Position numbers and translations under genes: made by a program | Origin: an uncultured Dongia sp. | Lineage (GTDB): Bacteria > Pseudomonadota > Alphaproteobacteria > Dongiales > Dongiaceae | Length of the DNA stretch: 64,000 nt | Assembly: GCF_936916975.1 (NCBI RefSeq) | Contig: NZ_CAKZGO010000003.1 | Location: forward strand, 372,001-436,000 | Direction of reading: 5' to 3' | Notes under the pieces: model-generated | What the model saw: only the letters and a program-made list of their open reading frames with translations | Told to the model about the DNA's origin: nothing | Database searches by the model: none | Part shown: one piece after another, positions 1-64,000 of the stretch | How the letters are laid out: each line of letters starts with the position of its first letter | How positions within the stretch are numbered: the stretch's first letter is position 1

Positions 1-1070
1 TCCACCTCGCCCTGCATGGATATCAGAACTTCTTCCGGCTCGGCTTCGACAAGACCCGACCACACGTCTTTCTTTTCTTCGAGGTAACTGAACCGCCCTT
101 CATCCGTGATCGCGTGGATGGCGTACTCTTTCGGCGCGGGTGCCGGCTTGCCCTGGCGCTGCCAGTTGAAAAGACCGTTCATATACTCGGCCTCGGCGAC
201 CTCTTCCGTCGTCATGCCGACGCCCGTGCGTGGTTTGACGGCGGTTGACGGCGGCATCTGTCCAGTCACGTTGCTTTCGGAAGGTGCTTTGATGTTAGTA
301 TTGCCCGGATGACCGACGAGACTCTCTGCAAAGGCGCGGCGCTCCTTCGTCGTCAGCGTCGGCCACTTTGGCGCGCCAAAACTGGCTTCATTAACCCAGC
401 CTTTGGGCAACCCTGCAGGGACGGCCTTGCCGCTGTCTGCGACCAAGACGTCTTGCGGCATCTTGACTGCCGATCCCTCATCCCATGGATCCGCAAGCTG
501 ATCCAAGCCTAGACCGAGATCACCAGCTACCTGCGTGATCGTATTGCTGTTCGCGGGCAGTGCTCCCATGTCGCGCGCCTTGTTGGACTCTGTAGACGAC
601 TTGCCGATCGCCGCAGTTCCGGCCTTCGATTGGCTGACCGCTACGGCCTCCTCCTCGCCCGGATGAGGCTTGTCGTCGTCGTAGGCGGCAAGCTCGGCCC
701 AGGTAACGCCGGTCTTTGCAAAATCGTTGAAGGCGATTTGACGGATGGCGTGGACTTCGGCGTCTTCGCGTTGGTCCATCGTTCGGTGCCGATGCTTGCC
801 ATCTGGGCCCCGATAGAACCGTCCGTCACCCAATTCTGGCATACCGTCGAGAACAGCCTGGGTTTGTCCGTCAACCGGCGCCTGAGTCTGCCACTTCTCG
901 GGATGGACCGATTGTCGGTAGGCTTGGCTGCGCCAAGCCTGTTCATCTTGTGGCGAATGGAACGCGAAGGCATCGCCGTCCCAGACGCCCAGAACTTGGT
1001 GAGCTGGCCGCTTCATGTCCGCTGCGGCGGGAACGGGTTTGAACACCATTTCATTACGATCACGGGCCAT
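1..1070 (-). CDS. Unrecognised hydrophilic protein, 3' end cut off by window edge
   Basis: An open frame runs without a stop from the ATG at 1070 to the left edge, giving at least 356 residues. It has no stop inside the window, so its true length is unknown. The start is well supported: AGGAG lies 7 nt upstream. The N-terminus (MARDRNEMVFKP) has no signal peptide, and I see no membrane segment. The sequence is rich in charged residues, Gln, Pro and Gly, with patches such as YDDDKPHPGEEE (about residues 131-142) and YLEEKKDVWSGLVEAEPEE near the edge. It has its own promoter-like sequence and an AT-rich upstream gap, unlike the tightly packed genes next to it. I do not recognise the family. An accessory, phage-derived or effector-like protein is possible but not shown. 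Three plus-strand frames across the same region are antisense shadows. Confidence 0.75.
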   Translation of the reverse strand, partial: MARDRNEMVFKPVPAAADMKRPAHQVLGVWDGDAFAFHSPQDEQAWRSQAYRQSVHPEKWQTQAPVDGQTQAVLDGMPELGDGRFYRGPDGKHRHRTMDQREDAEVHAIRQIAFNDFAKTGVTWAELAAYDDDKPHPGEEEAVAVSQSKAGTAAIGKSSTESNKARDMGALPANSNTITQVAGDLGLGLDQLADPWDEGSAVKMPQDVLVADSGKAVPAGLPKGWVNEASFGAPKWPTLTTKERRAFAESLVGHPGNTNIKAPSESNVTGQMPPSTAVKPRTGVGMTTEEVAEAEYMNGLFNWQRQGKPAPAPKEYAIHAITDEGRFSYLEEKKDVWSGLVEAEPEEVLISMQGEV

Positions 1071-1099
1071 AAACGCTCTCCTGCGTAAATTACTCGTAT

Positions 1100-1128
1100 A
1101 ACGTAACACAAAATGGAGATGTTGTCAA
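1100..1128 (-). promoter_or_regulatory. Promoter-like sequence upstream of the truncated gene
   Basis: On the minus strand a perfect TTGACA (1123-1128) is followed after 17 bp by TACGTT (1100-1105), a weak -10. A second candidate, TTATAC, lies at 1096-1101 with a 21-bp spacer. The gap between recJ and the downstream gene is AT-rich. The -35 is seen directly; promoter activity is inferred. Confidence 0.45.
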
Positions 1129-1158
1129 TTTGTTCTCATTAAAATTGCCGTTTTTGCC

Positions 1159-2940
1159 TCACCCCGCCAGCGCGGCGTCCTCCACCACCATCTGGACGCT
1201 GTCGCGGCCTTGCCAGTTGTCGCGGCGGAGGTGGCCGGCGACGTGGAAGCGCTGGCCGCGCGCGGTGGTGAAGAGGCGGCCGAGTTCGTTCTCGGCGGCG
1301 CGGAAGGCGATGGCTTTGATCCTTGTCCCATCGGCGCCCTCCAGGCTGAGGCGCAGATGGGCGCCGCCGACCACGTCGGCGAAGGCCAGGCGTACATTGG
1401 GGAGGGCGAAGCGCGGTTCCGCGTTGCCGGCGCCGAAGGGACCCATGCGTTCGAGCATCGTCATGAGATCGGTGGTGGCGGCGCGGGGCTGCAAGGCGGC
1501 GTCGAGGTCGAGGACGGGGACGAGGCGTTCGCCCTGCATGTCGCCGGTGAAGCGATTGCTCAAGAAACTGCGCAGATCGTCGAGGCGGTCTTCGGGCACT
1601 TCGAAGCCCGCCGCCATGGCGTGGCCGCCGCCCTTTTGCAAGATGCCGGCCTCGCGCGCGGCGATGATGGCGTTGCCGAGATGCAAGGTGCCGACCGAGC
1701 GGCCGGAGCCTTTGCCGATTCCGCCTTCAAGGGAGACGACGCAGGCCGGGCGCTGGTAGCGCTCCTTGAGACGGCCCGCGACGATGCCGATGACGCCGGC
1801 ATGCCAGTCGTGACCCGCCACAAAGATGAGATAGGGACTGTCGCCGGCTTGCGCCTCGGCGGCAGCGATCGCCTGGTCGAGGACCCGCGCTTCGATATCG
1901 CGGCGTTCGGTGTTGAGGAGGTCGAGTTCGGCGGCGATGGATTTCGCGACCTCGTTGTCATCGGTCGAGAGCAGGCGTGCGCCAAGATCGGAGCGGCCCA
2001 CGCGGCCGCCGGCATTGACGCGCGGGCCCAGCAGGAAGCCGGCGTGATAGGCGGAAGGGCGTTCATTGATGCGGGCGACATCGGAGAGCGCGTTGAGGCC
2101 GAGATTCTTGCGGCCCGCCATGACCTTCAGGCCTTGTGCCACCAGCGCGCGGTTGATGCCGGTGAGCGGCACCACATCGGCCACCGTGCCCAGCGCCACG
2201 ATGTCGAGCCATTGCATGAGGTCGGGTTCAGGACGCGCCGCGCTATAGGCGCCGCGGGCGCGGAGGGTACGGTTGGTGGCGACCACGAGCAGGAAGGCGA
2301 CGCCGACCGCGGCCAGCTGGCCGTGCTGGCCGGATTCGTCGAGGCGGTTGGGATTGACCACGGCGGCCGCGATCGGCAAGCGCGGTTCAGCGACGTGATG
2401 GTCGACTACCAGCACGTCGAGGCCGGCTTGCCTCGCGGCTTCCAGCGGGGCAAAGGCGGTGATGCCGCAATCGACCGTGATGACGAGCTTGGCGCCCTGT
2501 TCCTTCAGCGCCAGCATGGCGGGCGCGTTGGGGCCGTAGCCTTCCTTCATGCGGTCGGGGACATAGAGGATGGGCGCCTTGGCACCGGCGGCATTGAGAA
2601 AACGCAGCAGCAATGCCGATGACGTGGCGCCGTCGACATCGTAATCGCCGAAGATGGCGATCTGTTCCTGGGATTGGATGGCGTCGGCGAGGCGCGAAGC
2701 CGCCTGATCCATATCGCGGAACTGCGAGGGGTCCGGCATCTGGTCGCGGAGGCGCGGCTCAAGATAGGCCGCGGCCTTGTCGAGATCCTGGCCGCGGGCA
2801 GCGAGCAACTGGCCGATGAGGTCGGGAAGACCCTCGCGCTGAGCGATGGCGAGACCCAGTCTTTCGTCACCCGCCCGCTGCCGCCACAGGCGACCGCTGG
2901 CGGATTGGGCGACGCCCAAAAAGGCGCCGCTTTCCGTCAT
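1159..2940 (-). CDS. recJ: Single-stranded-DNA-specific 5'-3' exonuclease RecJ
   Basis: RecJ degrades single-stranded DNA 5' to 3' in recombinational repair and mismatch repair. The 593-residue product has the usual family length. Motif I GDYDVDG is at residues 98-104 and the DHH motif at D180-H182; both bind the catalytic metals. The C-terminal half contains the DHHA1 nucleic-acid-binding region, with GGGHAMAAGF. The frame stays open 46 codons upstream, but those would overlap the end of glpX; ATG at 2940 leaves a 16-bp gap, so it is preferred. It is the last gene of a hom-glpX-recJ run, an order I recall from other alphaproteobacteria. Confidence 0.96.
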   Translation of the reverse strand: MTESGAFLGVAQSASGRLWRQRAGDERLGLAIAQREGLPDLIGQLLAARGQDLDKAAAYLEPRLRDQMPDPSQFRDMDQAASRLADAIQSQEQIAIFGDYDVDGATSSALLLRFLNAAGAKAPILYVPDRMKEGYGPNAPAMLALKEQGAKLVITVDCGITAFAPLEAARQAGLDVLVVDHHVAEPRLPIAAAVVNPNRLDESGQHGQLAAVGVAFLLVVATNRTLRARGAYSAARPEPDLMQWLDIVALGTVADVVPLTGINRALVAQGLKVMAGRKNLGLNALSDVARINERPSAYHAGFLLGPRVNAGGRVGRSDLGARLLSTDDNEVAKSIAAELDLLNTERRDIEARVLDQAIAAAEAQAGDSPYLIFVAGHDWHAGVIGIVAGRLKERYQRPACVVSLEGGIGKGSGRSVGTLHLGNAIIAAREAGILQKGGGHAMAAGFEVPEDRLDDLRSFLSNRFTGDMQGERLVPVLDLDAALQPRAATTDLMTMLERMGPFGAGNAEPRFALPNVRLAFADVVGGAHLRLSLEGADGTRIKAIAFRAAENELGRLFTTARGQRFHVAGHLRRDNWQGRDSVQMVVEDAALAG

Positions 2941-2956
2941 GAGCGAGAGGTCGGCA

Positions 2957-3916
2957 TCAGAGCTTTTGCGGCTTCTTGATGTTCCAATTGTGCTGCGCCT
3001 CGATGATACGCACGGTACCGGTCTTGGAGCGCATGACCATCGAATGGGTGGTGGCGTGGGAGCCGACACGGCGGACACCGGTCAGCATCGGGCCGTCGGT
3101 GACGCCGGTCGCGGCGAACATGACGTCGCCCTTGGCCAGCTCAAGAAGATCGTATTTGCGGTCGAAATCGGTAATGCCGATCTTGCGCGCGCGGCCCTTC
3201 TCATCCTCGTTGCGGAAGACGAGGCGGCCCTGCATCTGGCCACCGATGCAGCGCAAGGCGGCGGCAGCAAGCACACCTTCCGGCGCGCCACCCTGGCCGA
3301 GATAGAGATCGACGCCGGTACCCGGCTTGGCGGTCGCGATGACGCCGGCCACGTCGCCGTCGGAGATCAGCATGATGCGGGCACCCGTGGCGCGCACCTT
3401 CGCGATGAGATCGGCGTGGCGCGGGCGGTCGAGAATACAGACCACGAGGTCGGAGACATCCATCGCCTTGGCCTTGGCGAGATTCTTCAGATTCTCGGCG
3501 GGCGTTGCATCGAGATCGACGATGCCCTTGGGAAAGCCCGGGCCGACGCTGATCTTTTCCATATAGGTGTCGGGCGCATTGAGGAATCCGCCGGCTTCCG
3601 CCATGGCGATGACGGCCAGCGCATTGGTGCCGCCCTTGGCGGTGATGGTGGTGCCTTCCAGCGGATCAAGCGCGATGTCGATGGCCTGGCCACCGGCGCC
3701 GACCTTTTCGCCGATATAGAGCATCGGCGCCTCGTCGCGCTCGCCTTCGCCGATCACCACGGTGCCGTCGATGGGCAGGTCGTTGAGCGCGGTGCGCATG
3801 GCGTCGACGGCAGCCTGGTCGGCTGCCTTTTCATCACCGCGCCCCATCAGGCGCGAGGCGGCAAGGGCGGCGGCTTCGGTGACGCGAACGGCTTCCAGCG
3901 CCAGATTGCGGTCCAT
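2957..3916 (-). CDS. glpX: Class II fructose-1,6-bisphosphatase GlpX
   Basis: Hydrolyses fructose 1,6-bisphosphate to fructose 6-phosphate in gluconeogenesis, in the cytoplasm. The 319-residue product shows GlpX hallmarks: the acidic cluster GEGERDEAPML (about residues 57-67), the substrate loop DPLEGTT (about 82-88), and KGGTNALAVIAMAE just after it. The ribosome-binding site AAGGAGAT directly precedes the ATG and lies just after the stop of hom 14 bp upstream, so the two genes are probably co-transcribed and co-translated. Pairing with hom and recJ looks like conserved order rather than a shared pathway. Confidence 0.96.
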   Translation of the reverse strand: MDRNLALEAVRVTEAAALAASRLMGRGDEKAADQAAVDAMRTALNDLPIDGTVVIGEGERDEAPMLYIGEKVGAGGQAIDIALDPLEGTTITAKGGTNALAVIAMAEAGGFLNAPDTYMEKISVGPGFPKGIVDLDATPAENLKNLAKAKAMDVSDLVVCILDRPRHADLIAKVRATGARIMLISDGDVAGVIATAKPGTGVDLYLGQGGAPEGVLAAAALRCIGGQMQGRLVFRNEDEKGRARKIGITDFDRKYDLLELAKGDVMFAATGVTDGPMLTGVRRVGSHATTHSMVMRSKTGTVRIIEAQHNWNIKKPQKL

Positions 3917-3930
3917 CTCTTAAATCTCCT

Positions 3931-5256
3931 TCAACTCAGTGTCTCGATGGGGAGCACATGCGCTGGCTCCAGGATCGAGTTCACTTGGGCAAGACGCGCA
4001 ACGACGCGGCCGATGGCCGCTTCGGTCGTCTCATGTGTGGTCAGAACAATCGGTACCGCTTCCCCTGGCGAACGTGCCCTTTGGATCATCGCTTCCATGG
4101 ACACACTCTCGTCGCGCATGACGCCGGCGATATCGGCAATGACGCCGGGCTTATCGACCACCATCAGGCGCAGATAATAGGACCCGGCATGAAGCCCAAC
4201 AGGCGCCTGGCGCGCTAGTTCCAAAGATTCTGCCGGTGCTGAAAAAGCAGGCAGAATGCGGCCCCGCGCAATATCCATGAGATCGGCAACGATGGCGGAT
4301 GCGGTCGGCCCGCGCCCGGCACCACGGCCGATCGCCATGTTCTCGCCGACGAAATTGCCGTTGGTGACGACCGCGTTATACACACCGTCGACCTTGGCGA
4401 TGGTGCTGGCGACGGGGACCATACAGGCATGGACGCGCTGTTCGATGCCATGCGCCGTCTGGCGCGCGATGCCAAGCAGCTTGATCCGGTAGCCGAGTTC
4501 GTCGGCATAGGCGATGTCCATGGCCGAGACATTGCGGATGCCGCTGATGCGGACACCGGCGAAATCCACCGCGCAACCGAAGGCGACCGAGGTCAGGATC
4601 GAGAGCTTATGGGCGGCATCGACGCCATCGACATCGAAACTGGGATCGGCTTCGGCATAGCCCAGCTTCTGCGCCTCGGCCAGCACATCGGCGAATTCGC
4701 GGCCGGTCTCGCGCATCTGGGTCAGGATATAATTGCAGGTGCCGTTGAGGATGCCGTAGACGCGATCGATGCGATTGGCGGCAAGGCCCTCGCGCATCGC
4801 CTTGATGACCGGGATGCCGCCGGCGACCGCCGCTTCATAGGCCAGCGCCACACCCGCGCGCTCGGCAACCAATGCCAAGGCGGTGCCGTGATGAGCGAGC
4901 AACGCCTTGTTGGCGGTCACCACATGGCGCTTCGCCGCAATGGCTTTTTCAATGAGGTCCTTGGCCTTGCCCTCGGACCCGCCGATGACTTCCACAACAA
5001 CGTCCACGTTGGGATGGTCGGCGAGCTTGACCGCGTCATCGACCCAGTCGATGCCGCTGAGGTCGAAGCCGCGATCCTTCTTGCGGTCGCGGGCCGAAAC
5101 GGCGGTAACCACGATCTTGCGCGGGCAATGCTTGGCGAGGATGTCGGCGTTCTGCTGCAGCAGTTCAATGACGCCGGCACCGACGGTGCCGAGGCCGGCA
5201 ATACCGACACGTAGCGGTGTGGTGGAGATGGATTCAGATTTTCGATCAACAGCCAA
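3931..5256 (-). CDS. hom: Homoserine dehydrogenase
   Basis: Reduces aspartate 4-semialdehyde to homoserine with NAD(P)H, the branch step toward threonine and methionine. Domains over 441 residues: an N-terminal Rossmann fold with GIAGLGTVGAGV (about residues 18-29), a central catalytic domain with GGIPVIKAMREGL and NGTCNYIL, and a C-terminal ACT domain from about residue 360 (SYYLRLMVVDKPGVIADIAG), which usually gives threonine feedback control. A monofunctional enzyme: there is no aspartokinase domain. It is the first gene of the hom-glpX-recJ run, and its stop codon sits against the ribosome-binding site of glpX. Confidence 0.96.
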   Translation of the reverse strand: MAVDRKSESISTTPLRVGIAGLGTVGAGVIELLQQNADILAKHCPRKIVVTAVSARDRKKDRGFDLSGIDWVDDAVKLADHPNVDVVVEVIGGSEGKAKDLIEKAIAAKRHVVTANKALLAHHGTALALVAERAGVALAYEAAVAGGIPVIKAMREGLAANRIDRVYGILNGTCNYILTQMRETGREFADVLAEAQKLGYAEADPSFDVDGVDAAHKLSILTSVAFGCAVDFAGVRISGIRNVSAMDIAYADELGYRIKLLGIARQTAHGIEQRVHACMVPVASTIAKVDGVYNAVVTNGNFVGENMAIGRGAGRGPTASAIVADLMDIARGRILPAFSAPAESLELARQAPVGLHAGSYYLRLMVVDKPGVIADIAGVMRDESVSMEAMIQRARSPGEAVPIVLTTHETTEAAIGRVVARLAQVNSILEPAHVLPIETLS

Positions 5257-5311
5257 TGCAAAGCTCCCTCGGCCACGCCGAGCCCAGCAGAATGTTCACG
5301 ATCCGCGGAAC

Positions 5312-6685
5312 TCAGTAGGCCGAGAGATAGATCTCGACGCGGCGATTGTTCGCCTCGCCCGCCGGCATGGTTTCCGGGGCCACCGGGGTGGTCGACCCGG
5401 CTGCCGCCACCTGGACGAGCGCTGCCGGTACGCCAGCGCGGGTGAGCGCACGGGCAATGGCATTGGCACGCTTGAGCGAGACGTTGTAGTTCGCCTGGTC
5501 CTGGGCGTAGGGGTTCATGTTCCGGGTGCGCTGGCTGGCATGGCCGACCAGACGAATGACGCCACCATAATAGCGATGCATCTCAGCGACCTGCTTCACG
5601 ACGCGGGCATCATCTCTACCGAGCTTGGCCGAGCCGTTGTTGAAGAACACGATGCCGACCGGCTGGCCGGCGGCCGGCAGTGCCGGCACGGCGGCTGCAG
5701 GCGCATAAGATTGGAAGCCCGGGGCTGCATAAGTGGCATAAGCGGGCTGGTAGGCCGCCCCGCCATAGGCCACCGGCTGCGTCACGCCGTAGGGCGAGCG
5801 GTAATAGGCCTGGGCCGGGTTGTTGCGCTGATAGGGGCTGTAGCTCGCATAACCATAGGTGCCACCGGCGGCGACCGAGGAATAATCGACCATGACCGGT
5901 GTGGCGACCACAGTGGGGGCAGTTGCCTGCGGCAAGGCGCCGGGCTGGACCACATACGCATTATACGCATTCTGGCCACCAAGGGGCTTGGCGCCGGGCT
6001 GCGGCGTGCCGATATAGCCCTGGCTGACACTGCCCAAGGGGGTCATCTGCGGGGCCGGGTACTGGCCGACAACCGGCGGGGCCACGGGCGCCAAAGGCTG
6101 CTGGCTGACGCCTGCGACCTGCGGAGCCGGCGTGCCGGCGGGCGCGGTCGGTGCGGGTGTCATGACCGGGGCAGCGGCGGCATTGGCCTGACCGGCGGTG
6201 GCGGTACCGGGGGTTGAGGCCGGCAGAACCGGCGCGGCCGGGCGGGCGGCGGCTTCGCCGGGCGCCGTCAAGGTTTCGTCGGTGTATTGGGCATTGGTGC
6301 GATCGGCGGAGAGGCCGGGCTGCACGCCCGTCTCAAGATCGGCCGGGACCGGGGCTGCTTTCGGGACGCTGTTGATATCAGGGACGCTGCCACCGGTCGA
6401 GGAACTCACTGCGGCATCGGCTGTCTCGGTGGCGGCGGCTTCGCCGGATTTCTTGGCGGCAGCCGCTGTGTCGGCCGCTGCCTGCTTGGCGGCGGCGTCC
6501 TTGGCCGGCTGCTGCGTGCCACCAGTCGAACAACCGCTGATCGCGATGAAGGCGGCAACCGCTGCCCAGCGCACCGAGTTTCGCCGGAACGGCCGCAGGG
6601 CCGAGCCGGAGTTCAAGGCCAAGCGCCCGACGGCCTCGGCGACGGCAACACCGCGCGACGCGGCCAGATCCGAGAAATCAATCAT
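5312..6685 (-). CDS. OmpA-family lipoprotein with Pro/Ala/Tyr-rich linker
   Basis: A cell-envelope protein that probably links the outer membrane to peptidoglycan. The C-terminus (about residues 350-457) is an OmpA-like peptidoglycan-binding domain, with IVFFNNGSAKLG, LVGHAS and a final NNRRVEIYLSAY. A lipobox (AISGC) lies near residue 52, after an unusually long N-terminal stretch. Between lipobox and OmpA domain is about 300 residues of Ala/Pro-rich and then Tyr-rich low-complexity sequence (YASYSPYQRNN, AYYRSPYG). The chosen ATG at 6685 has GGGGAGG 5-6 nt upstream. A GTG 35 codons further in would give a textbook short lipoprotein signal but has no ribosome-binding site. It is divergent from phaC. 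Confidence 0.85.
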   Translation of the reverse strand: MIDFSDLAASRGVAVAEAVGRLALNSGSALRPFRRNSVRWAAVAAFIAISGCSTGGTQQPAKDAAAKQAAADTAAAAKKSGEAAATETADAAVSSSTGGSVPDINSVPKAAPVPADLETGVQPGLSADRTNAQYTDETLTAPGEAAARPAAPVLPASTPGTATAGQANAAAAPVMTPAPTAPAGTPAPQVAGVSQQPLAPVAPPVVGQYPAPQMTPLGSVSQGYIGTPQPGAKPLGGQNAYNAYVVQPGALPQATAPTVVATPVMVDYSSVAAGGTYGYASYSPYQRNNPAQAYYRSPYGVTQPVAYGGAAYQPAYATYAAPGFQSYAPAAAVPALPAAGQPVGIVFFNNGSAKLGRDDARVVKQVAEMHRYYGGVIRLVGHASQRTRNMNPYAQDQANYNVSLKRANAIARALTRAGVPAALVQVAAAGSTTPVAPETMPAGEANNRRVEIYLSAY

Positions 6686-6789
6686 GTCATCCTCCCCAGG
6701 GCCCGTGGCCGACCGCGCCTTGAGGGAAATCCCCGAAAAACCGCTAGGGGAGGTCCCGGCCGCGCTCTCGACCAAGCTGCCATCTTAAC

Positions 6790-6809
6790 GCGCAAACTAC
6801 TGGCGCAAA
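6790..6809. promoter_or_regulatory. Direct repeat GCGCAAA x2 in the OmpA-phaC divergent region
   Basis: GCGCAAA occurs at 6790-6796 and again at 6803-6809, 13 bp apart, in the 238-bp region between two divergently transcribed genes. A TATAAC box at 6841-6846 could be the phaC -10. The phasin/PHA regulator PhaR of other alphaproteobacteria binds GC-containing repeats upstream of PHA genes, so an operator is possible; this is inference only. Confidence 0.25.
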
Positions 6810-6923
6810 ATAAAAGTTCCGATTTTTTAGACTGCGCTACTATAACAAACAAGCGAGATCATGGACGTGAAAAAGCGTTAGGTCCTAAATCTTTGTTATT
6901 TTTGTCCTTTCCAGGGATCAATC

Positions 6924-8753
6924 ATGGCCAAGAGCGACCCCGGCAGCCCCCCGCCCGGCGATAACAGCAACGCAAATACGCAAGACCCGCAGGAAATGGC
7001 GGAATCCATGAGTCGCATCGCCGAGCAATCGCAGCGACTGATGAAGGACTTTCTCGGCCGCCACGCCCAGGATTTCAGCATTGGCCCGGATACCGCCAGT
7101 TTAGGCCGCGCCTTCCTGGAAATGACCACCCGCATGATGGGCGACCCGGCCAGGATGCTAGAGGCCCAGGTCTCGCTCTGGCAGGATTACATGAACCTGT
7201 GGCAATCGACAGCCGCCCGCATGATGGGCCAGGAACCGGACCCGGTGATTGCGCCGGCCAAGGATGACCGCCGCTTCAAGGATTCCGCCTGGAACGACAA
7301 TCAGGTGTTCGACTACATCAAGCAATCCTATCTGCTGACCGCGCGCTGGATGCAGAACACCGTGCGCAAGGTCGATGGGCTCGACGACAAGACGGCCAAG
7401 AAGGTCGATTTCTACACGCGCCAATTCGTCGATGCGATGGCGCCCAGCAATTTCGTCATGACCAACCCCGAAGTACTGCGCACGACGCTGGAAAGCCGCG
7501 GCGAAAATCTGGTCAAGGGGCTCGAGAACCTGCTGGAGGATCTTGAGCGCGGCAACGGGAAGCTCCGGATCTCGATGACCGATCAGGAGGCGTTCGAGAT
7601 CGGCAAGAACGTCGCCGTCCAACCGGGCAAGGTCGTGTTTCAGAACGAGCTCCTGCAGCTCATCCAATACACGCCGACCACAAAAAAGGTCGCCAAGCGC
7701 CCGCTGCTGATCATCCCGCCCTGGATCAACAAATATTACATCCTGGATCTGAAGCCGCAGAACTCCTTCGTGAAATGGGCGGTTGATCAGGGCCAGACCG
7801 TGTTCATGATCTCCTGGGTCAATCCGGACGAAAACCTCGCCGACAAATCCTTTGTCGATTACATGCTGCAAGGACCACTCGCCGCCATTGAGGCGATCCT
7901 CAAAGCCACCGGCGAGAAGAGCGTCAATGTCATCGGCTATTGCTTAGGTGGCACGCTGCTCTCCTGCCTGCTCTCTTATCTCCAGGCGAAGAAGCGCTCT
8001 GATCTCATCGCCAGCGCCACCTTCTTCACGACGATGATCGATTTTGCCGAAGCGGGCGAGCTTTCGATCTTCATCGACGAGGAACAACTCACGGCCCTTG
8101 AAGACAAGATGAATGAGCGCGGCTATCTTGAGGGCCATGAGATGGCAGCCACCTTCAACATGCTGCGCGCCAATGATCTGATCTGGTCCTTCGTCATCAA
8201 CAATTATCTACTCGGCAAAGAGCCGTTCCCGTTCGATCTCCTTTATTGGAATTCGGATTCGACGCGCATGCCGGCGGCGATGCACAGCTTCTATCTGCGC
8301 AACATGTATCAGAAGAACCTGCTCATTCAGCCGGGCGGGATAGAGTTGGATGGCGTGAAGATCGACCTCACCAAGATCACGCTGCCGACCTTCGTGCTGG
8401 CGACGCGCGAGGATCACATCGCACCCTGGGTCGCGGCCTATGCAGCAACGCAAACTTTTGGTGGCCCGGTCACTTTTGTACTGGCCGCGTCCGGTCACAT
8501 CGCCGGCGTGGTCAACCCGCCAGCCGCCGGTAAATACAGTCATTGGATTGGTAAGAACAACAAATCCTATCCGAAGAAACCGGAAGACTGGCTGGAGACG
8601 GCCGAGCACCGTCCCGGTTCCTGGTGGCCGGAATGGCAGAAATGGATCAGCGCCTTTAGCGACGGCGAGATTGATGCGCGCCAGCCCGGCACCGACAAGC
8701 TGAAAGCCATCGAAGACGCGCCGGGATCCTATGTGAAGGTGATGGCGCAATAG
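6924..8753 (+). CDS. phaC: Class I poly(3-hydroxyalkanoate) synthase
   Basis: Polymerises (R)-3-hydroxyacyl-CoA into polyhydroxyalkanoate on granule surfaces, for carbon storage. The 609-residue product has the class I length. The nucleophile is C340 in the lipase-like box GYCLGG, with D497 (ATREDHIAPW) and H525 (ASGHIAGVVNPP) completing the catalytic triad in the expected spacing. The N-terminal 30 residues are a variable Pro/Asn/Ser-rich tail. The start at 6924 has a moderate CAGGGA ribosome-binding site. No phaA, phaB or phaZ lies nearby, so other PHA genes must be elsewhere. Downstream, after 111 bp, is an aquaporin gene on the same strand with its own ribosome-binding site. Confidence 0.97.
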   Translation: MAKSDPGSPPPGDNSNANTQDPQEMAESMSRIAEQSQRLMKDFLGRHAQDFSIGPDTASLGRAFLEMTTRMMGDPARMLEAQVSLWQDYMNLWQSTAARMMGQEPDPVIAPAKDDRRFKDSAWNDNQVFDYIKQSYLLTARWMQNTVRKVDGLDDKTAKKVDFYTRQFVDAMAPSNFVMTNPEVLRTTLESRGENLVKGLENLLEDLERGNGKLRISMTDQEAFEIGKNVAVQPGKVVFQNELLQLIQYTPTTKKVAKRPLLIIPPWINKYYILDLKPQNSFVKWAVDQGQTVFMISWVNPDENLADKSFVDYMLQGPLAAIEAILKATGEKSVNVIGYCLGGTLLSCLLSYLQAKKRSDLIASATFFTTMIDFAEAGELSIFIDEEQLTALEDKMNERGYLEGHEMAATFNMLRANDLIWSFVINNYLLGKEPFPFDLLYWNSDSTRMPAAMHSFYLRNMYQKNLLIQPGGIELDGVKIDLTKITLPTFVLATREDHIAPWVAAYAATQTFGGPVTFVLAASGHIAGVVNPPAAGKYSHWIGKNNKSYPKKPEDWLETAEHRPGSWWPEWQKWISAFSDGEIDARQPGTDKLKAIEDAPGSYVKVMAQ

Positions 8754-8864
8754 ATTTCTACGCGCCTCACACTCATCGCCTTTCCATCAGTTTCGCCATC
8801 GGTCGTCGCAATCCATCAAGCGTTCTGGTAGAATCCCCGACAATCAACCTTGGGGAGAATCGCC

Positions 8865-9524
8865 ATGAATAAATTGATTGCCGAATTTATCGGCACGCTG
8901 ACGCTCGTGCTGTTCGGCTGTGGTGCCGCGGTGTTGGGCGGCGAGCATGTCGGACAATTGGGCATAGCACTTGCCTTCGGCTTTGCCATCGTCGCCATGG
9001 CCTATGGCATCGGCCCGGTCTCCGGTTGCCACGTCAATCCGGCGGTCAGTCTCGGCGCCTTCATCGCCGGGCGCATGAACGCCAAGGACATGGTCAGCTA
9101 TTGGGTGGCACAGGTGCTTGGCGCCTTGGCTGGCGCGCTCATTCTCATGATCATCGCTGGCGGCGCCGATGCCGGTCTCGGCCAGAATGGCTGGGGTCCG
9201 GGGTATCTTGGCGAATATGGTCTTGGCCAGGCACTGGTGTTCGAGATCGTGATGACGGCCCTGTTCGTCATCGTGATCCTGGGCTCGACGGGTGCTGGAT
9301 CAAGCCCAGGCTTCGCGGGGCTTGCCATCGGCATCACGCTCGCCGTCATCCACATCGTCGGCATCCAGGTGACCGGCGTCTCGGTCAACCCGGCGCGCAG
9401 CATCGGGCCGGCGGTCTTCGTCGGCGGGCAGGCGCTGGCGCAATTGTGGCTGTTTATCATCGCGCCGGCGATCGGCGCCGTGATCGGCGGGCTGTTGTTC
9501 AGGTTGAATGTGATCAAGCCGTAA
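8865..9524 (+). CDS. aqpZ: Aquaporin Z-type water channel
   Basis: An inner-membrane MIP-family channel for water. The 219-residue product has six predicted membrane helices and the two pore-lining NPA boxes: HVNPAVS (N58) and SVNPARS (N175). The short loops and the lack of the extra Asp of glycerol facilitators favour a water channel over GlpF. The frame opens five codons upstream, but ATG at 8865 has GGGGAGA 6 nt ahead and starts with the family-typical MNKLIAEFIGT. It stands alone between phaC and a repeat element. Confidence 0.94.
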   Translation: MNKLIAEFIGTLTLVLFGCGAAVLGGEHVGQLGIALAFGFAIVAMAYGIGPVSGCHVNPAVSLGAFIAGRMNAKDMVSYWVAQVLGALAGALILMIIAGGADAGLGQNGWGPGYLGEYGLGQALVFEIVMTALFVIVILGSTGAGSSPGFAGLAIGITLAVIHIVGIQVTGVSVNPARSIGPAVFVGGQALAQLWLFIIAPAIGAVIGGLLFRLNVIKP

Positions 9525-9549
9525 GGGCGCAACCGCACTCGCTTTATTT

Positions 9550-9644
9550 CGTCATGCCCGAGCCCACTCTTGAATCAAGACTGGCCGGGCATCCACTCCC
9601 TCAACTGCACTCGTGGATCCCCGGGTCTTCGCCCGGGGATGACG
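9550..9644. repeat. Bipartite palindromic intergenic repeat, copy 1
   Basis: About 95 bp bounded by CGTCATGCCC on the left and GGGGATGACG on the right. It has two hairpin halves: a left one around AGCCC...GGGC and a right one, GATCCCCGGG-TCTTCG-CCCGGGGAT, joined by an unstructured spacer. It sits between the convergent 3' ends of aqpZ and the EF-G-like gene, where such an element could also act as a transcription barrier. Copies 2 and 3 are at 12564 and 15752. Confidence 0.8.
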
Positions 9645-9661
9645 ATCTAAAGTGCAACTCT

Positions 9662-11746
9662 CTAAGCAGCGCCCTTCTGCGCCGTCATGGCGTGACGTTG
9701 CTCGATCACTTTGTCGGCAAGGCGGCCGCTCAGTTCCTGAAGATGATCGAATTCGTACGAGAAGTTGCCGATGCCGAGCGTCAATGATCGCAGTTCGATG
9801 ATCATGTCGTGGAGTTCGGATTGTGGGACAAGGGCCTGGACCACTTCCCAGCCGGTCCAGTCTTCCTTGGCCTGGAAGTTGAGGATCTGGCCGCGCCGTC
9901 CGGTCACCAGATTGTGGACGCGGGCGGTGAATTCGGCCGGAGCCGAGACTTCGACCGAGAAGATCGGCTCCAACAACACCGAGCCGCAGAGCGGCATCGC
10001 TTCCTGCATGGCCTGACGGGCGACCGTCTTGAACGCCATGTCAGAACTGTCGACAGCGTGGAACTGGCCGTCGAACAAGGCCACCGCGACGTCAACCACC
10101 GGGAAGCCGAGGGGCCCGCGCACCAGATAGTCGCGCGCACCCTCCTCGACCGAGCCGATGAACTGGCGCGGCACCGAGCCACCGACCACACGATCGTGAA
10201 ACTCGAAGCCAGCGCCACGCGCCAAGGGCCAGACCTCGATATGCACATCGGCGAACTGGCCATGACCACCGGACTGTCGCTTGAAGCGTGAATGCTGTTT
10301 GACACCGCTGCGGATGGTTTCCTTGTAGCTGACCTGCGGCCGGCGATGTTTCATCGGCAGGCTGAAACGGGACTTCAGCCGATCGAAGGCGATGTTGAGG
10401 TGAATCTCGCCTTGCCCCGACAGCAGCAATTCGTGCGTATCCGGATCATGCGTGAAGGTGAGTGAGGTATCCTCCTCGATCAGCTTGGCCAGTGCCGAGG
10501 TGAGCTTCACCTCATCAGAGCGATTCTCTGCATCCATCGCCAGCACGAACAATGGCTCCAGCGGTGCCGGCCAGACGAAATCCGGGTTCTTCTTGCCTGA
10601 GGCGGTCAGGAGGTCGCCGGTCCTGACTTCCTCCATTCGCGCCAGCGCCACGACCTCGCCGGTATTGGCGTGGGGCACCTTCTCGAACGCATTGCCCTTG
10701 GGCCGCAACACGCCGGCCACCCGGACACCGTTGAGAACGGAGCCTTCCGAGACCCGCCCGCCGAAGATGCGCGAGAGCGACAGCTTGCCGGCATGGGGTT
10801 GATGATAGGTCTTGAAGACCAGCGTCGAGGCATCATAGCTGGAAATGCCGAGACGCTGTGCCAGCGCCTCCGGTCCCGGTACTTCATGGCGCAAAGCCTT
10901 CAGCAAACGGCGGACGCCGCCATCGCGTTCCGCCTCGCCGAGGAGCACCGGCACGATGAGATCGGCAGCAAGGTCCTTGGCGAATTGCTGGTAGATCTCA
11001 TCCCGGGGCGGCACCACGTCGGTCAGGATCTCTTCCATCAGGTGGTCATCAAAGTCCGCCAGCGACTCCAGCATGCGGCCGCGCGCTTCCAATTCGCGCG
11101 GCAGGACTTCCTCGGGCATCTTGATGAGGTCGGATTCCTGGCCCGGATGATATTTGTAGGCGCGCTCGCTCACCAGATCGACATAGCCGGTAACCTCACC
11201 GCCGTCCTTTCCAGCGCCACGGATCGGCACCTGGCGCAGCACCAGCGGGCGGCTGGAGACCGCCTGCAACGCATCCAGCATCTCGCGCACGCGGTGCGAT
11301 GAGACATCCATTTTGTTGATGAAAAGAATGTGCGGGATCTGGTGATCGTCGAGGAATTTCAGGGTCGGCGCCAGCATCAGCGCCTTGTCGATCAATGGTT
11401 CGCAGACGACGATGGCGACATCGGCCACCATCAGGGCATTGCGCGCTTCCTGCGCCAGTTCGACGGAGCCCGGGCAATCGAGGAAGCACCAGCGTTCGCC
11501 GAGATAGTCCGTGGTGGCGGCGGTGACTTCGACCGACATCTTGCGGGCGCGGGCCTCGGCGGAGCTGTCGGCAACCGTATTGCCTTCCTTGGCCGTTCCT
11601 TTGCGATGGATGGCACCAGTGACGAAGAGCAAGCTTTCAAGCAGAGCGGTCTTGCCGCTGAGATAGGGACCCACAATAGCGGCGCAGCGCGGCGCCGCCG
11701 GTTCTCTGCCGTTTTGTGTTCCAGCATGTTGAGTGACTGTAGCCAT
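9662..11746 (-). CDS. Elongation factor G-like translational GTPase (EF-G paralogue)
   Basis: 694 residues with the full EF-G layout: GTPase domain (1 to about 280), domain II, and domains III-V ending near ALVPQSELHDMIIELRSLT. It is not the main EF-G: the P-loop reads GPYLSGKT instead of GHVDAGKT, the switch I RGITI motif is replaced by ARKMSVEV, and switch II reads DCPG instead of DTPG. The base-recognition motif NKMD is intact, so GTP binding is likely. Standard fusA normally lies in a rpsL-rpsG-fusA-tuf cluster, which is not here. Such second copies have been linked to ribosome recycling or stress roles, but the role here is unknown. Start supported by a perfect AAGGAGGT. Confidence 0.9.
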   Translation of the reverse strand: MATVTQHAGTQNGREPAAPRCAAIVGPYLSGKTALLESLLFVTGAIHRKGTAKEGNTVADSSAEARARKMSVEVTAATTDYLGERWCFLDCPGSVELAQEARNALMVADVAIVVCEPLIDKALMLAPTLKFLDDHQIPHILFINKMDVSSHRVREMLDALQAVSSRPLVLRQVPIRGAGKDGGEVTGYVDLVSERAYKYHPGQESDLIKMPEEVLPRELEARGRMLESLADFDDHLMEEILTDVVPPRDEIYQQFAKDLAADLIVPVLLGEAERDGGVRRLLKALRHEVPGPEALAQRLGISSYDASTLVFKTYHQPHAGKLSLSRIFGGRVSEGSVLNGVRVAGVLRPKGNAFEKVPHANTGEVVALARMEEVRTGDLLTASGKKNPDFVWPAPLEPLFVLAMDAENRSDEVKLTSALAKLIEEDTSLTFTHDPDTHELLLSGQGEIHLNIAFDRLKSRFSLPMKHRRPQVSYKETIRSGVKQHSRFKRQSGGHGQFADVHIEVWPLARGAGFEFHDRVVGGSVPRQFIGSVEEGARDYLVRGPLGFPVVDVAVALFDGQFHAVDSSDMAFKTVARQAMQEAMPLCGSVLLEPIFSVEVSAPAEFTARVHNLVTGRRGQILNFQAKEDWTGWEVVQALVPQSELHDMIIELRSLTLGIGNFSYEFDHLQELSGRLADKVIEQRHAMTAQKGAA

Positions 11747-11943
11747 CTCGACCTCCTTTTCGCTGATGAAATTTCGCGTGAGAGGTCCGGTCTTCTGCGG
11801 GGCCGGTATGTTGCAAGTGTTTCAGGGGCGATGGCCCACTGGCAAGGATAAAAGGCGCAACAAAGACTGATCAATTTGCGTGCGGTGCAATATGAAGGTG
11901 AGTCTTGCTGACGCTTGGCAAGGCGCGCGCGATCGGGCATCCT

Positions 11944-11959
11944 GTGAACACTTGTTCAC
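11944..11959. promoter_or_regulatory. Perfect 16-bp palindrome, probable TetR operator
   Basis: GTGAACA-CT-TGTTCAC is a perfect 7-bp inverted repeat with a 2-bp centre. It lies 18 bp upstream of the TetR start codon, the usual place for an autoregulatory operator. It could also affect the EF-G-like gene transcribed the other way, whose start is about 200 bp distant. Confidence 0.65.
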
Positions 11960-11977
11960 TGTTGCTTCGGGGGAAGC

Positions 11978-12694
11978 TTGCCACGCGGAATCGCCACCAG
12001 AAACAGGATCAAACAGGCAGCGCTGGAACTCTTCGTTGCGAAGGGTGTCCTCGGCACGTCGGTGCGTGACATCGCTGCCTTGGCGGAGATCGCCGAGGGC
12101 GGGCTCTATCGCCACTACGCCTCGAAAGAGGATCTCGCCTGGAAACTGTTCTCGGAAAATTACGCAGGGCTCGCGAAGGAATTGCACGATCTGGCGAAGA
12201 CGAAAGGCGATTTTGCCAGCCGGCTAGGTGCCATGATTCAGCACTTTTGCCGCTTCTTCGACGAGGAGCCTTTGATGTTCCGCTTCCTGCTGCTGACCCA
12301 GCACCAGGAATTGCCCAAGCTGCGAGCAAAATCGCAGTCCCCGGTGCAGGCGTTGCACAAGCTGGTCGTCGATGCGAAGAAGCAGGGCGAAATTGCCGTG
12401 GAAGACGTTGACCTGGTGACGGCGCAGATATTGGGGCTGATCCTGCAACCGGCGACGTTCATGGTCTATGGCCTGCTGGCGCCCGGCATGCAGCGCGTTG
12501 AGGCCGAGACGGTGGCGGCATGTTTGAAGGTAGTTGCAGCGTCATCGCCCTACCAAAGAAAGTCGTCATCCCCGGGCTTGACCCGGGGATCTACTTCAGC
12601 TGCCAAGCTGTTGCCGACAGATCCCCGGCCCTCTTTGAACAAAGGCGGGCCCGGGGATGACGGTGACAAAATGCGCGTGCGGGGCAGCAAATGA
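11978..12694 (+). CDS. TetR-family transcriptional regulator with repeat-derived C-terminus
   Basis: The N-terminal 60 residues form a TetR DNA-binding domain: TRNRIKQAALELFVAKG, then the recognition helix region TSVRDIAALAEIAEGGLYRHY and the usual KEDL turn. The ligand-binding domain follows to about residue 190. The last 40 or so residues (SSPGLTRGSTS...GGPGDDGDK) are the translation of an intergenic repeat, so the protein is longer than the typical 190-210 residues. The start is a TTG with GGGGGAAG just ahead; no better ATG exists before the helix-turn-helix. Its stop overlaps the glycosyltransferase start (ATGA), which implies co-expression. The ligand is unknown. Confidence 0.88.
   Translation: MPRGIATRNRIKQAALELFVAKGVLGTSVRDIAALAEIAEGGLYRHYASKEDLAWKLFSENYAGLAKELHDLAKTKGDFASRLGAMIQHFCRFFDEEPLMFRFLLLTQHQELPKLRAKSQSPVQALHKLVVDAKKQGEIAVEDVDLVTAQILGLILQPATFMVYGLLAPGMQRVEAETVAACLKVVAASSPYQRKSSSPGLTRGSTSAAKLLPTDPRPSLNKGGPGDDGDKMRVRGSK
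12564..12662. repeat. Bipartite palindromic repeat, copy 2, inside the TetR reading frame
   Basis: About 99 bp from CGTCATCCCC to GGGGATGACG. The left half forms the hairpin ATCCCCGGG-CTTGA-CCCGGGGAT; the right half pairs GATCCCCGGCCC with GGGCCCGGGGAT across CTCTTTGAACAAAGGC. Unlike copies 1 and 3 it is coding, supplying the C-terminal tail of the TetR regulator and lying 29 bp before the next start codon. Confidence 0.85.
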
Positions 12695-13857
12695 GCAACT
12701 CGGCGCCTCATTCTCTCGAACTCACCATCCTGATGCCGTGCCTCAACGAGGCGGAGACGCTTGAGGTCTGCGTGCGCAAGGCGCGGCATTTCCTGGACAG
12801 CCATGGCATCGACGGCGAGGTGCTGATCGCCGATAACGGCAGCACCGACGGGTCGCACGAGCTGGCGCGGGCGGCGGGCGCTCGGGTGGTCGACATCCCG
12901 GTGAAGGGCTATGGCGCGGCGCTGCTCGGCGGCATTGAGGCCGCGCGGGGCCGCTACATCATCATGGGCGATTCGGACGATTCCTATGATTTCTCGAATC
13001 TTATGGCCTTCGTCGAGCGGCTGCGCGCCGGCTTCGATCTCGTCATGGGCAACCGCTTCGAGGGCGGTATCAAGCCTGGCGCCATGCCACCGCTGCACCG
13101 ATATTTCGGCAACCCGGTGCTGACCGGCATCGGCCGCATGCTGTTCAAGAGTCCCCTGCGCGATTTCCATTGCGGCCTGCGCGGTTTCTCGCGCGAAGCG
13201 GTACGCGGGCTCGATCTTCGGACCACGGGAATGGAATTCGCCAGCGAGATGATCGTCAAGGCGACACTCAACCGCCTCAAGATCACCGAGGTGCCGACGA
13301 CACTGGCACCAGATGGGCGCTCACGGCCGCCCCATCTGCGCAGTTGGCGCGATGGCTGGCGACATCTGCGGTTCCTGCTGATGCTGAGCCCCGAATGGCT
13401 GTTCTTTTACCCCGGTCTGCTATTGGCGATGATCGGGTTCATTGTGCTGGTCACGCTGTCGCTCGGACCAATCCGCATCGCCAATATCACGTTCGATATC
13501 AACACCCTGCTACTGGCGGGTGTCGCAGTGATCGTCGGCGTGCAGGCGGTGGGCCTAGCCGTACTCGCCAAGCAGTTCTGCATCGCCAATCATCTGTTGC
13601 CGCCCAGCGCGCGCTTTCGCTCGCTCGCGGATCATCTGTCACTGGAATTCCTGCTGCTGGTGGGTACCGCCCTGACCCTGGCCGGCATCGTCGGCATCGC
13701 AATTGCCATCCTGACCTGGCAGGAGGCCGGCTTCGGCAATCTCAATACCGGCAACATGATGCGCCTGCTGGTGCCGTCTTCGACCGCGCTCTGCGTCGGC
13801 CTGCAGCTGGCGTTCACCGCATTCTTCAAGGGCGTGCTGGGCCTTGCGACGCGCTAG
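12691..13857 (+). CDS. Family 2 glycosyltransferase with C-terminal membrane helices
   Basis: A membrane-bound glycosyltransferase resembling dolichyl/polyprenyl-phosphate mannose or glucose synthases. The GT-A catalytic domain spans residues 10-230, with ILMPCLNEAETLEVCV, the nucleotide/metal-binding GDSDDSYDF (about residues 93-101) and the HCGLRGF acceptor-side motif. About four hydrophobic helices follow residue 235. It probably moves a sugar to a lipid carrier at the cytoplasmic face. It overlaps the upstream TetR gene by 4 nt. No other glycan genes are nearby, so the sugar and acceptor cannot be named. Confidence 0.88.
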   Translation: MSNSAPHSLELTILMPCLNEAETLEVCVRKARHFLDSHGIDGEVLIADNGSTDGSHELARAAGARVVDIPVKGYGAALLGGIEAARGRYIIMGDSDDSYDFSNLMAFVERLRAGFDLVMGNRFEGGIKPGAMPPLHRYFGNPVLTGIGRMLFKSPLRDFHCGLRGFSREAVRGLDLRTTGMEFASEMIVKATLNRLKITEVPTTLAPDGRSRPPHLRSWRDGWRHLRFLLMLSPEWLFFYPGLLLAMIGFIVLVTLSLGPIRIANITFDINTLLLAGVAVIVGVQAVGLAVLAKQFCIANHLLPPSARFRSLADHLSLEFLLLVGTALTLAGIVGIAIAILTWQEAGFGNLNTGNMMRLLVPSSTALCVGLQLAFTAFFKGVLGLATR

Positions 13858-13886
13858 CGCGCGCTATTGCCCGGCGCAAATGCGCC

Positions 13887-14381
13887 TTATTGCATCGTAC
13901 AGACCAGATCCTTCTTGGCCTGGTCGACGTCATAGGCATAGCGCGGGCGGTTGACACAGGTTTCGGTGTATTTGGCAGCGAGCGCGTTGTACTCGCTGAC
14001 CGCCTGATTGAGCGACAGCCGCACATCGGATTGAATGAGGTCGCGCAAGGCCGCTGCCTGGGCCATGGAGTTCTTCAGCAATTCCTGACCGATGAGATCA
14101 TTGGGATCGAGCGTCTTGCGGCGCTCCTTGATCTGCGCATCGAGGGTGTTCAATTGCGCCTGCCGTTCATCGAGAATGGCGCGGCGCATAGCGATATCCT
14201 GGCGTGCTGTCTCCAGCCTCGGTTCCTCACACAGGCAGCCGCGCAATTCCTCGACGGTGAGTGCCGGACCGGCGGGCACCGGGGTTGCGTTCTGGGCCAG
14301 GGCGGTGCCTGAGGATATCACCAGGGCCATGAGGAGGGATGCAGCAAACCGATTGATCATCTTGCGGGTTCCGTCTTTCAT
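13887..14381 (-). CDS. Hypothetical periplasmic coiled-coil protein
   Basis: 164 residues with a signal peptide (MINRFAASLLMALVISSGTA, cleavage after ALAQ or nearby) from the inner ATG at 14360; the outer ATG at 14381 adds seven residues and neither has a strong ribosome-binding site. The mature part is mainly helical and Gln/Glu/Arg-rich (RQDIAMRRAILDERQAQL), suggesting a coiled coil. Four cysteines (GCLCEE near the N-terminus, TCVN and VCTMQ near the C-terminus) could form disulphides. I do not recognise a characterised family. It is convergent with the glycosyltransferase gene. Confidence 0.7.
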   Translation of the reverse strand: MKDGTRKMINRFAASLLMALVISSGTALAQNATPVPAGPALTVEELRGCLCEEPRLETARQDIAMRRAILDERQAQLNTLDAQIKERRKTLDPNDLIGQELLKNSMAQAAALRDLIQSDVRLSLNQAVSEYNALAAKYTETCVNRPRYAYDVDQAKKDLVCTMQ

Positions 14382-14476
14382 TCTTCGGTGCAGACCTTAT
14401 GCTCTAGCGGTGGTTTATGGCAATGTTGCGGCCGAATAATCAAGAAACCTGGGCCATGTCTTTAGGCGGGGGATGA

Positions 14477-15727
14477 ATGCGGATCGTCGTTCTGGGTGCG
14501 GGGTTGCTGGGCGTCACCAGCGCCTATTACCTGGCCAAGGAAGGCCATGAGGTTGTCGTTATCGAGCGTCGCCCGGAAGCGGCGCGGGAAACCAGTTTCG
14601 CCAATGCCGGACTGGTGACGCCGGGACATGCAAGTTCCTGGGCCAGTCCGCGGGCGCCGATGATCCTGCTGAAATCGCTGTGGCGAAATGACACATCCTT
14701 GCGGTACCGCCTGCGCCTTGATCCGCGCATGTGGTTGTGGAGCCTGCAGTTCCTCCGTAATTGCACCACCGCGCGCAACCGCGCCGCCACCAAGACCAAG
14801 ATCAAGCTGTGCCTCTACAGCCAGGCGGAGATGCTGCGCGTCGGGCGTGAAGAAGGGCTGGAATGGGACCGCATCGCGAAAGGCGCCATCTATCTCTACA
14901 GCGATCCGGCGGCGTTTCGCGCCGGCAAGGAAAGCATGCGCTTCCTCGCCGACCAGGGGATCGAGGTCAATGTGCTCGACCCCGACCAACTGGTGGCACT
15001 GGAGCCGGCCTTGGCCCGCGCCAAGGGCACGCTGGCCGGCGGCATGCATACGCCGGGCGATGAATCGGGCGATGCGCGGAAATTCACGCTGGGCCTCGCG
15101 GAGCGCGCAAAGGCGCTCGGCGTCACCTTCCGCTTCGGCGAGACCATTGAGCGCATCGACCTGCAGGGCAAGCGCATCACGCATGTCATCACCGACAAAG
15201 GCCAGGTGACCGGCGATCAATATGTCATGGCGCTGGGATCGTACGCGCCGCTGCTCTCGCGGCAGATCGGATTCAACCTGCCGATCTTTCCAGTGAAGGG
15301 CTATTCGCTAACCTTGCCGGTCGCAGACCCCGCTGAGGCGCCGACCATCGGCGGGGTGCATGAGGAACATCTGGTGGCGTTCTCGCGGCTGGGCGATCGC
15401 ATTCGCCTGACCGCCACCGCGGATTTCACCGGCTACGACACCGAATTCCAGCCGGCGAACTTCGCCCACATGCTGCGCGTGGCGCGCGAGCTGTTTCCCA
15501 AGGCCGCACTCTATGACCGGCCGGATTACTGGTCGTGCTTGCGGCCGATGACCCCGGACGGCCCACCGATCATGGGGCCGTCGCCGGTTGCCAATCTGTG
15601 GCTCAACGCGGGCCATGGGCATATGGGCTGGACGATGGCTTGCGGCTCATCGCGCCTCCTCGTCGACCAGATGCTGGGCCGTAAGCCGGAGATCGATGCG
15701 GAGCCGTTTCAGTACAGTAGGTATTGA
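14477..15727 (+). CDS. dadA: D-amino-acid dehydrogenase (DadA family)
   Basis: An FAD-dependent, membrane-associated enzyme that oxidises D-amino acids to 2-oxo acids plus ammonia and passes electrons to the respiratory chain. The 416-residue product starts with the FAD-binding dinucleotide fold VVLGAGLLGVTSAYYLAKEG (residues 4-23). DadA-type signatures follow: ETSFANAGLVTPGH, FPVKGYSLTLP and, near the end, NLWLNAGHGHMGWTMA. No alanine racemase (dadX) is adjacent, so it is not a classical dadAX operon. Other D-amino acids, including D-arginine, are possible substrates. Confidence 0.92.
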   Translation: MRIVVLGAGLLGVTSAYYLAKEGHEVVVIERRPEAARETSFANAGLVTPGHASSWASPRAPMILLKSLWRNDTSLRYRLRLDPRMWLWSLQFLRNCTTARNRAATKTKIKLCLYSQAEMLRVGREEGLEWDRIAKGAIYLYSDPAAFRAGKESMRFLADQGIEVNVLDPDQLVALEPALARAKGTLAGGMHTPGDESGDARKFTLGLAERAKALGVTFRFGETIERIDLQGKRITHVITDKGQVTGDQYVMALGSYAPLLSRQIGFNLPIFPVKGYSLTLPVADPAEAPTIGGVHEEHLVAFSRLGDRIRLTATADFTGYDTEFQPANFAHMLRVARELFPKAALYDRPDYWSCLRPMTPDGPPIMGPSPVANLWLNAGHGHMGWTMACGSSRLLVDQMLGRKPEIDAEPFQYSRY

Positions 15728-15751
15728 GAGAGCCGATCGCGCTACTATCCC

Positions 15752-15856
15752 ATCGTCATGGTACGCGAAGGCGTACCACCCACGAGTTTCTTTCTGATGA
15801 AACACAGTCGTTGCAGGCGAACTCGTGGGTGGTCGGCCTGCGCCGACCATGACGAT
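15752..15856. repeat. Bipartite palindromic intergenic repeat, copy 3
   Basis: 105 bp ending in perfect 11-bp inverted repeats, ATCGTCATGGT and ACCATGACGAT. Inside are a small left hairpin (GGTACGC-GAA-GGCGTACC), a longer inner pair (ACCACCCACGAGTT with AACTCGTGGGTGGT), and a right hairpin (GGTCGGC-CT-GCGCCGACC). It lies between the convergent ends of dadA and a minus-strand gene. The stem sequence differs from copies 1 and 2 but the architecture is the same. Confidence 0.85.
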
Positions 15857-15862
15857 TTGAGT

Positions 15863-16468
15863 TTATGGTGCCTTCTTGATGCGAAGATGAACTAGGGCGT
15901 CGTAGGGGAACTTGCCACCTGCAAAGGGCCATTCATCGGAACCAGGCACGTCACGCAGCAGTACCTTTTCCGCCGAGACCCCCGTCATGTCGTAACCGTG
16001 TTCAGCTAGTACCGCGCCGAACGCATCCAGCGCAGGAACTCGCCGCTTCGATTCGCAATGACCGAGTTCATCTTCCAATACATCTGCGACAAACGCGTTG
16101 TTACTGCCTTCGATCGCCTGGCCCTTCTCGCCATCCCACCAACCCGACTGAGCGCTGCTGCAGCGGCTACGTTCGATCAAGTCGTCGGATAGCCAATGAT
16201 AATCTGCAACGCGGCCAAGGAAAATCAATCCCAAATTGGCATTGTGCCGCTGCCGATCCAGCGCTTGATAGAGGCCAGCCTGCACCATCACAGGCGTGAT
16301 CTCACACGTTGCGCCTGTTGGGATTGCGGGCCGCAGATGAAGCATTTGCTCCTTGGGTTCGTATTCGATCCTGAGGTGGCACGATGCCGGGTCGCCGACA
16401 ATGACGTCGTCGGCAAATGCCCCGCTGCCAATGAAAGTCAGCAGCAAGCCGCCAAGAAGGCGATGCAT
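15863..16468 (-). CDS. Hypothetical secreted protein
   Basis: 201 residues with a clear Sec signal (MHRLLGGLLLTFIGSGAFAD). The mature protein has cysteines at SCHLRIEY, TCEIT, RCSSAQ and HCESKR, enough for two disulphides, and a C-terminal segment (EWPFAGGKFPYDALVHLRIKK). I recognise no family. ATG at 16468 is chosen over a TTG two codons upstream. It begins 2 nt after the stop of the upstream racemase-like gene (TGAGGATG), so translation is probably coupled. That coupling does not by itself show a shared pathway. Confidence 0.72.
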   Translation of the reverse strand: MHRLLGGLLLTFIGSGAFADDVIVGDPASCHLRIEYEPKEQMLHLRPAIPTGATCEITPVMVQAGLYQALDRQRHNANLGLIFLGRVADYHWLSDDLIERSRCSSAQSGWWDGEKGQAIEGSNNAFVADVLEDELGHCESKRRVPALDAFGAVLAEHGYDMTGVSAEKVLLRDVPGSDEWPFAGGKFPYDALVHLRIKKAP

Positions 16469-16470
16469 CC

Positions 16471-17268
16471 TCAAATCCGGAACAGCCGGCCCCAGCCTTC
16501 AATCGGTTCCGTCACGCCAGCCAAACGCAGGCAGTGCCAGGCCATGGCATGATTTGACGACGTGACCGGCTTGCCGAGTTCGCTTTCCAGCTGCTCGGCG
16601 ATCTCGGCGACGCGCAAGCTGGTGCACGACACGAAGACGCCGTCGACGGAGGGATGCCGGCCCAGTTCGAGCGCCGCGTCATAGATCGACTGGGTCGAGA
16701 TGCGTGCCACCTCGTTGTCGTCCTCGTGGTTGAAGCTGCCGATCACCGGCACCTCGATCCCGCGGGCCTCGATATAGCTCTTGAGTCGCTGGTTGACGCT
16801 GTCGATATAGGGGGTGAGGAGTGCTATGCGCTTGGCGCCCAGCGCTTTGAGGCCCAGCACGCCGCCGGTAATGGGGGTCGTGCATTTGGCTTCCGGCCGG
16901 GTTTCGTGGATGCGCTTGAAGACGTTTTCCTCACCGATCACGACCGAGGCCGAGGTGCACCCATAGGCGACGACGTCCAAGGGAATGCCAGGCAAGATCA
17001 CATCAGCGGCTGGGGCGAGGCCCGCTTCCATCGCGGCAAGGGTGGTCGGGTTGATTTCGGCGGCGTTACGGATGCGGGTGGCGTAAAACGCCACGCCGGG
17101 GATTCGGAAGATCTGGCGGAACTCATGCTCCAATGTGTGATCGGTCGCCAGCACGATGAGGCCGATCCGGGCGCGGGCCGCGACGCCGCCATCGAGTGCG
17201 AAGGCCATATGCTTGCGATTGACCAACAATTCGGCCGAATCCGCGACCATCGTTTGGGCGAGAGACAT
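16471..17268 (-). CDS. Asp/Glu racemase superfamily enzyme (maleate isomerase / arylmalonate decarboxylase type)
   Basis: 265 residues of the two-domain Asp/Glu/hydantoin racemase fold. The two catalytic cysteines of the maleate isomerase/AMDase branch are visible in AYGCTSASVVIG and FVSCTSLRV, and the glycine-rich ITGGVLGLKALGAKRIALLTPY matches this branch. It resembles maleate cis-trans isomerase and ectoine-utilisation protein EutA, but no ectoine genes are present. The substrate is therefore open. ATG at 17268 has AAGGGAG about 9 nt upstream; a GTG three codons earlier sits on top of that site. Likely the first gene of a two-gene unit with 15863-16468. Confidence 0.85.
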   Translation of the reverse strand: MSLAQTMVADSAELLVNRKHMAFALDGGVAARARIGLIVLATDHTLEHEFRQIFRIPGVAFYATRIRNAAEINPTTLAAMEAGLAPAADVILPGIPLDVVAYGCTSASVVIGEENVFKRIHETRPEAKCTTPITGGVLGLKALGAKRIALLTPYIDSVNQRLKSYIEARGIEVPVIGSFNHEDDNEVARISTQSIYDAALELGRHPSVDGVFVSCTSLRVAEIAEQLESELGKPVTSSNHAMAWHCLRLAGVTEPIEGWGRLFRI

Positions 17269-17455
17269 TTGATCCACTCCCTTCCGAATTCAGCCGGCGA
17301 CCCATGCTAAACCGACATGGGGAAACCAGCCAGGCGACCTATATTATGATGGCGTGGTGACGAAACTAAAGCAATTGCCGCGTGTTGTCAGAACAGGCCG
17401 GTTTCCGCTATGTGAGGCGATACACCGATCCCCGGCCCCCTAAGGATGAGCCATC

Positions 17456-18061
17456 ATGTCAGTCCGTCGTCTCAGCAAAGTTGGAAGTCCGGTCCTTGCC
17501 GCGTTGCTGGCGGCAGGCCTCGCATGGGCTCCGGCATCTGCCCAGGACGCCAAGCCGGAAAGCACGGCCAGCATCGAGGCCGTGGCTTATCAGCCGATTC
17601 CCCCGGGCGCGCAGCTACAGACCCAGCCGGAGACCCAGAGCCAGATGGATGACGACGCCTGGCGGCAGGTCGATGCCGATCTGAAGTCCCGCGGCTATGG
17701 CCTGGGTGGCGATGGCGATCTGGTGGTGACGGTGGCGACCCAGTTGGTGGCGCGCCTCTCCGCCGACCGGCCCTTGAGCGACGTTAACGCCGAAAAGTCC
17801 GATCCCAAGAAGGCCAACCTCTTCAGCACGGGGGGCGGCACGCTCCTCAATCCGGAGGACCCGGTCAATACGACCGACCGGGTATTCCGCGTCAACTTGA
17901 CGGTCTATGACCGCCCGACTGGCCACTATATCTGGCGCGGGACCGCCGAGCGCAGCGACGCCGCCCTCGACGCCTCGACCGCCATGCGCGAAATGGTACC
18001 CGCCCTGCTCGACCATTTCGGCGAAACGGCGAGCGGCGTCACCATTCCGCTGACGCAGTAA
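17456..18061 (+). CDS. Secreted hypothetical protein, DUF4136-like
   Basis: 201 residues with a signal peptide (LAALLAAGLAWAPASAQDA). The mature part reads like the DUF4136 group of envelope proteins: a helical DAWRQVDADLKSRGYGLGG followed by strand-like DLVVTVATQLV, then RVFRVNLTVYDRPTGHYIWRGTAERS and a final helix with a predicted dimer or membrane contact. No lipobox cysteine is present, which differs from many DUF4136 lipoproteins. Start supported by AAGGATGA upstream. It lies back to back with the racemase-like gene and converges on the AEC transporter, leaving 6 bp between stops. Confidence 0.7.
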   Translation: MSVRRLSKVGSPVLAALLAAGLAWAPASAQDAKPESTASIEAVAYQPIPPGAQLQTQPETQSQMDDDAWRQVDADLKSRGYGLGGDGDLVVTVATQLVARLSADRPLSDVNAEKSDPKKANLFSTGGGTLLNPEDPVNTTDRVFRVNLTVYDRPTGHYIWRGTAERSDAALDASTAMREMVPALLDHFGETASGVTIPLTQ

Positions 18062-18067
18062 GCGCCA

Positions 18068-18949
18068 CTACAGCACGAAATAGAGCAGTACCGGCAGGGT
18101 CACGAAAGACAAGGCCGTGGTGATGACGACCATCGAAGCAACATCGGCCGGCTCGCGGTTGTAGTATTGCGCGAAGAGGTAGTTGAACACGGCCACCGGC
18201 ATGGTGCTCTGGATAATGAGAACACCGGTGGCAAGGTCGGATGCGCCGATGAAATGGCCGACCAGGAAACCTACCAGCGCACCGCCGCCCAGCCGCACCA
18301 ATGACAGCAGGAGATTTCGCGGCAGGCGCGTCACGCGCAGCTGCGCCAGCGACACGCCCAGCGCCAGCAGCATCAGCGGAATGGTGAGGCCGCCCAGCAG
18401 CTGCAGGGTATTGCCGATATAGGCCGGCAGCTGCCAGCCAAAGGACAGTACGACCAGCGCAAAGATGATGGCGTAGATCAGCGGCATGCGCAGCAGGCGC
18501 ATGAAGCTGAAGCTGCCGGAAGCCAGCGACATGCCGATGGTGAACTGCGCCGTGATGGAAATCGCGAAGAACACGACGGCAAAGGCGAGGCCCTCATTGC
18601 CGAAGGCAAACAAAGCGAGCGGCAAACCCATATTGCCCGTATTGGGAAAGATAAGGGCCGGCAGGTAGGAGTGGTTTGGCAGTCGCATCGCTTTGAGGAC
18701 GATGAGGCCAATGATGAGAAATCCGCCAAAGCAAAGCGCGGTCAGGCCCGCCATTTCGATGAGCGCACCCGTCTCCACATGGATACGCGTCAGCGCATCG
18801 GCGGCGAGCGCCGGGGTCCCGATATTGGTCACCAATTGCGTGATGAAGCGGTTATCGAAAGTCTGTCCGGATCGGGCCCAGATGAAACCAATGGCCGGCA
18901 CCACCAGCACCGGCAGGATGATGGCGGCAAGTTGTTGCAGCAGATCCAT
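18068..18949 (-). CDS. AEC-family transporter (auxin efflux carrier-like permease)
   Basis: An inner-membrane permease of 293 residues with about ten hydrophobic segments. Family hallmarks include FPNTGNMGLPLALFAFG near the middle and the C-terminal IIQSTMPVAVFNYLFAQ half. Bacterial AEC proteins export or import small organic acids (for example malate or malonate); the substrate here is not evident. The ORF could start further upstream, but ATG at 18949 has AGAGGTG 8 nt ahead and begins with the first membrane segment. It is divergent from the AruI-like decarboxylase gene. Confidence 0.9.
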   Translation of the reverse strand: MDLLQQLAAIILPVLVVPAIGFIWARSGQTFDNRFITQLVTNIGTPALAADALTRIHVETGALIEMAGLTALCFGGFLIIGLIVLKAMRLPNHSYLPALIFPNTGNMGLPLALFAFGNEGLAFAVVFFAISITAQFTIGMSLASGSFSFMRLLRMPLIYAIIFALVVLSFGWQLPAYIGNTLQLLGGLTIPLMLLALGVSLAQLRVTRLPRNLLLSLVRLGGGALVGFLVGHFIGASDLATGVLIIQSTMPVAVFNYLFAQYYNREPADVASMVVITTALSFVTLPVLLYFVL

Positions 18950-19098
18950 GAAACGCACCTCTGGTGTCATTTCTAGCCGGAAAGGACGCGCCACGTCTAT
19001 TGCTGCATACAGCGGCAATCGGCTAAAGTCCGCCGCCAATTCGGAGCCGCCGCAATGGGATGAGCGCGGTTCTGCGACAGACTCAGTCAGGGGATATG

Positions 19099-20691
19099 AT
19101 GGGTGCCAATCAGATAGGCGGTCATGCCGCCATTGCCTTGCTCGAAACCTATGGCGTCGACACCGTGTTCGGGATTCCCGGTGTGCACACGCTTGATCTT
19201 TATCGGGGGCTTGCCGATCGCAAGATGCGCCATATTGGTGTGCGCCACGAGCAAGGTGCGGGCTTCATGGCCGATGGCTATGCGCGGGCCTCTGGTAAGC
19301 CAGGCGTTGCCTGCTTAATCACCGGTCCCGGCCTGATGAATGCGGCGACGCCGATCGGCCAGGCCTATTCCGATTCCGTGCCCGTCCTTATCCTGTGCAG
19401 CGTCAACGCGACCGGCGACCTCGGCAAGGGGCGCGGGCGCCTGCATGAAATCACCGACCAGCGTGCGGCCATCGCACCCCTGACCGGTTTCAGCCAGACC
19501 GTAAAGACGGCGGCCGAATTGCCGCAAGCGATGGCGGATGCCTACAAGCTGTTCGAGACCGGCAGGCCGCGCCCGGTCGTGCTTGAGTTCCCGCTCGATA
19601 TGCTGGCAGCCGCCGCCGATGTGGGCCAGCCGAAGCGCCAGACCGCCCAGCGCCCGAAGGCAAGCTCCGCCGATATCGCCGCCGCCATCGCGCTTATCGA
19701 CAATGCCAAGGCGCCGATCGTCATCGCCGGCGGCGGCACGGTCGATTGCGCGGCTGAGGTGAAGGCCTTTGTCGAGAAGTCGGGGGCGCTCTGCGTCACC
19801 ACCACGGCGGGCAAGGGCGTGCTGCCGCACAGCCACGCACAGAGCCTGGGCAGCACCCTGCTGCTGCCGGCCACCCAGAAGCTGCTGGAACATGCCGATC
19901 TCGTTATCGCCGTGGGCACCGAGATGGCGGAGACGGATTCCTGGGTCGACCGCCTGACCCTGGGCGGCAAGCTCATCCGCATCGATCTCGATGCCTATAC
20001 ACTGACCCGCGATTACAAACCGAGCGTCGGCCTGCTGGCCGATGCCGGGCCGACCTTGAAGGCGCTGTCCGACGGGATCAAGGCCGGCCGCAAGCCGGAC
20101 CTTGCCACCGCATCCGAACTGCGCGGGTCGATCCGCGCCGACCTCACTCCCTTGCAGCAAAAGCATGTGAAGGTGCTGGACGCCCTGCGCGAAGCCTTGC
20201 CCGCCAATGGCATCGTGGTCAGCGACATGACCCAGATCGCCTATACCGGCAATTTCACCTTCCCCTTCGAAGGCCCGCGCGGTTGGTTCCACCCCTGCGG
20301 CTTCGGCACGCTGGGCTATGCCCTGCCCGCCGCGATTGGCGCCAAGATCGCCTGCCCCGAGAAGCCCGTGGTGGCGCTGGCCGGCGATGGCGGCTTCATG
20401 TTCACCGTGCAGGATCTGGGGACGGCGGTCGAACAGGGCCTGGCCCTGCCCATCATCGTCTGGAACAACGATGCCTTCGGCCAGATCGCCAAGGACATGA
20501 TCGAACTCGATATCCCGGAACTAGGCGTGAAGCCGCGCAACCCGGATTACCAGGCCCTGGCTTTGGCCTTCGGCGCCAAGGCGGTGAAGCCAGGCAGCCT
20601 TGGCGAGTTCAAGGCGGCGATCGAGCAGGCCCTCAAGGCCGACGGCCCGACCCTTATCGAGGTGCATGAGCAGGCAAGCTATCTCGGCTGA
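19099..20691 (+). CDS. Thiamine-diphosphate enzyme, probable 5-guanidino-2-oxopentanoate decarboxylase (AruI-like)
   Basis: 530 residues with the three domains of the acetolactate synthase superfamily. The catalytic Glu lies in RHEQGAGFMADGYAR (about residues 49-63) and the ThDP/Mg site in GDGGFMFTVQDLGTA...WNNDAFG (about 432-465). The N-terminal GVDTVFGIPGVHTLDLYRGL is typical of AruI, which decarboxylates 2-ketoarginine to 4-guanidinobutanal in arginine transaminase breakdown. ALS-like activity cannot be excluded. No small regulatory subunit follows. ATG at 19099 has AGGGGA 4 nt upstream; an ATG one codon earlier is also possible. The dadA gene 4 kb away could supply a 2-oxo acid, but they are not an operon. 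Confidence 0.78.
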   Translation: MGANQIGGHAAIALLETYGVDTVFGIPGVHTLDLYRGLADRKMRHIGVRHEQGAGFMADGYARASGKPGVACLITGPGLMNAATPIGQAYSDSVPVLILCSVNATGDLGKGRGRLHEITDQRAAIAPLTGFSQTVKTAAELPQAMADAYKLFETGRPRPVVLEFPLDMLAAAADVGQPKRQTAQRPKASSADIAAAIALIDNAKAPIVIAGGGTVDCAAEVKAFVEKSGALCVTTTAGKGVLPHSHAQSLGSTLLLPATQKLLEHADLVIAVGTEMAETDSWVDRLTLGGKLIRIDLDAYTLTRDYKPSVGLLADAGPTLKALSDGIKAGRKPDLATASELRGSIRADLTPLQQKHVKVLDALREALPANGIVVSDMTQIAYTGNFTFPFEGPRGWFHPCGFGTLGYALPAAIGAKIACPEKPVVALAGDGGFMFTVQDLGTAVEQGLALPIIVWNNDAFGQIAKDMIELDIPELGVKPRNPDYQALALAFGAKAVKPGSLGEFKAAIEQALKADGPTLIEVHEQASYLG

Positions 20692-20701
20692 TCTGCTGGG
20701 G

Positions 20702-21697
20702 TCACTCGTTCGGCCATATACGATAGCGTTCGAGAAGATCGTAAGCAGGTCCTGATATTCGAGTTGCCGCGTTGCTGGTCGAGCCGCCAGCCACATGGAT
20801 GCCGACAGCAATGCGCTGCTCGCCGAACACGGCAAGCACGGGACCACCGCTCATGCCGCCGCCAGCATCACAATCGTAGAATACACGCCCTTCATTGATG
20901 GCCAGGACCCTGCCGCGCGCGCCATACATGGCATAGCCTTCAAGGTCGAGAGGATAGCCGAACAGATTTACGGCCATGTTGGCGAATTTGGCGTCTTCGT
21001 AATCGGCAAATCCCAGCCAGCCAGTCTGGTTGCCAAGTGAATGTTCCAGCCTCAAAACGGCGAAATCGAGTGGGCTACCTGGCTCGGCCGACTTGTTCCA
21101 GCCATCCGATAATTTTCCCGCGACGACGCGATGCCATCCGCCATGCGCGTTCTGGCCGTCATATGCCAGGGCGAAATCCATGCGTTGCGTCTTGCCGGCC
21201 TGAGGATGCAGAAGGTTATGAGCCGCCGTCGCGAGGGTTTGTGGCCCGATCAGCCAAGCCGTTCCATAGCGCAGAATCCCGTCTTCCGGCAGGATTCGCA
21301 GAAGACCGATGCTGCGCACGGGAATGCGTGTCGTATCTGGGATCAGCTGCCGCTCATCGGCGCCAATCACATTCTGTAGATTCAGCCTCTTTTTCGGAGA
21401 GCGGTCGTCGGGCAAAGGCTTTTCTTGCGATCCCTGGTGCCGCGCTCGACTGCGGGATTCCGTCAGCTGTGATCGCAATATCTCTTCAAAGGTGGAGCCA
21501 CCGTTGGTCGCCATGAGAAAGCTGCCACGAAACCGACCGCTACGCACCATCACCTGGCTGGAATCCACTCCATCGTGCAGGGTATCGACGGGCATCGATT
21601 TTGCGGCAGATGATTCTTTATGAAGCTCGACGCTTGCCCACTCCGTCTTCGACGGTTTTTTCCGTGGCAATACCTTTGCCCGAGCAGTGGGCGGCAT
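20702..21697 (-). CDS. Trypsin-like (S1/V8-type) serine protease without signal peptide
   Basis: 331 residues. The C-terminal 200 form a chymotrypsin-fold protease: H160 in LATAAHNLL, D211 in PLDFAVLRL and S283 in GGMSGGPVLAV. The fold resembles glutamyl endopeptidases. The first 120 residues are polar, Lys/Arg/Ser-rich and probably disordered, with no signal peptide or membrane segment. The protein is therefore cytosolic or exported by a non-Sec route. The start has a strong AGAGGAGG. It lies 45 bp downstream of a lipoprotein gene on the same strand, which suggests a two-gene unit. The substrate is unknown. Confidence 0.85.
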   Translation of the reverse strand: MPPTARAKVLPRKKPSKTEWASVELHKESSAAKSMPVDTLHDGVDSSQVMVRSGRFRGSFLMATNGGSTFEEILRSQLTESRSRARHQGSQEKPLPDDRSPKKRLNLQNVIGADERQLIPDTTRIPVRSIGLLRILPEDGILRYGTAWLIGPQTLATAAHNLLHPQAGKTQRMDFALAYDGQNAHGGWHRVVAGKLSDGWNKSAEPGSPLDFAVLRLEHSLGNQTGWLGFADYEDAKFANMAVNLFGYPLDLEGYAMYGARGRVLAINEGRVFYDCDAGGGMSGGPVLAVFGEQRIAVGIHVAGGSTSNAATRISGPAYDLLERYRIWPNE

Positions 21698-21742
21698 GGC
21701 GTCCTCCTCTGAAAATACGCAGCGTGGTGACTACCCTTTGGC

Positions 21743-22948
21743 TCAGTTGCCCGGGGCGGGCAACGGCACAGGATCTATTGTCAAACCGCCGTCACCTCCC
21801 GGCCCCGGAGGCGATGGCGGCTTCGGCGCATTCTTGTCCGCCTCGATCCTCTGCTCTATCGCTCGAGTGAGAGTCTCCGAATGCGGATAGACTGTCAGCG
21901 TGATCGCCGCATAGCTTGACTTGACGCTCCCACCCGGGACGTTGTTCTGAAACTTCATCGTCGTCTCGCTGAGTGCCTGCTGCGACTTGTTCAACTCAGC
22001 AGTCGAATCAGCCAGTTCCTTTTGCTTATCGACGATCGACTTCTGTCCCGTTAGTTGCTCGGTAGCGCCGGAAACCAGTGCTCCCGGAATCGCGCCGATA
22101 GTTTTGACGAGCCCAAGCGCCTCGGAACCGCGCTTGATTTCATATTTGTCCAGCATGCCGTCGGTAATTCCGATTGTGATGTCCTGGTCCGCAAGAATTG
22201 TGGTGGGCACGGGGATCGCGACAATCTCGCGGGAAGGGATGTTGACGGCTTTCGAGGCGAACGGCGCACCGTCAACATCGACACGGATGAGGCGCGTGGT
22301 TATGGTCCGCACACATAGCCCATCACGACATGCCTTGAGGTCCAGATGCTGCAGCGGCTGCGTGGCATGCGAGCCGTCCGGCATCGCGACAGAAAGAACG
22401 ACCTTGGGCACCGAGAGTGCGGCATGGGTGGCGCCGGCAAAGGCCTGGGTCGCGCGCCCAAACGCCGCCGCAATACCGCGGTTCACGCGCTCCAGATCAG
22501 TGGGATTGAGCGGATCCAGGCTGTCTTCATAGACGATGACCTGTTCGGCGAGCGTGGTGGCGCGACCATTCTGAAAGGCGAACTTGGCTGCCGCCTTGGC
22601 GGCCTCCGTAACGATCTCCTGCAGTTTCGCGTCAGAGTTGCTGGTAATGGTCTTGAGGAAAGCGGTCTGCGGATCGACAGTCACTTTCACGTCCTCATCA
22701 TTGAAGACGGATAGATCGATACGGGCCACCAGGGCGCCAGGATCGGTATCCGCAACCATCTGTGCAGGTTCGATCGTTAGGCCAACACCCTTCGCGTCAG
22801 CGAACACGCGTACCGGCACCAAGCCTTTGGGCAGCGCATAGCCGAAACCGCTCGCCTCGCTATCATCGCGTGGGACAGAGGAAATCGTGGCACAGGCGGA
22901 TACCATGGCGGATACCATCAGCATGACCAAGACGATCAAAGCACGCAT
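21743..22948 (-). CDS. Hypothetical lipoprotein upstream of the trypsin-like protease
   Basis: 401 residues with a lipoprotein signal (MRALIVLVMLMVSAMVSAC, lipobox VSAC at residues 16-19). The body has long mixed beta/alpha regions without a recognisable domain, a helical stretch around KQKELADSTAELNKSQQALS (about residues 300-320), and a Pro/Gly-rich tail (PPSPPGPGGDGG). It probably sits at the outer membrane, periplasmic side. It shares direction with the protease gene 45 bp downstream. A role as anchor, substrate or regulator of the protease is inference. Upstream is a 334-bp gap. Confidence 0.75.
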   Translation of the reverse strand: MRALIVLVMLMVSAMVSACATISSVPRDDSEASGFGYALPKGLVPVRVFADAKGVGLTIEPAQMVADTDPGALVARIDLSVFNDEDVKVTVDPQTAFLKTITSNSDAKLQEIVTEAAKAAAKFAFQNGRATTLAEQVIVYEDSLDPLNPTDLERVNRGIAAAFGRATQAFAGATHAALSVPKVVLSVAMPDGSHATQPLQHLDLKACRDGLCVRTITTRLIRVDVDGAPFASKAVNIPSREIVAIPVPTTILADQDITIGITDGMLDKYEIKRGSEALGLVKTIGAIPGALVSGATEQLTGQKSIVDKQKELADSTAELNKSQQALSETTMKFQNNVPGGSVKSSYAAITLTVYPHSETLTRAIEQRIEADKNAPKPPSPPGPGGDGGLTIDPVPLPAPGN

Positions 22949-23282
22949 CGGTTCCTCCCGCAGCGATCACAGGGGATACTTATTTAGGTTGTTGTTTAAA
23001 AGAGTACACCTCTATTGGTTGCCTTTCAATCGTCAGGTGTTCGACGCGCGTTGATATCCGGGACGGAATCGCCGAATTTATTCGGCAATTGACCCGGCAG
23101 TATTTTCCCCCGAATCCGGGGCCGGGCTCGATTCGTTAATCACTTATTATGAGGCAAGGGGTCTAATCGCCACAACGACTCGTCGAACGGGCATCAACGA
23201 CCCCAACATCCTGTGATGATTCACTTATGGCATGGGGCTTGCTGAGGATGACGCGGTCAACCGTTCGATCAAGGAGATGGCT
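22949..23282. other. 334-bp gap with two small hairpins, no gene seen
   Basis: The stretch between the divergent lipoprotein and the 90-residue gene is AT-richer than its surroundings. It holds two small inverted repeats: GCCGAA-TTTA-TTCGGC at 23071-23086 and CCCCG-AATC-CGGGG at about 23108-23121. It probably carries the promoters of both neighbours. I see no convincing coding frame or RNA gene. Confidence 0.5.
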
Positions 23283-23555
23283 ATGGAAACCGCATTGGCA
23301 CAAGGGCAGAACATGAGCGCGCCCCCCGTTACCGACGAAGATCAGCGCAAGCTGTGCTTCGATATGTTCAACAGCTTCTGGGAAGACGCCTTCAACAAGG
23401 GCGTCCCGTTCGACACCATCGGCACCATGTCGATTTCGGCGGCTTTGTTCGCCCTGGTCGCCAAGCATGGCACCGAGACGACGGCGGAATTCGTCCAGGA
23501 CCTGGCGAAGAGCATCCTCGAAGATCAGTTCACGAGCCCTCGCAAAGACAACTGA
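23283..23555 (+). CDS. Small acidic hypothetical protein (90 residues)
   Basis: Begins at ATG 23283, 6 nt after AAGGAG, as METALAQGQNMSAPP. The body looks helical and mildly acidic (RKLCFDMFNSFWEDAFNKG, TAEFVQDLAKSILEDQF) with one cysteine, and no signal peptide or membrane segment. I recognise no family. The strong ribosome-binding site, the codon use like neighbouring genes and the isolated position support a real gene. Earlier in-frame start codons would add up to 17 residues but lack a ribosome-binding site. Confidence 0.65.
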   Translation: METALAQGQNMSAPPVTDEDQRKLCFDMFNSFWEDAFNKGVPFDTIGTMSISAALFALVAKHGTETTAEFVQDLAKSILEDQFTSPRKDN

Positions 23556-23759
23556 GCTGCCGAAGCCCGTCCTCGGCTCATCCGAGGACAGCATCGGTGA
23601 ATCAGTAGCCGTCGCCAGCATTGGCGTCGGGCCGGGATATTTTTGCCTAGCGGGGAGCCCAAAAGGTCTCGGAAGAGCGTATGTGACCGCCGTCACGCCC
23701 GCCCTTTTCCGCACGCCGTCGTGGTTGCGCGGACGGCCAAGATCGGCAATTCTCCGGCC

Positions 23760-24287
23760 ATGTTGAAACAGCGATTCCTCCCCCTCCTCCTCGCCGCATC
23801 CCTGCTGATTGCGGCCGCCCCCTCCTTTGCTCCGCAGCATGCCTGGGCCGCACCGGCGGACCTCCAGGAGATCCTCAAGATGGAGCTCGAAGGGGACAAG
23901 GTCGGCGCCTATCTCAAGCTCAAGGAAATAGCGCCGCAGGGCGACCCCGAGGCGCAGTACAAGCTCGGCGGCTATTACCAGTATGGCTGGGCGAGCCCCG
24001 CCAATTTCAAGCTGGCGCGGGAATGGTACGGCCGTGCGGCGGCTCAAGGGCACCCGGATGCCATGCTGGGCCTCGCCATTATGGACACCCAGGGCCAGGG
24101 CGGCCCGGCCAGCAACAAATCCGCCTTCACCTGGCTAACGATCGCCGCCTCGATCTTCAAGGAGCCGGAGATCGTCAAGACGGTGGCGGGCCTCCGCAAC
24201 AAGCTCAAAAGCGAGCTGTCGACCGCCGACCTCAATGCGGCGTTAGCCGAGGCCGTCGCGTTCCAGCCGGTCCAAGAACAACACTGA
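23760..24287 (+). CDS. Periplasmic Sel1-repeat protein
   Basis: 175 residues with a Sec signal (MLKQRFLPLLLAASLLIAAA, cleavage near AWA-AP). Two Sel1-type repeats follow: EAQYKLGGYYQYGW...ANFKLAREWYGRAAAQGH (about residues 64-98) and PDAMLGLAIMDTQGQGG...AFTWLTIAAS. Sel1 repeats are TPR-like helical hairpins that mediate protein binding. No enzymatic domain is present. The ATG at 23760 is the first that gives a good signal peptide; the frame stays open 39 codons upstream, without a good start. A cupin gene follows 29 bp later. Confidence 0.8.
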   Translation: MLKQRFLPLLLAASLLIAAAPSFAPQHAWAAPADLQEILKMELEGDKVGAYLKLKEIAPQGDPEAQYKLGGYYQYGWASPANFKLAREWYGRAAAQGHPDAMLGLAIMDTQGQGGPASNKSAFTWLTIAASIFKEPEIVKTVAGLRNKLKSELSTADLNAALAEAVAFQPVQEQH

Positions 24288-24316
24288 TCCCCCTACTTTC
24301 CGCCCAGGAGCTTTCC

Positions 24317-24667
24317 ATGATCAAACGCCTTGCCAACACTGCCGGGATCACTTCGGCGGCCCTTGAAGATTGGGGCAAGGTCGCGGAACCGTTGGGCGAG
24401 CCGGTGGCGCAGTTGCGCGGCACCTCACCCACCGACAAGGGCAAGGAGCCTGATTTCGGCATCTGGGAATGCAGCCCCGGCAAATGGAACCGGCAGATCC
24501 GCAAAGCGGAGTTCGCCCATTTCATCAGCGGCCGCGCGACCTTCCACGCCAAGAGCGGCCAGGTGGTCGAGATCAATGCCGGCGACGCCCTCTACTTCCC
24601 CGCCGAAAGCCTCGGCGTGTGGGATATCCATGAGACGGTCAGGAAGACATATATCCTGCTGCCGTAG
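24317..24667 (+). CDS. Small cupin-domain protein (DUF861 type)
   Basis: 116 residues forming a single cupin barrel: GIWECSPGKWNRQIRKAEFAHFISGRAT then VVEINAGDALYFPAESLGVWDIHE. The Trp-rich C-terminal half and the GDALYFP loop match the DUF861 cupins related to the EutQ and ureidoglycine aminohydrolase families. The typical cluster of several histidine metal ligands is reduced, so metal binding is uncertain. Start chosen at 24317, 6 nt after AGGAG. Function not known. Confidence 0.82.
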   Translation: MIKRLANTAGITSAALEDWGKVAEPLGEPVAQLRGTSPTDKGKEPDFGIWECSPGKWNRQIRKAEFAHFISGRATFHAKSGQVVEINAGDALYFPAESLGVWDIHETVRKTYILLP

Positions 24668-24676
24668 AGTGGCGGC

Positions 24677-25237
24677 TTAGCTGCACTTCTTGTCAATGAC
24701 AGCCGCTAGCTCTTGCTGAGTGGTCGTTCGGCCGAATTTTTTTTCGTGCATTTCACGAATAGATTTTGCGAGGTCGCAGCCACCACTTTGGGCCGTCGTC
24801 GCAACCGCGCCCAGATAGGCCGACTGATTGTCGGGGTCAAGGGCGATTACCCTGATGTAGTCTAGACTTGCCATTGTGTAGGTGGACATCGCCAAGAACC
24901 GGTCGACGCCATCGCTCTGTTGCAACTGCAAGCCAAGCTTGGCATTGGAGTTTGCTCTCATCAGATAGGCGTCGGTATTTTTTTCATCTTGTTTGATGAC
25001 CACGTCATAAAACGGGATAGCGGCACGGGGATTGTCGTCCGAGAAATTTGCAGCTCCCGCGGCCATCAGAGCCTCAATTCGCTGACTACTTGTTATTTGT
25101 CTCTGGTCCAGCAGAGACAAACAGTTCTCGACCGTCAAACCTCCACAGAGTCCGGGGGCTGGTTCGGCCATCGACGACTCTCTCTGCGCGGCGCAGGCCG
25201 TCAGCAGCAATAGTACAGGCAATAGCATTTTCATCAT
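24677..25237 (-). CDS. Lipoprotein with TPR-like region
   Basis: 186 residues with a short lipoprotein signal (MMKMLLPVLLLLTAC, lipobox LTAC). The mature part reads as tetratricopeptide-like helices: ALMAAGAANFSDDNPRAAIPF, DAYLMRANSNAKLGL and SLDYIRVIALDPDNQSAYLG. Four cysteines remain, at LCGG, NCLS, GGCD and the C-terminal KKCS. AAGGGG lies 7 nt ahead of ATG 25237; the next ATG is also possible. It follows the M20 peptidase gene by 8 bp and is probably co-transcribed with it. Confidence 0.78.
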   Translation of the reverse strand: MMKMLLPVLLLLTACAAQRESSMAEPAPGLCGGLTVENCLSLLDQRQITSSQRIEALMAAGAANFSDDNPRAAIPFYDVVIKQDEKNTDAYLMRANSNAKLGLQLQQSDGVDRFLAMSTYTMASLDYIRVIALDPDNQSAYLGAVATTAQSGGCDLAKSIREMHEKKFGRTTTQQELAAVIDKKCS

Positions 25238-25245
25238 CTTGCCCC

Positions 25246-26520
25246 TTACTTCTTCTCCACGCCGCACCAATCGGCCATGAAGAGGGCCATGCCGGCGGTG
25301 ATCTTCTTCAGAGAGCTGATGCTCACGCGCTCGTCGAAGCCGTGATAATCCTCGGAGACCGGGCCGTAGACCAAAGCCGGGGTATCAGCATAAAGACCAA
25401 AGAAGCGGGCGTCCGTCGTGGCGGTCGCGGCGATCCGCGGCAAATCCGCATCGAAGACCTGGCGGTGCGCCGATTCCAGGCAGGCTAGCGCCGCGTCGGC
25501 GTTCTTCAGCACATAAGGTTCCGCCTGGAAGCCGTGATAGACGACCTCCGGCGGGTTGTTGGCGAGGAAGCTGTGGCCGGCGGCGGCGGCACGGACGGTC
25601 GCCTCGACGTCCTGCCGTACGCGCGCCAGTTCCATGCCGGGATAGAATGAAATGCGCATATCGAAGGTACACCAGGCCGGCACGCTCGACGTCCAATCGC
25701 CGCCTTCGATGCGTGAGACGACGAAGTTGATCGGGTGCTTGTGATCTGTCCAGATCGCATGCTTCTCGGCGTTCCAGCGTTCTTCCAGCTCATGCAATTT
25801 GGCGACGATCGGGAACGCCGCTTCGATCGCGTTGGAGCCGGTGCCGGCATGGCCGACATGGGTTGGCCGGCCGCGCACCTTGACCTGGAACCACATGACA
25901 CCGAGCTGGGCGTGCATCACGGCATCGCCCGATGGTTCCGGAATAAGGGCCGCTTCGCCGCGATAGCCGCGTTGCAGGCAGGCGAGCGCGCCGTTGCCGG
26001 TGCATTCCTCCTCGACCACCGATTGCAGATAGACCTCGGCCGCGGGTCGCAAGCCGATCCGGTCCAGCGCGTCGAAGGCCGCGAGGCAGCCATAGAGGCC
26101 CGCCTTCATGTCGCCTGAGCCGCGGCCATAGAGCCAATCGCCGGTCACGTAGGAATCGAACGGCGGCCGCGTCCACAGATCATGCGGGCCGGTCGGTACC
26201 ACGTCGATATGGCCGTTGAGGATGAGAGAACGGCCCTTGGTCTCGCGCGGATGATGCGTCGCCACCACGTTATAGGCATTGTCATAGGAGACCGCGACCG
26301 GCGAGAAGCCAGGCAGATGCTGGATGTCGGCGACGTTGATCTTCCAGTGATCGACGGCAAGCCCACGGTTGCGATAGTGGCGCGCCATGAAATCCTGCGC
26401 CGTCGCCTCCTGCCCGCGCAAGGATGGCAGGGAGACGAGCGCCATGGTCTCCTTCAACTGGGCATCGAAACCGGCATCGATAGCGGCGATGATGTCTTTG
26501 GCGAGGGATTGATCGAGCAT
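25246..26520 (-). CDS. M20-family peptidase/deacylase (ArgE/DapE type)
   Basis: 424 residues of the M20 metallopeptidase fold. The di-zinc ligands are visible: H in NGHIDVVPTG (about residues 104-113), D in GSGDMKAG, the catalytic EE pair in VVEEECTGNGAL, an acidic ligand in PEPSGD and the late H in SEDYHGFDE. A dimerisation domain lies between about residues 200 and 310. The family removes acyl groups from N-acyl amino acids or cleaves dipeptides; the substrate here is not defined. It leads into the lipoprotein gene 24677-25237 and follows the HCCA-isomerase-like gene on the same strand. Confidence 0.9.
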   Translation of the reverse strand: MLDQSLAKDIIAAIDAGFDAQLKETMALVSLPSLRGQEATAQDFMARHYRNRGLAVDHWKINVADIQHLPGFSPVAVSYDNAYNVVATHHPRETKGRSLILNGHIDVVPTGPHDLWTRPPFDSYVTGDWLYGRGSGDMKAGLYGCLAAFDALDRIGLRPAAEVYLQSVVEEECTGNGALACLQRGYRGEAALIPEPSGDAVMHAQLGVMWFQVKVRGRPTHVGHAGTGSNAIEAAFPIVAKLHELEERWNAEKHAIWTDHKHPINFVVSRIEGGDWTSSVPAWCTFDMRISFYPGMELARVRQDVEATVRAAAAGHSFLANNPPEVVYHGFQAEPYVLKNADAALACLESAHRQVFDADLPRIAATATTDARFFGLYADTPALVYGPVSEDYHGFDERVSISSLKKITAGMALFMADWCGVEKK

Positions 26521-26545
26521 GACGATGTTCCTTGGATGAGAGTTA

Positions 26546-27163
26546 CTACCAGCCGCCGGATTTCAACCAGTCGCGCAGATCGGGAATACGGTCGTTGCCC
26601 CAGAAGGCTTCATTGTCGACGATAAAGAAAGGCGAGCCGAAAATGCCGCGCTCGATGGCACGGTCGGTTTCGGCTTTCAGTCGTTCCTTGATGGCAGGCG
26701 TGCCGATACCGGCGCGGATTTGATCAGGATCGAACCCGGCGCCTTCCGCGATGGCGGCAACGGTATCGGTGGCGCTGGTGTTGATGCCCCGGGCAAAGGG
26801 CGCGTCGAACAGAGCCAGTGCCAGGCGTTTGGCTGCGTCTGGCGACTGGCCGTCGACCCAATAGAAGGCGCGCGCAGCGGCGATAGTGGCCATCGGAAAA
26901 TCCGACGGCAGCTGGAATGGCAGTTTCAGCCGCCGCGCGGTGCGCTGCAGGTCATGGAGATGATAGGGACCGCGCAGGGGCTGGCTGACCAGGGGCGACT
27001 GACCGGTCGCCTTGAACACAGCGCCGAGGAGTATCGGTCGCCAGAGCACCTCGCGCCCGAACTCAGCACCCAACGCGTCGATACGGTGGGCAGCGAGGTA
27101 GCCATAGGGCGAAGAGAAGTCAAAATAGAATTCGATCGGTCCGGCCAAGCTGGCCTCCTTCAT
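26546..27163 (-). CDS. 2-hydroxychromene-2-carboxylate isomerase-like protein (DsbA fold)
   Basis: 205 residues with the thioredoxin/DsbA-like fold of the HCCA isomerase (kappa GST) family. The catalytic-position serine is in FYFDFSSPYGYLAAH, and the FGSPFFIVDNEAFWGNDR motif near the C-terminus is diagnostic. Classical members act in naphthalene breakdown, but many genomic homologues have unknown glutathione-dependent roles. ATG 27163 overlaps the SDR stop codon (TGATG) and a GTG one codon earlier is possible, so translation is coupled to the SDR. No ring-cleaving dioxygenase is nearby, so an aromatic pathway is not implied. Confidence 0.88.
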   Translation of the reverse strand: MKEASLAGPIEFYFDFSSPYGYLAAHRIDALGAEFGREVLWRPILLGAVFKATGQSPLVSQPLRGPYHLHDLQRTARRLKLPFQLPSDFPMATIAAARAFYWVDGQSPDAAKRLALALFDAPFARGINTSATDTVAAIAEGAGFDPDQIRAGIGTPAIKERLKAETDRAIERGIFGSPFFIVDNEAFWGNDRIPDLRDWLKSGGW

Positions 27164-27843
27164 CACCAGGGCAGCTTGTCGCCGTTGTAGTTGAAGAAAC
27201 TGCCGCTGCTCTCATGCGTGAGACCGCCGATTACCTTGATGATCCCGGCGGCACTGTCACCGACTTTCAGTGGCGCGCCCTTCCCGCCCATATCGGTCTG
27301 CACCCAACCGGGACTGATGACGGCAAGGCTCAGGCCCTTTTCCTTGAGATCCCCGGCGGCATTGGCCATCACCATGTTGAGCGCCGCCTTCGAGCTTCTG
27401 TAGGCGTAGGAACCGCCATTGGCACCGCTGGCGATCGAGCCCATGCCGCTGGTGATGGCGACAATCTTCTTTTCCTTGGAGCGCTTGACGTGGCCCCAGA
27501 AGGCTTCCGTCATCAGCAGCGGACCCAGCGCATTGACCTGCATGACGGAAAGAAACTCCTTGCTCTCCGCCTTGCCGAAGCCGACGCGGCGGCCGAGGAT
27601 GCCGGCGTTGTTCAGGAGCACATCGATCGCGCGCCCCTTCAACGTCGCCGCCAGTTTGGTGATCGAGGTGGGCTTGGCAACATCGAGCGCCTTCAACTCG
27701 ATCTTGCCTTTGACCTTGAGGAGCGCGCTCGCCTCCTTGGGCTTGCGGCAGCAGGCGATCACCTCCCAGCCGGCCGCGGCGTACTGGCGCGTCAGCTCTA
27801 GGCCGATGCCGCGATTGGCGCCGGTGATGAGGACAGTCGGCAT
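27163..27843 (-). CDS. Short-chain dehydrogenase/reductase (classical SDR)
   Basis: 226 residues with all classical SDR motifs: TGANRGIG for the nucleotide (residues 7-14), NNAG in LLNNAGILG, a catalytic Ser in TSGMGSIASG and YRSSK as the YxxxK pair. The SPGWVQTDMGG region resembles the CsgA-like carbonyl reductase group. The substrate is unknown. It sits in a tight minus-strand run (RidA, this SDR, HCCA isomerase-like, M20 peptidase), with 1 bp separating it from the RidA stop and a 1-nt overlap downstream. Confidence 0.92.
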   Translation of the reverse strand: MPTVLITGANRGIGLELTRQYAAAGWEVIACCRKPKEASALLKVKGKIELKALDVAKPTSITKLAATLKGRAIDVLLNNAGILGRRVGFGKAESKEFLSVMQVNALGPLLMTEAFWGHVKRSKEKKIVAITSGMGSIASGANGGSYAYRSSKAALNMVMANAAGDLKEKGLSLAVISPGWVQTDMGGKGAPLKVGDSAAGIIKVIGGLTHESSGSFFNYNGDKLPW

Positions 27844-27844
27844 A

Positions 27845-28231
27845 TTATGCCACCTGCCGTTTGGCGGTCACTTCGATCTCGATCTTCATCTTGGCATCAA
27901 CCAGGCCGCAGATGATGGCCGTCGACGCCGGGCGGATGTCACCAAAATACTGGCCGAAGACCGGCGCCACGATGGGCCAGTCGGCAGGGTTGACGATGAT
28001 GTAGCGTGCCCGCACGACGTCCTTGAGGCTGGAGCCGGCCTGCTTCAACGCCGCCTCGATGTTGCGGAAGGTCTGGTGCGTTTGCTCCACCACATCGTCC
28101 GAGATGCTCATCTTGGCATAGTCGAAGCCGGTGGTGCCGGAGACGAAAATCCAGTCACCATCGACCACGGCGCGAGAATAGCCGGCAGTTTTTTCAAAGG
28201 CGGAACCGGAGGAAATCAATTGGCGCGACAT
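27845..28231 (-). CDS. RidA-family protein (imine deaminase-like)
   Basis: 128 residues of the RidA/YjgF fold, which hydrolyses reactive enamine/imine intermediates released by PLP enzymes. Hallmarks include AVVDGDWIFVSGTTGFD, FRNIEAALKQAGSSLKDVVRARYI and the C-terminal KIEIEVTAKRQV. The usual catalytic Arg position is in VVRARYII. ATG 28231 has AAGGAAAG about 9 nt upstream, and an alternative start 17 codons earlier is not supported. This reads as a member of the broader Rid family rather than RidA itself, and its partner enzyme is not identified. Confidence 0.9.
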   Translation of the reverse strand: MSRQLISSGSAFEKTAGYSRAVVDGDWIFVSGTTGFDYAKMSISDDVVEQTHQTFRNIEAALKQAGSSLKDVVRARYIIVNPADWPIVAPVFGQYFGDIRPASTAIICGLVDAKMKIEIEVTAKRQVA

Positions 28232-28235
28232 ATGA

Positions 28236-28421
28236 TCAACTTTCCTTCTTGCGTGTCGGGCGGTGTTGCAGATCACCGCCACAATTGGGGCAGATATGGT
28301 TCATGGCTTCGGTGCAGGGGCCGCACCAGGTGCATTCATAGGAGCAGATATAGGCGATATCCGACTCATGCGGCAGGAGCCGCGCGCATTTTTCGCATTC
28401 GCTGCGCATCTCAAGTGCCAT
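28236..28421 (-). CDS. DUF1272 small zinc-ribbon-like protein
   Basis: 61 residues, nearly all one cysteine-rich module: ECEKC near the N-terminus, then ICSYECTWCGPC and ICPNCGG. The CxxC pairs predict one or two bound zinc ions. This is the DUF1272 family of small proteins of unknown function. GAGGAT lies 6 nt upstream of ATG 28421. It is wedged between isovaleryl-CoA dehydrogenase (10 bp upstream) and RidA (4 bp downstream), so it is probably co-transcribed with them. Confidence 0.88.
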   Translation of the reverse strand: MALEMRSECEKCARLLPHESDIAYICSYECTWCGPCTEAMNHICPNCGGDLQHRPTRKKES

Positions 28422-28431
28422 GGCGATATCC

Positions 28432-29595
28432 TCAGGCGGATTCGTCGAACAATTCACGGCCGATCAGCATGCGACGGATTTCCGACGTGCCCGCCCCGAT
28501 CTCATAGAGCTTGGCATCGCGCAGCAGCCGGCCAGCCGGATAATCATTGATATAGCCGTTTCCGCCTAAGCATTGAATGGCATCGAGCGCCAAAAGTGTC
28601 GCTTTTTCTGCCGAAAACAGGATAGCGCCGGCGGAATCCTTGCGGGTAGTCCGGCCCTTATCGCAGGCCTTCGCCACGGCATAGACATAGGCGCGCGCAG
28701 CACTCATCAGCGTGTACATGTCCGCGACCTTGGCCTGCATCAGCTGGAAGGTGCCGATCGGCTGGCCGAACTGGCGCCGTGTGTGGACATAGGGCAACAC
28801 CAGATCGAGGCAGGCCTGCATGATGCCCAGTGGCCCGCCGGACAGCACCGCACGCTCATAATCGAGGCCGCTCATCAGCACGCGAACACCGCCATTCAAC
28901 GTGCCCAGCAAGCGATCTTCGGGAATGAAGCAGTTCTCGAAGATGAGCTCGCCGGTATTGGAACCGCGCATGCCGAGCTTGTCGAGCTTGCGCGCGCAGG
29001 AGAAACCTTTATCGCCGCGTTCGACAATGAAAGTGCTGATGCCGCGCGGACCGGCCGTGATGTCGGTTTTCGCATAGACGATCACCACATCGGCATCGGG
29101 CCCGTTGGTGATCCACATCTTGGCGCCGTTGAGGACGAAGCCGCCACTCGTGGCATCTGCCTTGAGACGCATGGAGACGACGTCGGAGCCCGCCTCCGGC
29201 TCGCTCATCGCCAGGGCGCCGATCTGGCTGCCGTCGATGAGGCCCGGCAGATAGCGGCGCTTCTGCGCCTCATTGCCGTTGCGACGCATCTGGTTGACAC
29301 AGAGATTGCTGTGGGCACCGTAGGACAGGCCCACCGCGGCGGAGGCGCGGCTGATCTCCTCCATGGCGATGACGTGTTCCAGATAACCCATTCCGGCACC
29401 GCCATATTCCGGCTCAACGGTGATGCCGAGCAGGCCCATGGCGCCTAACTTGCGCCACAGATCTGTGGGGAAATCATTGTCCCGGTCGATGCCGGCAGCG
29501 CGCGGCGCGATCTCGGCCGCGGCGAAGCTCGCGACGCTCTCGCGCAATGCATCCGCCGTTTCGCCAAGATCAAAATCGAGTGTCGGAAAATTCAT
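28432..29595 (-). CDS. ivd: Isovaleryl-CoA dehydrogenase
   Basis: An FAD enzyme that oxidises isovaleryl-CoA to 3-methylcrotonyl-CoA in leucine breakdown. The 387-residue product has [14 protein letters not shown] (about residues 93-106), the flavin motif [19 protein letters not shown] and the C-terminal [19 protein letters not shown]. The catalytic Glu is expected in the [13 protein letters not shown] region, the position that separates isovaleryl-CoA dehydrogenase from other acyl-CoA dehydrogenases. The partner methylcrotonyl-CoA carboxylase genes are not in this window. It may lead the DUF1272-RidA-SDR run. Confidence 0.93.
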
Positions 29596-29638
29596 GATGT
29601 GACCCTCGCGTTAGCAGCGCGGCCATCCTGCCACCGCG

Positions 29639-31052
29639 TCAGGTCAGGAACAAGGTCGCAAGGCCGAGAAAGGCGAAGAAGCCGAGGCAATCCGTGGTGG
29701 TCGTGAGGAACGGCCCGGCACCGGTCGCCGGATCGAAGCCGAGCTTGTCCATGGCGAGCGGGATGACGGTGCCGGCAAAGCCCGCCCAGACCATGTTGAA
29801 GATCATGGCGCCGCCCAGCACAACGCCGAGTCCCAGATGACCGAACCACAATCCGCCCAGCGTTCCCAGGATGACGGCAAAGACGATCGCATTCATGAAG
29901 CCGACCGCCAGTTCCTTGCCGATGAGACGCATGACATTGGACGACGGCGTGATTTCCTTGGTGGCCAGCGCCCGCACTGTGACGGTGATGACCTGGACGC
30001 CGGCATTGCCGCCCATGGCAGCGGTTATCGGCATCAGGACCGCCAAGGCCGGATAATGGCCGATGGTGTCTTCAAAGCGCGAGATCACGAAGCTTGCCAC
30101 CAGCGTGTTGATCAAGGTCACCACCAGCCAGCGCACGCGCAGAAAGGCTGTCTTGTAGGCTGGCGCGTGGAAATCGGTATCAGACACGCCGACGATGTTG
30201 AGGAGATCCTCCTCCGCTTCCTCGTCGATGACGCGCACGACGTCATCTACCGTGACCACACCGATGAGCCGGCCATCACTATCGACCACCGGTGCCGAAA
30301 CGAGACCGTATTGACGGAAAAGATAGGCCACGGCTTCCTGGTCAGTATCGGCCGGCACCAGGCGCAATTCCTCATCCATGATCTCGGTGAGCTTGGTCGC
30401 CCGCTCGCTGCGCATGGCGCGCGACAAAGGAATTGACCCGATCGGCTTATGCGCCGGATCTACCACGAAGAGGTCATAGAAATCGTCCGGCAGATCCTCG
30501 GCGGTGCGCAGATAGTCGACCGTTTCGCCCACCGTCCAATGCGAGGCGATAGAAACCAGTTCGCGCTGCATCAGTCGGCCGGCGCTGTCTTCCGGGAAAG
30601 TCAGGCCTTGTTCGAGAAAGGCACGATCTTCGACCGGTACCGCGTCGAGTACCTGTTGCTTGGTGTCCTCGTCGAGGTCCTCAAGGATGTCGACAGCGTC
30701 GTCGGTGTCGAGTTCGCTCACCATCTCGGCCAGTTCCGAGGGCGCCATCTGGTCGACGACTTCGTCGCGCAGCGACTCGTCGAGATGCGAGATGGTCTCC
30801 GGCTCCAGCGCATGCCGGGTAATGTCGAGGAACAGCTTGCGCTGGTCAGGTTCGAGATGTTCGATGAGGTCGGCGACGTCGGCCGGGTGCAACGGCTCGA
30901 TCAGCGCTTCGACCAGCGGGATGTCGCTGGCGCTTAGTGCCGCGTTGATATTCTCCAGCAGCTCTTCAGAGGGACCGTAGAGCTCCTCCTCATCGACCGT
31001 TTCGACAACCGTCGTCCTGTCGGCATCGTCACCAGGCTGCGGTGTGCGCGCC

Positions 31053-31066
<14 letters not shown>
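29639..31066 (-). CDS. mgtE: Magnesium transporter MgtE
   Basis: An inner-membrane Mg2+ channel gated by intracellular magnesium. Over 475 residues: an N-terminal helical domain of acidic heptads (DIPLVEALIEPLHPADVADL, SELDTDDAVDILEDLD), two CBS domains (about residues 165-290) with PVVDSDGRLIGVVTVDDVVR, then five membrane helices containing MPITAAMGGNAGVQ and the C-terminal AFLGLATLFLT. There is no M-box riboswitch, because the start overlaps the end of maeB by 14 nt. Expression is thus tied to maeB transcription, which is not a functional link I recognise. Confidence 0.95.
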
Positions 31067-33356
<2,290 letters not shown>

Positions 33357-33488
33357 GTCGCCCCTGCCTGGATGATGCGGCACGAGCCGCGAAGGCCTTA
33401 GTTAATTGGCGCGGATTATAGCCATCGGCGGCGCATGCGCCACCCCGGGGAGGCCCCGAGGGGCGATTTTTTGGGTGCTGATTCATAG

Positions 33489-33518
33489 AGATAGCCGGGG
33501 CCAGCGCCCGGACTATCT
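33489..33518. other. Inverted repeat between tRNA-Leu and maeB
   Basis: AGATAGCCGGG pairs with CCCGG-A-CTATCT around a 7-8 nt loop, an 11-bp stem with one bulged base. In the minus-strand transcript it would form about 40 nt downstream of the tRNA, in the maeB leader. No T-run follows, so it is not a standard intrinsic terminator. A role in tRNA 3' processing or leader structure is possible. Confidence 0.5.
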
Positions 33519-33556
33519 GCAGGCCCTGAGGTTGGGCCCAACTGCCGACAATAGAA

Positions 33557-33641
33557 TGGTGCGGTCGAGAAGACTCGAACTTCCACGGGTTGCCCCACAG
33601 CGACCTCAACGCTGCGCGTCTACCAATTCCGCCACGACCGC
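33557..33641 (-). tRNA. tRNA-Leu (anticodon GAG)
   Basis: The minus strand gives an 85-nt class II tRNA. The acceptor stem GCGGTCG pairs with CGACCGC, the discriminator is A, and CCA is encoded. The anticodon arm CAGCG-TTGAGGT-CGCTG shows GAG at 33605-33607 (plus-strand ctc), reading CUC and CUU. The D-loop GGAATTGGTAGACGC is typical of leucine tRNA, and the T-arm carries GTTCGAGTC. The variable arm, TGGGGCAACCC, is long as expected for tRNA-Leu. Confidence 0.97.
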
Positions 33642-33682
33642 GCCCGAAAGGTCACTTGACCCTTGCCAGACAGCGCCGCGGG

Positions 33683-33710
33683 GAATAGCAAATCGGGGCG
33701 TGAGGATCAA
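33683..33710 (-). promoter_or_regulatory. Candidate promoter of tRNA-Leu
   Basis: On the minus strand TTGATC (33705-33710) and CTATTC (33683-33688) are 16 bp apart, placing a start about 35 nt before the tRNA. Both hexamers are imperfect, so this is a moderate guess. The 104-bp interval also carries the upstream region of lipB on the other strand. Confidence 0.4.
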
Positions 33711-33745
33711 GCAAACAAAAAACCCAACCTTTCAAAGGGCTTGCC

Positions 33746-34411
33746 GTGGGCGAATTGAGCGAATTGACGTGGCGGATCAGCGACGAGCGCATCCCGTACC
33801 AGGAAGCGCTCGATTTCATGGAGCGCCGGGTGGCCGAGATTCGCGCCGGCGAGGCCCCCGAAACGATCTGGCTCCTCGAACATCCACCCCTCTACACCGC
33901 CGGCACCAGCGCCAAACCGGGCGATCTCCTCATTCCCGACCGCTTTCCCGTCTATGAAGCCGGTCGCGGCGGGCAGTTCACCTATCACGGGCCGGGGCAG
34001 CGCGTGGCCTACACCATGCTGAATGTGAAGAAGCGCGGCGGCGATGTGCGGCGGTTCGTACACGATCTCGAGGAATGGGTGATTCGCACCCTCGACCGCT
34101 TCAACGTGCGGGCGGAGCGGCGCGAGGGCCGCGTCGGCATCTGGGTGGCCGACGGCCCATCGGGATCCGGGCGCGAAGACAAGATCGGCGCCATCGGCAT
34201 CCGCCTGCGCCATTGGGTGAGCTTTCACGGCATCAGCATCAACCTCGATCCCGATCTCTCGCATTTCGACGGCATCGTGCCATGCGGGATCAGTGAGAGT
34301 GCGACGAGCCCCTACGGCGTCACGTCGCTGGCAAAACTAGGCCAGATGGTGACCATGCCCGAACTCGATATGGCGCTGAAGGCGGCGTTCGAAGAGGTGT
34401 TTGGGGCGTGA
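33746..34411 (+). CDS. lipB: Octanoyltransferase LipB
   Basis: Moves the octanoyl group from acyl carrier protein to lipoyl domains of 2-oxoacid dehydrogenases and the glycine cleavage system, the first step of lipoate synthesis. The 221-residue product shows [17 protein letters not shown] (about residues 73-89), the catalytic Lys in [10 protein letters not shown] and the acyl-accepting Cys in IVPCGISE. The start is GTG with AAAGGG 7 nt upstream. LipA is not in the window. Confidence 0.96.
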
Positions 34412-34529
34412 CAGGTTCGAATATTTTGCGCCTTGGCAGGACCTGGATCGCGTTCGAGGTCTCCCTCCCGCCGATTTCAGGGCACAGCTGACAGACCAAG
34501 AGCAATGATCTGTCACTGGAGATGTCACC

Positions 34530-35573
34530 ATGTTGCGTTACCTGTTTTTCTTTTTTGCCATCGCTTGCCTTTTTAGCCATGCCGCTCAGGCAGCGGATTC
34601 CGTGGGATTCCGCACGATCAAGACACCCACTGGCGGTGACGGCCGGTCCCTCGACATGGGTATCTGGTATCCGGCCAAGAGTGACCAGGCACTGACCCTT
34701 GTCGGTGACAATCCGGCTTTCGTGGGCGTGCCCGTCCTCAAAGACGCGCAGCCGCTGCCTGGCCGGTACTCGCTCGTCGTGATGTCGCACGGCTATGGCG
34801 GCAATTGGACGAACCAGGCTTGGCTCGCGGAAGAACTTGCCCGGCAGGGATATGTCGTGGCCGCGACCAATCACCCTGGCACGACAAGCCGCGATATGAA
34901 CACACCCCTGTCCGGCAGGCTTTGGGAGCGGCCGCGGGATATAAGTCACGTCATCGATGCGCTGTTAACGGATACGACCTTGGCCGGCATCATTGCGCCG
35001 GACCGCATCGCGGTCATCGGGCATTCGCTCGGTGGCTGGACGGCGATCGAGATTGCAGGGGGCCGCTTCGATCCCGATCGCCTGACCGCCGACTGCAAAG
35101 CAAACGCAGTGCTGGCGGCTTGCGCCGTGTACCAGGAGATCAATGCCGGACAGGATGCGGAATCAAGGACACTGCTTGGCGACAACTTGAGAGATGGACG
35201 CGTCAAAGCGGCTGTTTCGCTCGACCTGGGACTTGCCCGGGGCTTCGATCCGACAAGCCTTGCCGCCATCGACATACCTGTCCTAGTGATTGCCGCCGGT
35301 GCGCCAAATCCCAAAATACCGGCAGATCTCGAATCCGGCTATCTGGCAAGCAATCTGCCGACAACGACGACGCACTATGCCGAGATTCCCGATGCCACGC
35401 ATTTCAGTTTCCTGCCCATCTGCAAGCCAGGCGCCGCGGCGATGATCGAAGAAGAGACACCCGGAGACGGAATCGTCTGCCAGGATGGTGGCGGGCGCGA
35501 CCGCAAAACCATCCATCAGCAGATGGCTAGCCTGATCATCGCATTTCTGACGAAGGCGCTGCCACGGACGTGA
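34530..35573 (+). CDS. Secreted alpha/beta hydrolase (dienelactone hydrolase / PAF-AH-like)
   Basis: 347 residues with a Sec signal (MLRYLFFFFAIACLFSHAAQ, cleavage after AQA). The alpha/beta hydrolase core has LVVMSHGYGGNWTNQAWLA (oxyanion side), the nucleophile elbow GHSLGGWTA (Ser in GHSLG) and a late His in DATHFSFLPIC. Four cysteines in the C-terminal half (DCKAN, AACAV, ICKPG, VCQDG) may form disulphides in the periplasm. It acts on an unknown ester or lactone. Its last 38 nt overlap the 3' end of the AraC regulator gene on the other strand. Confidence 0.87.
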   Translation: MLRYLFFFFAIACLFSHAAQAADSVGFRTIKTPTGGDGRSLDMGIWYPAKSDQALTLVGDNPAFVGVPVLKDAQPLPGRYSLVVMSHGYGGNWTNQAWLAEELARQGYVVAATNHPGTTSRDMNTPLSGRLWERPRDISHVIDALLTDTTLAGIIAPDRIAVIGHSLGGWTAIEIAGGRFDPDRLTADCKANAVLAACAVYQEINAGQDAESRTLLGDNLRDGRVKAAVSLDLGLARGFDPTSLAAIDIPVLVIAAGAPNPKIPADLESGYLASNLPTTTTHYAEIPDATHFSFLPICKPGAAAMIEEETPGDGIVCQDGGGRDRKTIHQQMASLIIAFLTKALPRT

Positions 35574-36609
35574 CTGGCTTGGTCGTGGCGCCCGAGCGGC
35601 GATAGTCGCTCGGGCTCATGCCGGTGACCCGGCGAAACTCGCGATTGAAGTTGGATTTGGTCTGAAAACCACACTCGAACATGATCGTTGTGATGGAGTC
35701 GTCGGTCCCTTCGAGTCGCCGCTTCGCCTCTACGATCCGATACTCGTTGACTATCTGCGATACGTTGCGGCCATGCAGGCGATTGATCGCGGCCGATATC
35801 TGACGTGCTGGCAGCCCGGCACGCCGCGCCAAGCGATTGAGCGTGAGATCGGGGTCGCGGAACAGGGATTTTTCTCGCATGAGCCTGTCTATGGCAGCGC
35901 CAATTTCTCTGTCCGAAGGCGCTATTTGCACCTGTTGCACGGGCGCGGTCGCGTCAATGTCGAGCGCTGGGCGGCTACGCCCGATCACAGCGACCAGATA
36001 GGCGATAATGGCGAGCATCAGCAGATTGGCGATCGCGACGATCGAGGCCGCGTGAATGCCTTGATTGACGTCAAAATCGATCGCAACCAGAAGATCGACG
36101 AATGCCGATCCGATCAGCATCAAGCCTGCTAATTTCACCGCCAGATGCGCGTTCCTGACGTCACTTAACCGGGCTGCGCCGAGCGCATCGGGACCACCCG
36201 AAGCCAGTCGCAGCAGGGCAATCCCATAGCCGAAGAAGATGGTAGACAGCACAACGTCAATTGGTAGATGCCATAAACGCCATGTTGCCGAGAGAAGAAT
36301 GACGAGCACAACCGGGACCACATGTGGCCATAAGCGCCACCACCCCAATGGCTTGCGTTGCGCCAGCCCGGCGAAACAGATCCACGCGGTCGACGGCAGC
36401 AGCGCCGCGACGATCGGCTGGATGAATCGCACTACCGCCAGATCGAGACTCCAGCGCAAACCCACGGTTGTCACCATGACCATGCACATGCCGACAAAGA
36501 TTATAGCCGGACGGTCGACGGCTTCGTCCTTCATGCGGCTCGACATGCGCACCAGCAGAATGGCGAGCAGCAGTGCGACGACAAAGGGCAGTGGTATCGC
36601 CGGCATCAA
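35536..36609 (-). CDS. AraC-family regulator with N-terminal membrane domain
   Basis: 357 residues. The first 220 form about seven hydrophobic helices (LPFVVALLLAILLVRM, VPVVLVILLSATW, ANLLMLAIIAYLVAVIG), then a linker, then two helix-turn-helix units of an AraC DNA-binding domain: LNRLARRAGLPARQISAAI and SITTIMFECGFQTKSNFNREF, ending with GMSPSDYRRSG. Membrane-anchored AraC proteins of this layout sense an envelope or extracellular signal; the signal and targets are unknown. The neighbouring secreted hydrolase converges on it and is a natural candidate for study as a target or partner. Confidence 0.9.
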   Translation of the reverse strand: MMPAIPLPFVVALLLAILLVRMSSRMKDEAVDRPAIIFVGMCMVMVTTVGLRWSLDLAVVRFIQPIVAALLPSTAWICFAGLAQRKPLGWWRLWPHVVPVVLVILLSATWRLWHLPIDVVLSTIFFGYGIALLRLASGGPDALGAARLSDVRNAHLAVKLAGLMLIGSAFVDLLVAIDFDVNQGIHAASIVAIANLLMLAIIAYLVAVIGRSRPALDIDATAPVQQVQIAPSDREIGAAIDRLMREKSLFRDPDLTLNRLARRAGLPARQISAAINRLHGRNVSQIVNEYRIVEAKRRLEGTDDSITTIMFECGFQTKSNFNREFRRVTGMSPSDYRRSGATTKPVTSVAAPSSEMR

Positions 36610-36634
36610 TCAGGTGACCAGATCTTTGAGGAGT

Positions 36635-37411
36635 TCAGCTTCCACTACGGCTCGATCCGCCGTCGAGGCGGAAAAAGGCGCCGGTGGTGTAGGCGGATTG
36701 CTGGGCTGCGAGGAATGCTACCATGGCACCGAATTCGGCCGGATCGCCGTAGCGGCCGACCGGAATGCCTGCGGCACCTTCGGCTGCCACTTCTTCTACC
36801 GCGCGACCGGCGCGCTTGGCAGCCGCTGCATCGAGCGACGACGTGCGTTCGGTCGCGAACGCACCGGGCGCCACGGTGTTGACGGTGACGCCCTGCCCCG
36901 CCACTTCATCGGAGAGGGACTTCAGCCAGCCATTGAGGCCGGCGCGCAAGGCGTTGGAATAGACGAGGCCGGGGATCGGTTCCTGCACGCTGGTCGAGGC
37001 GATCGAGATGATGCGGCCCCAGCCACGCGCGGCCATGCCCTTGGCGAGATGGCCGGCAAGATCGATCTGGTTGAGGAACATCGCTTCGAACTGAGCGAGC
37101 CATGCCGCACGGTCGACTGTCCCGGCCTTGACCGGCGGTGGCGGTGGCGAGTTCAGCACCAGGATGTCGTAGCCGCGCGGATCCGCGAGGATCGATTGCA
37201 GATCCGCCGCACGGCCAAGATCGGCGACGAGCGCAGAGGCCTTGCCGCCCTTCGCGATGATGTCTTGGATTTGCGCGTTCAGCTTATCCTTGCTGCGCGC
37301 AAGCAGCACCACCTCGACACCTTCCACCGCGAGCGCCGCGGCGGATGCAGCACCCAGGCCTTGGCTGGCACCCAGTACCAGCGCGCGTTTGCCGCTCAAT
37401 CCAAAATCCAT
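36635..37411 (-). CDS. Atypical SDR lacking NNAG and YxxxK
   Basis: 258 residues with the SDR nucleotide-binding motif GASQGLG (residues 14-20) and the PG motif in TVNTVAPGAF. Two catalytic signatures are altered. The NNAG position reads NSPPPPP (residues 87-93), and after Y151 the expected Lys at +4 is Leu (YSNALRAG). This resembles a known divergent SDR subgroup with an LSNALR-type motif, so it may use different catalysis or bind without turnover. ATG 37411 has only a weak ribosome-binding site and the frame is open 32 codons upstream. It follows acyP on the same strand, 22 bp apart. Confidence 0.82.
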   Translation of the reverse strand: MDFGLSGKRALVLGASQGLGAASAAALAVEGVEVVLLARSKDKLNAQIQDIIAKGGKASALVADLGRAADLQSILADPRGYDILVLNSPPPPPVKAGTVDRAAWLAQFEAMFLNQIDLAGHLAKGMAARGWGRIISIASTSVQEPIPGLVYSNALRAGLNGWLKSLSDEVAGQGVTVNTVAPGAFATERTSSLDAAAAKRAGRAVEEVAAEGAAGIPVGRYGDPAEFGAMVAFLAAQQSAYTTGAFFRLDGGSSRSGS

Positions 37412-37433
37412 GACGGTCTCGCTTGTTTTCGTT

Positions 37434-37730
37434 TCAGGAACCGGATCTTTTCGCGAAACCGTCGGGAATGTCGCCTGCGAAATCCTCAACGCCGATACTC
37501 GCCACACGCGCGGCCGGTGGACCGCGGTGGCAAGCCGTGATCATGTCGTCGACCTTTTCTTGCGGACCCGCGAAGAGCGCTTCCACCGAACCGTCGGCGC
37601 AATTGCGGACCCAGCCTTTGAGGCCGCGCGCCTGCGCCTCCTCGATCGTCCAGGCACGATACCAGACGCCCTGCACCTTGCCGGTGATCTGGCAGCGTTT
37701 AGCGACCCAGCCCGCGGCCAGGAGCGGCAT
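37434..37730 (-). CDS. acyP: Acylphosphatase
   Basis: A small cytoplasmic enzyme that hydrolyses carboxyl-phosphate bonds such as in acetyl phosphate and 1,3-bisphosphoglycerate. The 98 residues match the family: GKVQGVWYRAWT with the phosphate-binding R25 and GWVRNCADGSVEALFAG with N43. The C-terminus is a little longer than usual (DGFAKRSGS). Its ATG overlaps the pccA stop by one base (TGATG), so it is translated with pccA. Confidence 0.95.
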   Translation of the reverse strand: MPLLAAGWVAKRCQITGKVQGVWYRAWTIEEAQARGLKGWVRNCADGSVEALFAGPQEKVDDMITACHRGPPAARVASIGVEDFAGDIPDGFAKRSGS

Positions 37731-39715
37731 CAGGCAAATTCCACGATGACCTGATCGACGGCAAGGCTATCGCCGGATTTGGCGTGGATCTTCGAGACTG
37801 TACCGTCTCGTTCAGCCTTGAGGATGTTCATCATCTTCATGGCTTCGACCACGCAGAGTTCCTCGCCGGCCTTGATCTCCTGGCCCTCTTTCACCGCCAG
37901 CGAGACGAGCAAGCCCGGCATGGGCGAGAGCAGATAGCGCGACATGTCCGGTGGCTGCTTCACCAGCATGTGACGGTCGAGCTCGGCCGCGCGGGGGGCG
38001 AGCACCAGCACCTTGGCCTGGGCACCGGCATAGGTCAGGCGATAGCCGATACCAACCCGGTCGATCTGGATCGTGATGTTGCGCCCGTCGATGCGACCGC
38101 GCCACAACACGTCACCCAACTTCCAGTCACTGACAAGCTCGTGACTCTTCTTGTCGGCGATGACGGCGAAACCCGCCGCGGTCTCGGCCACGGTCGCCTC
38201 ATGCATGGTGTCGTTCAGCTTCACCACCCATTTGCCGTCGACGGCGCTGCCATTGGCATGGAAATGCGGAACACGGCCATGGGCGCGCAGTTCATAGCGA
38301 TGATGCACGATGGCCGCCACGGCAACGAGATCGGCATGCGCCTGGGGCGGCAAGTTCACGCCATGGAAGCCGTCCGGAAATTCTTCGGCGATGAAGCCGG
38401 TGGTAAGCCTGCCGGCGGCGAAGCGCTCATGCGCCATCAAGGCTGAAAGGAACGGCATGTTGTGGTTGAGGCCGCGGATGTAGAACGCATCCAGCGCCTC
38501 GCGCATGGTTTGCGTGGCCGATTTGCGGTCCGGGCCATAGGCCACCAGCTTGGCGATCATCGGATCGTAGAACATGCTGATCTCAGCACCTTCATAGACA
38601 CCGGAATCAACGCGCACATTGGCACCGAGACTGGGTTCGCGGTAGCGCACGAGGCGGCCGGTCGAGGGCAGGAAATTGCGCAGAGGATCTTCGGCATAGA
38701 CACGCGCCTCGATGGCCCAGCCTTTGAGCTTCACATCGGCCTGTTTCAGCTTCAGCTTTTCCCCATAGGCGACACGAATCATCTGCTCAACGAGATCCAG
38801 GCCAGTCACCATCTCGGTGACCGGATGTTCGACCTGGAGCCGCGTGTTCATCTCGAGGAAATAGAAGTTGCGCTTGCCGTCGACGATGAATTCGACCGTG
38901 CCGGCGGATTTGTATTTGACGGCTTTGGCCAGAGCCACCGCCTGTTCACCCATGGCAGCGCGGGTTTTTTCGTCGAGGAAGGGTGACGGCGCCTCCTCGA
39001 TCACCTTCTGGTGGCGACGCTGGATCGAGCATTCGCGTTCGCCCAGATAGAGGCAAGTACCGTGGCCGTCGGCCAGCACCTGGATCTCGATATGGCGCGG
39101 CTCCTCGATGAACTTTTCGATGAAGATGCGGTCGTCACCGAAGCTGGCCTTCGCTTCCGACGTTGCCGAGCGGAAACCGTCCTTGGCCTCGGCGTCATTG
39201 TAGGCGACGCGCATGCCCTTGCCGCCACCGCCAGCCGAGGCTTTGACCATGACGGGATAGCCGATTTCGCGGGCGATCTTGACGGCATGATCGCCATCCT
39301 TGATGACCTCAAGAAAGCCCGGGACCATGTTGACGCCGGCCGCCTTGGCGAGCTTCTTCGATTCGATCTTGTCGCCCATGGCATGGATGGCATGGGGATC
39401 CGGGCCGATGAAGACGATCTTGGCCTTCTTCAAGGCCTCCGCGAATTTCATGTTCTCAGAGAGGAAGCCGTAGCCGGGATGAACCGCTTCGGCGCCGGTC
39501 GCCTTGCAGGCCTCGACGATTTTCTCGATCACGAGATAGGAATCGCGTGCCGCTGCCGGGCCAATCGCCACAGCCTCGTCCGCCAGGCGCACATGCAGTG
39601 CGTCAGCATCCGGTTCCGAATAGACGGCCACGGTCTTGATGCCCATGGCCTTGGCGGTCTTGATGACGCGGCAGGCGATCTCGCCGCGATTGGCAATCAG
39701 GATCTTCTTGAACAT
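37730..39715 (-). CDS. pccA: Propionyl-CoA carboxylase, biotin-containing alpha subunit
   Basis: Carboxylates biotin with ATP and bicarbonate, then supplies it to the beta subunit to make (S)-methylmalonyl-CoA. The 661 residues contain the biotin carboxylase part (1 to about 450) with ANRGEIACRVIKTA, the ATP-grasp glycine loop KASAGGGGKGMR and EMNTRLQVEHPVTE. A middle linking domain and the C-terminal biotinyl domain follow, with K627 in VVEAMKMMN. It lies 23 bp downstream of pccB on the same strand and overlaps acyP. Acetyl-CoA or methylcrotonyl-CoA as substrate is less likely given this pairing. Confidence 0.95.
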   Translation of the reverse strand: MFKKILIANRGEIACRVIKTAKAMGIKTVAVYSEPDADALHVRLADEAVAIGPAAARDSYLVIEKIVEACKATGAEAVHPGYGFLSENMKFAEALKKAKIVFIGPDPHAIHAMGDKIESKKLAKAAGVNMVPGFLEVIKDGDHAVKIAREIGYPVMVKASAGGGGKGMRVAYNDAEAKDGFRSATSEAKASFGDDRIFIEKFIEEPRHIEIQVLADGHGTCLYLGERECSIQRRHQKVIEEAPSPFLDEKTRAAMGEQAVALAKAVKYKSAGTVEFIVDGKRNFYFLEMNTRLQVEHPVTEMVTGLDLVEQMIRVAYGEKLKLKQADVKLKGWAIEARVYAEDPLRNFLPSTGRLVRYREPSLGANVRVDSGVYEGAEISMFYDPMIAKLVAYGPDRKSATQTMREALDAFYIRGLNHNMPFLSALMAHERFAAGRLTTGFIAEEFPDGFHGVNLPPQAHADLVAVAAIVHHRYELRAHGRVPHFHANGSAVDGKWVVKLNDTMHEATVAETAAGFAVIADKKSHELVSDWKLGDVLWRGRIDGRNITIQIDRVGIGYRLTYAGAQAKVLVLAPRAAELDRHMLVKQPPDMSRYLLSPMPGLLVSLAVKEGQEIKAGEELCVVEAMKMMNILKAERDGTVSKIHAKSGDSLAVDQVIVEFA

Positions 39716-39738
39716 GTCTCTAATTCCCCCGCCCCGGC

Positions 39739-41271
39739 TTACAGCGGGATGTTGTCGTGCTTCTTCCAGGGATTCTCGATCTTCTTGTCCCTGAGCATGG
39801 CCAGCGACCGGCAGATGCGCTTCCTCGTCGAATGCGGCATGATCACGTCGTCGATGAAACCTCGTGCACCTGCCACGAAGGGCGTCGCGAATTTCTGGCG
39901 ATATTCCTCGGTGCGTTCGGCGATCTTGTCGGCATCGCCAGCGTCCGCGCGGAAGATGATCTCGACGGCGCCCTTGGGACCCATGACCGCGATCTCCGCC
40001 GTCGGCCAGGCGAAATTGACGTCGCCACGCAGATGCTTCGAGCTCATGACGTCATAGGCGCCGCCATAGGCCTTGCGCGTGATGACGGTGACCTTCGGCA
40101 CAGTCGCCTCGCCATAGGCGAAGAGCAGCTTGGCACCGTGCTTGATGATGGCGCCGTGTTCCTGCGTGGTGCCGGGCAGGAACCCCGGGACGTCGACGAA
40201 GGTTACGATCGGAATCTCGAAACAATCGCAGAAACGCACGAACCGCGCGGCTTTCCGGGATGAATCGATGTCGAGGCAACCGGCCAACACCATCGGCTGA
40301 TTGGCGACGATGCCCACCGTCTCGCCGCCCATGCGGGCAAAACCGGTCAGGATGTTGCGTGCGTGGGCAGGCTGCAGCTCAAAGAAATCGCCCTCATCCA
40401 CCACTTTCTGGATGAGTTCCTTCATGTCATAGGGCTTGTTGGGATTGGACGGGATCAGCGTATCCAGCGACATCTCATCGCGGTCGATCGGGTCCGTTGT
40501 CTGCCGCGCCGGCGCCTTCGAGCGATTGGAGGCCGGCAACATGTCGACAAAACGACGCACCTCGAGGAGCGCCTCGACATCATTCTCGAAGGCGAGGTCG
40601 GCGACACCGGATTTCTGGCTGTGGGTGACGGCACCCCCGAGCTGTTCGAAGGTGACGGTTTCATGCGTCACCGTCTTCACCACTTCGGGTCCAGTGACGA
40701 ACATGTAGGAACTGTCTTTCACCATGAAGATGAAGTCGGTCATGGCCGGTGAATAGACGGCACCGCCGGCACAGGGCCCCATGATGACGCTGATCTGCGG
40801 TACGACGCCGGACGCCATGATGTTGCGCTGGAACACTTCGGCATAGCCGGCCAGGGACGCGACACCTTCCTGGATGCGGGCGCCGCCGGAATCGTTGATG
40901 CCGATGACCGGGGCGCCGACGCGCAGGGCCTGGTCCATCACCTTGCAGATCTTCTCGGCATGCGCCTCGGAGAGCGAGCCGCCGAAGACGGTGAAATCCT
41001 GGCTGAAGACAAAAACGAGGCGACCATTGACCGTACCATAGCCGGTGACGACCCCATCGCCGGGCACGCGCTGCGACCCCATGCCGAAATCATGGCAGCG
41101 GTGTTCGACGAACATGTCCCATTCTTCGAAGGAATCCGGATCGAGCAACAGTTCTATGCGCTCGCGCGCGGTGAGCCTGCCCTTGGCATGCTGGGCCTCG
41201 ACGCGCTTCTTGCCGCCGCCGGCGCGCGCAGCCGCCCGCTTCTCTTCCAGCTGTTTCAGGATTTCCTGCAT
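39739..41271 (-). CDS. pccB: Propionyl-CoA carboxylase, beta (carboxyltransferase) subunit
   Basis: Transfers CO2 from carboxybiotin to propionyl-CoA. The 510 residues hold two crotonase-fold halves, with [20 protein letters not shown] and [17 protein letters not shown] in the first (the oxyanion-forming part), and [20 protein letters not shown] and [20 protein letters not shown] in the second. An ATG at 41271 with AGGGGG ahead is chosen; the frame runs about 100 codons upstream but would cross the operator and ATP12 gene. Immediately upstream is a promoter with a palindromic site. Confidence 0.96.
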
Positions 41272-41312
41272 TGGCCCGTCCCCCTGAACTTTAGAGATCG
41301 CCCTGCCTTTAT

Positions 41313-41330
41313 TTTCCGCAGGTGCGAAAA
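41313..41330. promoter_or_regulatory. Imperfect palindrome at the pcc promoter, possible ScfR/PccR-type operator
   Basis: TTTCCGCA-GG-TGCGAAAA is an 8-bp inverted repeat with one mismatch. It lies just downstream of the predicted pccB transcription start and 42 bp before the start codon. PccR of Rhodobacter sphaeroides, which controls propionyl-CoA carboxylase, binds TTTGC-type palindromes. A similar regulator is plausible, but none is encoded in the window. Confidence 0.45.
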
Positions 41331-41338
41331 GCGCATTC

Positions 41339-41367
41339 TGGATAGCACGAAGATTCAGCGAACCCAA
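41339..41367 (-). promoter_or_regulatory. Candidate promoter of pccB-pccA-acyP
   Basis: On the minus strand TTGGGT (41362-41367) and TATCCA (41339-41344) are separated by 17 bp. Transcription would begin near 41332, beside the palindrome. Match to consensus is partial. Confidence 0.4.
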
Positions 41368-41446
41368 GGCCGAAGCAGGCCCTAAAGCCGCGAAAGAAGC
41401 ACCTTTCCGCGGGATTTGGGCGGGTTCATTCGTCGTAGAAATAGCC

Positions 41447-42160
41447 TCACGGCTGCGCCAGCAGATCGAGGAAGCGGCGCGCGGCCACCAATTCGGCCAG
41501 TTGGCCGACGCGCCGGTCGAGCGCTTCCCTGTCCTCGCCCCAGCGTTCTGCCTGGAACAGCTCATCGAGCTGTGCCGCATGCCCGGCCTGCTCCGCCGTC
41601 AGCTCGCCCTCTGCGACCGCCAAGCCGATCACCAGCGAGCCGGTGGCGGAAACGAGGGCCGCCAGTGCCGAGAGCGCGAAGGGCTCATACCCCTCCACCA
41701 CCCGGGTCAGCGCTTCCAACGTAACGGACGGCTGGTCGATCGCCACGATGCCCTTGGTCGCCGTCAGGGAGACGTCATAGCGCCGCCGGAGCCAATCCAG
41801 CAGCGGGTCCCAGACCTGGGTTTCCCGCTCCACCAACGCCGCGGGGTCGGTCGCCCGGTAGCAGATGAGATCGGTGCCGGCATAGCTGGCAAGGTCGGCC
41901 ACGATACGCGCCCGTTCCGGCGCGACGCGGTCGATGGCCGTGGCGGCGAATTGCATGAGCGGCATGCTGTGTGGACGAATCTTGTCGCTCTGGGCATCCC
42001 ATTCCGCAGCGATCCCTGAGGCCAGCGCTTTGGTCGGCAGGTTCAACGCATTCTTGGCCGGCGAGCGCAACAGCTTGCCGTCAAGGGTGACACCCCAGCC
42101 GTCCGCCACATTCGTCACGGCCACGGCTTTATAGAATCGGCTTGGCGTGTGTCCCAGCAT
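41447..42160 (-). CDS. ATP12 family F1-ATPase assembly chaperone
   Basis: 237 residues. ATP12 binds the alpha subunit of the F1 ATP synthase and prevents its aggregation before assembly; it occurs in mitochondria and their alphaproteobacterial relatives. Family features include an N-terminal beta-rich region ([22 protein letters not shown]), [26 protein letters not shown] and the helical C-terminal half ([20 protein letters not shown]). It lies near the pcc genes on the same strand and 5 bp downstream of an AsmA-family gene. Confidence 0.94.
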
Positions 42161-42165
42161 GCTGA

Positions 42166-44232
42166 TCAGTTCCCGAACAGATCATTGATGCCGTCACCAA
42201 TCGAGTCCAGCGCCTTGCTGGTCTCCTTGCCGATCTTCTTGGCGCCATCGCCGACACCTTCGATCACCTGGCCGGCACCTTCGCCGACACCTTCGATCAC
42301 CTTGCCGCTGCCATCGATGATCTTTTCGCCTGGTGTCGCCGAACTGCCGGCCTTGACACCGGCATCCAACGCCGAGCGACAGGGATTGGGGCCAAGGTCA
42401 TTCGACCCGCCGAGACCGGTGACGGCGGAGAGCGCACCGAAGGTTGCAAAATTCGCCGCGCGTGTGGCAAAGCCCGCGGTGTTTTCGACCGTGCCGATGG
42501 CATCCGGTGTGACACTCGGTTTCGAGAGCGTGCCGCCGACATTCATCGGGACGGCGAGGTTGGCAAGATTGATCTGCTTCGATTGTGTGTCGAGATGGAG
42601 ATCCAGTTGTTCGGCGCGGAGATCGATGTCGCCCGAGCCCAGCACCGTAGCTCCCGGTGTATCGAGAACGATGCCACGCGATTGCGCGATGCCGTTCTTG
42701 ATGTCGAAGCGCGTCACCAGGCAATTGACCAGGGCGGCGTCGCCATTGCCCCCGACAGCGATGAGGCTGAAGAGATCGGCAAACAGCAGGCGCACGATAT
42801 TGTTCTGCAGGCGGCCGCTGCCGGTCTCGAACAATACATTGCCATTGGCGCCGGCCAGCAAGGCGCGCAACGACTGCGCCGGGCCGCTCAATTCCACTTC
42901 GAGATTGGCGTTCTTCGCCTGCAGCACACCGTCAAGCCCCATGGTTTCCAACAGTGGTACGGCGGCAACGTCATCCGCGCGGACCCGTGCCACCAAAGGC
43001 GGGGGCGATTGCATGCTGTCCAGAGAGCCTGCCGCGGAGAAGCGGCCATCGACCAGATTGCCGGTAACATTGGTGAGGTCGAGCTTGCCATCGCGCAGAT
43101 GCAGTTCAATGCCGGCACTCTTCAGCGGATAGGGGCCGTGGGCGAATTCCTGTGCGGTCCACAACACGTCGGCATCCAGCATGTCGAGCTTTGGGACGAC
43201 CCAGAGCTCGCCGGAAAATGCCCGGCCATCCTTCGGGCCGTTATCGGGGCCGGAGAGCACCGGCTCCATGCCGAAATCCTTGCTGTCCAACTTGGTCGAG
43301 GCAAGGCGCAAGCCGATGAGCGGTCGCTTCTCGCCCAGGCTGTATTCCATATCACCGGTGAAATCGCTGCCGCCCACGCGGCCGCTGGCGGCCGCCAGCT
43401 TATAGTGGCCCTTGGCACCGGTGAGATGACCCGCGATGCGATAGGGACCAGCACCCGGCAGTTTCACATCGCCGAAGGCAACGGCGCCCGTCGAGATCAG
43501 CGAGAGGTCGACATCGATGCCTTCGAAATGTGCCGGGTCGGCGATCTGTCCATTCACTGTGAACGCCACCGCGCCGACATTGCCCTTGAGGTCGAGCGGC
43601 AAGGGACCTTGCGTGAATTGGCGGAGCGCGCCGATTTGACCTTCGGCGGTCAATTGTTCTCCAGCCATGGCGGCGCGCAAAGAAAGCGTGATCGGCGCAC
43701 CGACCGCTGCCGTCTGCGCCGCGAGATTGTCGATATCGACACGCCGCGCGATACCGGTTTCGCCATCGCGGTAGCGGATGCTCAGGCGATCGACCAACAC
43801 GTCCGCCACATGGGGTAACGGCGCGGAGCCCGACCCGCCGGCGCCCATCACCCAATTGCCGACGCCCTCGGCATTGGTTTCAAGGAGCACATCAGCATCC
43901 GACAGGATCAGGCGCTTGATGACGATTTCGTTGGAGAGGAGCGGCATCAACTCGATCTCCGCCGCCAGCCGGTCGAATTTGAACATGGCCGGTTCGGTGC
44001 CCCATTCCGCGTTGCGAAAGGTGACCTGGCTGACGGTGAGAGTCGGGGTAAGAGAGATGCCGAGTTCGACATTGCCGGCCAGCACCAAATCGCGCCCGGT
44101 CGCCGCCTTCACTTGGGACGCGATGAGATCCTTATAGGCGTTGAAATCGGTCGACTTGACGATGGCAACCAGGGTCGCCGCGAGACCCACCGCGAGCATC
44201 ACCAGGCCGGCCAGAATCGTTTTCAGCCGCAT
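42166..44232 (-). CDS. AsmA-family protein
   Basis: 688 residues with one N-terminal membrane anchor (LVMLAVGLAATLVAIV) and a long periplasmic body. AsmA-like proteins form lipid-conducting beta-structured tubes linked to outer-membrane biogenesis. The N-terminal AsmA domain (about residues 1-200) has DLVLAGNVELGISLTPTLTV, and the AsmA2-like region (about 400-600) contains DGRFSAAGSLDSM and GSGDIDLRAEQLDLHLDT. The C-terminal tail carries a repeated VIEGVGEGAGQVIEGVGDGA, about 9 residues per unit, of unknown use. Confidence 0.92.
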   Translation of the reverse strand: MRLKTILAGLVMLAVGLAATLVAIVKSTDFNAYKDLIASQVKAATGRDLVLAGNVELGISLTPTLTVSQVTFRNAEWGTEPAMFKFDRLAAEIELMPLLSNEIVIKRLILSDADVLLETNAEGVGNWVMGAGGSGSAPLPHVADVLVDRLSIRYRDGETGIARRVDIDNLAAQTAAVGAPITLSLRAAMAGEQLTAEGQIGALRQFTQGPLPLDLKGNVGAVAFTVNGQIADPAHFEGIDVDLSLISTGAVAFGDVKLPGAGPYRIAGHLTGAKGHYKLAAASGRVGGSDFTGDMEYSLGEKRPLIGLRLASTKLDSKDFGMEPVLSGPDNGPKDGRAFSGELWVVPKLDMLDADVLWTAQEFAHGPYPLKSAGIELHLRDGKLDLTNVTGNLVDGRFSAAGSLDSMQSPPPLVARVRADDVAAVPLLETMGLDGVLQAKNANLEVELSGPAQSLRALLAGANGNVLFETGSGRLQNNIVRLLFADLFSLIAVGGNGDAALVNCLVTRFDIKNGIAQSRGIVLDTPGATVLGSGDIDLRAEQLDLHLDTQSKQINLANLAVPMNVGGTLSKPSVTPDAIGTVENTAGFATRAANFATFGALSAVTGLGGSNDLGPNPCRSALDAGVKAGSSATPGEKIIDGSGKVIEGVGEGAGQVIEGVGDGAKKIGKETSKALDSIGDGINDLFGN

Positions 44233-44264
44233 CGGGCGCTTCCTCCCATAATTTGGTGGGGATT

Positions 44265-44948
44265 TTAGCGGCTCGCGGAAAGGCTTTGCAAACAGGCTAT
44301 GAGATCGACGGGGGAATTTACCACCTGGTGGGCCCCGGCCGTGGTCAATTCTGTGACCGGATGGTAGCCCCAGCTGACACCGATGGCGGTCGCCCCGGCG
44401 GAACGGGCCATTTCCATGTCGAAACTGGTATCGCCGATGACAACGGTCTCGGCGGGGTCGCAGGCAGTCTCCGCCATGGCGCGGAGCACCATGTCCGGAT
44501 GCGGCTTGCTCAGCGCCCGATCGGCCGTCTGCAGGGTGTGGAAGCGCTCCCGGAGGCCGTGCAGGGCCAAAGTATGCTCCAGCCCCACCAGATTCTTGCC
44601 GGTGGCGACCCCCAGGAAGAGTTCCGGGTGGTCGAGCGCCAGGATGACGTCGCGGATGCCGTCGTAAAGGGGTTCAGCAATGCCGTCCGCAGCTCGAAGA
44701 GCCCGGACGATGACGCGGTAGGCTTCGGCAATCTCGTCGGCGGTTGCCTGTTCTTCTGCAGGCAGCAGCCGCGCCACGGCGATCTCGAGGCTGAGACCGA
44801 CCTGGCGGCGCACCGCTTCCGGTGTCGGCAACGGACGGCCGAACTGACCGAAGGCGCCCTGCATGGCAGAGACGATGTTGTGCTGGCTATCGACCAGGGT
44901 GCCGTCGCAATCGAAGATCACGAGTCTGTAATGACCGACCGGCAGCAT
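44265..44948 (-). CDS. HAD-IA phosphatase (phosphoglycolate phosphatase-like)
   Basis: 227 residues of HAD fold. Motif I is FDCDGTLVD (residues 10-18, with the nucleophile Asp), motif III is the Lys in LSKPHPDMVLRAM and motif IV is GDTSFDMEMARSAG. The alpha-helical cap lies between about residues 20 and 90. It most resembles Gph-type 2-phosphoglycolate phosphatases, but HAD substrates are hard to predict. ATG 44948 is taken as the start because 18 codons upstream would run into the RluC gene. Gap to the RluC stop is 7 bp. Confidence 0.92.
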   Translation of the reverse strand: MLPVGHYRLVIFDCDGTLVDSQHNIVSAMQGAFGQFGRPLPTPEAVRRQVGLSLEIAVARLLPAEEQATADEIAEAYRVIVRALRAADGIAEPLYDGIRDVILALDHPELFLGVATGKNLVGLEHTLALHGLRERFHTLQTADRALSKPHPDMVLRAMAETACDPAETVVIGDTSFDMEMARSAGATAIGVSWGYHPVTELTTAGAHQVVNSPVDLIACLQSLSASR

Positions 44949-44955
44949 GTTTGCG

Positions 44956-45969
44956 TCAGATTTCGAGGCCGGCAAACGGATCCTCATACGGCTCGTCGGC
45001 AAATTCGAAGAATTTCCAGGTCTTCTGCATGTGCGGCGGCAAAGGCGCCGTCACATTGATGATGCCGCGTGTCGGATGCGGGATGCGGATCGAGCGGGCA
45101 TGAAGATGCAACTGGTTATCGAGGGACTCGCGCGCAAAATAGGCCTTGGCACCGGCATATTTGCCGTCACCCAGGATCGGCGTACCTAACGCGATGCAAT
45201 GCGCGCGCAGCTGATGGGTGCGGCCAGTGATCGGCATCAAGGCCAACCACGCCGCCTTGTCATGGGCGCGCTCGACCACGGCGTAATAGGTGATGGCCTT
45301 CTTGCCGTCGTCTTCATCGATCTGCACGCGCTCGGCGGAACGGCGACCGACCGCGGCGACACTCTGCTTGAGGAGCGGGGCGTCGATCTTGCCTTCGTTC
45401 ATCTTGGGAGCGCCCACCGTGACGGCCCAATAGATCTTGCGGGCAGTCTTGTGGCGAAAGGCTTCGGCAAGCTTACGAGCAGCCGCTTGGCTACGCGCCA
45501 GCACCAGGCAACCCGACGTGTCGCGGTCGAGGCGGTGCACCAGACGTGGCCGTTCAGGCGCATCGAATTGCAGTGCCTCAAGCATCGCGTCGATATTGGT
45601 ATCGAGGCCGGTACCGCCCTGGACGGCGAGGCCCGCCGGCTTGTTGAGCACGATGACATCGGCATCCTTGAACAGGACCGCCTTGCGCAGGGCCTCGGCA
45701 TCCTTGGCGCTGACGGGCTTCGGACCGCTCGGCAGATCCATGTCGGGACGCGGTTCGACCGCGTCGCCCAAGGGCGGCACGCGGACGATCATGCCGGCCG
45801 CCAGGCGGTCAGCCGATTTCGCGCGCTTGCCGTCGATACGCACCTGTCCGGTACGCAGCAACTTTTCCAGACGACCATGGGTGAGATGCGGGAATTTGCG
45901 CTTGAACCAGCGGTCGAGACGCTGGTCGCCATCAGCAGCGGTGATGGTAAATTGCTGGACGCCACTCAT
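44956..45969 (-). CDS. rluC: RluA-family 23S rRNA pseudouridine synthase (RluC type)
   Basis: 337 residues. An N-terminal S4 RNA-binding domain (about 15-75) with RLDRWFKRKFPHLTHGRLEKLL is followed by the pseudouridine synthase domain, with catalytic Asp in HRLDRDTSGCLVLARS and TGRTHQLRAH. RluC modifies positions 955, 2504 and 2580 of 23S rRNA. RluD is excluded only by probability, because both share this architecture. ATG 45969 begins the frame MSGVQQFTIT. It overlaps nothing and precedes the HAD gene by 7 bp, an order seen in related genomes. Confidence 0.9.
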   Translation of the reverse strand: MSGVQQFTITAADGDQRLDRWFKRKFPHLTHGRLEKLLRTGQVRIDGKRAKSADRLAAGMIVRVPPLGDAVEPRPDMDLPSGPKPVSAKDAEALRKAVLFKDADVIVLNKPAGLAVQGGTGLDTNIDAMLEALQFDAPERPRLVHRLDRDTSGCLVLARSQAAARKLAEAFRHKTARKIYWAVTVGAPKMNEGKIDAPLLKQSVAAVGRRSAERVQIDEDDGKKAITYYAVVERAHDKAAWLALMPITGRTHQLRAHCIALGTPILGDGKYAGAKAYFARESLDNQLHLHARSIRIPHPTRGIINVTAPLPPHMQKTWKFFEFADEPYEDPFAGLEI

Positions 45970-46006
45970 CGTGAGTAACCGGGTGCGTCACCGGATGCGA
46001 AGCTCA

Positions 46007-46663
46007 TCAGGCAGCTTGCCGGCTGCGTGACAACCAGTCGAGCAATTGATCCGTCGCCATCAGATAGACACCAATCTGCGCCAATTCATTGAGACCGACA
46101 TCGGTGGCGCCCGAAATGGCATCGGTCGCGAGCACCATGCGGAAATCGCGGTTGGCCGCAGCATACACGCTGGAGCGCGGCGAGGTGGAGAAATCAGTCC
46201 CGCAGATGACGATGGTGCTGATACCCAGCGCCTTCAGATGTTCCTCGACCGGGGTCTGGAAGAAGGCCGAGAGGCGCGGCTTGTAGCCGATCCATTCCTT
46301 GGGGCCGATCTCCTGCAGCTTGCCGTCGAGCAGCAATTCGGGTTCGATCCGTTGACCCGCTTCCGGCTTCAATTCATCGATCAGTTCGCAGCCCGAGGTA
46401 CCCGGCATGACGATACGCTGGCCGGATTCGATCTGCGCGCGATGGCAGAGATCCACATTGGACCCGTTGCAGCGATAGAGCCGCACCATGTGAACGATGG
46501 GGGCGCCCAATTGTCGGAAAGCCTGGGTGAGACGCTGCATCTGCGGCACGGCGGACATCGACCCACCGACAGTGGCCGGCCCATTGGGCAGGACAAAGTC
46601 GCGTTGTGCGTCGATGGTGATAAGGGCTACGCGATCACGTTCCGGCGAAAGATAATCTTGCAT
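46007..46663 (-). CDS. Isochorismatase-fold protein with Ser at the catalytic Cys position
   Basis: 218 residues of isochorismatase-like hydrolase fold. The catalytic Asp (D18 in LITIDAQRDF) and Lys (K128 in IGYKPRLSAF) are in place. The segment around residue 155 reads CGTDFSTSPRSSVYAAANRDF, where the related branch that I recall reads GCNFPNCPRTSIYEASERDF. Thus the nucleophilic Cys becomes S161. That leaves three readings: a hydrolase using another mechanism (as PhzD does with isochorismate), a serine nucleophile, or a binding protein. Upstream is a 316-bp gap to rarA. Confidence 0.85.
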   Translation of the reverse strand: MQDYLSPERDRVALITIDAQRDFVLPNGPATVGGSMSAVPQMQRLTQAFRQLGAPIVHMVRLYRCNGSNVDLCHRAQIESGQRIVMPGTSGCELIDELKPEAGQRIEPELLLDGKLQEIGPKEWIGYKPRLSAFFQTPVEEHLKALGISTIVICGTDFSTSPRSSVYAAANRDFRMVLATDAISGATDVGLNELAQIGVYLMATDQLLDWLSRSRQAA

Positions 46664-46979
46664 TCTGACAGCTCGCCTTTATCCAGCGGTTTGGCCGCCA
46701 CCACCCCGAATGCCTGCTGCGCCGCCTTATGGCTTTTGCTGCAGCGGAACATCCCCCATTGGGATTGCCCATCATTAGCTGGGCTTACTTCGCGGACCCT
46801 AACCAAGCCTATTTCAGGCGACAAGCCCTTCATCTTGCATGGCGAAGCCGCCTTCCATGCAGACCTTGCCCCTTGCGTTTTGGCATTGACCTGATCCCGG
46901 CTTCGACCTGCCGTTAACATTCGCGCGGCATAAACCACACAGCGAAAACTACACTGGCCGGTTTAGAGGCCGGATGCGT
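46664..46979. other. 316-bp gap between rarA and the isochorismatase-fold gene, no gene seen
   Basis: The interval has no convincing reading frame. A 103-codon minus frame would overlap the next gene's start and lacks a good ribosome-binding site. It is less GC-rich than its neighbours. In related alphaproteobacteria the fluoride exporter crcB often sits between rarA and rluC, so this may be a spot where a gene was lost or replaced (inference). Confidence 0.5.
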
Positions 46980-48311
46980 TCAAGCATCGTTCTCGTCGTC
47001 CGGCTTGTCGGCACCGGATTTCGGCTGCTGGCGTTTGGCACGCAGCTTCTCCCAATACTCCTGACGCTTGACCAGTTCGCGTTCGAAGCCACGCTCGACC
47101 GGCTTATAAAAGCGCTCGCGGCGCATGCCATCAGGAAAGTAGTTCTGACCTGAAAATCCGTCCTCGGCATCGTGGTCATAGGCATAGCCCGCGGAATAGC
47201 CCAGCTGCTGCATTAGCTTGGTGGGCGCATTGAGGATATGCTTGGGCGGCATCAACGAACCATGCAGCTTGGCCGCCTTGCGCACCGCGTTATAGGCCCG
47301 GTAGGCAGCGTTCGATTTGGGCGCGGTGCCGAGATAGATGACCGCCTGGGCGATCGCCAACTCGCCTTCCGGTGATCCCAGGCGCTTATAGGTATCCCAG
47401 GCAGCGAGCGCCTGCGTCAGTGCCTGCGGATCGGCAAGGCCGATATCCTCGGCGGCAAAGCGCACCAGGCGGCGGGCGATATAGAGCGGGTCCTCGCCGC
47501 CATCCAGCATGCGCGCGAACCAATAGAGCGCCGCATCGGTGTCCGATCCGCGGAGGGATTTGTGGAGTGCCGAGATGAGGTTGTAATGGCCTTCCTGCGC
47601 CTTGTCGTAAAGGGGTGCGCGACGCTGTACCGCCTGGCCAAGGCCGGCGGGATCGAGCAGCACGTCAGGCGGCAGGCGGAACAGCTCCTCGGCAAGGTTG
47701 AGGAGATAGCGGCCATCGCCATCGGCCATGTCGAGGAGAACGGCGCGGGCTGACTCATCCAACGGCAAGCGATAACCCATCAGGTCTTCGGCCCGGGCCA
47801 GCAGTAATTCCTCTGCGGCGACGTCCAGGCGATTGAGGACGAAGACCTGCGAGCGCGACAGCAAGGCGGCATTGAGTTCGAAAGACGGATTCTCGGTGGT
47901 GGCGCCCACCAGCACGATGGTGCCGTCTTCAACATAGGGCAGGAAGCCATCCTGCTGGGCCCGATTGAAGCGGTGGATTTCGTCGATGAAGAGCAGCGTC
48001 CCCTGCCCCATGCGGCGCCGGTCGCGCGCGGCTTCGAATATCTTGCGAAGATCTGCAACACCGGAGAAGACCGCCGAGAGCAGCTCAAAATGCAGGCTGA
48101 CGCCATCGGCCAGCAGCTTGGCCAGTGTGGTCTTGCCGCAGCCGGGCGGTCCCCAAAGGATCATCGACGAGACCTGGCCCGCGGCCAGCATGCGCGAGAT
48201 CGGGCCGTTGGGGCCGATGAGATGGTCCTGGCCGACGATGTCGCCCAGCTTCTGCGGGCGAAGTCGGTCGGCGAGCGGTCGCGGTGCCTGTGATTCGAAG
48301 AGACCGCTCAC
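46980..48311 (-). CDS. rarA: Replication-associated recombination protein A (RarA/MgsA)
   Basis: An AAA+ ATPase of the clamp-loader group that acts at stalled replication forks. The 443 residues include Walker A GPPGCGKTTLAKLLAD (about residues 54-69), Walker B LLFIDEIHRFNRAQQDG, sensor GATTENPSFELN, and the C-terminal tetramerisation domain with HKSLRGSDTDAALYWFARM and AYDHDAEDGFSGQNYFPD. The Lys-rich tail ends RQQPKSGADKPDDENDA. It lies 14 bp downstream of degQ on the same strand, so the two may be co-transcribed. Confidence 0.96.
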   Translation of the reverse strand: MSGLFESQAPRPLADRLRPQKLGDIVGQDHLIGPNGPISRMLAAGQVSSMILWGPPGCGKTTLAKLLADGVSLHFELLSAVFSGVADLRKIFEAARDRRRMGQGTLLFIDEIHRFNRAQQDGFLPYVEDGTIVLVGATTENPSFELNAALLSRSQVFVLNRLDVAAEELLLARAEDLMGYRLPLDESARAVLLDMADGDGRYLLNLAEELFRLPPDVLLDPAGLGQAVQRRAPLYDKAQEGHYNLISALHKSLRGSDTDAALYWFARMLDGGEDPLYIARRLVRFAAEDIGLADPQALTQALAAWDTYKRLGSPEGELAIAQAVIYLGTAPKSNAAYRAYNAVRKAAKLHGSLMPPKHILNAPTKLMQQLGYSAGYAYDHDAEDGFSGQNYFPDGMRRERFYKPVERGFERELVKRQEYWEKLRAKRQQPKSGADKPDDENDA

Positions 48312-48325
48312 TGCTGTGTCCCGCC

Positions 48326-49726
48326 CTAATCCAGATCGAAGGTCTTGGTCTTGCCACCACGATTAACGGTGATCGCCCAGGGTGCCGCGGTCGTTTCCAT
48401 CAGCGCGGCGAGATCGGCCACGGCCGCAATCTTGCTGTCGTTCACCTTCACAATGATGTCGCCGGATTCGAAGCCGACCCGGTCGGCGATGCTGCCGCGC
48501 TTGATCTTGGCAATGGCAACACCATCCCAGGCGTTGATGTTGAGGTCGTCGCCGGTGGCCGGCGACAGATCGACGATCAGCGCACCGGAGAGCGGCTGGC
48601 GGCCATCCAGCAGGGTTTCGTGAGGTGCGGGGTCTTCCGGCGGGGCGATGAGGTTGACCGAGATGTCAATCGGCTCGCCTTTGCGCGAGACATTGAGTGT
48701 CGCGGTCTGGCCGACCGGCAAGGTCGCCAGGCGGAAGCGCAGGCCTTCGGGATCCTCGACCTCGCGCCCATTGACGCCGAGGATGATGTCACCGGGTTTC
48801 AACCCGGCGCGCTCGGCAGGGCCCTTGGCATAAAGCTGCTGCACAACGACACCGATGGGGCGTGCGAGACCCAGGCTCTTGGCAATATCGACCGTGACCG
48901 CCTCACCCGCAGCACCGATCCAGGGGCGGATCAGTTTGCCGCCATTCCCCTCAGCATTGACGACCGCCGCCACCATGTTGCTGGGAATGGCAAAGCCGAT
49001 GCCGACCGACCCACCGTTCTTGGAAAAGATCGCCGTAGGTACGCCAACCAGCTTGCCATCCATGCCGATCAGGGCGCCGCCGGAGTTGCCGGGATTGATC
49101 GCAGCGTCCGTCTGAATGAAGTAGCCGAAATCGCCAATGCCGGTATTGGTGCGGGCAACACCGGAGACGATGCCTGACGTCACGGTCTGGCCGACACCGA
49201 ACGGATTGCCGATTGCCAGCACCAGATCGCCCACTTCAAGTTCGTCGGAATCGCGGATTGAGAGGATCGGCAACGCTTCGCCCTTGGTGTCGACTTTGAG
49301 CAAGGCAAGATCGAGGCGTTCCTCGGCAGCGATCACCTTGGCTTCGAACTCGCGCTTGTCATTGAGCACGACGCGGATTTGGTCGGCGCCCTTGATAACA
49401 TGGTTGTTGGTGACAATGAGGCCATCGGTGCGCACGATGACGCCGGAACCGAGCGAACCCTGCACGCGTTCCTTGGGTTGGCCGGACTTGAACTGGTCCC
49501 CGAAAAACTGGCGGAAAAACGGGTCGTCGAAGAAGGGCGACGTCGCGCGCTCCTTCACCACGGTCCGGGTATAGATGTTGACGACGGCCGGTGCTGCCGC
49601 CTTCACCAGCGGCGCGAAGGTGAGGTCGATCTGCGCCTGCGTGGTTGGCACGGTTTCCTGGGCGGCGACCGGCAGCGGCGACAGCGCCAGCAGCAAAGCG
49701 GGCAGAATGGCAAGAAGGGGCTTCAT
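48326..49726 (-). CDS. degQ: DegQ/DegP-family periplasmic serine protease
   Basis: 466 residues with a Sec signal (MKPLLAILPALLLALSPLPV, cleavage near VAA-QE). The trypsin-like domain carries H109 (TNNHVI), D139 (RLDLALL) and S215 (GNSGGALI). Two PDZ domains follow (about 260-360 and 375-465), with GLKPGDIILGVNGREV in the first and GFESGDIIVKVNDSKI in the second. It degrades or refolds misfolded envelope proteins. The start at 49726 gives the clean signal peptide; a further upstream start at 49774 would spoil it. Transcription begins beyond the rplQ terminator. Confidence 0.95.
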   Translation of the reverse strand: MKPLLAILPALLLALSPLPVAAQETVPTTQAQIDLTFAPLVKAAAPAVVNIYTRTVVKERATSPFFDDPFFRQFFGDQFKSGQPKERVQGSLGSGVIVRTDGLIVTNNHVIKGADQIRVVLNDKREFEAKVIAAEERLDLALLKVDTKGEALPILSIRDSDELEVGDLVLAIGNPFGVGQTVTSGIVSGVARTNTGIGDFGYFIQTDAAINPGNSGGALIGMDGKLVGVPTAIFSKNGGSVGIGFAIPSNMVAAVVNAEGNGGKLIRPWIGAAGEAVTVDIAKSLGLARPIGVVVQQLYAKGPAERAGLKPGDIILGVNGREVEDPEGLRFRLATLPVGQTATLNVSRKGEPIDISVNLIAPPEDPAPHETLLDGRQPLSGALIVDLSPATGDDLNINAWDGVAIAKIKRGSIADRVGFESGDIIVKVNDSKIAAVADLAALMETTAAPWAITVNRGGKTKTFDLD

Positions 49727-49785
49727 GGCGAAATCCGATATCCTCGCTGCAGGTCTGTCTATCTGTTCGATCAACAGATGATAGC

Positions 49786-49811
49786 AAAAAGGGCGGCCGA
49801 CAAGGCCGCCC
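49786..49811 (-). terminator. Intrinsic terminator after rplQ
   Basis: On the minus strand GGGCGGCC-TTGTC-GGCCGCCC forms a perfect 8-bp GC stem with a 5-nt loop, followed by TTTTT. It lies about 40 bp after the rplQ stop and before degQ, and ends the S10-spc-alpha cluster. Confidence 0.93.
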
Positions 49812-49852
49812 TTCGCATTTCCTGTGGCCGTAGCCTCAGCCGCCCTGCGGAT

Positions 49853-50275
49853 TTAAGCCGCGGCGTCTTCAGTCCCGGCATTCTGCTTGGGGCCTGAATC
49901 CTGGCCCTTGGCGGCGACGTCGCGATCGACGAACTCGATCACGGCCATCGGCGCCATGTCGCCGTGACGGAAGCCAGCCTTCAGGACACGGGTGTAGCCG
50001 CCAGCACGGGTCTTGTAGCGTGTGGCCAGAACCGTCATGAGCTTTTCAACCAGCGCTTCGTTCTGCAGCTGGGCGATCAACAGGCGACGGTTGGCGAGGC
50101 CACCCTTCTTGCCCTTGGTGATCAGGCCTTCGACGATCGGGCGCAGGTCCTTGGCCTTGGGCAGCGTGGTGGTGATCTGCTCGTGCTTGATCAGCGCCTG
50201 AGACAGATTCATAAACAGCGCCTTGCGGTGGCTGCTGGTGCGGTTAAGTTTACGGCCGCTCATACCATGACGCAT
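49853..50275 (-). CDS. rplQ: 50S ribosomal protein L17
   Basis: 140 residues. L17 sits near the peptide exit tunnel of the large subunit. The N-terminal [20 protein letters not shown] is diagnostic, followed by [23 protein letters not shown] and the Arg-rich [22 protein letters not shown]-terminal Ala-rich tail (GTEDAAA) is a common alphaproteobacterial extra. Last gene of the cluster, 182 bp after rpoA, which holds a hairpin. Confidence 0.98.
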
Positions 50276-50415
50276 TGTCGTGCTCCTTCAGTCTGGCCTG
50301 CGACGTCGTGCCGGCGAGTGCCTCGGCGGCTGTCGTAGATCCGATGGCAATCCCAAATCCGGCGCAAGAACACATCTCAGGCACGGCAGGGGCGGGTCAC
50401 CATGACCCTAAGCTA

Positions 50416-50445
50416 GCAACGACCGGCAGTAGCGCCGATCGTTGC
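50416..50445. other. Hairpin between rpoA and rplQ
   Basis: GCAACGA-C-CGGC and GCCG-A-TCGTTGC form a 12-bp stem with one mismatch (G-T pairable in RNA) around AGTAGC. In minus-strand RNA it follows the rpoA stop by 13 nt. There is no T-run, so it may be a processing or stability element rather than a terminator. Confidence 0.55.
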
Positions 50446-50457
50446 CAATTCAGAAAA

Positions 50458-51471
50458 TCAATACGGCTCGTCGAGACGGCGGGCCAGGTCTTCGATGTTC
50501 TCTGGCGGCCAGTTCGGAATTTCCATGCCGAGATGGAGACCCATCTGCGCCAGGACTTCCTTGATCTCGTTCAAAGACTTGCGGCCGAAATTCGGCGTGC
50601 GGAGCATTTCGGCTTCGGTCTTCTGCACGAGATCGCCGATATAGACGATGTTGTCGTTCTTCAGGCAATTGGCCGAGCGGACCGAGAGCTCGAGCTCGTC
50701 GACCTTGCGCAGCAGGTTGCGGTTGAACGGCGGTTCGGAGGTGGCGACTTCGGCAACGGCCTGGGTCGGCTCTTCGAAATTGATGAACAGCTGCAGCTGG
50801 TCCTGGAGGATGCGCGCGGCGATGGCCAGCGAATCTTCCGGGGTCACGGCGCCGTTGGTCTCGATCGTCAGCGACAGGCGGTCATAATCGGTGACCTGGC
50901 CGACGCGGCTGTTGTCGATCTTGTAGGAGACCTTCTTGACCGGCGAGAAAATGGCATCGACCGGGATGAGGCCGATCGGCGCGTCTTCAGGACGGTTGTT
51001 GGAAGCGGGCACATAGCCTTTGCCGGATTCGACGGTGAATTCCATCGAGAGGTTGGCGCCCTGATCGAGGGTGCACAGCACCAGATCCGGGTTCAGCACT
51101 TCGATGTCATGGCCGACTTCGATCTGGCCGGCCTTCACTTCGCCCGGGCCCTGGGCCTTGAGGCGCATGCGCTTCGGACCGTCGCCACCCATGCGAAGCG
51201 CGATCTGCTTCACATTGAGGACGATGTCGGTGACGTCTTCGCGGACACCGGGGATCGAGCTGAACTCATGCAGCACGCCGTCGACGTGGATCGCGGTCAC
51301 GGCGGCGCCCTGCAACGAGGACAGCAGCACGCGACGCAGCGCGTTACCAAGCGTCAGGCCGAAGCCGCGCTCAAGCGGTTCCATCACCAAGGTGCCGCCG
51401 CGCTTGGCGTCGGTACCACCGTCGAACTTCTTGTTCGGCTTAATCAACTCGGTCCAGTTCTTCTGAATCAC
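50458..51471 (-). CDS. rpoA: DNA-directed RNA polymerase alpha subunit
   Basis: 337 residues. The N-terminal domain (about 1-230) drives assembly of the polymerase: [19 protein letters not shown] and [10 protein letters not shown]-type segments. The C-terminal domain (about 245-337) binds UP elements and activators, with [21 protein letters not shown]. The start is GTG 51471 ([13 protein letters not shown], as in other alphaproteobacteria), with AAAGGA 10 nt upstream; a further upstream in-frame ATG at 51501 is less likely. Confidence 0.98.
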
Positions 51472-51557
51472 GATGTCAGTCCTTTCATAGCCGGCCGACA
51501 ACCATTCTGTCGTTGCGGTCCGGAGATCCGATAATAAGTGGCCTTAAAACGCGTGTG

Positions 51558-51578
51558 GCGGGAAGCATCGCTTCCCGC
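51558..51578. other. Strong hairpin between rpsK and rpoA
   Basis: GCGGGAAGC-ATC-GCTTCCCGC is a perfect 9-bp stem with a triloop. It lies in the 155-bp gap between rpsK and rpoA. On the minus strand TTTT follows only after several bases, so termination would be weak. A partial attenuator or RNase processing site is possible. Confidence 0.55.
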
Positions 51579-51626
51579 GCACGTCGCAAATGGTGCCGGC
51601 AGAAAAGCGCCGGAACCGAATTCTGG

Positions 51627-52031
51627 TCAGACGCGGCGGCGCTTCGGCGGGCGGCAGCCGTTATGCGGGATCGGCGTCACGTCGCGGATCGAGGTGATGG
51701 TGAAGCCGGCGGCCTGGAGGGCACGCAGCGCGCTTTCACGGCCCGAACCCGGACCCTTCACTTCGACTTCGAGCGTCTTCACGCCATGTTCCATCGCCTT
51801 CTTGGAAGCCGAATCGGCGGCGACCTGGGCGGCGTACGGGGTCGATTTGCGCGAGCCCTTGAAACCGGACGCGCCGGACGAAGCCCAGGCGACCGTGTTG
51901 CCCTGATCATCGGTGATGGTGATCATGGTGTTGTTGAAGCTTGCGTTCACATGGGCGATGCCCGACGTGATGTTCTTGCGTTCGCGCTTACGTACGCGGG
52001 CGCCGGGTGCGGCTGCTGCAGCTTTCGCCAT
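51627..52031 (-). CDS. rpsK: 30S ribosomal protein S11
   Basis: 134 residues. Part of the platform of the small subunit, next to the mRNA exit. [35 protein letters not shown] and the C-terminal [14 protein letters not shown] are the standard signatures. The N-terminus is slightly longer ([16 protein letters not shown]) than in E. coli. Second gene of the alpha operon, 60 bp after rpsM. Confidence 0.99.
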
Positions 52032-52091
52032 TTTATCGTCCGTTCCTTGAGCAAAATGCAGCGGCCGGGAAGCGGCCGCAGCACATCTAAA

Positions 52092-52469
52092 TTACTTCGT
52101 CGCCTGCTTCTTGCCGGCGATGGCAACGGCCTTGCCCTTGCGGGTGCGGGCGTTGGTATGGGTGCGCTGACCGTGGACCGGCAGGCCCTTGCGATGACGC
52201 AGGCCGCGATAGCAGCCGAGATCCATCAGACGCTTAATGTTGATGGCAACCTGGCGGCGCAAATCGCCCTCGACCATGTAATCCTGGTCGATGGTTTCAC
52301 GGATCTTACCGACTTCGGCGTCGGTCAGCTGATGCACGCGACGCTCGGCGGGAATGCCGACCTTCGTGCAGATCTCGCTGGCCTTCTTGGGGCCGATGCC
52401 AGTGATATAGGTCAGGGCGATGATCACCCGCTTCTGGGTCGGAATGTTCACGCCAGCAATACGCGCCAC
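52092..52469 (-). CDS. rpsM: 30S ribosomal protein S13
   Basis: 125 residues. S13 forms the head of the small subunit and contacts the large subunit and P-site t[37 protein letters not shown] and [20 protein letters not shown] identify it. The start is GTG 52469 with TAAGGAGA ahead; the frame is open 11 codons upstream but that start has no site. First gene of the alpha operon, behind its own promoter. Confidence 0.98.
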
Positions 52470-52553
52470 GTCGGCTCTCCTTAAATCATGCGATAAACGC
52501 AAGTCGAAACGCCCGAAAACCCTGGGTTCGCCGGGGGTGTCGAGAAGGCGCGC

Positions 52554-52581
52554 ATTATATGGCGAAATGCCCGCCCGTCAA
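52554..52581 (-). promoter_or_regulatory. Near-consensus sigma-70 promoter of the alpha operon
   Basis: On the minus strand TTGACG (52576-52581), 16-bp spacer, then a perfect TATAAT (52554-52559). It lies 85 bp upstream of the rpsM start in a 163-bp gap after adk, placing the transcription start near 52547. The match is close to ideal, so rpsM-rpsK-rpoA-rplQ can be transcribed apart from secY-adk. Confidence 0.8.
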
Positions 52582-52632
52582 CCTCTGGTCCGCCTTTCCA
52601 GCGATTCCAGATTTTCGCTTTAAATCAGAGCC

Positions 52633-53285
52633 TTAGGCTTTGATTTTCGTTAACACTTGTTCGATCGCGGTGGTGACTTCATCAAGTTCCGCCATGCCGT
52701 CCACCTGATGCAGCAACCCCTTGCCTTTGTAATAGGGCAGAATCGGGGCTGTCTGCTGGCGATAGGCGACCAGCCTGGCTTTTACCGTTTCGGCATTGTC
52801 GTCCTTGCGGCGGGTGAAGTCGGTCCCCCCGCAGGAATCGCACACGCCGGCGACTTTCGGTTTCTGAAACGTATCGTGATAGCCGGCGCCGCATTTGGCA
52901 CAGGCATAGCGGCCGGAGATGCGCTCAACCAGCGCTGCCTCATCCACCGCGAGTTCAATGACGCCGTCGATCTTGGCGTTGTGCTTGGCCAGCATCGAAT
53001 CCAAGGCAGTGGCCTGGCCTTCGGTGCGGGGAAAGCCGTCAAGGACGAAGCCGTCCTTGCAGTCTGGCTGCTCGATGCGCTTCTCGATCATGCTGATGAC
53101 GATGGCGTCGGGCATGAGCTGGCCGGCATCCATCACCTGCTTGGCCTGGGCGCCCAAAGCAGAACCTGATGCAACCTCGGCGCGGAGCATATCTCCGGTC
53201 GAGAGCTGGATCAGGTGATGTCGGTCGAATAATCGCTTTGCTTGCGTACCCTTGCCCGCCCCCGGCGGCCCCAGCAGGATCAATT

Positions 53286-53289
<4 letters not shown>
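52633..53289 (-). CDS. adk: Adenylate kinase with zinc-binding lid
   Basis: Converts ATP and AMP to 2 ADP. The 218 residues have the P-loop GPPGAGKGT (residues 7-15), the NMP-binding STGDMLRAEVA, FVLDGFPRT, and a LID domain with two cysteine pairs (CAKC at about 131-134, CDSC at about 150-153) that bind a structural zinc. Many alphaproteobacterial and Gram-positive enzymes share this lid; E. coli lacks it. Its ATG overlaps the secY stop (ATGA). An inverted repeat around its stop codon (52623-52645) may slow transcription. Confidence 0.98.
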
Positions 53290-54635
<1,346 letters not shown>

Positions 54636-54705
54636 CAGTTACCCTTCGGCGCGTCGGTGCAATAGTGACGCTATGACGTCAGTGCGGTGTTTGAGGTATT
54701 TAGTC

Positions 54706-54744
54706 ATCAGGCCCCCGCATTGCATCGGGGGCCTGATTATTTTT
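54706..54744 (+). terminator. Terminator-shaped hairpin between rplO and secY, T-run on the antisense strand
   Basis: ATCAGGCCCCCG-CATTGCAT-CGGGGGCCTGAT is a perfect 12-bp stem with an 8-nt loop. The T-rich tail (TATTTTT, to 54744) is on the plus strand, so the element would stop transcription running antisense to the operon. For the minus-strand operon the hairpin is followed by GACTAAA and has no T-run. A bidirectional or attenuating effect cannot be excluded. Confidence 0.65.
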
Positions 54745-54758
54745 GAGCGGGCGTAACT

Positions 54759-55250
54759 TTAAGCCGCCGCGCCTTCGACCTTGGGTTTCTTGGGAGCCTT
54801 TACGACCACCGTACCGCCCGCCTTCTCGACCGCTTCGATCGCCGCCTTGGAGGCGCCGACGACCGTGATGTTGAGCTTGGTCTTCAATTCGCCCTTGGCC
54901 AGCAGACGGACACCGTCGCGGACCCGGCCGATGAGACCGGCAGCCTTCAGCACCTTGCCGTTGACCGGCTTGGTGGCATCCAGACGCTTGGCATCGATCG
55001 CGTCCTGTAGTGAACCGAGGTTCACCACGGCGAAGTCGAGGCGGAAGATGTTGTTGAAGCCGCGCTTCGGCAGACGCCGATAGAGCGGCATCTGGCCACC
55101 TTCGAAACCATTGATCGAGACGCCCGAACGCGCGGTCTGGCCCTTGCCACCCTTGCCCGAGGTCTTGCCTTTGGTCGAGCCGATACCGCGGCCGACACGG
55201 ATGCGCTTCTTGCGGGCACCCGGATTGTCTGAAAGCTCATGCAGCTTCAT
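54759..55250 (-). CDS. rplO: 50S ribosomal protein L15
   Basis: 163 residues. An elongated early-assembling protein of the large subunit. [20 protein letters not shown], the glycine-rich [20 protein letters not shown] and [17 protein letters not shown] identify it. The C-terminus extends with a Lys/Pro/Ala tail ([13 protein letters not shown]). 11 bp after rpmD. Confidence 0.99.
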
Positions 55251-55261
55251 GGGACTGTTCC

Positions 55262-55447
55262 TTACTTCGCCGGTTCGATCAGCAGCAGATGTTGCACCTT
55301 GCGCAACATGCCGCGGACCGACGGGGTATCGTCGACTTCGCGTGTGCGGTTCATCTTGTCGAGACCGAGGGCCTTCAGCGTACCAACCTGGTCGGCCGGA
55401 CGGCCGATGCTGCTCCCGATCTGCGTGACTTTGACTTTACCAGCCAT
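55262..55447 (-). CDS. rpmD: 50S ribosomal protein L30
   Basis: 61 residues. Small beta-alpha protein on the large subunit surface. [24 protein letters not shown] and [15 protein letters not shown] are the family pattern. ATG 55447 follows GGGAG; an earlier frame start 22 codons upstream would overlap rpsE and is rejected. L30 is lacking in some bacterial lineages, so its presence is informative. Confidence 0.97.
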
Positions 55448-55475
55448 GTTCTTAACTCCCTTGCCCGAGGCGCGC

Positions 55476-56045
55476 TTATTCGCGCGCTTCGGCGGCGGCA
55501 TCCTTGCGGCCAATCACGTCGCTCACCTTCTTGCCGCGGCGGGCAGCCACGGAACGGGGCGAGGAGCAATGATTGAGCGCGTCGAAAGCGGCGCGGATCA
55601 TGTTGTGCGGGTTGGACGTACCGACCGACTTCGCCACGACGTCATTGACGCCCAAGGCTTCGAAGATGGCACGGACCGGACCGCCGGCGATGATGCCGGT
55701 ACCGGCATCGGCAGCGCGCAACACGACACGGCCGGCACCGTAATGGCCGGTCACGTCATGGTGCAATGTGCGGCCTTCACGCAATGCAACGCGAATCATG
55801 CCGCGCTTGGCATGTTCGGTCGCCTTGCGGATGGCTTCCGGCACTTCGCGCGCCTTGCCGGCGCCGTGGCCGACGCGGCCCTTGCCGTCACCGACGACAA
55901 CGATCGCAGCGAAGCCAAAACGCTTACCGCCCTTCACCACCTTTGCAACACGGTTGATACCGACGAGCTTTTCGATGAGCTCAACCTCGGTATCCCGATC
56001 ACGGCGCTCGCGGTCGCGGCGCTCGCTCTTTGCTGGTTTGGCCAT
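55476..56045 (-). CDS. rpsE: 30S ribosomal protein S5
   Basis: 189 residues. Needed for decoding accuracy and for head-body contact in the small subunit. The dsRBD-like half has [27 protein letters not shown], and the second half [30 protein letters not shown]. The N-terminus is Lys/Arg/Glu-rich ([16 protein letters not shown]). 19 bp after rplR. Confidence 0.99.
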
Positions 56046-56063
56046 AGTTTTCAGGTCCCTTCC

Positions 56064-56426
56064 TTAGAACGCCAGCCCGGCTTCGCGGGCAGCGTCGGCC
56101 AGGGCCTTGACCCGACCGTGGTAAATGTAACCGCCGCGATCAAAGACGACTTCCTTGATGCCCTTCGACACAGCGCGTTCGGCAATGAGTTTCCCCACGG
56201 CCTTGGCGGCATCGATATTGGCGCCGGTCTTGAGCTTGCCCTTGAGTTCCTTGTCCACCGTCGACGCGGCGGCAAGCGTGCTGCCGTTCACGTCATCGAT
56301 GATCTGAACATAGATGTGCAGGCCCGAACGGAACACCGACAAACGCGGGCGCCCGATCGACTTGTTCCGGAGCGAGGTCCGGACGCGCGCCCTGCGGCGC
56401 TCGAAAAGTTCTTTCGTTTTCGACAT
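56064..56426 (-). CDS. rplR: 50S ribosomal protein L18
   Basis: 120 residues. Binds 5S rRNA in the central protuberance. [41 protein letters not shown] and the C-terminal [19 protein letters not shown] match the family. 10 bp after rplF. Confidence 0.98.
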
Positions 56427-56435
56427 GTCCAGCCC

Positions 56436-56969
56436 TTACTTCTTCTTGCCTTCCTTACGCAGGATGGTCTCGGTCGAGTACTTGATCCCCTTGCCCTTGT
56501 AAGGCTCGGGAGCACGATAGCTGCGGATCTCCGCGGCTACTTGACCAACCGTCTGCTTGTCGAACCCGGTAATCGAGATCGACGTCGGCTTATCGCATTT
56601 CACCGTGATGCCTTCCGGGATCGGATAGCTCACGTCGTGGCTGTAGCCGAGATTGAGTTGCAGGTTCTTGCCCTGGACGGCAGCACGGTAACCGGTGCCG
56701 TTGATCTCGAGAATTTTGGTGAAGCCTTTGGAGACGCCTTCAACCATGTTCTGAAGATTGGCGCGGGTCGCGCCCCAGCTCATGCGAGCCTGCTTCGTTT
56801 CGGTGATGGGCTTCACCCACACCTTGTCGCCTTCAACTTTCACTTCGACATGGGACGAGATCGGCAGTTTCAACGAGCCGAGCTTGCCCTTCACCGTGGC
56901 CAGGCCAGCAGCGAGGTCGACACTGACGCCTTGCGGCAGCGGAACGGGGTTTTTACCTACGCGAGACAT
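56436..56969 (-). CDS. rplF: 50S ribosomal protein L6
   Basis: 177 residues. Located near the GTPase centre of the large subunit. Two similar alpha/beta domains: [19 protein letters not shown] at the start and the C-terminal [42 protein letters not shown] is characteristic. 19 bp after rpsH. Confidence 0.99.
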
Positions 56970-56987
56970 GACTTCGGTTCCTCTCGC

Positions 56988-57377
56988 TTAGAACACGCGG
57001 CACAGCACTTCGCCACCCACGTTTTGGGTACGCGCTTCGCTGTCCGAGAGGACGCCACGGGGCGTCGATAAGATGGAAATGCCGAGGCCGTTATAGTAGC
57101 GCGGCAGGTCGGAGATCTTCGAGTAGACCCGACGACCGGGTTTCGACACGCGGGCGATCTCCTGAATCACGGGCTGACCCTCGTGATACTTGAGTTCGAC
57201 CGTGATCTCGCCGCCGGGCTTGGTGCCATCGACGCTGAAATTGCGGATATATCCTTCGCGCTTCAGAACTTCGAGCACATTGGCACGAAGACGCGACGAA
57301 GGGCTGGTCACTGCCGACATCCGGGCCTTTTGGCCGTTGCGGATGCGCGTCAGGAGATCTCCCAAGGGATCATTCAT
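56988..57377 (-). CDS. rpsH: 30S ribosomal protein S8
   Basis: 129 residues. Binds helix 21 of 16S rRNA and controls the spc operon in E. coli; whether it does here is unknown. MNDPLGDLLTRIRNGQKAR, KREGYIRNF, and GISILSTPRGVLSDSEAR are family motifs. ATG 57377 has AAGGAG 6 nt upstream; the frame is open 24 codons further but without a site. Confidence 0.98.
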   Translation of the reverse strand: MNDPLGDLLTRIRNGQKARMSAVTSPSSRLRANVLEVLKREGYIRNFSVDGTKPGGEITVELKYHEGQPVIQEIARVSKPGRRVYSKISDLPRYYNGLGISILSTPRGVLSDSEARTQNVGGEVLCRVF

Positions 57378-57387
57378 CTCTTGCTCC

Positions 57388-57693
57388 TTACCAGCTTGCC
57401 TTGACCATGCCAGGAATCTGGCCGGTCGAAGCGAGCTCGCGCAACGCAATGCGCGACAGCTTGAATTTACGATATGTGGCGCGCGGGCGGCCGGTGAGTT
57501 CGCAACGATTACGGATGCGGACCTTCGCGGAGTTGCGCGGCAGTTCGGCGAGCTTCAGGCGCGCCGCAAAGCGCTCTTCCATCGGCAACGCCTCGTTATT
57601 GGCAGTAGCCTTCAGACGCGCACGACGGGCAGCGAACTGCTTCGTCATCTTCTCGCGCTTCTTGTTCTTCTGAACGGAGCTAGTCTTAGCCAT
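57388..57693 (-). CDS. rpsN: 30S ribosomal protein S14 (zinc-independent form)
   Basis: 101 residues, the long form without zinc-binding cysteines. The [21 protein letters not shown] stretch has only one Cys, not the CxxC...CxxC of the short form. [25 protein letters not shown] ends it. 10 bp from rpsH. Confidence 0.98.
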
Positions 57694-57713
57694 GTCTTTT
57701 CCTCCGGGCCGGC

Positions 57714-58256
57714 TTAATTGATGAAGGGCATTTGAAAGCCCTTCAGCAACGCCTTGGCCTCAGCATCGGTCTTGGCGGTTGTGACGATAATGATGTCCAT
57801 ACCACGCACCGCATCGACCTTGTCGTAATCGATTTCGGGGAACACCAGCTGCTCCTTGAGGCCGAGCGCGTAGTTGCCGCGGCCGTCGAAGCTGGTACCG
57901 CTGACGCCGCGGAAATCGCGGACGCGCGGCAGTGCGATGGTGATCAAGCGGTCAAGGAATTCATACATGCGCTGGCGGCGCAAGGTGACCTTGGTGCCGA
58001 TCGACATGCCTTCGCGCAGCTTGTAGACCGCGATCGACTTGCGGGCCTTGGTCACCACCGGCTTCTGGCCGGCGATGGCGGTGAGCTCGTCAACGGCGAC
58101 GTTGATCTTCTTGCTGTCGGCGGCGGCTTCGCCAACGCCCATGTTGATGACGATCTTCTCGATCTTCGGGCACTGATGGATGTTCTCGTAGGAGAACTCC
58201 TTCATCAAGGCCGGACGAACGACGGTTTCGAAATGCTCGTGCAAGCGGGTACGCAT
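57714..58256 (-). CDS. rplE: 50S ribosomal protein L5
   Basis: 180 residues. Binds 5S rRNA and contacts P-site t[55 protein letters not shown] and [15 protein letters not shown] identify it. An ATG six codons upstream exists, but GAGGGAG precedes 58256. Confidence 0.98.
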
Positions 58257-58270
58257 CTGTGCTCGCTCCC

Positions 58271-58588
58271 TCAATCAATCTTTTCGCCGGAACGGCGGGA
58301 AACGCGAACCTTCGCGTCGCCGTCGATCCGGTAGCCGATACGCGTCGGCTTCTGCGTCTTGGGGTCGATGTGGGCGATGTTGGAGACGTGAATGGTCGCC
58401 TCCTTCTCGATGATCCCACCCGGCGTCTGCATGGACTGCTTCTGATGATGCTTGGCCATGTTGACGCCGCGTACCTTGACGCGGTTTGCGGCGGGCTGGA
58501 CTTCGATGATCTCACCGGTCTTGCCCTTGTCGCGACCGGTGATCACAACCACCTTGTCGCCCTTTTTGACTTTAAGCTTTGTTGCCAT
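58271..58588 (-). CDS. rplX: 50S ribosomal protein L24
   Basis: 105 residues. Assembly initiator with a KOW domain: [20 protein letters not shown]. The [20 protein letters not shown] region and [11 protein letters not shown] start are typical. 14 bp from rplE. Confidence 0.98.
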
Positions 58589-58611
58589 TTTCAGCACCTT
58601 GCCTCTCGCGC

Positions 58612-58980
58612 TCACAACACTTCGGGAGCGAGCGAGATGATCTTCATGAACTTCTTGCCACGGAGCTCGCGAGTCACCGGGCCGAAGATGCGGGTGCCGA
58701 TAGGCTCACCCTGCTTGTTGATCAACACCGCAGCATTGCGGTCGAAGCGAATGGCAGTGCCATCAGCGCGGCGAATTTCCTTGGCGGTGCGCACGATGAC
58801 GGCGCGATGAACATCGCCCTTCTTCACCTTGCCGCGCGGAATGGCTTCCTTGATCGACACGACGATAACGTCGCCGACCTCGGCTGTGCGGCGATGCGAG
58901 CCACCCAGCACCTTGATGCACTGCACCCTGCGCGCGCCTGAGTTGTCGGCGACATCCAGGTTCGTCTGCATCTGGATCAT
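58612..58980 (-). CDS. rplN: 50S ribosomal protein L14
   Basis: 122 residues. Contacts the L19-helix 14 bridge to the small subunit. [30 protein letters not shown], and [18 protein letters not shown]-like [20 protein letters not shown] mark it. 23 bp from rplX. Confidence 0.99.
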
Positions 58981-59018
58981 GGTTCAGATCCTCTCGTTAC
59001 AATTACGCTAGTTAACAG

Positions 59019-59264
59019 TTAAGCCTGGGCGGTGGCAGCGTCGACCACTTCCCAATGCTTGGTCTTCGACAAGGGACGGCATTCGCGGATAAACACCACG
59101 TCGCCAACCTTGCACTTATTATCAGCGTCGTGCGCAGCGTAGCGCTTCGAACGACGGATGATCTTCTTATAGACCGGGTGCATGACGCGACGCTCGACCA
59201 ATACGGTGATGGTCTTGTCGGTCTTGTCGCTGACCACGGTGCCTTGCAGAACGCGCTTGGGCAT
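59019..59264 (-). CDS. rpsQ: 30S ribosomal protein S17
   Basis: 81 residues. OB-fold protein binding 16S r[43 protein letters not shown] and [17 protein letters not shown] are conserved. 28 bp from rpmC. Confidence 0.99.
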
Positions 59265-59292
59265 TCTCTCTCTCCTACTTCCCGCTTAGCCG

Positions 59293-59496
59293 TTAGGCCG
59301 AGGCCTTCGACAACGCCTTCTGGCGCAGCGAAGTCTCAATGCGGGCGATGTCACGCCGAACGACGCGCACGCGCGCGGTGTTTTCAAGCTGCCCCGACGC
59401 GCGCTGGAAGCGCAGGTTGAAGGCCTCTTTCTTCAAGGTAACGAGGTCAGCCTTGAGCTGGTCCTCGGTCTTCAGGCTAACGTCTTTTGCCTTCAT
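59293..59496 (-). CDS. rpmC: 50S ribosomal protein L29
   Basis: 67 residues. Two-helix protein near the exit tunnel. [19 protein letters not shown] and [21 protein letters not shown] are the usual motifs. Confidence 0.98.
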
Positions 59497-59514
59497 GATC
59501 GGGTTCCTCGTTTC

Positions 59515-59931
59515 TTATTCTTCGCCGAGACGGCCGACGAGGCGCGTCTTGATCGGCAGCTTGGCGGAGGCGAGGGCAAATGCCTCTTCCGCCAGGTTAC
59601 GCTGCACGCCGTCGATCTCGAACATGATGCGGCCCGGTTTCACCCGGCACATCCAGAATTCCGGCGTACCCTTGCCCGAGCCCATGCGGACTTCGGCAGG
59701 CTTGCGGCTGACCGGCACGTCCGGGAACACCCGGATCCACACCTTGCCGACACGCTTCATGTGACGCGTGATGGCGCGGCGGGCCGCTTCGATCTGCCGT
59801 GCCGTGATACGACCCGGTTCCATCGCCTTCATGCCGAACGCGCCGAAATCGAGCGTGTAACCGCCCTTGGCAGCGCCTTTGATCCGGCCCTTATGGGCCT
59901 TACGAAATTTTGTCCGCTTAGGAGAAAGCAT
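59515..59931 (-). CDS. rplP: 50S ribosomal protein L16
   Basis: 138 residues. Binds near the tRNA A site. [40 protein letters not shown] and [20 protein letters not shown] mark it. 18 bp from rpmC. Confidence 0.99.
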
Positions 59932-59968
59932 CGTCCTATTCCCTATCGCTCAACCAAGGCCTAAGGCC

Positions 59969-60649
59969 TTAGCGCGCCGGCGCCTGATGTTCCATGGACC
60001 GCTTGTCCATGGCCATCGGGTCGTGGCCCATGATCTCACCCTTGAATACCCACACCTTGACACCGCAGGTGCCGTAGGTGGTCTTCGCCGTACCTTCACC
60101 GAAATCGATCTCGGCGCGCAGCGTGTGCAGCGGCACGCGACCTTCGCGATACCACTCGAGACGCGCGATCTCAGCGCCGCCCAAGCGACCCGAGCAGTTG
60201 ATACGAATGCCCAAGGCGCCCAAACGCATCGCCGACTGGACCGCACGCTTCATGGCACGGCGGAAGGCAACGCGACGCTCGAGCTGCTGCGCGATGTTGT
60301 CGGCAATCAGCTTGGCGTCGATTTCCGGCTTGCGGATTTCGATGATGTTGAGGCTCACTTCCGAGCCCGTCATCTTCGACAATTCGCCGCGCAGCTTCTC
60401 GATGTCCGCGCCCTTCTTGCCGATCACCACACCCGGGCGCGCCGTGTGAATGGTGACGCGGGCCTTCTTGGCCGGACGTTCGATGACGATGCGCGCGACA
60501 CCCGCCTGGTTGAGGCGCTCGGTCAGATACTTCTTCAGGCGCAGATCCTCGTGGAGGAGCTGGGCATATTCCTTATCGGCGAACCAGCGCGAATCCCAGG
60601 TGCGGTTGATACCAACGCGCAGGCCGATCGGATTGACCTTCTGACCCAT
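59969..60649 (-). CDS. rpsC: 30S ribosomal protein S3
   Basis: 226 residues. Lines the mRNA entry tunnel. [20 protein letters not shown], the KH-like domain with [20 protein letters not shown], and the C-terminal [14 protein letters not shown]. The frame continues upstream to 61072 through rplV, but only the ATG at 60649 starts the family sequence. It overlaps the rplV stop by 1 base (TAATG). Confidence 0.98.
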
Positions 60650-61038
60650 TACTTTGCCTCCCCGGCTTCGACGCGCTCGCGCACGACGATCGTCAGATTG
60701 CTCCAGAGCTTCACGACCTTCACGCCACGACCACGCGCGCGGGCATGGAAGCGCTTCAGGCGGAAGCTGTTGCCGACATAGGCTTCGGCGACGAACAAGC
60801 GGTCGACGTCGAGCGAATGATTGTTTTCCGCGTTGGCGACCGCTGCCTGCAGCACCTTGCGCACGTCCTGGGCCGCACGCTTCTTGGAGAAGGTGAGGGC
60901 CGCCAGGGCGGGCTGCGCGTCGAGGCCGCGGATCATCTGGGCAACGAGGTTGAGCTTGCGCGGGGTCGTCTGGACGACGGACGCCACGGCTTTCGCCTCG
61001 GTTTCCTTGAGCGTGCGGGCTTTCTTCTGCTTGCTCAT
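60649..61038 (-). CDS. rplV: 50S ribosomal protein L22
   Basis: 129 residues. Lines the exit tunnel; its loop contacts macrolide antibiotics. [39 protein letters not shown] and [19 protein letters not shown]-type segments. 2 bp after rpsS. Confidence 0.98.
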
Positions 61039-61040
61039 CG

Positions 61041-61319
61041 TTAGGCCCTCTTCGCCTTCTTGTCGGCGGCATGACCGTGGAAGGTCCGGCTCGGCGAGAA
61101 CTCGCCGAACTTGTGGCCGATCATGTTCTCGGTGACGAGAACCGGCAGGAACTTCTGGCCGTTATAGACGCCAAAGGTGAGGCCGACAAACTGCGGCAGG
61201 ATGGTGGAGCGACGTGACCAGGTCTTGATCACTTCGTTGCGGCCGGATGCACGCGACGTCTCTGCCTTCTTCAGCAGATAACCGTCGATGAACGGACCTT
61301 TCCATACGGAGCGAGCCAT
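61041..61319 (-). CDS. rpsS: 30S ribosomal protein S19
   Basis: 92 residues. Head of the small subunit, near S13. [39 protein letters not shown] and [17 protein letters not shown] identify it. 15 bp from rplB. Confidence 0.99.
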
Positions 61320-61334
61320 TTTCTGTCGCCCTCC

Positions 61335-62159
61335 TTATTTCTTCGCTGCATGACGGCGGCGCACGATCATGCCATCCGTCTTCTTGTTGTGACGCGTCTT
61401 CTTACCTTTGGTCGGCTTGCCCCAGGGAGTTACCCAGGCGCGGCCACCATTGGTACGACCGCCGTGCGGATGGTCGACCGGGTTCATCACGATACCGCGC
61501 GTGGTCGGGCGGTAGCCGAGATGACGGGCACGACCGGCCTTGCCGATCGAGGTGTTCTGCTGGTCCGGATTGGAAACCGCGCCGATCGTCGCCATGCATT
61601 CGGCTTTGACCATGCGGACTTCGCCAGAGGGCATACGCAGCAGCGCATTGCCCTGATCGCGGCCCACGAGCTGCAGGAAGGTACCGGCCGAACGGGCCAT
61701 CTGGCCGCCCTTGCCGGGCTTCAGCTCGACATTGTGGATGATCGTGCCGACCGGGATCGAGCGGAGCGGCATCGCATTGCCCGGCTTCACGTCGACCTTG
61801 TCACCCGACACCACCTGGTCGCCCGCCTTGAGGCGCTGCGGCGCGATGATGTAGTTCAGCTCGCCATCGCTGTACTTCACCAAGGCGATGAAAGCGGTGC
61901 GGTTCGGATCGTATTCCAGACGCTCGATCGTCCCCACCACGTCGAACTTGCGACGCTGGAAGTCGATCAGGCGATAGCGGCGCTTATGGCCACCACCGGT
62001 GCGAAAGGCCGTGATGCGACCACGATTGTTGCGCCCACCGGACTTCTTCAGGCCTTCGGTCAACGACTTGACCGGATCACCCTTATGGAGCTCGCTGCGG
62101 TCCACGAGGACCAGCTGGCGGCGACCCGCGGAAGTCGGCTTGAATGTCTTCAAAGCCAT
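61335..62159 (-). CDS. rplB: 50S ribosomal protein L2
   Basis: 274 residues. Central in peptidyl transferase centre assembly. [40 protein letters not shown] and the conserved C-terminal [19 protein letters not shown]. 3 bp from rplW. Confidence 0.99.
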
Positions 62160-62162
62160 GGC

Positions 62163-62495
62163 TTAGATCCCCGTCGTCACATCGATCTTGTGGCCCTCGG
62201 CGAGGGTCACGATCGCTTTCTTGAAATCCGGACGCTTGCCCGAACGGCCGCGCCACAGCTTGGTCTTGCCTTCGACACGGATCGTGTTGACGGCATCGAC
62301 CTTCACCTTGAAGACGCCTTCGACTGCAGCCTTGATCTCCGGCTTGCTGGCATCGAGCGGCACCTTGAAGGTGACCTGATTGTGTTCCGAACCCATGGTC
62401 GACTTTTCAGTCACATGGGGACGGCGAATCATCTCCAGCATCGCTGCTTCGGAGAGCTTCACCTTCGGTGTAACCATCTTCCGTGCGCGGCTCAT
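62163..62495 (-). CDS. rplW: 50S ribosomal protein L23
   Basis: 110 residues. Docking site for trigger factor and signal recognition particle at the exit tunnel. [40 protein letters not shown] and [23 protein letters not shown] overlaps the rplD stop (ATGA). The first six residues (MSRARK) extend the common start. Confidence 0.98.
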
Positions 62496-63121
62496 TTCAA
62501 GCGCTCCACCAGATGTTGCACGGCGTCCTTGGTGAGAACCAAGGTGTCGCGGCGCAGGATGTCGTAAACGTTGGCACCCTGCTGCGGCAGCACATCCACA
62601 TTGGGAATGTTGCGCGCGGCGCGGGCGAAGTTCTCGGTGACCGCCGGGCCTTCGATGAGAAGAACCGACTTCCAGCCCAAAGCTTCGAACTTCTTGACCA
62701 CGTCCTTGGTCTTGGCATCGGTGCCGACGCCGTCGAGAACGATCAGCTTGCCTTCCTTGACCTTGGAAGAAAGCGCCGTCTTCAGCCCCAACGCGCGGAA
62801 CTTCTTCGGCAGATCATGCTCGTGGCTGCGAACCACCGGGCCGAAAATCGTCGCACCACCGCGGAACTGCGGCGAGCGCAGCGAACCCTGGCGGGCGCGA
62901 CCCGTGCCCTTCTGGGCGTAGGGCTTCTTGGTGGTACCGGAAATGTCGCCGATTTCCTTGGTCTTGTGATTGCCGGAGCGGCGCTTGGCGAGCTGCCAAT
63001 TGACCACGCGGGCGAGGATGTCCTTGCGCACAGGGCGAGCAAAGATGTCGTTGAACGTGGCGTCGTCCAACTCGATCTCGCCTTGCGGCTTGTTGTTGAT
63101 GTCGATGACCTTGAGCTTCAT
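62492..63121 (-). CDS. rplD: 50S ribosomal protein L4
   Basis: 209 residues. Contacts the exit tunnel; in E. coli it autoregulates the S10 operon, but the leader is outside this window. [38 protein letters not shown] and [20 protein letters not shown]. An upstream in-frame GTG (63136) is possible; GAGGAA precedes ATG 63121. Confidence 0.98.
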
Positions 63122-63132
63122 GATTTCCTCGC

Positions 63133-63825
63133 TCACTCAGCCGCTTCGGCTTTTGCCTTGAGGGCGGCCGGGAACGGCGCATCCTTCGGCAAAGTGCGCT
63201 TCACGGCGTCTTTGATAAGGACATAAGAGCCCTCGTGGCCCGGAACGTTGCCCTTCACCATGACGATGCCGAGCGCCGGATCGGTGCCGACGACCTTGAG
63301 GTTCTGCGTGGTGACACGCTCGTCGCCCATGTGGCCGGCCATCTTCTTGCCTTTGAAGGTACGGCCCGGATCCTGACGCTGACCGGTCGAACCAAGGCTA
63401 CGGTGCGAGACCGAGACGCCGTGGGTCGCACGCAGACCGCCGAAGTTCCAGCGCTTCATACCGCCGGCAAAACCCTTGCCGATGGTGGTGCCGGTGACAT
63501 CGACGAACTGGCCGGTCACGAAATGATCAGCCGACAGTTCGGCGCCCACTTCGAGCAGGCCGTCCTTGTCGACGCGGAATTCCGCGATCTTCTTCTTCGG
63601 CTCGACCTTCGCCTTGGCGAAATGGCCGCGCTGGGCCTTCGAGACGTTCTTCACTTTCGCTTTGTCGAGACCGAGCTGCACGGCGTTATAGCCGTTCTGC
63701 TCTTCGGTCCGAACCGCGATGACTTGACAACCAGCGACCTTCAACAAGGTCACGGGCACGTGCGCGCCATCTTCGGCGAAGACGCGGGTCATGCCCAGCT
63801 TCTGGGCTATGAGGCCGGTTCGCAT
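63133..63825 (-). CDS. rplC: 50S ribosomal protein L3
   Basis: 230 residues. Early assembler with a loop that reaches the peptidyl transferase centre. [60 protein letters not shown] and [24 protein letters not shown] precedes the start. 14 bp after rpsJ stop. Confidence 0.99.
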
Positions 63826-63839
63826 AGGTGCCCCTCCTC

Positions 63840-64000
63840 TTAATTCTTCAACTTGATCTCGACATCCACGCCGGCGGCGAGGTCGAGCTTCATCAGCGCG
63901 TCCACCGTCTGCGGGGTCGGATCAACGATGTCCAGGAGCCGCTTGTGGGTGCGGATCTCGAACTGTTCACGGCTCTTCTTATCGACGTGCGGCGAACGGT
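63840..64000 (-). CDS. rpsJ: 30S ribosomal protein S10 (C-terminal part, cut by window edge)
   Basis: The stop (TAA) at 63840-63842 closes a frame that is open to the right edge, giving the last 52-53 residues. The sequence matches S10: [39 protein letters not shown] and the end [12 protein letters not shown]10 forms part of the small-subunit head and links to NusB in antitermination. The N-terminal half and the operon promoter lie outside the window. Confidence 0.98.

Follow-up and report, generated by a model that had tools for sequence, protein, structure and literature searches.

GIY-YIG nuclease genes are enclosed by CGTC-tagged REP units in Dongia and other bacteria

Results

Three head-to-head hairpin dimers in the window

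The window, the whole 64,000-nt stretch of Dongia DNA analyzed here, holds three inverted pairs of hairpin units, each ~95-101 bp long and with covarying stems (Table 1). Copy 1 separates a plus-strand MIP-family gene from a minus-strand EF-G-like gene, and copy 3 separates a plus-strand DAO-family gene from a minus-strand ORF with no match in Pfam; both lie between convergent genes, as a sequence-only reading of this DNA had observed. The ORF that contains copy 2 has a TTG start, which is a mechanical choice of the ORF program. The same reading delimited the first two copies as in Table 1 and located the third correctly (15752-15856), but with two flanking bases too many on each side. The hairpin units are distinctive: model R1 matched the six halves and nothing else in the window up to E = 1. 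E-values ranged from 3e-13 to 1.5e-5 for five halves and reached 0.015 for the sixth, with four of the six being among the model's 28 training sequences. The terminal motif by itself is unremarkable, since the window has 36 occurrences of CGTCAT and 57 of ATGACG. None of the three copies matched Rfam at gathering thresholds.

Table 1. CGTC REP dimers of the window, their halves and the reading frame overlapping copy 2
Feature	Position	Strand	Remarks
CGTC REP dimer copy 1	9550..9644	.	head-to-head
Copy 1, left half	9550-9596		expanded hairpin
Copy 1, right half	9609-9644	-	regular
CGTC REP dimer copy 2	12564..12662	.	within 3' end of TetR_N-family ORF
Copy 2, left half	12564-12594		regular
Copy 2, right half	12620-12662	-	expanded
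CGTC REP dimer copy 3	15754..15854	.	class with ACCCACGAGTT tail
Copy 3, left half	15754-15787	+	stem differs from that of right half
Copy 3, right half	15821-15854	-	stem differs from that of left half
TetR_N-family ORF	11978..12694	+	238 codons; copy 2 at about codons 196-228

Covariation and copy number in the source genome

CGTCAT was invariant in all 28 aligned halves, which had been picked as seeds by that motif. Across the 27 distinct halves, 95.5% of cells paired, compared to 68.4% in shuffles (0/500 as high) and 27-47% in slid alignments, and 7/9 stem pairs had changed on both sides (shuffles 5.3; 7/500 as high). The stems of 8-9 bp start with AT and show complementary changes; pair 1 is A-U in 17/27 halves and unpaired in the remaining 10, which form the ACCCAC class. 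Loops measure 4-5 nt (some 6 nt), a few hairpins are expanded and the CCA-type tail is unpaired. The proposal that stems vary while pairing is kept was thereby borne out, also within 40 regular dimers of the source genome (G000), where stem positions paired at 98.2% within a half and 77.9% across halves.

Further copies are abundant, with at least 140 halves in G000 matched by R1 at E ≤ 0.01 (150 of 6,939 candidates scored). Ninety-six of these 140 form 48 head-to-head pairs spanning no more than 200 bp; one such pair is a single 31-bp palindrome matched on each strand. One tail-to-tail pair was found within the same limit. AC-type and AT-type tails were mixed in 0/40 regular dimers, which displayed no preference for homodimers (11/40 observed, 11.7 expected). 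Solo relics of 30-31 bp also exist. As for target-site duplications, direct repeats of 3-5 bp were not in excess around 62 dimers, and a 2-bp flank match (12/62, 6.3 expected) is weak among ten tests.

All three palindromes are CGTC-tagged REP units paired head to head, and the sequence-only description of them as REP-like, non-autonomous and possibly mobilized from elsewhere was a good one. They share with the CGTC REPs (CGTC-1 to CGTC-4) described by Di Nocera, De Gregorio and Rocco in 2013 (PMC3733652) the unpaired CGTC tag, the AT-starting stem of 8-9 bp, the 4-6 nt loop and the CCA-type tail, as well as the predominance of head-to-head dimers, subfamilies whose stems vary in a compensatory way, and both intergenic and intragenic copies. 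Unlike the published elements, those found here include a class whose stem opens with an A.C mismatch and some expanded or nested hairpins, and they regularly enclose a GIY-YIG nuclease gene.

No support for Y1_Tnp genes as partners of these REPs

The REP-associated tyrosine transposase (RAYT) suggested by the sequence-only reading was not recovered, as PF01797 (Y1_Tnp) had no match in G000 at E ≤ 0.001; the gene found between the units encodes a small GIY-YIG nuclease. PF01797 was also unmatched in the congeners G005 and G006, which contain 65 and 148 unit matches, respectively; four congeners carry one Y1_Tnp gene apiece. Among 23 Y1_Tnp loci found in relatives, 18 were tested, and tagged hairpins lay on both sides of none and on one side of five. 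A RAYT is not supported as the partner enzyme. At two Y1_Tnp loci (L043, L057) the flanks have an inverted repeat in common, but it lacks the tag, and some Y1_Tnp genes of the genus have nearby R1 matches, mostly on one side.

GIY-YIG nuclease genes lie between CGTC REP ends

At one head-to-head pair in G000 (C4:296879-297309), the 'spacer' is a single-domain GIY-YIG nuclease gene, and the ends of the unit match other class-A REPs of this genome at up to 100%. A second GIY-YIG gene sits between class-C units (C5), so that class A and class C ends are common to REPs and gene-bearing units. No nuclease gene flanked by class B, the class of copy 2 (copy 1 being B- or C-like), was found in G000; a flank type like class B was found in congener G006 (L109). 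Two of the four GIY-YIG genes in G000 belong to this subfamily, alongside more than a hundred REPs.

Genes of the subfamily have about 95-110 codons and encode a single GIY-YIG domain (PF01541 matched by 24/24 aligned members), with invariant residues Y18, R28 and E65, which we take to be catalytic. Several paralogs occur in many of the genomes. A structure model (pLDDT 93) matched UPF0213 proteins first in the PDB, followed by Slx1-Slx4 branched-DNA nucleases, although Foldseek E-values to Slx1 chains were weak (0.046 and higher). NCBIfam and PHROGs yielded weak matches to intron or homing endonucleases and no others.

The association was assessed at 53 Dongiaceae loci, comprising three from G000 and 50 from G001-G016, where 51 single-domain GIY-YIG matches had been found and a weak, partial one in G011 was left out. 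After L100, L112 and L151 were dropped (stray or no HMM match), 27 subfamily genes (locus class A), two of them broken (L099, L119), and 23 other small GIY-YIG genes (locus class B) were retained; the dropped L112 has two stops and one R1 match beside it. Left and right flanks shared a repeat (score 49 or more) in 23/27 subfamily genes, compared to 3/23 other small GIY-YIG genes, where the repeat was unrelated, and 0/6 evaluable UvrC genes (5/11 UvrC regions had flanks that were too short). Tagged hairpins were present on both sides of 19/27 subfamily genes and on one side of five more, but on both sides of 0/23 other small GIY-YIG genes, and R1 matched in 0/11 UvrC regions.

The same arrangement was observed in a set of named genomes, scanned by protein similarity alone with seed proteins mostly from flanked genes. 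Of 80 loci, 75 were evaluable (five had flanks under 200 bp); one, L152, is the same locus as L116 of the Dongiaceae set. With a threshold of 45 and a tagged-hairpin rule, both chosen after the shared-flank result in Dongiaceae was known, a repeat was common to both flanks in 65/75 subfamily genes versus 2/401 shifted control windows, and tagged hairpins were two-sided at 50/75 and one-sided at 16 more (controls: 0/401 and 11). The test of shared flanks was failed by 10/75 named and 4/27 Dongiaceae genes. Two-sided tagged hairpins also occurred at 15/21 evaluable loci titled as non-alphaproteobacterial (titles sorted by the analyst). Nuclease genes between matching REPs are shown in many genomes.

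Among the 50 two-sided loci, the nearest units are oriented head-to-head in 29, tail-to-tail in 11 and head-to-tail in 10, and the 29 head-to-head gene-bearing units have a median length of ~395 bp (range 359-590). In each of two genomes a gene-bearing unit (~395-413 bp) is present twice, at sites unrelated to each other; the duplicates are exact over the unit (L101/L102, 405 bp, in one genome and L208/L214, 413 bp, in the other). With genome identity controlled, REP type tracked nuclease similarity over 23 loci (r 0.561 versus 0.255 ± 0.117; 25/2000 permutations as high). Exact matches to one or the other of two REP patterns were counted in 23 nuclease-bearing named genomes: nine had ten or more copies, ten had one to seven and four had none. 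In G043 and G046 the only two occurrences of the searched pattern are the ends of the gene-bearing unit, diverged copies being possible. A Dyella genome contains one REP pattern 74 times, and its nuclease gene has a one-sided tagged hairpin and no shared flank repeat.

Dimers differ at orthologous places in congeners

Where both flanks of copy 1 were located, G003 holds a ~30-bp relic and G001 a different dimer plus a 977-bp interval. Copy 2 is missing in G003, where both flanks align; in G001, G006 and G005 the left flank alone aligns, with no unit after it. At the site of copy 3, a dimer of opposite orientation is present in G003, G006 and G001 (reverse scores 162, 142 and 150 versus forward scores 56, 54 and 55, respectively), and no unit was found at that place in G005. 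Four further G000 elements were analyzed for flipping. Three had no dimer in the congeners having both flanks (five, five and four), while at the fourth G003 has a dimer of uninformative orientation (90 versus 90), G001 a dimer of a different class and three others none. None of five evaluable congeners has the gene-bearing unit of G000 at the orthologous site.

In-place inversion was identified in 3/15 orthologous pairs of nuclease loci, a sample that includes three pairs among three loci and in which the L162/L195 inversion was flagged by script and left uninspected. An additional in-place inversion, L155/L158, was found by inspection; its interpretation as transfer of a unit between genera was rejected, as the flanks represent the same site, reversed. 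These inversions, and the in-place inversion of window copy 3, could also stem from host recombination between inverted ends.

Discussion

CGTC REPs have been described from every alphaproteobacterial order and from five phyla, with Neisseria dRS3 equated with CGTC-1 and R. conorii RPE-6 and RPE-4 with CGTC-1 and CGTC-4, respectively (PMC3733652). They "apparently lack a dedicated transposase": the few transposase associations were considered fortuitous, and a lost transposase and families heading to extinction were suggested (PMC3733652). The genomes compared here point to the GIY-YIG enzyme encoded between two REP ends as the missing partner. This amends the description of CGTC REPs and leaves membership of the present elements unaffected because this nuclease does not count among the known transposases. 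For REPs known since 2013 without an enzyme, a nuclease gene between matching ends makes mobility directly testable, and a GIY-YIG subfamily lacking an assignment so far gains a candidate role.

As the best explanation, a small Slx1-like GIY-YIG nuclease probably mobilizes CGTC REPs. Each REP unit consists of CGTC, a hairpin of ~8-9 bp whose stem is free to change while pairing, and a CCA-type tail, and REP dimers would be the non-autonomous form of a small mobile element whose spacer is the nuclease gene. The nuclease would recognize the hairpin or cruciform formed by REPs of its own class and cut at the tagged border, allowing excision or inversion of the unit or its copying to another site, with each paralog serving its own REP class. 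Mobilization, the cutting of REP ends, the position of the cut and the origin of new copies are what we infer from these genomes.

More tentatively, the ~395-bp unit may be a complete autonomous mobile element in which a structure-specific GIY-YIG nuclease takes the part of a transposase and cuts the cruciform ends, with the CGTC REPs of many bacteria, perhaps including dRS3 and the Rickettsia RPEs, as its non-autonomous offspring. IS200-type elements measure ~0.7 kb, and if this extended reading is true the autonomous unit would be far smaller. MITEs are short non-autonomous elements sharing their ends with a gene-bearing parent IS. The short elements here likewise share ends with a gene-bearing unit in the same genome (classes A and C of G000), but unlike MITEs and their parents the gene-bearing unit is only ~395 bp long and ends in hairpins, and no clear target duplication shows around the dimers.

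It is unlikely that the GIY-YIG gene is instead a homing-type parasite landing in CGTC REPs that are older and spread by other means. Its only NCBIfam and PHROGs matches do fall, weakly, on intron or homing endonucleases, the best shared flank repeat is direct in 24/65 named cases, as would be expected of a gene lying between two dimers, and the mixed orientation of the nearest units is in line with such landings. A parasite of this kind is harder to reconcile with few nuclease copies per genome against more than a hundred REPs in G000, with REP type following nuclease similarity across genomes, or with G043 and G046, which, judged by exact pattern and with diverged copies possible, seem to hold the unit without a REP population to land in. 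That host replication or recombination, such as hairpin-driven template switching, makes and moves the dimers, with the hairpins serving as terminators or regulatory ends of the nuclease gene, appears quite improbable. Palindromic dimers can flip via recombination between inverted ends, the solo relics would fit, and REPs lie mostly downstream of coding regions (PMC3733652). If the hairpins were terminators, however, the two sides of one gene family would not need to match or to be class-specific, and two-sided tagged hairpins are absent from the other small GIY-YIG and tested Y1_Tnp loci, as are R1 matches from UvrC regions; the exact duplication of whole units at unrelated sites, seen in two genomes, also argues against a host process.

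The head-to-head anatomy is that of REPINs, and, following the REPIN model, a RAYT or other transposase since lost or acting in trans might have made the REPs, for which the single Y1_Tnp gene in each of four congeners could be cited. We consider this very improbable given the lack of Y1_Tnp matches in G000, G005 and G006, the flanks of the tested Y1_Tnp loci and the tag, which is CGTC and not GTAG. The nuclease-based explanation retains the logic of REPIN/RAYT systems as set out in PMC6006769, namely two inverted REPs with a short spacer at high copy, and a cognate enzyme gene in low copy that is bordered by those REPs, with one enzyme per REP class. It departs from these GTAG REPs and their TnpA-REP (HUH/Y1) in the CGTC tag and in an unrelated fold, GIY-YIG versus HUH.

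Among the matches listed in a search of open-access literature, a scope outside which preprints and most subscription journals fall, no GIY-YIG/REP link was found; PMC9465073, the single paper where 'GIY-YIG' and 'repetitive extragenic' occur together, was rejected as a prior link, its content being unrelated. The single ~95 aa GIY-YIG domain resembles that of standalone Slx1-like proteins (UPF0213 and relatives; PDB 1zg2, 1ywl), a cluster predicted to act in DNA repair in a 2006 survey of the superfamily (PMC1564403), which also posed the question of whether there might be molecular parasites among the other members. Unlike UPF0213-type proteins as covered there, the present subfamily is tied to REP ends, has multiple paralogs and is duplicated together with its ends in two genomes.

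Repeat family and its conserved hairpins

The sequence-only reading had described three copies of a bipartite palindromic repeat, and all three were confirmed in the sequence. Each consists of CGTCAT, a hairpin, a tail (ATCCAC/ATCTAC or ACCCACGAGTT) and a spacer, followed by the reversed arrangement with an ATGACG end. A model of one repeat half (R1), trained on 28 halves including four from the window, recovered all six halves of the three copies and gave no other match in the window up to E = 1. Stem cells were paired in 95.5% of cases compared with 68.4% in shuffles, and seven of nine stem pairs had changed on both sides, which bears out the proposal that the stems differ yet still pair. 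Because pairing within halves (98.2%) exceeded pairing across halves (77.9%) among 40 regular dimers, what is conserved is chiefly the local hairpin and to a lesser degree the long palindrome. The units agree with the CGTC REPs described by Di Nocera and colleagues (2013, PMC3733652) in tag, stem, loop, tail and head-to-head dimers, and the window repeats thus belong to a known kind. Copy 2 forms an in-frame portion of the C-terminal region of a TetR_N-family ORF and in this resembles Rickettsia palindromic elements inside genes.

Further copies were also found elsewhere. In the 5.48-Mb genome holding the window (G000), R1 identified at least 140 halves at E ≤ 0.01 (among 150 candidates scored), and a generic repeat pattern occurred 91 times versus four for its reversed control. 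Ninety-six of the 140 halves pair up as 48 head-to-head pairs (one being a single 31-bp palindrome counted on both readings), with lengths clustering near 77-79, 86-93 and 99-101 bp and four at 105-120 bp. R1 units were present in all seven searched genomes of the genus, G000 included, with at least 16 to at least 148 matches at E ≤ 1e-5 (up to 150 candidates scored each). Three unit classes are separable by tail and loop, leaving 9 of 112 units outside all three. Solo palindromes of ~30 bp (CGTCAT-hairpin-ATGACG) look like relics of dimers with the middle lost; one lies near the copy-1 ortholog in locus L302. A nested-hairpin subfamily, with a second hairpin grown from the loop, forms ~127-bp elements (also at L026 and L035 in G000).

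Window features, unit classes and related elements
Feature	Location	Strand	Description
Copy 1	window 9550-9644		ATCCAC type; regular half scored C under the tail rule
Class B (copy 2)	window 12564-12662		tail ATCCAC without GAGTT
Class A (copy 3)	window 15754-15854		tail ACCCACGAGTT, loop mostly GAAG
Class C			tail ATCCACGAGTT
TetR_N-family ORF	window 11978-12694		contains copy 2
tRNA gene	window 33560-33641	minus	sole Rfam match of the window at gathering thresholds
Gene-bearing unit	G000:C4:296879-297309		head-to-head pair around GIY-YIG gene
Solo palindrome	L017 1178-1208
Solo palindrome	G000:C19:100590-100620
Nested-hairpin element	L308 11292-11418		about ten matching places in G003
Class-A dimer	L308 7797-7895		class-C-like in G001 (L312)

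Association with a GIY-YIG nuclease

The head-to-head pair on contig C4 owes its length of 431 bp to a GIY-YIG gene that serves as its spacer. A second such gene lies between class-C units on contig C5; of the four GIY-YIG matches in G000, the other two are UvrC and a small gene with no units nearby. Sixteen relatives of the genus and family were sampled, and 50 of 51 single-domain GIY-YIG matches were fetched; with three from G000, these 53 genes were split by profile into 27 of subfamily A, 23 others and three set aside. R1 matches gather around one GIY-YIG subfamily, and none fell in 11 UvrC regions (that of G000 included). When repeats common to the left and right 250-bp flanks were scored, 23 of 27 subfamily A genes reached at least 49; other small genes scored at least 62 in 3 of 23 and at most 25 in 20, and none of six evaluable UvrC genes exceeded 22. 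[CT]GTCA[CT]-tagged hairpins stood on both sides of 19/27 Dongiaceae subfamily A genes, with five more one-sided, and on both sides of 0/23 other small genes.

A contig scan with ten subfamily A proteins extended the comparison to the best 80 named loci among the matches listed, many of them metagenome bins whose taxon labels may err. A repeat common to both flanks was found in 65 of the 75 loci with adequate flanks (41 inverted, 24 direct), against 2/401 shifted windows of the same loci. Under the stricter requirement of a tagged hairpin on both sides, 50/75 loci were positive, 16 more had one side and nine neither (shifted windows: 0/401 two-sided, 11 one-sided). Among the two-sided loci are those of Planctomycetes bacterium syqfu, Pseudomonas guguanensis, Rhodanobacter thiooxydans, Pseudoxanthomonas and a Gallionellaceae MAG. 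For 29 of the 50, the units closest to the gene are directed outward on its two sides, giving gene-bearing units of 359-590 bp (median 395). Two exact REP patterns, counted in 23 nuclease-bearing named genomes, reached at least 10 copies (up to 74) in nine, 1-7 in ten and none in four, and their reversed control gave 0 in all 23. In G043 and G046 the exact pattern occurs solely as ends of the gene-bearing unit.

Where genomes hold several subfamily A paralogs, REP similarity tracks nuclease similarity between genomes (r 0.561, 23 loci); shuffling REPs among paralogs of one genome gave r 0.255 ± 0.117, with 25 of 2000 permutations as high. G009 and G015 each carry one paralog with CCAAGG-type ends (L116, L137; proteins 90% identical) and a further one whose ends are of the [CT]GTCACCCC type (L115, L138). 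L116 is identical to L152 of Dongia deserti, which is of the same family as G000 and G009. AC-type and AT-type tails were mixed in none of 40 regular G000 dimers. Overall, the association between the GIY-YIG nuclease and CGTC REPs is established at the sequence level. Among the matches listed in the open-access literature, no paper linking the two and no description of the ~395-bp gene-bearing unit was found. Genes of another subfamily (RCxDGxxYxGSTR type, near 1445-1900 in L110 of G007 and L122 and L123 of G011) have a different palindromic repeat (of the type CCTCATCCT...AGGATGAGG) on either side, a hint that the pairing of GIY-YIG genes with REPs might be a general one.

Candidate mobilising enzyme

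The REP-associated tyrosine transposase suggested as a possible mobiliser found no support: no Y1_Tnp (PF01797) gene was found in G000, and 0/18 tested Dongiaceae Y1_Tnp loci had tagged hairpins on both sides. PMC3733652 reports no link between CGTC repeats and transposase genes and concludes that a dedicated transposase is "apparently" absent. Two Y1_Tnp genes of G011 (L043, L057) have flanks with a common untagged inverted repeat (scores 51 and 47), resembling the TIR-flanked tyrosine transposases of that paper.

Mobilisation of CGTC REPs is probably the work of the subfamily A nuclease. The protein consists of a GIY-YIG domain and nothing more (PF01541 in 24/24), with invariant residues at the positions where catalysis is expected. 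Structures of UPF0213 proteins are the nearest matches to its AlphaFold model (pLDDT 93), at E 3.6e-4 and 0.034, followed by Slx1-Slx4, an enzyme of branched DNA (E 0.046 and higher). A head-to-head dimer could be drawn as a four-way junction, with outer CGTCAT/ATGACG pairing and two hairpins, to which classes A and C would add an inner CGAGTT/AACTCG stem; this would be the kind of substrate cut by Slx1-like enzymes. Single-strand folding favoured other structures for some copies.

Turnover, duplication and inversion

Judged by flank comparison, dimer positions turn over between genomes. Congeners retaining both flanks numbered five, five and four for three of four further G000 dimers, and none of them had a dimer there; at the fourth site a dimer was present in 2/5, in one case of another class. 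Copy 2 is absent from G003, and in G001, G006 and G005 its left flank alone aligns, with no unit after it. The C4 gene-bearing unit is missing in 5/5 congeners with both flanks, G003 having one half and a 793-bp interval at its place. One intergenic place holds dimers of different classes in G000 and G001, apparently through reuse of sites or exchange of units. Two genomes each have a gene-bearing unit in two copies at unrelated sites, the duplication reaching as far as the unit ends (L101/L102 in one, L208/L214 in the other).

G003, G006 and G001 all have copy 3 at the corresponding position, but in G000 it is inverted. In three of 15 orthologous pairs (among them L162/L195, by computed flag only) the nuclease gene together with its ends is turned round at an unchanged position, and inspection identified such an inversion in L155/L158. 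In-place inversions could also arise by recombination between inverted ends. No clear target duplication was seen at dimers; the base flanking 124 dimer ends was T in 67% and G in 1%, and dimer surroundings were AT-rich (58% versus 38%).
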